Shown here: piece after piece, positions 1 to 23,717 of the stretch
Layout of the letters: each line of letters opens with the position of its first letter
Position numbering within the stretch: the stretch's first letter is position 1
From: a virus
Length of the DNA stretch: 23,717 nt
Reading direction: 5' to 3' (one strand)
Virus record (IMG/VR): IMGVR_UViG_3300022902_000078
Span: 1 to 23,717 of that record
Made by a program: the position numbers and the translations under genes
Notes under the pieces: model-generated
What the model saw: the letters and a program-made list of their open reading frames with translations, nothing else
Told to the model about the DNA's origin: nothing
Databases searched by the model: none

Positions 1-75
1 GGTCGGCACCACAGAGGTAGGCACCACGGAGGTAGGCACCACGGAGGTCGGCACCACAGAGGTCGGCACCACTCC
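1..75 (-). repeat. 15-bp tandem repeat, five copies, encoding the pentapeptide repeats
   Basis: Five consecutive 15-base units (plus strand ggtcggcaccacaga and close variants ggtaggcaccacgga) begin at 1, 16, 31, 46 and 61. Units 1 and 4 are identical, and units 2 and 3 are identical. Unit 5 differs only in its last bases. Each unit encodes one pentapeptide on the minus strand, so copy-number change would keep the reading frame. The array probably continues to the left of the window. Confidence 0.9.
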
Positions 76-169
76 GCACTGCCGTTCGTAACGCTTTTAG
101 CAACGACTCCGCTTCGCACTCGTACAGCGTACGGCCGTCGAATCGAGATGTGATTGTACGTGTAGTCAT
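1..169 (-). CDS. Pentapeptide-repeat protein (partial, runs off the left edge)
   Basis: Reading the minus strand from ATG at 169 gives MTTRTITSRFDGRTLYECEA, then a short helical-looking segment, then repeats of the form A(D/Y)L(C/R)G: GADLCGADLRGAYLRGAYLC. That is the pentapeptide-repeat consensus A(D/N)LXX, which in known proteins folds into a right-handed quadrilateral beta helix. Some members mimic DNA (Qnr/MfpA), but most phage copies have no known function. An AAGG motif lies 7 bases before the ATG at 169; an adjacent ATG at 172 is the alternative start. The gene is downstream of the zinc-ribbon protein and behind a possible weak terminator. The C-terminus, and therefore the total repeat number, is outside the window. 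Family assignment is confident; function is not. Confidence 0.85.
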   Translation of the reverse strand, partial: MTTRTITSRFDGRTLYECEAESLLKALRTAVRSGADLCGADLRGAYLRGAYLCGAD

Positions 170-187
170 CATTTCACCTTATGAATT

Positions 188-216
188 GAAAACACCGCCG
201 GGCCTCTCGACCCGAC
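188..216 (-). terminator. Possible weak terminator or mRNA hairpin before the pentapeptide gene
   Basis: On the minus strand GTCGGGTC, loop GAGA, GGCCCGGC forms an 8-bp stem with two G-U pairs and a GNRA tetraloop (197-216), followed by GGTGTTTTC. The U run is short and displaced, so this may be only partial termination or a stabilising hairpin between two genes. Confidence 0.4.
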
Positions 217-226
217 AGCGCACACA

Positions 227-436
227 CTACGCAATAACCACGATCTCACCCCGCAACATCGCGGCGAAGTCCGGATGATTCGGAACGCTTTCCTTGATCG
301 GTCGGTGATTGCCACTGAGCCCAGACAGGCCGGGAATCCCGGCAATCCCGATCGCAGCTTGGCCGAGAGCCCAGCAATCTTCGCATCGCTGGCCATACGT
401 TTCATTGTGCTCGCGTCCGCATCTGATACATCGCAT
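227..436 (-). CDS. Small zinc-ribbon-like protein
   Basis: A 69-residue protein beginning MRCIRCGREHNETYGQRCED. The pattern C-x2-C (residues 3 and 6) followed by another C-x2-C (residues 18 and 21, RCEDC) is a typical four-cysteine zinc-binding knuckle near the N-terminus. The rest is unremarkable and ends GEIVVIA. A Shine-Dalgarno-like GGGGAG lies about 6 bases before the ATG. It follows a strong terminator, so it is either expressed by read-through or from a promoter further upstream. A longer overlapping frame on the same strand (169-525) is less convincing. No specific function can be assigned. Confidence 0.68.
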   Translation of the reverse strand: MRCIRCGREHNETYGQRCEDCWALGQAAIGIAGIPGLSGLSGNHRPIKESVPNHPDFAAMLRGEIVVIA

Positions 437-451
437 GGTCTACTCCCCATG

Positions 452-502
452 AAAAAAGCCGACCCGCCCGAGGAGGAGTAGCTCCCTGATGGACGGGCCG
501 GC
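452..502 (-). terminator. Strong intrinsic terminator on the minus strand
   Basis: On the minus strand GCCGGCCCGTCC (502-491) pairs along its full 12 bases, with two G-U wobbles, with GGGCGGGTCGGC (469-458). It is followed directly by TTTTTT (457-452). An inner GGAG/CTCC pairing may extend the hairpin. The GC-rich stem and six-U tail are classic for rho-independent termination. It marks the end of the long structural operon or an attenuation point inside it. Confidence 0.82.
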
Positions 503-670
503 CGGATAAGAATCTGATAGGTCATGTGCTACTCCACACTGTTGATCCCTAGGCAGAGTACCATAGGGTTCTCAGATTACAAGCGGAATATCGAACAATT
601 CACTAACTCATTTGCGACACTACGGCTTCGTCTCAATCGAGATCCCCAACGCCCTACCGGTCGTCAACTG
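503..670. other. Non-coding stretch upstream of the terminator
   Basis: No convincing gene lies between the terminator and the dubious small frame ending at 671. The stretch is more AT-rich than its surroundings. It contains a possible promoter (555-582), and a Shine-Dalgarno-like GGAG with an ATG at 525 whose reading frame runs straight into the terminator hairpin. A short leader peptide is possible but unproven. Confidence 0.5.
555..582 (-). promoter_or_regulatory. Possible sigma70-type promoter
   Basis: On the minus strand TTGTAA (582-577) is separated by 16 bases from TACTCT (560-555). Both hexamers resemble -35 and -10 boxes imperfectly. The site lies in the AT-richer gap just upstream of the terminator and the zinc-ribbon gene. 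The call rests on consensus similarity and position only. Confidence 0.3.
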
Positions 671-796
671 TCAAGAGGGGGATTTCCACTGGGGACGCAC
701 GAGAAGCGGCAATGGGCAAGAAATAGACCGGCCCAATGTGCCCTCCGCTGGTGCCGCCGTTGTGGATGCGAGGTATGCGTAGAGACTGACAGTCAC
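671..796 (-). CDS. Dubious 41-aa frame after the 73-aa gene
   Basis: A GTG at 796 overlaps the TGA of the previous gene as GTGA and opens a frame beginning MTVSLYAYLASTTAAPAEGT and ending WKSPS. The junction style matches true genes in this operon. However, no clear ribosome-binding site is seen, the protein is very short, and its second half looks like non-coding translation. It could be a degraded gene remnant. No function is suggested. Confidence 0.22.
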   Translation of the reverse strand: MTVSLYAYLASTTAAPAEGTLGRSISCPLPLLVRPQWKSPS

Positions 797-1014
797 TCTA
801 CCCCGTGACACCACTCGCAATGGACGCCCGGCGTGATCAGAATCCGGATCCAAGATTCCCGGTCGTAGCGCTGGCACTCACGGAACCACTCCGGGCATCG
901 TTGCTGGCAGCGTGCCAAGAGTCGGCCGACGCGGGCTGGTTCGCGGGCCGGGCCGGTCGCGTTGTCGAGGGCCTCGACCAGGGCGTTTACCACTTGTGTT
1001 TCGGACACGCCCAT
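793..1014 (-). CDS. Small hypothetical protein with four cysteines
   Basis: A 73-residue protein beginning MGVSETQVVNALVEALDNAT and ending HCEWCHGVE. I chose the ATG at 1014 because AAGGAAGGG lies just before it, inside the end of the upstream gene (28-base overlap). Cysteines occur in CQQRCPEWFREC and in a C-terminal HCEWCH. The latter could bind metal, but no family is recognised. It is the last well-supported gene before the non-coding region and the strong terminator, in the tail-distal part of the operon. Confidence 0.68.
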   Translation of the reverse strand: MGVSETQVVNALVEALDNATGPAREPARVGRLLARCQQRCPEWFRECQRYDRESWIRILITPGVHCEWCHGVE

Positions 1015-1403
1015 ACCCTTCCTTTTGCTTTGAGCTTTCCGCAGCATCCACACTGCGAGCATCGGCCCGGTCGGCGAATGAAGTATTCGCACTCCATACA
1101 GACAGCCACCCGACGATCAAACTCGGCACCGTCGACCACCCGGCACCCATCGGCAACGAATTTCGCCATCGCCCCAAGAAACCCGATCACCTGCTCACGT
1201 AGCGGCGGCAGGTCTTGCGGTACTGGTCGAGTTATCGGAATCCCGGTCGGTAGGTTTTGTCCAGGGCCTTTTCCGGCATCCCACTTGGCCGCGTACGCTG
1301 AATCGGTGTAGTACAGATTGCACCACGCGGGAGTCATGCGACACCTCAGCTTGGGACAGTCGTATACCTTTCCGCCGGTAGTGGGCAGCGTGCATTCGTT
1401 CAT
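987..1403 (-). CDS. Cys-rich zinc-binding-like protein
   Basis: A 138-residue protein starting MNECTLPTTGGKVYDCPKLR. Its ATG overlaps the upstream stop as ATGA, which fixes the start. The N-terminal part has cysteines in CPKLRCRMTPAWC. The C-terminal 35 residues form a dense cluster: C-x2-C, then CSQCGCCGK, then ACPKHKW. The C-terminal arrangement (CxxC, CxxCGC, a lysine-rich stretch, C-P-x3-W) resembles the small rubredoxin/zinc-ribbon-like proteins often found in phage structural operons (DUF6171-like, from memory). Metal binding is inferred. Whether it is a virion component or an assembly factor cannot be told. Confidence 0.75.
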   Translation of the reverse strand: MNECTLPTTGGKVYDCPKLRCRMTPAWCNLYYTDSAYAAKWDAGKGPGQNLPTGIPITRPVPQDLPPLREQVIGFLGAMAKFVADGCRVVDGAEFDRRVAVCMECEYFIRRPGRCSQCGCCGKLKAKGRVWACPKHKW

Positions 1404-2425
1404 GGTTTCGTCACGACAAACGTAAGGGATCCACCTGTGTCCTCGTCGCAACAGGGACATATTCGTCCTATCAACGGCGTGTTCTGGATCTCGAATCCAG
1501 TATAGACCCAAGAGATAGGTTCGCACGTACTGCTGACATCCGGCTCCAAATCAACAGGGAATGTCTCATCGCACTCTGTGACATTGACATCCATGACAAA
1601 TCGTCTACTGCTGGCCTCACTATGGCACTTAATCTCGAAATTCCACGGATTAGGGCCGCACAATGCAAAATTGCTCTTCTTCCAGCTATCTGTGTCGGGA
1701 TCATAGGTGATTTCAAACGTCGTGCCGGTCAAGCCCTCAGTACATTCTCCTTCTCCAATGACGGTAACAAGCAGTACCCACGGGATACAATTGTACGGTC
1801 GGCCGTCAAAATCACACTCGCACTGGCACTCGAAACAATCGGGGTCTGCGTTGTAATGCTTGGAGACGGAGAACAGATCGAACTCTAAGTCTTGAGCCGC
1901 TCCGTTTCCGATCCCCGAGTATCTGCCTTGGGCTATTGTGCCACAAGACCAAACCCATTGCTGATTGACTGGATGAAGATAGCCGGCAAGGCCGGACCTA
2001 GTAACACAAGCGGTAATCGTTGGGGCTTCACCAGTGTAGAAATCGCCAACGCCTATCTCCCTGAGTTTGGTATTGGTACCCCCAACACGTTGCCAGACTG
2101 CAAGAGTCGAATTGGCTCCGGCACAGACCGCTTCAACAAAGAGATAGTTGGAGGTATTCAGGTAGCCGACGATGACGCGGGGCTTGTCTCCGGCCTCCAA
2201 TTCCCCTTCGGCGAATGTGGCGTAAGCAACTACCTCATGGAGAATCTGTGACGGTGTGTTGCAGATCACCACCGCGTTGATGGTTCCGTTCTCTAGGATT
2301 TCACCGTCGCCGGTGTATTCCCAATCGCCGGACTCTTCAGAAAGGTTACTGCTGAGCGTTGAGGAAGCCGCATCGTCGAAGTCATCTTCGCAAATCAAGC
2401 AACCTCCGCAACAGCAAGGGTCCAT
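1400..2425 (-). CDS. Cys-rich virion/tail protein, possible lectin-like fold
   Basis: A 341-residue protein. The start ATG at 2425 is preceded by AGGAGATCAACA, a good Shine-Dalgarno site, and the stop overlaps the next start as ATGA. The N-terminus MDPCCCGGCLICEDDFDD is followed by about 180 residues rich in G, T, W and Y. Their opening (EDDF..., GDWEYTGDGEI) resembles concanavalin/laminin-G-like domains found in phage tail proteins. The whole protein has more than 20 cysteines, including a central cluster CFECQCECD and a C-terminal RICPCC. So many cysteines suggest metal sites or disulfides in an exposed virion protein. The fold is inferred from general pattern, and receptor binding is a guess from its position at the distal end of the tail genes. 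Confidence 0.82.
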   Translation of the reverse strand: MDPCCCGGCLICEDDFDDAASSTLSSNLSEESGDWEYTGDGEILENGTINAVVICNTPSQILHEVVAYATFAEGELEAGDKPRVIVGYLNTSNYLFVEAVCAGANSTLAVWQRVGGTNTKLREIGVGDFYTGEAPTITACVTRSGLAGYLHPVNQQWVWSCGTIAQGRYSGIGNGAAQDLEFDLFSVSKHYNADPDCFECQCECDFDGRPYNCIPWVLLVTVIGEGECTEGLTGTTFEITYDPDTDSWKKSNFALCGPNPWNFEIKCHSEASSRRFVMDVNVTECDETFPVDLEPDVSSTCEPISWVYTGFEIQNTPLIGRICPCCDEDTGGSLTFVVTKP

Positions 2426-2435
2426 TGTTGATCTC

Positions 2436-3074
2436 CTAGGAACACGCCACCGGCACGGAATCGCAATCGCCAACCACTACCTCCAGGATGGCTCCATTGT
2501 CGGTCGACTCCCGCCAGACACCCAGCCCGGTGGCGCCCGCTGCCGGCTCCGGGGTTCCGAATCTCCAATGGATCATCGCCTTGACCGGTGTGCAGCCGTA
2601 CTCCCACTCTTGATCGGCGATGTTCCAAATACCGCAGTAAACATCTGTCTCGTTGCCGCGGCCCTGATGGGCTTCCTTCAGGACGAACCCGACCTCCCTG
2701 TCTTTGTAGCTCCCTTGTAAGTGCAGGTATCCGTCAATGTTCGCCGCGTACAATCGTTCACCAACCCAAACCGGTGGAGGTGCCTTGAATGCCTCTTGCT
2801 TCAACGGGTCTCGCCACCAGTCGGGCAACCAAAGATCGTTCTCCCAATCGTCGTCTTCCTTCCGCCACCGCAGCTTGCTCATACCATCGGTCCGGTGCCC
2901 GCCGCCAACCCACTCGCCGCCACCACTGACAAACCCCCAGTTGGCCCGAACCGGAACCGCCACCACCTTCCACTCGGCCCGGTCGTCATCATACATAGGA
3001 GCCTCGGTGATCTCGTACAATTCGAGCGGTGCAACCGGTAGCGGCTCGCGGCCCATAGATGCGGTGCGGCTCAT
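2436..3074 (-). CDS. Tail-tip region protein, Trp-rich
   Basis: A 212-residue protein beginning MSRTASMGREPLPVAPLELY. The ATG at 3074 overlaps the hub candidate's stop as ATGA, so the upstream extension of the frame is rejected. It is strongly enriched in Trp (for example WENDLWLPDWWRDP) and has a beta-rich, non-repetitive appearance. No signal peptide or membrane segment is visible. It is cotranscribed between the large hub candidate and the Cys-rich tail protein, so it is probably a tail-tip or fibre-attachment component. No family is recognised. Confidence 0.82.
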   Translation of the reverse strand: MSRTASMGREPLPVAPLELYEITEAPMYDDDRAEWKVVAVPVRANWGFVSGGGEWVGGGHRTDGMSKLRWRKEDDDWENDLWLPDWWRDPLKQEAFKAPPPVWVGERLYAANIDGYLHLQGSYKDREVGFVLKEAHQGRGNETDVYCGIWNIADQEWEYGCTPVKAMIHWRFGTPEPAAGATGLGVWRESTDNGAILEVVVGDCDSVPVACS

Positions 3075-5239
3075 GATGCGTACCCCGCTTTGATGATCGT
3101 CTTGGGTGACCCACTCAAGGGCCGCTCCCATCTCACTCCGCACACCACCCCGTTGACGTCGTGGCTCTGGCCATTCTCGTCAATCGTGTCGAGTACTTGA
3201 CCCACGAGGTCATGCCAGGAAGAGAGTCCTGCCACTGTAATGCTCGCCCTCTTGCGGCCGTGGCTGTATCGACTGATCGCCCCCGCCATTGTGAGGCCCA
3301 TCAGTTCCCGGTCTTCACGGATCAGCCTGCCCTTGTCGCCGGAGAGCACCACGGCGGGAGTCGAGTCGGGAAACGGACTGGCTACGATCGTGTTCGGTGC
3401 GAGGTAGTGAGCCTCCGCGTTGACCTCGATTTCCAACACGCCATCCTTGTCGGTCGCATCCTCGTCAGCCCATTCCATGGTGTAGCGTTGATCGGCTTCA
3501 AATGCGATCGTTGCTGCGACCGCCTCCCAATCGTATCGAGGCCATTTGGTTGTCTTGGTATCCGCCTCGGTCCCGAAGTGATTGAAGCCCATTAGGTGAT
3601 TTGGCGAGCACTTCAGTAAGATCCCCCAGTCATCACGTTTCGGCCGGCACCCGATACCGAGAGTGGTCGAGTCGACATACGAGAACGTCCCCACGTCGAA
3701 CAGCCACGCGATCGGCGGGAGGTAGTCGGCCTGATGATCGTCAACGTCGGTCACCTTGCCCCGGGGGTGCTGCTCGTCGTACGGCGTTTGGCGGATAACC
3801 ACGGCAGCCGCTTTGATATCCGTCCAATCTTCGCCCTCCTTCAATGGGAGCCACGGTAGTGTTCTGCGAATCGTCAGTTGATACGGAGCCTCATGTTCCC
3901 ATTCCGCCGGCGTGTCTGGATCATCGACTCGCAGCGCTCCCTCGTTATCGCACCACGGCAGTGCATGCCCGTTATTCATATCCCAATCAAACGGAGCCCC
4001 GAGGGATGAATAGACGTCGGTGTATTTGTCCTGCCTGCGGAACGCATCGTAATCCGCAGCCTCATCGCCAGACGCCCCATTGGCTGTCTTATATTCTGTC
4101 TCGATATCATCCGACCACTTTTTCACCAGCGTCGGGAATGATGTCTTGTTGCCCGGTACGAATGGCGGTGTTCCGGTCGCCCCGTTGGGAACCAACGCCA
4201 CGTTCGGAGCGTTCGCCCCCCAAAGCGAACAACAAACCACAATCCTCTTGCCGAGCACGCGGATCCGTTTGTACTTCCGCTCGTTGCTCGTGACGATCAC
4301 GGGTGGCGAAGCCAGGTCGTTTGCAGCCCCCGCGTCAAGCGTAACGCGTGACTGGTTCGGCGGCATCGTGACACCCGCGAACGTGTAGGCGTGGGGCGAG
4401 ACCGCGAAGACAAACACCTCAAAACCCGCTTCCGGCCAGTCGGGGCCTTGGCTTGGGGTCCGGTTGGCGATGGTCCGGATTGTGAAGTCCAGCCCGCGAT
4501 CCAGCGGAATCAACCGGCGAAGCATTTGGTTCGCGGTCTGGGTCGTGCCCCATCGGATCGGTCCACGCAACTCTGCGAGAACGTCCGTCAGTCCAGCCAG
4601 TGTCCACTCCGGGCCATTCGTGGCGGATTCGTCCAAGAACATTTTCAGCAGGTACTCGACGTAATCGCGATACGTCCAAAGACCGGTTCCGCCGTACAGG
4701 TAGATATCGTCGAGCTTGAGGTCACTCCGGTTCCCCGTCTCACTATCGGTCGGGTCATTCAGCGGCGGAACCCAGCCGATTTCTTGAGCCTCCCCGTCCC
4801 GAAGGTGAAACGACCGCCCAATAGACCGCTTGCGAAGAATCTGCGAGGGCCCGTGTGCTACCCAGTTCTGCACCCCCGACACAACCGCCGATGATGCGTG
4901 CTGGCTCACATCATCCCCGCTCACCCGCCCTATCCAAACAGTCTCCATTTCGGTTGCATCGGCCGATGGGAGCCGGACCCGGAGCCACCAGTCAGTCAAG
5001 TCTACTTCGACCCGTGCCGCCGGATACGCTGTCTCGTGCGTATCCTTGACCGTTCCGTAGCGGCGGTGGAAAACCAGTTGGGACAAGTCCTGGGCCGCGC
5101 TGGCTGTGGACATGGAAGTGAACAGGAGTTGCGGGTCGTACTGCCATTGGTCTTGCCATCCCTGCTTGATCTGAATCTGAGGGACCGGGACATCCGGCGG
5201 GGTCGTGGTAATCGACGGGGTGGTGATCGTGGCTGGCAT
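3071..5239 (-). CDS. Large tail protein, candidate baseplate/tail hub
   Basis: A 722-residue protein, the largest in the window, starting MPATITTPSITTTPPDVPVP. I used the ATG at 5239 because it overlaps an upstream stop as TAATG; a start at 5254 is possible. After a Pro/Thr-rich N-terminus the sequence is beta-rich and globular. The C-terminal 60 residues (RYSHGRKRASITVAGLSSWH, then GQVLDTID) resemble the end of tail-hub or late-control-D-type proteins, in which a compact beta domain sets a tip parameter. Size and position downstream of the tape measure fit a hub that closes the tube and carries the tip proteins. No lysozyme or peptidase motif was seen. The role is inferred from position and general pattern. 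Confidence 0.8.
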   Translation of the reverse strand: MPATITTPSITTTPPDVPVPQIQIKQGWQDQWQYDPQLLFTSMSTASAAQDLSQLVFHRRYGTVKDTHETAYPAARVEVDLTDWWLRVRLPSADATEMETVWIGRVSGDDVSQHASSAVVSGVQNWVAHGPSQILRKRSIGRSFHLRDGEAQEIGWVPPLNDPTDSETGNRSDLKLDDIYLYGGTGLWTYRDYVEYLLKMFLDESATNGPEWTLAGLTDVLAELRGPIRWGTTQTANQMLRRLIPLDRGLDFTIRTIANRTPSQGPDWPEAGFEVFVFAVSPHAYTFAGVTMPPNQSRVTLDAGAANDLASPPVIVTSNERKYKRIRVLGKRIVVCCSLWGANAPNVALVPNGATGTPPFVPGNKTSFPTLVKKWSDDIETEYKTANGASGDEAADYDAFRRQDKYTDVYSSLGAPFDWDMNNGHALPWCDNEGALRVDDPDTPAEWEHEAPYQLTIRRTLPWLPLKEGEDWTDIKAAAVVIRQTPYDEQHPRGKVTDVDDHQADYLPPIAWLFDVGTFSYVDSTTLGIGCRPKRDDWGILLKCSPNHLMGFNHFGTEADTKTTKWPRYDWEAVAATIAFEADQRYTMEWADEDATDKDGVLEIEVNAEAHYLAPNTIVASPFPDSTPAVVLSGDKGRLIREDRELMGLTMAGAISRYSHGRKRASITVAGLSSWHDLVGQVLDTIDENGQSHDVNGVVCGVRWERPLSGSPKTIIKAGYAS

Positions 5240-5424
5240 TAGACACCCCCCCAATAACAGGGAGGCCGCGCTTCCGGTGCGCCCGGTTTTGCGCCCGGTT
5301 GCGGACAGTGAGCGGACAGGGGGATTGTCCGCGATTGTCCTCGCGAAATGTTGGCTCGCAAACTAGGATCGCAAGGCGGTAAGCCCCCACCACTCCATGG
5401 GTTATGGCTATTGGTGCTGCTCAT
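5239..5424 (-). CDS. Possible 61-aa Pro/Gly-rich protein between hairpin repeats
   Basis: The frame MSSTNSHNPWSGGGLPPCDP ends CYWGGV. Its TAA overlaps the hub ATG as TAATG, as at other true junctions in this operon. The start is weakly supported: GGA is 6 bases upstream. It is rich in Pro, Gly and Ser with three cysteines. Copy 1 of the hairpin repeat lies inside the frame. It could be a real small tail protein or the remains of an inserted element. Confidence 0.45.
   Translation of the reverse strand: MSSTNSHNPWSGGGLPPCDPSLRANISRGQSRTIPLSAHCPQPGAKPGAPEARPPCYWGGV
5312..5332. repeat. Hairpin repeat, copy 1
   Basis: The plus-strand sequence is gcggaca, then gggggat, then tgtccgc: a perfect 7-bp inverted repeat with a 7-base loop. 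The whole 21 bases recur exactly at 5469-5489. A further half-site gcggacag is at 5301-5308 and another gattgtcc at 5333-5340. Function is unknown; an operator, recombination site or mobile-element end are possibilities. Confidence 0.85.
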
Positions 5425-5468
5425 AAGTCGTCCAAAATGTTGGCGATGTTGGCGCTCTGATTATCCGC

Positions 5469-5489
5469 GCGGACAGGGGGATTGTCCGC
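5469..5489. repeat. Hairpin repeat, copy 2
   Basis: This is an exact copy of the 21-base element at 5312-5332 in the same orientation, with starts 157 bases apart. It lies in the untranslated gap between the gene ending at 5510 and the 61-aa frame starting at 5424. No U tract follows on either strand, so it does not look like an intrinsic terminator. Confidence 0.85.
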
Positions 5490-5509
5490 TGCCGGTTTCG
5501 ATTCCCTTA

Positions 5510-6247
5510 TCACTTACCCTCCCCGATGAACTGCACACCCTCGATCGCCTGCACCGCTGCCGGCCCGGTCGCGTCGGCCGTGATGGTCTCGACCGTCGAG
5601 TCCTCAGAATAGACGTAGCCCGAATCAAGCCGGCGGGTTTGGAGCCGGACCTTGACCGTGGTTCCGTTCGCCTGGGCGGGCAGGTCGTAGACCAATTGAG
5701 CCAGACCACCCACGATCATCGTCACGTTGACGTCAGGCGTGTCCGTGGCTGGTGTGCTGCCGTTGACCGTGTAGGCCAGCGACCAGTCAAGAGCCCTATC
5801 TGAGCCCGTCTGAGCGTAGATCCCCGTGACTCGCACAACGCCGCCGCCGACGTTCGTTAGGTGCCAATGGAGAGGGGCCCCTGGTGGGGTGCCGGTTTCC
5901 ACTCCGCCCGACAGATCAAGCCGGAGGTACGTTTCACCGCGAGGCCCCACGGGGAGAAAGCCGGAATCATAGATCCCATTGAAGTAGCTCACCGACAGAT
6001 ACCACGTCCCGTCCGCATAGGTGTCGGCTGGCTCGTGAGGCAGGGTGGCATTCGTCGCAAACGGCGTGTCGCCCTCGACCGGCGGGGCGGAACTCGACCG
6101 GTAGAATCGATACTCGGCATCGTTGAACACTCGGTACAGACCCCGGGCGTCGAGGCAATAGACGACCTTGGTTGTCGTCAGTACCTTCCCTCGCACGGGC
6201 CGGACCGCCGGCCGGAGTCGCGTCTGTATCATGCCGCCGCCCAGCAT
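5510..6247 (-). CDS. Tail/virion surface protein of unknown family
   Basis: A 245-residue protein. ATG at 6247 overlaps the previous stop as TGATG. A second in-frame ATG five codons in (GGGMIQTRLRP) is an alternative start. It has a basic N-terminus (RLRPAVRPVRGKVL), then beta-rich sequence such as LYRVFNDAEYRFYR and GTWYLSVSYFNGIYD, and a C-terminal half with Ig-like spacing of hydrophobic residues. There are no cysteine clusters, and no enzyme motif is visible. It is the third protein of a 160/220/245-aa set that probably builds the outer tail tip. Confidence 0.8.
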   Translation of the reverse strand: MLGGGMIQTRLRPAVRPVRGKVLTTTKVVYCLDARGLYRVFNDAEYRFYRSSSAPPVEGDTPFATNATLPHEPADTYADGTWYLSVSYFNGIYDSGFLPVGPRGETYLRLDLSGGVETGTPPGAPLHWHLTNVGGGVVRVTGIYAQTGSDRALDWSLAYTVNGSTPATDTPDVNVTMIVGGLAQLVYDLPAQANGTTVKVRLQTRRLDSGYVYSEDSTVETITADATGPAAVQAIEGVQFIGEGK

Positions 6248-6729
6248 CAGAATTCCTCGAACTTGATGTATCCCGACAGGTCACGAGTAACCGCCGTGCG
6301 GATGGTCACCCGCAACCCGATCAACTCGTTTCGGTTGCACGGATATGCCTCTTCGGCGGTCCAGCCAAACTTCTCCAGCAGGGTGCTCTGAAGGTGCATT
6401 TCCATTGCCCAGAGAGCCAGCCCGTACGTTGTCGGCTCGACCGTGTAGTTTTTCGCACCGCTAATGATCGATGCAAGGCTTAGGCTGTCGCACTTTTCCG
6501 GCGTCACTGATGTAGTCGTGCCAGCGCCGACGTTGCTGGTTCTCGCAAGCGATACCCCGATCATCAAATCGACAGGGGCCGCCTCCGAACACCCTAGACC
6601 GATCTCCCGAATTCGGCACCGATGACCCAGCGTGTCGGCAGTGAATACCGATGCGATGGTCTGAATCGCATCGGCAGCCGCCAAGGTCGTGAGGTGATCG
6701 AACGGGACCGTGAACATTCTTCCGGCCAT
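6247..6729 (-). CDS. Tail/virion structural protein of unknown family
   Basis: A 160-residue protein beginning MAGRMFTVPFDHLTTLAAAD. The ATG at 6729 is preceded by GAGAGGATAATC, which includes the stop of the upstream gene. It looks compact and mixed alpha/beta; the segment GHRCRIREIGLGCSE suggests a beta sandwich in which symmetrical strands contact a neighbour. The gene is coupled to the next one by a TGATG overlap. Structural role is inferred from the operon position only. Confidence 0.8.
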   Translation of the reverse strand: MAGRMFTVPFDHLTTLAAADAIQTIASVFTADTLGHRCRIREIGLGCSEAAPVDLMIGVSLARTSNVGAGTTTSVTPEKCDSLSLASIISGAKNYTVEPTTYGLALWAMEMHLQSTLLEKFGWTAEEAYPCNRNELIGLRVTIRTAVTRDLSGYIKFEEF

Positions 6730-6731
6730 GA

Positions 6732-7394
6732 TTATCCTCTCCAGCTAAAATGTAAATGGTTGAGTAAGCCGCCGTCGAAACTGGCTCCGGCCGTAATCGT
6801 TCGGCGGATGTGTAGCACATCGGTTCCAGCCACCGCCAGGTCAGGCAACGTCAACGCCGATGATTTGTTTGTTGGCGAAACCCACGTTGCCCCATCGTCG
6901 GCCATCTGAAGGCTGACCACGACCGGGTCAATCCATACCTTGAGCCAACTCAGAATTTTGTTACCCTGATTCTTCAGCGTTACGGTATGATCCTCAACGT
7001 CGCCCGCAGTGGCCTCCGCGGCCGATACATCGTCGCTCGCGATCGCGGTATTGAATCGGTCGACCAACGTGACGACCGTCTCGCGGGCGCCGCTCGCCAG
7101 TTCCGAGGCATCGACTTGGGCGCGGAGCCACTTGCAGGCGTCGAGACCATCCCGCAGTAGATAATTGCCGTCTGCCGCACAACGCTCCGGGGCACCGTAG
7201 ACTGTTGACCCCGGAGCCCGCCATCGTAGATATGTCCCGTCCCCGCTGCTTGCCAGTCGTGCGGAGCCTGGGCCGTTCCGGCCAGCCGCCAGAAGCGGAA
7301 TCACACCGGGAATCGTGCCGATCACATGAAGGTGTTGCACCTCCACCGAAGCGGATTCGATTCGTAGTGCGTCGGGACCGGTGAAGGCTATCAT
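6732..7394 (-). CDS. Tail/virion structural protein of unknown family
   Basis: A 220-residue protein starting MIAFTGPDALRIESASVEVQ. I chose the ATG at 7394, which overlaps the previous stop as ATGA, over the upstream start at 7430. The first 80 residues look like a small beta domain (TYLRWRAPGSTVYG). The C-terminal part resembles an Ig-like or tail-appendage domain: HTVTLKNQGNKILSWLKVWI, then VVVSLQMADDGATW. The WV-SPTNKSSALTLPDLA region is typical of adaptor-like phage tail proteins. No specific family is assigned. Confidence 0.8.
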   Translation of the reverse strand: MIAFTGPDALRIESASVEVQHLHVIGTIPGVIPLLAAGRNGPGSARLASSGDGTYLRWRAPGSTVYGAPERCAADGNYLLRDGLDACKWLRAQVDASELASGARETVVTLVDRFNTAIASDDVSAAEATAGDVEDHTVTLKNQGNKILSWLKVWIDPVVVSLQMADDGATWVSPTNKSSALTLPDLAVAGTDVLHIRRTITAGASFDGGLLNHLHFSWRG

Positions 7395-7594
7395 TTGCGC
7401 AGCCCCCGACGAAAGTCCCGCACGGCCCACAGCTTCCGCCAGTTGCGGTTGCAGAGGCCATCACGGGCGATTGGGGCGGAAAGTGGGGTATCACACGGCC
7501 ACGCAACTTGATAACAGCACCGGCCACCGACCGGGGCCATGCGCGTCCGGCGCCCCCTTGGCTTACTCATTTTCACGGTGGCTTCTTTCATCAT
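7391..7594 (-). CDS. Small basic protein with cysteines
   Basis: A 67-residue protein. It is coupled at both ends by ATGA overlaps (upstream at 7594/7591, downstream at 7394/7391) and has GGAGG four bases before its ATG, so it is very likely translated despite its size. It is strongly basic, with KPRGRRTR near the N-terminus and RDFRRGLRK at the C-terminus. The middle contains CCYQVAWPCDTPLSAPIARD, then GLCNRNW. The cysteines could bind metal. No family is recognised. A role in tail assembly or in binding nucleic acid is possible, but the sequence does not decide. Confidence 0.7.
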   Translation of the reverse strand: MMKEATVKMSKPRGRRTRMAPVGGRCCYQVAWPCDTPLSAPIARDGLCNRNWRKLWAVRDFRRGLRK

Positions 7595-8247
7595 GCCGCC
7601 TCCGAAAACGTGACCTTGGTTGTCCCATCATCAAACGCAATGGCGAAGTCCGGCGCGTCCGGCACTCTCACGATTGTTCGGGCTGCGAGCGATGACGCCG
7701 ACCCTTCGTTCCCCACCGCGTCGACCGGCGTAACACGCCACGCATAAGATCCGAGGTCATCCAACCGTGGACTCGTGATTTGATAATCCCACGCACCCGC
7801 AGCGTAGGGAACCGTTGCAATTGTTGACCAGCTACCACCGTCTTTCTGTTGCTCAATCTTGTACTCCCTCACGTCAGAGTCAGCCGATCGAATCCACCAC
7901 AGGACAACTCTTGCCGCCGGAACGGTTGGCCCGTACGAGACGTAATCGAAATACGGATCTTGCGTTGGGACGCACTCTATCCGGGCTTGCTCTCCGGTCG
8001 CCACCACGAATGAGAACTGATTCGTGGTCGTGCCCCCCACCCAGACGCCGTCCAGATACCAGTGATAATAGACGAGGCCGGAAAGGTTGGTCGTGATTGT
8101 GACCGTCGAGACGTTTCCATGCCGGGTCTGCGAGTAGGTGACCGTCTTCTGGAATAGCCGTTGTAATATCTGCGAACGCGGACGATGGGGGCGAGGAGGC
8201 TCCCCACGACCTCCAACCACCCCCATCAATCCGGTTGAGCTAGTCAT
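7591..8247 (-). CDS. Tail protein with Ig-like and fibronectin type III-like domains
   Basis: A 218-residue protein whose ATG at 8247 overlaps the upstream stop as TGATG. After a basic, proline-rich N-terminus (residues 12-30), an Ig-like segment (about 40-100) contains LVYYHWYLDGVWVGGTTTN. A fibronectin type III-like domain (about 105-205) follows, with EYKIEQQKDGGSWSTIATV and the characteristic YAWRVTPVDAVGNEGS before the last strand. Such domains in phage tails usually decorate the tube or tip and may bind cell-surface carbohydrate weakly. The FN3-type assignment is fairly secure; the attachment role is inference. Confidence 0.85.
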   Translation of the reverse strand: MTSSTGLMGVVGGRGEPPRPHRPRSQILQRLFQKTVTYSQTRHGNVSTVTITTNLSGLVYYHWYLDGVWVGGTTTNQFSFVVATGEQARIECVPTQDPYFDYVSYGPTVPAARVVLWWIRSADSDVREYKIEQQKDGGSWSTIATVPYAAGAWDYQITSPRLDDLGSYAWRVTPVDAVGNEGSASSLAARTIVRVPDAPDFAIAFDDGTTKVTFSEAA

Positions 8248-8618
8248 CAGACAATCACTCCTCTGATTGTGATCTCACACCGTTTGTCCAGAATGCTGCC
8301 GTTCGAGTAAGCCGCCACCGTCTTTCGAGGATTGCCCACTTGAGTGATCAGCATCCCGGTGTAGCTGTCCGCGTGGTCGTCAACGATGGTCACTATGGTC
8401 GATTGCATCGCGTTGATGAGCAGTGCCCATGCATCACAGTCAGCGTCGACGTCGAAGAGCACAAGCGTGAATTGCCACTCGGAATCATTCAGCCCCAACT
8501 TGTGAGAACCGATACCAGACAGACCGGGGACTATCCACGTCAGAACCCGCTCTTTCTTCGCGGGCGGTGCGTCGGGCACCACTTTATCGCAGGATGTTCC
8601 GCCGACTGATTGGGCCAT
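8247..8618 (-). CDS. Tail protein following the tape measure, possible distal-tail component
   Basis: A 123-residue protein beginning MAQSVGGTSCDKVVPDAPPA. It has strong beta-strand character in WQFTLVLFDVDADCDAWALL and ends CEITIRGVIV. It is the first gene after the tape measure, where lambda-like phages place tail-tip proteins (M, L) and many siphophages place Dit. Its ribosome-binding site is weak. The next gene is coupled by TGATG. The sequence suggests a small tube- or tip-like beta domain, but I cannot name the family. Confidence 0.75.
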   Translation of the reverse strand: MAQSVGGTSCDKVVPDAPPAKKERVLTWIVPGLSGIGSHKLGLNDSEWQFTLVLFDVDADCDAWALLINAMQSTIVTIVDDHADSYTGMLITQVGNPRKTVAAYSNGSILDKRCEITIRGVIV

Positions 8619-8624
8619 GGTTTT

Positions 8625-10343
8625 CTACTTATCAATTCCGTTGGCGTCTGTATCTACTCCCGACTCAACAGGTACGTAGTTCGGCTGTCGACTGTTGTTT
8701 GCATTCGCTTCGCCCATCTTGCTGTCAATGTTGCCCAGCATGTCCAGCATTGCCGCGAAGATAGGAGAATTAGGATCCTCCCCACCCGCCCTAATGTCCT
8801 GCCGCACAAGAGCCTTGTTGGCTTCCGTCTGAAGTGGTCCTTCTGGTAACTCCCCACCAAACGTCCTAAGCATCGTATCGTCACCGTAAAGGGCACGTAT
8901 GCCCCGCATACCTATGTCGGTAACAAGATTCATTCCCTCTACAATTCGAGGGTAGTCGCTGCGCCGGGCCACGTCGCGGCCCCGCGTCCGCATGCTGTCC
9001 ATCATGGTGTCGGTAAGATTACGACGAATGCCGAGTTCCGTCTCGCCAAGTTCCTTCTTGGCCTTAGCTTGTCGTTGCGACCGTACCGCCACCAGTTCAG
9101 GGATTGTGTCGGCCGCATCGATCGCCTTTTGGGCCATACTGCCCTGCTCGGCTACGTCTATGTCACGAAGAGCTTTCTCAAACCGAGGACGGTCCGCCAT
9201 GATGCCTTCAAACGCCAGCCGGCCCTGTTTTCTCCCAAACCATCTGGCAAATTCTTCTGACGTCATGCTCTCTTTGATCTTTTGCGTAACGTCTAACGCC
9301 TCCTCAAACGTCTTGCCCTCTATCTCTGGTTTCTCCTGCCACGTCGTCATCATTTGAGAAAACCACGTGCCAGCAGTTGCCGCATCAACCTTTTGGGTAG
9401 CCAAGACGGCCGTACCTGCCAATATCGGCTCGTCTCGCATACCCATCAGACCCGCAGTTAGCCCACTCGTTGCAGACGCGGCCATGATTTCCTCAACCGA
9501 TGAGGGACTGTATGCACTGGCCGCAAACCCTTTTGACACCAACGCCCTTGTGCCGCCGGTCTCCGCTTCCCCCATCGTTTTATTGAGGGCCGCCGTCGCC
9601 GCTCCCATCTTGCCCGGTTGCTCCAACAGTGATCGACTCCGCAGGTCGGAAAAGAACTTCCAATCTTCCAAAGCACCGGCAGACTCCAGTTGAAAAATCA
9701 TCTTGCCCGCTTCGCCCAGCGTTGCCGCACCACCCTCCCTGTAGGTCTGCTTGGCTGCACTAACCAATGAACGGAGTTTGACCGGGTCGCCCAACGCCAA
9801 TTGGCCCAGCGAGCCCAACCCAATTTCTGATTCCTTTTGACGCTCAGCCGATTCCTGCCGTACTTTGCTCATTTCGCGAAGAGCCATCGTAACCCCTCGC
9901 ACAGCAGCCGATACACCAACATATCCCGCCGCGTACCTCATTAGGCTACTAAGTGCCGCAGGGCCGAACGCGGCTTGATTGGCAACTCCAACCGTTCTGA
10001 CACCACGGGACGCTAGCCGGGCGGCCACGCCCGCCGCCTGAAACTGTTGCTTGGTGTACCGGACCGCCTGAGCGTGTTGCTTCTCCGTGAGAATCGTGGC
10101 CTTTTTTGCCTGGTCGAGCATCCGTATCTGATCGCGGTACTTTTGGGCTCCCGACTTACTTTTCTCCCAGGCTTTCGTAGCTTCACGGCCTAGCTTCTTG
10201 GTTTGTGTCTCCAGGGCCTTAGATTCCTTGGCTGCCTTCTTCTCCGATTCCGCCACTTTGTCAAAGCCGCCTGCTATCGCCCTCGTAGCCAATACCGCTT
10301 TGCGCTCGTTAAGCGTTACGTCCATCCGCACCATACTTGTCAT
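8625..10343 (-). CDS. Putative tail tape measure protein (short)
   Basis: A 572-residue protein with TAGGAG six bases before the ATG at 10343. Residues 25-105 are rich in K, E, A and Q with coiled-coil appearance. Residues about 124-154 form a hydrophobic, Gly/Ala-rich segment like those of tape measures thought to enter the host membrane. The rest is helical and alanine-rich. Position after the G/GT chaperone genes and before tail-tip genes supports the call. Known tape measures scale at about 0.15 nm of tail per residue, so a tail of roughly 85 nm would be expected, assuming no other scaffold protein. No peptidase or lysozyme domain is seen. Confidence 0.8.
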   Translation of the reverse strand: MTSMVRMDVTLNERKAVLATRAIAGGFDKVAESEKKAAKESKALETQTKKLGREATKAWEKSKSGAQKYRDQIRMLDQAKKATILTEKQHAQAVRYTKQQFQAAGVAARLASRGVRTVGVANQAAFGPAALSSLMRYAAGYVGVSAAVRGVTMALREMSKVRQESAERQKESEIGLGSLGQLALGDPVKLRSLVSAAKQTYREGGAATLGEAGKMIFQLESAGALEDWKFFSDLRSRSLLEQPGKMGAATAALNKTMGEAETGGTRALVSKGFAASAYSPSSVEEIMAASATSGLTAGLMGMRDEPILAGTAVLATQKVDAATAGTWFSQMMTTWQEKPEIEGKTFEEALDVTQKIKESMTSEEFARWFGRKQGRLAFEGIMADRPRFEKALRDIDVAEQGSMAQKAIDAADTIPELVAVRSQRQAKAKKELGETELGIRRNLTDTMMDSMRTRGRDVARRSDYPRIVEGMNLVTDIGMRGIRALYGDDTMLRTFGGELPEGPLQTEANKALVRQDIRAGGEDPNSPIFAAMLDMLGNIDSKMGEANANNSRQPNYVPVESGVDTDANGIDK

Positions 10344-10351
10344 CGCTACTC

Positions 10352-10702
10352 CTACGGGTTGAAGTCGCGATCAACAGCCTTACAGAGCTGGCGTCGAGTA
10401 TGAGGACTGCCGCCGTCTGGAGTGGCGGTCACTTCGAGCCAGTAGTACGTATTGCGCACAAGTACACCGGCAGCCAACGGCCCCACAAAGTTTCCGTCGG
10501 AGCCCGCCACGAATGTCATGGACACCGCGTCTGCCCCGGTCACCACGGTCCCGTTATCTTCGCTCGTCGGGTAATCGCTTGCATATATCGAGAACTTGCA
10601 AGCATCAGCAACCGTGAGGGCTGCACCGGTAGAGTCCAACGAGGCGTCTTTCCACCAGACGTTATCGCCACCCAGAAAGATATCACGTATCTCGTTGCTC
10701 AT
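10352..10702 (-). CDS. Small tail-operon protein between chaperone and tape measure
   Basis: A 116-residue protein beginning MSNEIRDIFLGGDNVWWKDA. The ATG at 10702 overlaps the stop of the -1 frameshift product as ATGA; AGGA is two bases upstream. The sequence is beta-rich, like an Ig-type domain: CKFSIYASDYPTSEDNG, then YYWLEVTATPDGGSPHTRRQ. In lambda the chaperone is followed directly by the tape measure, so this is an extra gene. A structural accessory of the tail is likely, but I do not recognise it. Confidence 0.75.
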   Translation of the reverse strand: MSNEIRDIFLGGDNVWWKDASLDSTGAALTVADACKFSIYASDYPTSEDNGTVVTGADAVSMTFVAGSDGNFVGPLAAGVLVRNTYYWLEVTATPDGGSPHTRRQLCKAVDRDFNP

Positions 10703-11525
10703 GATCCTAACCCCACATCAAGGGCCCACAGGTCGGCTAGCGTTGGTCGGTATCCGGGGAATCGTCCGAGGGCCCATCGCCGGAAGGTTCGCCACCGGAT
10801 GCCTCGATAGTTTTTTTTAGCCACTCCATTTGGGATGGCCAGTCAATCATCGCGTTAAGCACATGGCCAACGGCCGATTCGGTAAACAGTTCCAAGAGAG
10901 CACATTCCGCCGGGCCGAGTCGATAGTTGACGGCCAACCCTTTGGCCGCCGCGTCGTGCGCGTCCGAGAACGTGACGATCACTTCGTCGCTCTCATCGTC
11001 GGCCTCAATCAGTGCCCGCTCTTGCGTCTCCTGCCACCGTGTGGCGATGTCCCAGACCTCTGCGAATTGATCCAACACCCGGCCTTGCGTCCACGTCCCG
11101 TCCTCCTGTAGCTCTGAGACTTGCGGCACGGCACAACGATAGACTCTCTCGCCGTCCAGTTCGTCGTGCTGCCGGATGACTGGGACTAGCCACTCTTGCC
11201 CATCGTTCAATCGTGCAAGGTGTCCCTTCAGCCGCTCGTCTCGGGCCACATCACCGGGGACCGGGCGATCGTCGTTATCAATCCCCACCCACGCCTCAAG
11301 CCCCGGAATCTTTCTCCATGTCTGTTTATCGGGATAGATGCCGACCCGGCCAGCATTCGGACCACCGCGAACCATCACGCCCGCCCCGCCGTCCGGACCG
11401 TTGCCCTCAAGCCGAACCCGCCCCATGCTCGGTGACTCGAACGCATAGCCCATGCCCGCAGCCTGCAACTCTTCCAGGCCGATTGACTTCGCTTGGGTCG
11501 GGAGATAGTAGAGAAAACCAGACAC
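10699..11525 (-). CDS. Tail assembly chaperone GT, product of -1 ribosomal frameshift
   Basis: The G frame reads CTA AAA AAA ACT. A -1 slip on A AAA AAA after 238 codons continues as AAC TAT CGA GGC, then 37 residues to TGA at 10701-10699. This gives a 275-aa fusion. The extension begins NYRGIRWRTFRRWALGRFPG and ends DVGLGS. It is open across the G stop and ends exactly at the start of the next gene (ATGA overlap), which a chance frame would not be expected to do. In lambda and many siphophages GT binds the tape measure and recruits tail tube protein. The layout is tail tube, G/GT, one small gene, tape measure. Confidence 0.78.
10737..11525 (-). CDS. Tail assembly chaperone G
   Basis: A 262-residue protein, the zero-frame product. 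I chose GTG at 11525, because TAGGA stands six bases before it; the GTG at 11531 immediately follows that motif and would leave no spacer. The N-terminus SGFLYYLPTQAKSIGLEELQ is typical of a small alpha/beta domain. The last 30 residues are Gly/Ser/Asp-rich (EASGGEPSGDGPSDDSPDTD) and look like a flexible tail replaced by GT after frameshift. Position after the tail tube gene and the slippery site make the chaperone role the best explanation. No database match could be checked. Confidence 0.75.
   Translation of the reverse strand: MSGFLYYLPTQAKSIGLEELQAAGMGYAFESPSMGRVRLEGNGPDGGAGVMVRGGPNAGRVGIYPDKQTWRKIPGLEAWVGIDNDDRPVPGDVARDERLKGHLARLNDGQEWLVPVIRQHDELDGERVYRCAVPQVSELQEDGTWTQGRVLDQFAEVWDIATRWQETQERALIEADDESDEVIVTFSDAHDAAAKGLAVNYRLGPAECALLELFTESAVGHVLNAMIDWPSQMEWLKKTIEASGGEPSGDGPSDDSPDTDQR
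10812..10818 (-). promoter_or_regulatory. -1 frameshift slippery heptamer A AAA AAA
   Basis: Eight A residues on the minus strand (10818-10811) are read in the G frame as CTA AAA AAA ACT, so the heptamer is in the X XXY YYZ register needed for -1 slippage. About 13 bases downstream a modest hairpin is possible (CCGG T GG CGAA CC TT CCGG), which might stimulate shifting. The main support is the long open -1 frame that ends at the next start codon. Confidence 0.75.
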
Positions 11526-11533
11526 GGACACTC

Positions 11534-12460
11534 CTACGTGATGGCCGATGAGGTGTCGAGAATCAACGGCGGGTTGGTGCCGTCGTAACGAAGAGGCAAC
11601 TCAAGCGTACACGTCGCAGGACCGCTCCCGCCCCATTGGATCGGCTCCGAAATCGTTGCGAATCCGTCAGCCGTGAACTTGATATGCTCCGCCGTTCCGT
11701 CGACCACGAAGCTCCCCGCGTCGTCACGTTTGCGGAGATAGAACGCGGTGTTGGCGTGCGTCACGGCCAACCCGGCAAGCGGAATCTTCGCCGCTGCCAA
11801 CCAGTTTGGATCAATGCCTTCAAGCGTGATGCTCGGGGCAATGCTCCGAATCGACGGGAAGGTGTCCCAGATATCGGAGTCGGCCCCCTCAACCTGGGCA
11901 TCAATGCCGAAATTGAGCGTGAACCGCTTTGCTTGGGTGAACGCAAGCGACTCGAACGTGAAGGCCCCCAGGGTGAATCGCTCGGTATCTCCGGCGGGTG
12001 TGGGGAGCGATTGGTCAACAGCTATCACGACCGGAGCCGTTGCCCCATCGGTGGAAGCAATCGCTACAGCGTAGCTCAGTACCGCGTCCCCTTGGTGGTC
12101 GCATGTGAGACTGATGGGCGCCACGATTCCCTTGACCATCGTATACAGATTGTGGGCCGTTACTCCGCTTCGTGTACCACCGGTCGCGTGCTCAAACAGG
12201 TACATTTTGAAGCCGGCCGCCAGCCCCGCAATGGATGCGCCGACCAATCCCGATTCATCCAACGCCGCCGCTATTTGGACTGTCGAAAATGTCGCGGCCG
12301 GCTTCTGCGCGGTCAGGGCGATGTGCTGCGGATACAGAGCGCCCGAGACAGACTCGGTGAGAACTTCCGAGCCAGTCGACAGACCGATGGCCGTTATCCC
12401 GCCGATCATAGTTGTATCGAATTCGACCTCGTATCCATCAAGTACTTGGGTGACGGCCAT
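11534..12460 (-). CDS. Putative major tail (tube) protein
   Basis: A 308-residue protein beginning MAVTQVLDGYEVEFDTTMIG, with AGGAG before the ATG. It is rich in A, T, G and S with regular beta strands, and lacks cysteine-cluster or enzyme motifs. It lies directly before the frameshifting chaperone and after three completion proteins, where lambda has V. The length is near that of lambda V (246 aa) plus a possible extra domain. Residues 195-235 (DAQVEGADSDIWDTFPSIRS, then EGIDPNWLAA) are unlike the rest and may form an insertion. The tube function is inferred from order and composition. Confidence 0.75.
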   Translation of the reverse strand: MAVTQVLDGYEVEFDTTMIGGITAIGLSTGSEVLTESVSGALYPQHIALTAQKPAATFSTVQIAAALDESGLVGASIAGLAAGFKMYLFEHATGGTRSGVTAHNLYTMVKGIVAPISLTCDHQGDAVLSYAVAIASTDGATAPVVIAVDQSLPTPAGDTERFTLGAFTFESLAFTQAKRFTLNFGIDAQVEGADSDIWDTFPSIRSIAPSITLEGIDPNWLAAAKIPLAGLAVTHANTAFYLRKRDDAGSFVVDGTAEHIKFTADGFATISEPIQWGGSGPATCTLELPLRYDGTNPPLILDTSSAIT

Positions 12461-12471
12461 CGGTCTGTCTC

Positions 12472-12942
12472 CTAACGTATGTGTTGAGTGAACCGGGCGG
12501 TCTGGTGTCGCAGTTGATGGACGATCGACTCTTCAGCTACGTTCGCCATCGCTTTTTCATCCGCGTCGGTGGTTCGCGTCAGTTCATCCCGCATGTCGAG
12601 CCCGCCGGGGTGCCATGCGAGATTACCGGCGCCCATGTGCAGCGATGCACCCACGCCGGATACCTTGATATAATTTTGCTCGGTTGCCCGCATTGAATCG
12701 CCCGTGTAGTAGAGCGGTCTCCGATGGCCCTTCGACTTTTGGTAGCTCGGCTTCCGCGGTGCATATCCGTACTCCCCCATCGCCGATACTTGGAAATGTT
12801 TGGGGCGGATCTTCTTGTGCCAGAAGTCAAGCGTTACCTCGTATGCGTTCTTGATGAGTCCACGGAACCATCGCGTCGTGACCGCCTGCCCCTTCGCCAT
12901 CACGGCGACCGAGCCGCTGTATTCTGTTTTGATGTGAAGCAT
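12472..12942 (-). CDS. Tail completion / head-tail joining protein candidate
   Basis: A 156-residue, basic protein beginning MLHIKTEYSGSVAVMAKGQA. Its ATG overlaps the previous stop as TAATG. It contains an amphipathic helix (TRWFRGLIKNAYEVTLDFWH), then RPLYYTGDSMRATEQN, and ends IVHQLRHQTARFTQHIR. This resembles the minor tail / HK97 gp10-like or lambda Z proteins, which carry the conserved pattern of a helix followed by an L-x-x-T/S-G-x-L-x-x-S-like turn (here LYYTGDSMRAT). These complete the tail-head interface. I place it in that group with moderate confidence, on pattern and position between two other connector genes. Confidence 0.68.
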   Translation of the reverse strand: MLHIKTEYSGSVAVMAKGQAVTTRWFRGLIKNAYEVTLDFWHKKIRPKHFQVSAMGEYGYAPRKPSYQKSKGHRRPLYYTGDSMRATEQNYIKVSGVGASLHMGAGNLAWHPGGLDMRDELTRTTDADEKAMANVAEESIVHQLRHQTARFTQHIR

Positions 12943-13475
12943 TAGGGATAGCTCACTTCCAGGATCGCGCGAAAGAACCGTCCGGTATCCGTGTCTTCCT
13001 TGAAGTCACTCGGCCATTGCCCTATTAGCCGGACGGCCCCGCAGTCCAGGTGCCCCGCAGCCGCCGGATGACACAAGTCGAGAATTCCCGTCGTGCTCTT
13101 CGCCGTGCTCCCTCGGACGATTTCCTCTATCGCTTCCTGCCATGCTTCGATGTCATCGCTTGGAATATACGGACGCCGGGGACCGGGAATGGCTTGCTCT
13201 AAGAGGATTTCCAGCCTGCCCGATTCCATGGCCCCGCTCATCGCCTCCATGCTCCATTCCAGCCCGCCAGTTTCGGGCACCCGCACAATTGCGAATGGCC
13301 TGTATGTCTCCAGTTCCGCTCTTGACCAGTATCTCCCGTTCTTCGGTGCCGGTAGCTGGCGATGATAAATTCTCTCCAGTGCCTTCGTGGCATCGGCCTC
13401 TCCACACCAGTCATGAAACGCGGTACAGGCCCCGAGCAATGCTCGCAGATACGTCAAGCTGGTTACCGTCGCCAT
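12942..13475 (-). CDS. Tail terminator or completion protein candidate
   Basis: A 177-residue protein. The TGATG overlap with the upstream gene sets the start at the ATG at 13475 (MATVTSLTYLRALLGACTAF); an upstream TTG is rejected. N-terminal helices are followed by beta strands that end FFRAILEVSYP, like the final strand of the lambda U / tail terminator fold. The internal segment FAIVRVPETGGLEWSMEAMS also fits that fold. The tail terminator caps the tube and joins it to the head. The call rests on pattern and position. Confidence 0.6.
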   Translation of the reverse strand: MATVTSLTYLRALLGACTAFHDWCGEADATKALERIYHRQLPAPKNGRYWSRAELETYRPFAIVRVPETGGLEWSMEAMSGAMESGRLEILLEQAIPGPRRPYIPSDDIEAWQEAIEEIVRGSTAKSTTGILDLCHPAAAGHLDCGAVRLIGQWPSDFKEDTDTGRFFRAILEVSYP

Positions 13476-13810
13476 CAACCCACCTCCCGCCGGACGATTT
13501 GCATCTCCACGATCGAATAGGCTCCCGTTTGTTCCTCGACTCGTGAAAACGTCCAGTCTTCCCCGCCGATTGTGATCGTGGTGATCGAATACGGGTCGGA
13601 TACATCACTGGCTGCAATCGTGATCGAACACAACCGAACCACCTGGCTAACGCCCTGTCCCTCATCGGTTCGCGTCGTTTCCGGCGCCTTGATTACGTTT
13701 TCGGCCGATACCGGTAGCCCATTGATCAGGTTGATAGTAGCGGACTGCCCAAACTGGTAGCTCAGCCCAGGCAGTCCGCTGGCGGCGAACGAGGTATCAA
13801 AACGAGACAT
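13475..13810 (-). CDS. Head-tail joining protein candidate (FII-like position)
   Basis: A 111-residue protein beginning MSRFDTSFAASGLPGLSYQF. It is mostly beta strand, and ends YSIVEMQIVRREVG. It lies immediately after the major capsid gene, where lambda has FI and FII. Its length (111 aa) is close to that of FII (117 aa). The segment SDPYSITTITIGGEDWTFSR fits the small beta-barrel adaptors that close the portal channel. Assignment is by position, size and general pattern. Confidence 0.65.
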   Translation of the reverse strand: MSRFDTSFAASGLPGLSYQFGQSATINLINGLPVSAENVIKAPETTRTDEGQGVSQVVRLCSITIAASDVSDPYSITTITIGGEDWTFSRVEEQTGAYSIVEMQIVRREVG

Positions 13811-13817
13811 GGCGAGC

Positions 13818-14789
13818 CTACGTGGTGATGTTGCTCAGCAAGTGGCCGGTCTCGACATAGAGGATCAACTCGTCCACTTCGTGCCGACAACGCATAACGT
13901 CTGCGCGGACAGTTTCGTCACGGTAGCTCTCGACCATGCCACCGACGTTGCTGCCATCCTCGCCCCAATGGAACACGCGACCGATACACGGCTCGCGAAT
14001 GTCGTTCGTAGTCGCGATCCTGCATACCATTGCGTACTCGTCATCCCACACGGAGGCAATCGTGGTGTCCTGCCCCTCTTTGCTGGAGTCACGAGCACCG
14101 CCGGCGATGATGAGCCGGTCGATACCAAGGCAAGCGGCGATCTGCTGCGCGTTGATATTCCCGGGGCGTACGTCCATAAACCCCTGGTACTTGGCGCGGG
14201 AGATTATCGCGTCCACGTCCTGGAGATTTTGGAAAACGTGCTGGTCGATGATCATGGCGTTTGGCCACATGCCGCACTGACTCCAGACGGACTGCATGGC
14301 CGCCTTGACGTCCGCACGCGGATCGGCAGTCGCGGACGTATCCCATTCTGTGCCCACGGCCGTTGTATAGCTCGTCCATGTAGTGGCGTTGAATATCGCA
14401 TCGGCGATCCGTACTTCGGCATTCAGCAGCACTGAGTTACGCGCTCGGGCAGTCGCGATCTGTTCGGCATCGAAGTACTCCGCGTACATCGTCGCCTCCC
14501 GATCATCCACCGGATCCTCCGCCCCGTGCTCTTCGCACGCATAGGTAGCCGGGGTGAAAGTAAATTCTCCACGAGCATACCCGGCACCTGACGCACGCCG
14601 AGTATCCCGGGTTTTCAACAGTTGCTCAATCGGAATTTTGCCAAAGTTCCCGGCCTGTTTGGCAACTTCCATCACCGGCAATACTTGGATGCCGATAAAC
14701 CCTTGCATATTTGCGTCCAGGTCGTATTCCATCAGGCTACCGGACAGGTCCGGCCGCTGGGTAGCAAGGCTTGTGTCTGGAGACGGCAT
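13818..14789 (-). CDS. Major capsid protein
   Basis: A 323-residue protein with GAGGAAAAAGCT before the ATG. It forms the icosahedral shell (HK97 fold in the family). The N-terminal arm is polar (MPSPDTSLATQRPDLSGSLM). A run of regularly spaced capsid-like features follows: a helix of the spine (YFDAEQIATARARNSVLLNA), the segment PNAMIIDQHVFQNLQDVDAI that resembles the A-domain strand-helix of lambda E-like capsid proteins, and RLIIAGGARDSSKEGQ. Length is close to lambda E (341 aa). It comes after the scaffold/protease and decoration genes and before connector genes. Confidence is high on order and sequence together. Confidence 0.9.
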   Translation of the reverse strand: MPSPDTSLATQRPDLSGSLMEYDLDANMQGFIGIQVLPVMEVAKQAGNFGKIPIEQLLKTRDTRRASGAGYARGEFTFTPATYACEEHGAEDPVDDREATMYAEYFDAEQIATARARNSVLLNAEVRIADAIFNATTWTSYTTAVGTEWDTSATADPRADVKAAMQSVWSQCGMWPNAMIIDQHVFQNLQDVDAIISRAKYQGFMDVRPGNINAQQIAACLGIDRLIIAGGARDSSKEGQDTTIASVWDDEYAMVCRIATTNDIREPCIGRVFHWGEDGSNVGGMVESYRDETVRADVMRCRHEVDELILYVETGHLLSNITT

Positions 14790-14805
14790 AGCTTTTTCCT
14801 CTCAG

Positions 14806-14976
14806 TTAGCCCGGCATGGGCGGTTCAGTCGAAGCGTCGGCACCTTGTTGTGAGGCATGCTCTGCGGCTTGCTCTACAAGCTGCTGTCGTGACGCTGCAA
14901 GTTGTTCAGTCAATACTTGATTGGCCACATGCAGGCGGCCAATTTCTGTCAATAATTGGTCTGGGGATACGTTCAC
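14806..14976 (-). CDS. Small coiled-coil protein before the capsid gene
   Basis: A 56-residue protein starting at GTG (14976), preceded by GGAG six bases upstream. The sequence begins MNVSPDQLLTEIGRLHVANQ and continues with leucine/glutamine-rich heptad-like helix, then a short polar tail ending PPMPG. Similar short helical proteins with a D/E-LL-x-x-IG motif often sit beside phage capsid genes; I know of no established function. It fills the gap between the decoration and capsid genes, with 29 bases to the next Shine-Dalgarno-bearing start. Confidence 0.75.
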   Translation of the reverse strand: MNVSPDQLLTEIGRLHVANQVLTEQLAASRQQLVEQAAEHASQQGADASTEPPMPG

Positions 14977-15002
14977 GTCTCACTCCGCTTTCGGGGTTTG
15001 GT

Positions 15003-16244
15003 TTACTTGCCCCACAACTCGATGATTATGACGCCAGCCGTGTACGTGGCATCCGTGACTTCCTCGGTCGTCAAGTACAAGTACTGATTTGCCACCGGGT
15101 AGACTGTCAGTGGGACAACCGTTCCAGCGGATAGGTCGCCACCATTGCAGAGCTGATGTTCACCAGTCAGGGCAGCAATCCCAGTATCTTCCACGCCGGT
15201 AGCTTCGATTGCATCCCAGATGTCGACATCTGGATCACCGCCGGCTGGTGTTTCAATGCAGGTGAGCGTACCAGCGAAGATCGTTCCATTGCGAGCCGCC
15301 GTGATCTGGCCAAGATGAGCCACGCCAGCGCCATCAGCGCCGATGATGTCATGGGCAGTACCGCCGGAATTGAGGCCGTCAAGATCGACCACAATGGTCG
15401 TTTTGAATAGCGTTCCGTGCTTGGTGACGCTACTAGCGAAGTTGTCGGCAGCACCGGTGATGCCGACGCCTGCCGTGGTCGGCAGATCATTGCCGGTAAC
15501 GACTAGAGCACCCGTAACAGTCACAGCCGCGGCAGTAACACTAAGGGCAGTTGTCCCAGCGATATCCAGAGCAAGCGTGGTTCCACCCACCACGTCAATC
15601 GTGGCCGTGGTGCCGTCATGATTACCAATCGACAGGTAATCCGTTGCAGGTGTGGTGTTGGAGTGGATCGCAAGCTCGGGATGCGTGCCGGCACCGCGAT
15701 TCCAATCAGTCGCCTTCGCCCCGACGTCGGTGATGTGCATCTGCTGACTGGTGTTATCCAACGCCAACACGAACGCATGATTGGACGCATCACCCGTCGA
15801 GAACAACGCTTGCACGTCGGTACTCGTGCCAAACGAGATAGCCGCGTCATCTACTACATCGCCCGAAGTCACGATCACCTGGGCGTGGATGCGAAGCACC
15901 TCGACAACATCACCGAGAGCCGTGGCAGCTTCCAACGCGACGCCGATCGGCTTACCGTTGACCACATCGTCGACGTACCCGCCCGCGCCCGCGTAGAGCA
16001 AAGCCTCTCGTGCAAACGAGGTAAGAGCCACCATCTTCGTCGTGCCCATCGCCGTGGGTAATCGCACCGCCACGTATTCGTCGGCAGCAAGGGCCGCAAC
16101 CCTCATCGTGCCAACTTCAGTTTCAGTCGCGCCCGCACCACATACCGCCAACTTGTTCGAGCCGTTGAGCTTGACTCGCAAGTGTTGAGCGATTGCAGCC
16201 GACGCTTGGAATGTCCTGGTAGGAGTGTCAATATATGCACCCAT
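15003..16244 (-). CDS. Capsid decoration protein fused to a long fibre-like C-terminal region
   Basis: A 413-residue protein, start supported by GAGGA before the ATG. Residues 1-125 match the DUF2190 pattern of capsid decoration proteins: F-x-A-x-x-AI near the start, a central ALTSFAREALLYAGAGGYVD, and GKPIGVALEAATALGDVVEV at the end. After that come about 290 residues rich in G, T, A, V and D, with MHITDVGAKATDWNRGAGTH, then IAGTTALSVTAAAVTVTGAL and a last domain AAHDIIGADGAGVAHLGQ-like. This second part looks like beta-rich capsid or tail fibre segments. A normal DUF2190 protein is about 110-130 residues, so the fusion is much longer. It would place a spike or fibre on the capsid surface. 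Confidence 0.85.
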   Translation of the reverse strand: MGAYIDTPTRTFQASAAIAQHLRVKLNGSNKLAVCGAGATETEVGTMRVAALAADEYVAVRLPTAMGTTKMVALTSFAREALLYAGAGGYVDDVVNGKPIGVALEAATALGDVVEVLRIHAQVIVTSGDVVDDAAISFGTSTDVQALFSTGDASNHAFVLALDNTSQQMHITDVGAKATDWNRGAGTHPELAIHSNTTPATDYLSIGNHDGTTATIDVVGGTTLALDIAGTTALSVTAAAVTVTGALVVTGNDLPTTAGVGITGAADNFASSVTKHGTLFKTTIVVDLDGLNSGGTAHDIIGADGAGVAHLGQITAARNGTIFAGTLTCIETPAGGDPDVDIWDAIEATGVEDTGIAALTGEHQLCNGGDLSAGTVVPLTVYPVANQYLYLTTEEVTDATYTAGVIIIELWGK

Positions 16245-16297
16245 GGTATCCTCGTCTTATGCTTAGGTTCTGGTAAATGGTTCCTGGGGAGGGGGAA

Positions 16298-16741
16298 TCA
16301 GACGTTGGCAGCTTGAACAAACGCCTCGCGAAGTTCTGGATTTTCCCGATTGACCGCGCTCGACGCTGCCATTCTGGACATGCCGGCCGACACTTTGGCG
16401 GCAACCTTTTCTTTCCATTCCGCCGTTGGGTCCCCAGCATGTCCACCCTCCCCGGCAGTGCCACCTTCCCCGGCAACATCAAGCCCCGCTTTCCCGTTGG
16501 CGGCTTCCTTGTCTTTGATCGCGGCGGCCTCCAATTTTTCGGCCTTGACCGTGGCAGCATTCGCCGCTTCGAGCCGCTTGCCCTGTTCGGCCATCCAAGC
16601 CGTGGTCGCCTGGGGCAACGTAGCCTCCGCTTCCAACTGAGAAGCCAGGAAGTCGTTGTCGGCGCCCGGAAGAGCGGCTTTCAGGTCCTTGTAGCTGGCC
16701 ATCACGGGGCCGGTTTCCGTAGTCTTGCTGTCTTCAGCCAT
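16298..16741 (-). CDS. Nested scaffold protein from an internal start (Nu3-like)
   Basis: Within the protease gene, ATG at 16741 (codon 295, context RKARKRTMAEDSK) is preceded by GAGGAAACGAACT, a good ribosome-binding site placed seven to eight bases upstream. It would give a 147-residue protein containing only the Lys/Ala/Glu-rich helical C-terminal part. In lambda, Nu3 is made in the same way from gene C and serves as the internal scaffold. The internal site is visible in the sequence; translation from it is inferred. Confidence 0.6.
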   Translation of the reverse strand: MAEDSKTTETGPVMASYKDLKAALPGADNDFLASQLEAEATLPQATTAWMAEQGKRLEAANAATVKAEKLEAAAIKDKEAANGKAGLDVAGEGGTAGEGGHAGDPTAEWKEKVAAKVSAGMSRMAASSAVNRENPELREAFVQAANV

Positions 16742-17623
16742 AGTTCGTTTCCTCGCTTTTCGAGAACGGTCAACAATTTCAGAAACGGTATCCTGATAGG
16801 TCTGAATACCGTCAATCAATTTCAAATCCTTCGCATCGGATGCCATCCACACGCGGCCCTGAACAAGTGCCTCTGCTGATTGGATGCTGAGTTTCCTGCC
16901 CCGCGCGAAACCTTGGGTGAACTCTGCTTGGGTAGCATCTACGATCTCTTGCCATATCGCTTTTTGTTCGTCGGTGATCTCGGCACCCGGGAATCCGGCG
17001 CCCTTGTATGTGCCTGCCTTGATTACCACCGGGCGAATGCCCTTTTTGGCAGCTTGCTCGGAGTAATCGTAGAGGCCGACAAACGTACCGATCGAGCCAA
17101 CCAACGCCGTGGCATCATTCGCGTAAACGCGATCCGCCTGACTCGCTACCCAATACGCCGCCGACGCTGCCATGTCCTCGACATACGCATACACCGGCTT
17201 AGATTGCCTCGCCTTGTATACTTCGCGTGCCAGATCGGCGGTCCCCGCCACCGTCCCGCCTGGCGAATCAATCACCAACAGAATGCCCGATATCTCATCG
17301 TCCCTTGCGGCTGCCCTGATGGTTTGGCGAAGGGCAATCATCGAACCAGCGTCAGAGAAAGAACTCCCCCGCTTCGTCATGGTTCCCTGTATCTGAATCT
17401 TGGCAATGCGTGGATCGGGACCGTGCCCCTCGAAACTCGCCGCCGCCCTTGAATCACCGCTTTGCCCCGACTGATGAATCTCAACATGAGCGAGAAGGTT
17501 CATCTGCCCGATCCGCTCAAGTTGAGCCAAAAATAGCGAATCGTCGACAGCCCACAAACCAAAGTATTGATCAAGGTCAAGCCCGGTACTCGCGAGCGGC
17601 GATAGGTCGATATCATGTGGCAT
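16298..17623 (-). CDS. S49-family capsid assembly protease with scaffold C-terminus
   Basis: A 441-residue protein starting in an 11-base overlap with the portal gene; AAGGGA precedes the ATG. Residues 73-260 contain the S49/SppA-ClpP type core: VIDSPGGTVAG (oxyanion region near 118-127), a candidate catalytic serine at 154 in EDMAASAAYW, and a candidate lysine at 207 in AGTYKGAG. Residues from about 295 on are Lys/Ala/Glu-rich with a Gly-rich stretch (AGEGGTAGEGGHAG), like a scaffold. The lambda C/Nu3 pair is organised in this way. The protease cleaves scaffold and possibly portal during prohead maturation. Catalytic residues were picked by pattern. Confidence 0.9.
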   Translation of the reverse strand: MPHDIDLSPLASTGLDLDQYFGLWAVDDSLFLAQLERIGQMNLLAHVEIHQSGQSGDSRAAASFEGHGPDPRIAKIQIQGTMTKRGSSFSDAGSMIALRQTIRAAARDDEISGILLVIDSPGGTVAGTADLAREVYKARQSKPVYAYVEDMAASAAYWVASQADRVYANDATALVGSIGTFVGLYDYSEQAAKKGIRPVVIKAGTYKGAGFPGAEITDEQKAIWQEIVDATQAEFTQGFARGRKLSIQSAEALVQGRVWMASDAKDLKLIDGIQTYQDTVSEIVDRSRKARKRTMAEDSKTTETGPVMASYKDLKAALPGADNDFLASQLEAEATLPQATTAWMAEQGKRLEAANAATVKAEKLEAAAIKDKEAANGKAGLDVAGEGGTAGEGGHAGDPTAEWKEKVAAKVSAGMSRMAASSAVNRENPELREAFVQAANV

Positions 17624-19199
17624 CGGCTGTTCCCTTCTTGCTTGGTCCGGGCTCCGGTTCTTCTCCCGAATCCAGGGTCACCGTCACCCCGTCCGGCGTC
17701 GGCAGGCTGGCGATTTCCCGCCAGGTGATATCCAATCCTGGGTTTGCTTTGTTCAGTTCTTCCGCTCTCTTGAACGCCTGTTCAACGAGTAACGAAGTAT
17801 CCTCGACGATCTCGGCTACCAGCTTTGGCCACTTCATGGACCGCCGCATTGCAACCCGCCGCGGACTCGATAGAGCATTCCGCATTTGCAGCAAATCGGC
17901 CTGGCTGTCTTTCAACGGCTCGATATACGGCCAGCTTGGCGGGGTCCACATGTGCCGCAAAGGGTCGACGCCGGCCCCGCGAGTAATCCTACGGAGAGTC
18001 GAGTCTTCGGCCAACCATTGGCGGATTTTCCATTCCGTCACCGGCCGATACCATCGCCGAGTCAGTCGCGATTGCAGTTGCTTCCAGCGGAACTTAGCTT
18101 GATCGGTTGCCCACCGTTGACCGGAGAAATTCGCGCCAGTCGCGTCTAGCAAGAGCACCTGGACCGGCAGATCGAGATTACATGCGATCGTGGAAAGAAT
18201 CAGGTTCATGTGCTGAAAATATTCGGCATTCGGCACGTTTGCCGAGAACCCTTGCAACTTCTCTCCAGGGTAGCCGAATATTTCCATCGCCGGGCCGAGG
18301 CCCTCGATAGTTCGCGTTGTGCCGTCTGGTCGAGTCTCTTCGGTCTGCTCGCCCCGCTGGCCCGGGGCTTGAGGGGTCGACCCGCCTTCAAGTTGCCTGA
18401 AGATCGTGTAGCAGGCTTGCATCTGGGCCTTGAGCAATTGGGCAAACTCAAGATCGTCCGCATGATCGGCAGTCAGGATCGCTTGCTGAAACGCCGACAC
18501 GCCCCGCGTTTGCGTTGGTCGCTCTGCCCAGTAGACTTGCACAATTTGCCGATTGCCAAGGGCATCTCGGAACGGATACTGATTGACGTCTGAAACCTTC
18601 GCTATCGACCTGGTGGGGTCAATCTCGTCCTTTGTAACCCACAGTTCCTTGCGGCGGCGGTGCTTGTTCAGAAGGACGCCCATTACCACGTTTTTCTTCG
18701 TGTTCCGTGGTGTCTTGGCCCGGTGGGCCTCGACAAGGGCTATCGATCCATCACGGTCGAATAGCCCGAAGATATCACCCGCCACAACCTGGGCCCGGAA
18801 TACTTGCCACGTCTGATCGAGAAACGAGTCTTCTCCTGCCTTGTCGCACTCTTCAGCGTTGCCAGACCAGTCCTCCATTCGTTGGGCAAGGGTCTGGTTG
18901 ACCGCTTCCTTCCCTGTGTCGGGATCGTACTGGAATCCATCCTGAATGATGTTCGCGCACAACCGCCGGACGCCCTGCCCGACCTTGGAGTGGTTGCGGT
19001 AGAGATCCTCCGCCAGTTCGATCGTCGAATAGAATGCAGCCGCGTTCCGGTAGTGATAGTCGGCTCCAGACCCCATCGAATTGACGCCGACCCGCTTCCG
19101 CTTGAATCGGTTATTACGGCCCGCGTCATAGTCCGCGCGGATATCGCCCATTGCCTGGGGGACAGATCGCACGTCGGGATTGCTTTGTCGTCTGCTCAT
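17613..19199 (-). CDS. Portal protein (lambda B family)
   Basis: A 528-residue protein; lambda B is 533. It forms the dodecameric DNA entry channel in the capsid vertex and binds the terminase. The start overlaps the previous stop as TGATG. Features typical of lambda-type portals are the N-terminal RADYDAGRNNRFKRKRVGVN, RNAAAFYSTIELAEDLYRNH and the QGVRRLCANIIQDGFQYDPD region. In the middle come VQVYWAERPTQTRGVSAFQQ and the wing/stem region LDATGANFSGQRWATDQA. The C-terminus is Pro/Gly/Glu-rich (DSGEEPEPGPSKKG) and overlaps the protease gene. Assignment is secure. Confidence 0.93.
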   Translation of the reverse strand: MSRRQSNPDVRSVPQAMGDIRADYDAGRNNRFKRKRVGVNSMGSGADYHYRNAAAFYSTIELAEDLYRNHSKVGQGVRRLCANIIQDGFQYDPDTGKEAVNQTLAQRMEDWSGNAEECDKAGEDSFLDQTWQVFRAQVVAGDIFGLFDRDGSIALVEAHRAKTPRNTKKNVVMGVLLNKHRRRKELWVTKDEIDPTRSIAKVSDVNQYPFRDALGNRQIVQVYWAERPTQTRGVSAFQQAILTADHADDLEFAQLLKAQMQACYTIFRQLEGGSTPQAPGQRGEQTEETRPDGTTRTIEGLGPAMEIFGYPGEKLQGFSANVPNAEYFQHMNLILSTIACNLDLPVQVLLLDATGANFSGQRWATDQAKFRWKQLQSRLTRRWYRPVTEWKIRQWLAEDSTLRRITRGAGVDPLRHMWTPPSWPYIEPLKDSQADLLQMRNALSSPRRVAMRRSMKWPKLVAEIVEDTSLLVEQAFKRAEELNKANPGLDITWREIASLPTPDGVTVTLDSGEEPEPGPSKKGTADAT

Positions 19200-19498
19200 C
19201 AGTCGCGGAAGTTTGTGAAGTCAGCGTATGTAACACCGGGGCCGCCGGTGGTTACCGTAGCCTGAGCAGCCTTCCAGTCACGGGCCTCCGCCATTTGGCG
19301 TTCCAGAACCTCTGGATCCCATTCGGTTGTCGCGCTGTCCCGCCAGCCAGCCTTCTTGGGGTCCTGTTGCAGGAGAAACCTGCAAGCGGTGATGAAAGCC
19401 GCCGCCTTGGTTACGGAAACATCCTCTTCATACGAGGCGTTATCGTAATAGGCGGCTTTGACTTCCGCATAGGTGCTGGTGGAAGTGAGACTGCTCAT
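19199..19498 (-). CDS. Small protein before the portal, in the lambda W position
   Basis: A 99-residue protein beginning MSSLTSTSTYAEVKAAYYDN, with helices YEEDVSVTKAAAFITACRFLLQ and DPEVLERQMAEARDWKAAQA. Its TGA overlaps the portal ATG as TGATG, showing translational coupling. Lambda has W (68 aa, head-completion protein) in this place. The length and helical character are compatible, but I see no decisive match. The ribosome-binding site is poor: only a short CCTCTT precedes the ATG. Confidence 0.72.
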   Translation of the reverse strand: MSSLTSTSTYAEVKAAYYDNASYEEDVSVTKAAAFITACRFLLQQDPKKAGWRDSATTEWDPEVLERQMAEARDWKAAQATVTTGGPGVTYADFTNFRD

Positions 19499-19568
19499 AA
19501 GAGGCAGTCTATACCAGCGAGAGGGGCATTCAGTCCCGATACGGTGAATACGGTGAATACGGGGCGTA
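19499..19568. repeat. Short intergenic region with 9-base direct repeats
   Basis: The plus strand around 19540-19566 contains atacggtga-atacggtga-atacgggg, so a 9-base unit occurs twice with a partial third copy. It is the only gap of more than 50 bases between the terminase and the portal. It might hold an operator or a promoter for the portal side of the operon, but no clear -35/-10 pair was seen. Confidence 0.6.
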
Positions 19569-19784
19569 TTAGTTCAGGCGACACATAAGGGAAGCGATAT
19601 CTAACCGAGGATACTTATCTGGTGTCAACATCGCCCACCCTCGGCAACCGTCCTCACCGCAGCAACACCTTGAAGCGCACACACCGATAGCCTGCATTTG
19701 CTCGTCGGTTAGGCCGGAGTTCTCTTGCCATTCACGCTCGAATACCTCTCGTGTAATGGCGGGCTGCTTGTTATCCGTCGCCAT
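19569..19784 (-). CDS. Small Cys-rich protein
   Basis: A 71-residue protein, start ATG at 19784 with GGAGG five bases upstream; the upstream extension to 19805 is rejected. The N-terminus MATDNKQPAITREVFEREWQ resembles a helix. A cysteine cluster CASRCCCGEDGCRGW follows. The end is DIASLMCRLN. The cysteines could form a metal site. It overlaps the previous gene by 14 bases. No family is recognised. Confidence 0.75.
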   Translation of the reverse strand: MATDNKQPAITREVFEREWQENSGLTDEQMQAIGVCASRCCCGEDGCRGWAMLTPDKYPRLDIASLMCRLN

Positions 19785-20256
19785 TTGTGCCTCCGATCTC
19801 CTCAATCATCCACTTCAAAACCGAAGCCCGGCTATAGACCGGTTTCCCGTCCGCCGTCTTCGCGTGGCGGAAAACAAGGCCGTCTTGGATCCTCCGCAAG
19901 ATCGAATTTTGCGTCCGGCTCAACTGAGCGTCAAGGTGGCCTGGGCCTAGATTGTACTCGCCACGCAACGGCACCTCGATGATCGAGGTCGTGCCTAAGT
20001 CCATACGTCGAGCCTCGACTTGGGGTGGTAAAGCGAGAAGCTCCCCTGGCCTCACGGATGCAGACACGGAATCCTCACAGACGTCTACCCCGGCCATGAC
20101 AACGTCCTCCGGCTCTGGCGGGTCGAGCGTAGGCACGCCAATCACCACTTTCACTATATTGTCGGTCAGTCCCGGAGCCTCTGCTGTTATACCACCAGGC
20201 AGAGTATCGCCCGGCCGGACTGCCTTTTTCTTGTTCGCTGTTTTCTTCTTCGCCAT
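19771..20256 (-). CDS. Hypothetical protein with a basic N-terminus and helical C-terminus
   Basis: A 161-residue protein beginning MAKKKTANKKKAVRPGD, preceded by AAAAGGAAG. The N-terminus is a lysine-rich, probably disordered nucleic-acid-binding tail. The middle is acidic and proline-rich (PTLDPPEPEDVVMAGVDVCE). The last 50 residues, with QLSRTQNSILRRIQDGLVFR and PVYSRASVLKWMIEEIG, resemble a compact helical or winged-helix-like unit. A DNA-binding role, possibly a small-terminase-like function, is conceivable because no small terminase was identified, but the evidence is thin. Confidence 0.7.
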   Translation of the reverse strand: MAKKKTANKKKAVRPGDTLPGGITAEAPGLTDNIVKVVIGVPTLDPPEPEDVVMAGVDVCEDSVSASVRPGELLALPPQVEARRMDLGTTSIIEVPLRGEYNLGPGHLDAQLSRTQNSILRRIQDGLVFRHAKTADGKPVYSRASVLKWMIEEIGGTNGDG

Positions 20257-20258
20257 GT

Positions 20259-20561
20259 CTATACTTCCTTTTCAAGGGGTGAGAGTTTATAGGCTCTCAT
20301 ATCCAGTTGAGAACCATCAGGCGATGCGGGCAGTAGTGCTGCCTCATTCACTACGCCAAACGACTCATGCTCCACAACAATACCGAGCGCCCTACGCTCG
20401 TATGAATTATGGACGGAGACAACTCTCGCACCCTCCGGCACGCCTTCAAGCCCCGCAGGCACCGTAATATACTCGGGGAGATTGTTGCCATAATTAAGAA
20501 AGTGTGTAATCTGGCCAGTATCCAGATAGAACACCTTCAGCCGCCGTTCTTTATCGTCCAT
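20259..20561 (-). CDS. Hypothetical protein
   Basis: A 100-residue protein beginning MDDKERRLKVFYLDTGQITH. The start is set by the AAAGGAATAGCG before the ATG at 20561, inside the end of the previous gene (11-base overlap). The longer upstream frame is rejected. Composition is beta-rich and unremarkable. It ends LSPLEKEV. No motif is recognised. Confidence 0.75.
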   Translation of the reverse strand: MDDKERRLKVFYLDTGQITHFLNYGNNLPEYITVPAGLEGVPEGARVVSVHNSYERRALGIVVEHESFGVVNEAALLPASPDGSQLDMRAYKLSPLEKEV

Positions 20562-20835
20562 CGCTATTCCTTTCGGTTGAATCCGGGGCGTCATGCCCGA
20601 ATAATCGCTGACATAATTCGTCCACAGCCTGGCCAATCGTTCGCGGATCGCCCATCGCAAGCCGCGTCTCCCAACCGTATGGCGTACCGTCCCGACTATA
20701 CGACGCCTGTACGATGCAATCGCACGAGCCTCCTTGATTGCCGGGACAGTCAGGCTCAAAGAACACCCGTACTTGTAGGTTGCTGTTTGCTACAGTGCTG
20801 GTAAATGCGAAAATATCTGATGGTTCGTTTGCCAT
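20551..20835 (-). CDS. Hypothetical protein
   Basis: A 94-residue protein beginning MANEPSDIFAFTSTVANSNL. The ATG overlaps the upstream stop as TAATG, and AAAGGA lies about 10 bases before it. It has a Cys-containing loop (DCPGNQGGSCDCIVQ), beta-type central strands, then a helix (QAVDELCQRLFG). It may be a small secreted-like or virion protein, but no signal peptide is present. No family is recognised. Confidence 0.75.
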   Translation of the reverse strand: MANEPSDIFAFTSTVANSNLQVRVFFEPDCPGNQGGSCDCIVQASYSRDGTPYGWETRLAMGDPRTIGQAVDELCQRLFGHDAPDSTERNSDGR

Positions 20836-21071
20836 TACATCACGTTCCTTTCGCTTGGGCAGGCATCAGGATCGCATAAATTTGGAATCGTGTCACGTTC
20901 ATGTTTTGGATCATGCGCGAACGCCATGGCTTCCATTACGACGATTGCCGTGGCCCCGGACTGATGCCGGTCCTTCGCTGCTTTGCAGGCAACCTCAAAC
21001 GATGAGCCAATCTCTAATATCTCACGTTCTCCATCCATTGTCATCCTGAGCAGAACCCAAAACTTGTCCAT
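20835..21071 (-). CDS. Hypothetical protein
   Basis: A 78-residue protein. The ATG at 21071 (MDKFWVLLRMTMDGEREILE) sits just past the terminase stop. A GTG at 21080 is the alternative start, and both follow the AAAGGA motif. It looks like a short alpha/beta protein with a helix SSFEVACKAAKDRH and strand GATAIVVMEAM. No family is recognised. Confidence 0.75.
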   Translation of the reverse strand: MDKFWVLLRMTMDGEREILEIGSSFEVACKAAKDRHQSGATAIVVMEAMAFAHDPKHERDTIPNLCDPDACPSERNVM

Positions 21072-21072
21072 G

Positions 21073-23093
21073 CTACACACTATTCCTTTCAGTGATCAAA
21101 TACGGTTCGCCGTTGGGGGTCAGGAATGGTTTCGACTCTTCCGGCGGCTTCCGGGGCTCTATCGCTATCTTCACCACCCGGACGCCACAAAAGTCAGCCG
21201 CCGCCGATGCTATGTAGGCCCCGTCCAATTTATGGTTCTTTGCCCGAATCCGCTTCCATACGAACACCGTCCCAAGATCAGGGATGAATTCCTTGACTTG
21301 CTTCTCCGCCGTGTAGTGCCGGATCAAGTCCCGGTGCTCGCTCTCTTTCGTTGAGTGGTAGAGAGTCGCGGCGCCCGGTTGACCCATCGGCGTGACCAAC
21401 CTTTCATGCCAAAATCCCTTCCACTGGTCAGCGTTGATTTCTACAACGAAGACACCGAAGTCCGGACGCCAGACAAAGTGATACCCGTTGCCCACTTGCT
21501 TGATCATCCCACCGGCTTTTTTCGGCTGGGTGTAGTTTCGGTGGTAGTGCTGGCCGTACCCCAGGCCTTGAATAGGCCGAAATCGCTCCCCAGACTCCCG
21601 GCAGAACGCCAACACGGCGTCTGGCTTGTATCTGGAGTCAATCCAAACCTGTTCAGGCAAGTAAAGCTCCCCATCGGGCAAAGGCCAACCTTCCAGAACC
21701 GTTTCGTCTCGAAATGTCTTGAGAGCCGTCAGTATGGCCAATTCCACGTCCATACTGCTCGATGGGACCGCAAACTCCCCATGATCGACCACATGAGGCC
21801 CTCCGGTCGCATTCCAGGCCGTCAGGTGCCACCAGGAGACCCATTTACCGATATCCACGCCCATCGTCAACGCTGTCGTGCCCTCGGGGACGAATCCCTG
21901 CCGACTTGGACCGTATCGGACCCGGGCCTTCCTTGGATCGATCGGAGCCAACTCCACCGCAGGCGGATCCCAGGGTGTAGCCCACGCAAATTGTCGCCGC
22001 TCTTTCTCGGCAGAGTCCTCGTCCTCTGAATGGTTTGCCCTCCATTCATCCGCCCCGATCGTGGCCGTGCTCCAGAACATATTATTCCAGGCGTTCCACC
22101 GGAAGCCCAGCGTTCGCGTTCGCGGCAAGTCGCCCGTGATCGTGCCTTCCTTGTCAATCTCCTGTCCCCGATGAACCAATACGGCCAGACGGTTCATTTC
22201 CCGCCGGTCATCCTCGGTCAACTTGTGCTCACACGCCGGACAAACGAAATACGCCTTTTCTTCCGCGTCGATCTCGTCAATCGCGTCATGCCAGCCCCGT
22301 ATCGAATCACGCTCGGGCGTCACGTACTCTCGACAGTAGGGGCACGGGCACGCGATCCGGCTGGCCGTCCCATTGATGTACTCTTGCCAGATCCGCCCCT
22401 GAGTGTGGCTGACGGTACACTCCATGTACAGCCGCCGGTCGGACCGGTCCCACGAAGCACTCCGGGCCGTCAACTGGGTGACCGGGTCCGCTTCGCGCGA
22501 AACCTCACCCGCTGTATCCATCTTGTCGGCCTCGGTGATGATCACCACCCGGGCCGTGTAGCTCGATCGATTCTCGTCCCCGCCCGTGCCGGTCATGAAC
22601 TTCAGCTTGGGACCGTGGAGGAACGCCACCTCGTTGCCCCAGCCGCCCTGGCTCCCGACGCCCTTCGTGGGCATCATGTCGGCATACCGGCCCGCCTCGA
22701 TTGTCGGCTTGATCTCGTTGTTCCACTTATCTCGCCCGATCACGTTGGTGTTCGGCACGCCCAGGATCACATTGTCCTTGCACTCGAATAGGTGATAGGC
22801 CGCCGGGTTGACGAATCCGAAGAGGCTCTTACCGCCCTGGACACAACCAGTAACGGCGATTTGATTCCAGAGTCCCGAATCGATCGCGTCGAGAAGCAAA
22901 CCCACGAACGGCTGCCGATAGAGCCGGAACCGCTCGTCCTTGTACTGCCCCTCCGGGATGATCAACTCATCCTCGGTGTACTGACGCATGGTGCGGACCC
23001 GGGGCGTGCGAGCGTGGGCAACGTGCCCGCTCAACTCAGCATAGAGCGAATTGAGAGCTAGGGTTGCCGCTACCATGAGTGTTGCCAGATGGG

Positions 23094-23097
<4 letters not shown>
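21073..23097 (-). CDS. Terminase large subunit (GpA-type)
   Basis: From a TTG at 23097 it is 674 residues. An ATP-driven motor that packages DNA into the prohead and cuts the genome. Residues 83-91 are the Walker A-like TGCVQGGKS, and 184-191 the Walker B VVIITEAD. Zinc-type pairs CPYC (252-255) and CPAC (286-289) follow, then candidate nuclease acids D415 (MGVDIGKW), D487 (WIDSRYKP) and D625 (HKLDGAY). I chose TTG because AAGG is eight bases upstream and it overlaps the methyltransferase stop; the ATG at 23076 is the alternative. The longer frame to 23259 would run far into the methyltransferase. Family assignment is secure. Confidence 0.93.

Positions 23098-23717
<620 letters not shown>

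Follow-up and report, generated by a model that had tools for sequence, protein, structure and literature searches.

A predicted programmed frame change in a divergent putative tail-chaperone gene of likely planctomycete phages: probable RNA-polymerase slippage at nine A residues, and a probable switch to ribosomal frameshifting in some lineages

Gene order and slip site in the window

The DNA analysed here as a whole, called the window, is a 23.7-kb virus record whose minus strand carries a cluster of head and tail genes of siphophage type. By Pfam and PHROG matches, the cluster starts with a GpA-type terminase, a lambda-type portal, an S49 protease, and a phrog_1005 capsid protein. It continues with small connector-type genes, a tail-tube candidate, gene G with its T extension, a 116-aa orphan, and a tape measure candidate. 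The features around G are as follows.

11534 to 12460, minus strand: candidate tail tube protein of 308 aa, upstream of G, its identity taken from position
10737 to 11525, minus strand: G, putative tail assembly chaperone of 262 aa, an open frame from GTG 11525 to TAG 10737
10811 to 10818, minus strand: A8 candidate slippage run, with the in-phase heptamer A_AAA_AAA at 10818-10812
10699 to 10812, minus strand: T extension, 37 residues plus TGA, by translation of the −1 frame; the domain is conserved in relatives
10352 to 10702, minus strand: orphan ORF of 116 aa between T and the tape measure gene, starting in an ATGA overlap with T
8625 to 10343, minus strand: candidate tape measure protein of 572 aa with tblastn relatives; its counterparts follow T directly in most relatives

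An alternative GTG start for G lies at 11531, two codons earlier. Relatives of the tube candidate were 36–47% identical to it, and the 116-aa ORF had no tblastn match in the first related loci. Repeats were observed elsewhere in the window: a perfect (CTG)10 repeat at 23522-23552, which gives an alanine run within a methyltransferase-like ORF, and 15-bp tandem repeats at both contig ends (1-72 and 23680-23717, with GGTCGGCACCACAGA and TTCGCCACCCGTGGC units).

In the frame of the 262-residue ORF, the minus strand at the slip site reads ATG GAG TGG CTA AAA AAA ACT ATC. The sequence-only reading had described the A8 as CTA AAA AAA ACT in the right register for −1 slippage, which the minus-strand letters bear out. 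A heptamer of the form X_XXY_YYZ therefore stands in the zero-frame phase, and the −1 frame is open beyond the zero-frame stop, as at a −1 ribosomal site. Translation of the −1 frame from the slip site gave NYRGIRWRTFRRWALGRFPGYRPTLADLWALDVGLGS, and the predicted GT fusion was about 276 aa long. The frame ends at TGA 10701-10699, which overlaps the start of the next ORF (ATG 10702) in ATGA, as had been claimed. The earlier count of 37 residues past the G stop codon was wrong; 37 is the number counted from the slip site, and 38 nt of T, namely 12 codons and the stop, lie beyond the G stop.

No A or T run of seven or more other than the A8 was found in the 23.7-kb window. A second IMG/VR contig, identical to the window over 10.8 kb, has the A8 likewise. 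Stimulators of −1 ribosomal frameshifting are usual, not obligatory. At the window A8, neither a well-spaced upstream SD nor a downstream structure was seen: GGAG begins 9 nt upstream of the run, nearer than the spacing known from dnaX, and z values for downstream RNA structure lay between −0.3 and +2.1, so the site shows no stimulator of ribosomal or polymerase slippage. No Rfam match was found in the window.

Pfam and PHROG gave no match for G, T, or the tube candidate, and Phage_TAC_2 (PF06894) was absent from the window. The search of 50,697 phage records by tblastn with G and the tube protein returned no match. The structure of G was modelled by AF2 from 41 relatives, with pLDDT 92.4 and pTM 0.87. 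The model has an N-terminal beta-rich part and a C-terminal part of beta plus helical structure. In BFVD, the complete model came closest to a tail assembly chaperone, and this match was weak (E 0.045, prob 0.93, TMt 0.46); with the C-terminal part alone, chaperones appeared only among weak matches. The PDB fold search with the model gave nothing at E ≤ 0.001. Candidates from VIA-align were rejected: PII-like folds reached Z 2.7 over 56 residues, no more than commonly shared arrangements give, and the C-terminal part had a best Z of 2.2. Because neither sequence nor fold searches gave a significant match to a known chaperone, the role of G rests on gene order and GT architecture, which point to a tail assembly chaperone. 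The sequence-only reading had suggested a divergent tail chaperone; gene order and architecture agree with this, but a sequence match to a known family was not obtained, and the fold match stayed at the level given above.

Relatives of G and conservation of the T-like domain

Nine diverged G relatives were obtained first, through the tube and capsid neighbours. A profile search of viral contigs yielded 46 and then 58 loci with G relatives. Genome contigs gave four loci, two of them genuine. Matches in Variovorax were discarded as chance, the protein there being transporter-like. The final set, after duplicate removal, consisted of 81 non-redundant loci from viral contigs and Planctomycetota genomes, mostly metagenomic contigs. 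Relatives were present in 12 of 392 Planctomycetota genomes, some on chromosome-sized contigs, and two named MAGs among the relatives are Planctomycetota; the hosts are therefore likely planctomycete bacteria.

The identity of G among relatives was 22–43% (41 aligned loci). In most loci the ORF before G is about 300 aa long, and the one after T usually measures about 450–930 aa. The followers of T in L076 and L054 had weak PHROG tape measure matches, with E 1e-4 and 1e-3. G lies between the candidate tail-tube and tape measure genes; in the window the tube is assigned by position, and the 116-aa orphan intervenes. L068 and L050 have near-identical G genes, and in L068 the frame is disrupted in the G body, upstream of the run.

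An out-of-frame C-terminal T-like domain was kept in 77 of the 81 relatives. The T profile detected the domain downstream in 72 loci, and in five more the −1 frame encoded a T-like peptide of weaker similarity. The consensus of T was about RW..YRRWARGL.PGYRPTLADLWALA.GL. The extension was conserved in relatives sharing just 30–43% identity in G, and among the 72 profile-detected cases, 71 had it in the −1 frame, with L062 as the exception. Without a change of frame late in G, this conserved downstream domain cannot be reached.

Codon conservation was compared in both frames, as the sequence-only reading had proposed, in the close pair L034/L041; more distant pairs were near saturation and less informative. 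In the part of T past the G stop, the −1 frame had pS 0.42 and pN 0.05, and the ratio for the whole T was 0.12. The zero-frame tail in the overlap had pS 0.00 and pN 0.07. The pattern matches the expectation for the −1 frame as the constrained one.

Four G relatives (L075, L119, L120, and L150) have neither slip site nor T domain, an apparent loss of GT. A tape measure-like ORF stands directly after G in L075 and in L119 and L120, the latter two being near-identical.

Relatives lacking the A run had been named beforehand as a point against a frameshift, and only these four loci lacked both the run and T. They would suit a chance A run with an accidentally open −1 frame and no fusion made. In 77 of 81 highly diverged loci, a slip site comes together with the T domain, which already contradicts chance and makes it hardly credible. 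The comparative evidence strongly supports a programmed frame change by which the product of a divergent putative tail-chaperone gene gains a T-like domain, and the GT fusion is almost certainly real.

Length, phase, and surroundings of the run

An A6–A10 run was found at the same place near the G end in 74 of 81 relatives. The run was A9 in 62 loci, A10 in 4, A8 in 3, A7 in 4, and A6 in 1, and 7 loci had none. Elsewhere in the 621 kb of these loci there were 96 A6, 25 A7, and 6 A8 runs, and no A run of nine or more. The family thus shows the expected mark of transcriptional slippage, an A or T run conserved at a length of at least nine (A9 in 62/81, A10 in 4); the A8 of the window falls short of it.

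The start phase of A9 was 0, 1, and 2 in 17, 27, and 18 loci, respectively, and every A7–A10 run held an in-phase A_AAA_AAA. Extra A residues to the left and right of this heptamer traded off to nine, with a correlation of −0.74. A total of nine was observed in 62 loci against 25.1 expected, and the maximum was 47 in 100,000 flank permutations, in which shared ancestry was not corrected. The G tree gave at least 27 phase changes with length nine kept, a rough figure as many branches are long or weakly supported.

The ribosome needs only the in-phase heptamer, so the flanking bases should be free; instead, the total is fixed at nine. A fixed length with a free phase is expected of RNA-polymerase slippage. 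Nine is a length at which bacterial polymerases slip efficiently, and the enzyme holds a 9–10 bp hybrid (PMC5009743). A conserved run of nine has been described as the sign of purposeful transcriptional slippage, and eight has been called non-slippery (PMC1088944). In E. coli, AAAAAAA is rarer than expected in all three frames, for which transcriptional slippage or indel mutation was suggested (PMC4066793).

Alternatively, all members, the A9 loci included, would use −1 ribosomal frameshifting, with A9 as a robust slippery tract. The −1 position of T in nearly all profile-detected loci and the in-phase heptamer within every A7–A10 run, hence also in A9, are consistent with this, and lambda GT frameshifting is ribosomal (PMC5009743). 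SD-like upstream motifs were also slightly above codon expectation, with no clear enrichment after codon matching (27 vs 21.7 expected, z 1.9). The fixed total of nine with its free phase argues against ribosomal frameshifting throughout, as does the A9/A10 class, which is without downstream structure (mean z about −0.2 to −0.4). In L062 (5688-5700), an A10 run is accompanied by a T-like domain encoded in the +1 frame, and the −1 frame meets a stop codon immediately, so a −1 ribosomal shift cannot serve this locus. L062 may reflect a polymerase that slips in the opposite direction, a shift of the −2 type, or a single-base error in the assembly. Ribosomal frameshifting in every member is considered doubtful, and polymerase slippage is preferred for the A9 loci.

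The run could also be a DNA-level contingency site (replication slippage, phase variation) and not a recoding site, as homopolymers are mutable and A6–A10 variants occur between lineages. The same A9 was nevertheless found in near-identical contigs from different samples (L034/L035, L036/L038, L072/L073, and L110/L112). Such contigs also shared the A8 (window and L001) and the A7 (L132/L133), and length nine is maintained across great divergence. A contingency site is therefore very improbable.

The exceptions to A9 fit a ribosomal class. The A6–A8 loci had the ribosomal phase in 8/8 cases, window included; if phase were free, the chance of this would be (1/3)^5 × (2/3)^3 = 0.0012, shared ancestry ignored. 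Strong hairpins were found directly downstream of the short run in L040, L059, L060, and L076. With a 60-nt window, hairpins with z below −2 occurred in 4/8 short-run loci vs 3/61 of the A9/A10 class (Fisher p 0.0024); at 40 and 80 nt the contrast gave p 0.14 and 0.06, and rank tests were not significant. Three loci have T without an A run and carry other canonical heptamers in phase instead: GGGAAAA (L141), CCCTTTC (L136), and CCCTTTA (L138). The tree requires eight or more transitions between the A9+ class and the short-run class.

The window phage is placed with the ribosomal class because its A8 is in the right phase. It might likewise make GT by RNA-polymerase slippage at the A8: the family is dominated by A9, there is no hairpin at this site, and the slippage length varies among bacteria (PMC1088944). 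The same source calls eight A's non-slippery, and the run of the window, like every other short run, stands in the ribosomal phase. Polymerase slippage at the A8 is accordingly rated unlikely, ribosomal slippage is rather likely, and a small remainder falls to both acting together. The programmed −1 ribosomal frameshift of the sequence-only reading is thus upheld in part: the frame change is strongly supported by the conservation of T, and the ribosomal route is the likelier one for the window, but the phase-free A9 of most relatives suggests the polymerase.

Proposed mechanism and comparison with known systems

According to the proposed mechanism, one gene would yield G (262 aa) together with a small amount of a second protein, GT. 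In GT, the T-like domain of about 37 residues would take the place of the poorly conserved G tail. The frame change would occur on the A8 run, and in the window phage it would most likely be −1 ribosomal slippage on A_AAA_AAA. In most of the family, with A9 in any phase, RNA polymerase would add an A to part of the mRNAs, and ordinary translation would follow. The ribosomal and polymerase routes would lead to the same GT. By analogy with lambda, G may coat the tape measure protein, and GT may use its T part to recruit tail-tube subunits. The frames, the gene order, the conservation of the T domain and of the run, and the phase and length statistics come directly from the sequences; from these we infer slippage, its level, the slipping machine, and the chaperone function.

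This whole account, with G and low-level GT, a probably ribosomal route in the window, and a probably polymerase-based route in most of the family, is considered quite probable. The narrower reading is fairly probable: GT would be made mainly by programmed RNA-polymerase slippage at A9 in a large planctomycete-phage chaperone family, and lineages including the window phage would have switched to ribosomal −1 frameshifting. As signals, the switched lineages would have GGGAAAA and CCCTTTN heptamers or short runs in the right phase, part of them followed by hairpins.

In textbooks, GT frameshifting is ascribed to the ribosome. No description of transcriptional slippage for phage tail assembly chaperones was found in the open-access literature searched. 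As in lambda G/GT and HK97 gp13/gp14, the gene lies between the major tail protein and the tape measure, and a −1 shift late in G gives access to an overlapping ORF (PMC5009743). No sequence relation to these systems was found. G has 262 aa here, compared with 140 in lambda and 128 in HK97, and T has 37 aa, compared with 144 in lambda. The site also differs from those of lambda and HK97 in being a run of A residues, which in most relatives is nine long and free in phase. HK97 was unsuitable as a control for A-run slip sites, as it has a GGGAAAAG stretch there and no A run.

The dnaX genes of Thermus thermophilus and E. coli are likewise homologous genes that give two products by different routes, namely slippage of the polymerase on a nine-base run or a −1 shift of the ribosome at A_AAA_AAG (PMC5009743). 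However, dnaX is a cellular gene with products at about 1:1, whereas the gene here is a phage gene, and its lambda counterpart requires a ratio of about 30:1; a single family, moreover, contains many apparent switches here. Long or length-conserved A runs in an ORF overlap, as found here, are also known from Citrobacter tssM1 (A11) and from IS elements with a conserved A9, in which the shifted-frame extension is made by transcriptional slippage (PMC4256274, PMC1088944).

The results add a putative chaperone family that escapes current annotation, with a T domain missed by gene callers. If the proposed mechanism is true, fixed length with free phase would be a simple sequence test that separates the two mechanisms. 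The same product ratio would then be set by RNA polymerase, and the repeated switches of machine would form a natural experiment on the evolution of recoding signals.
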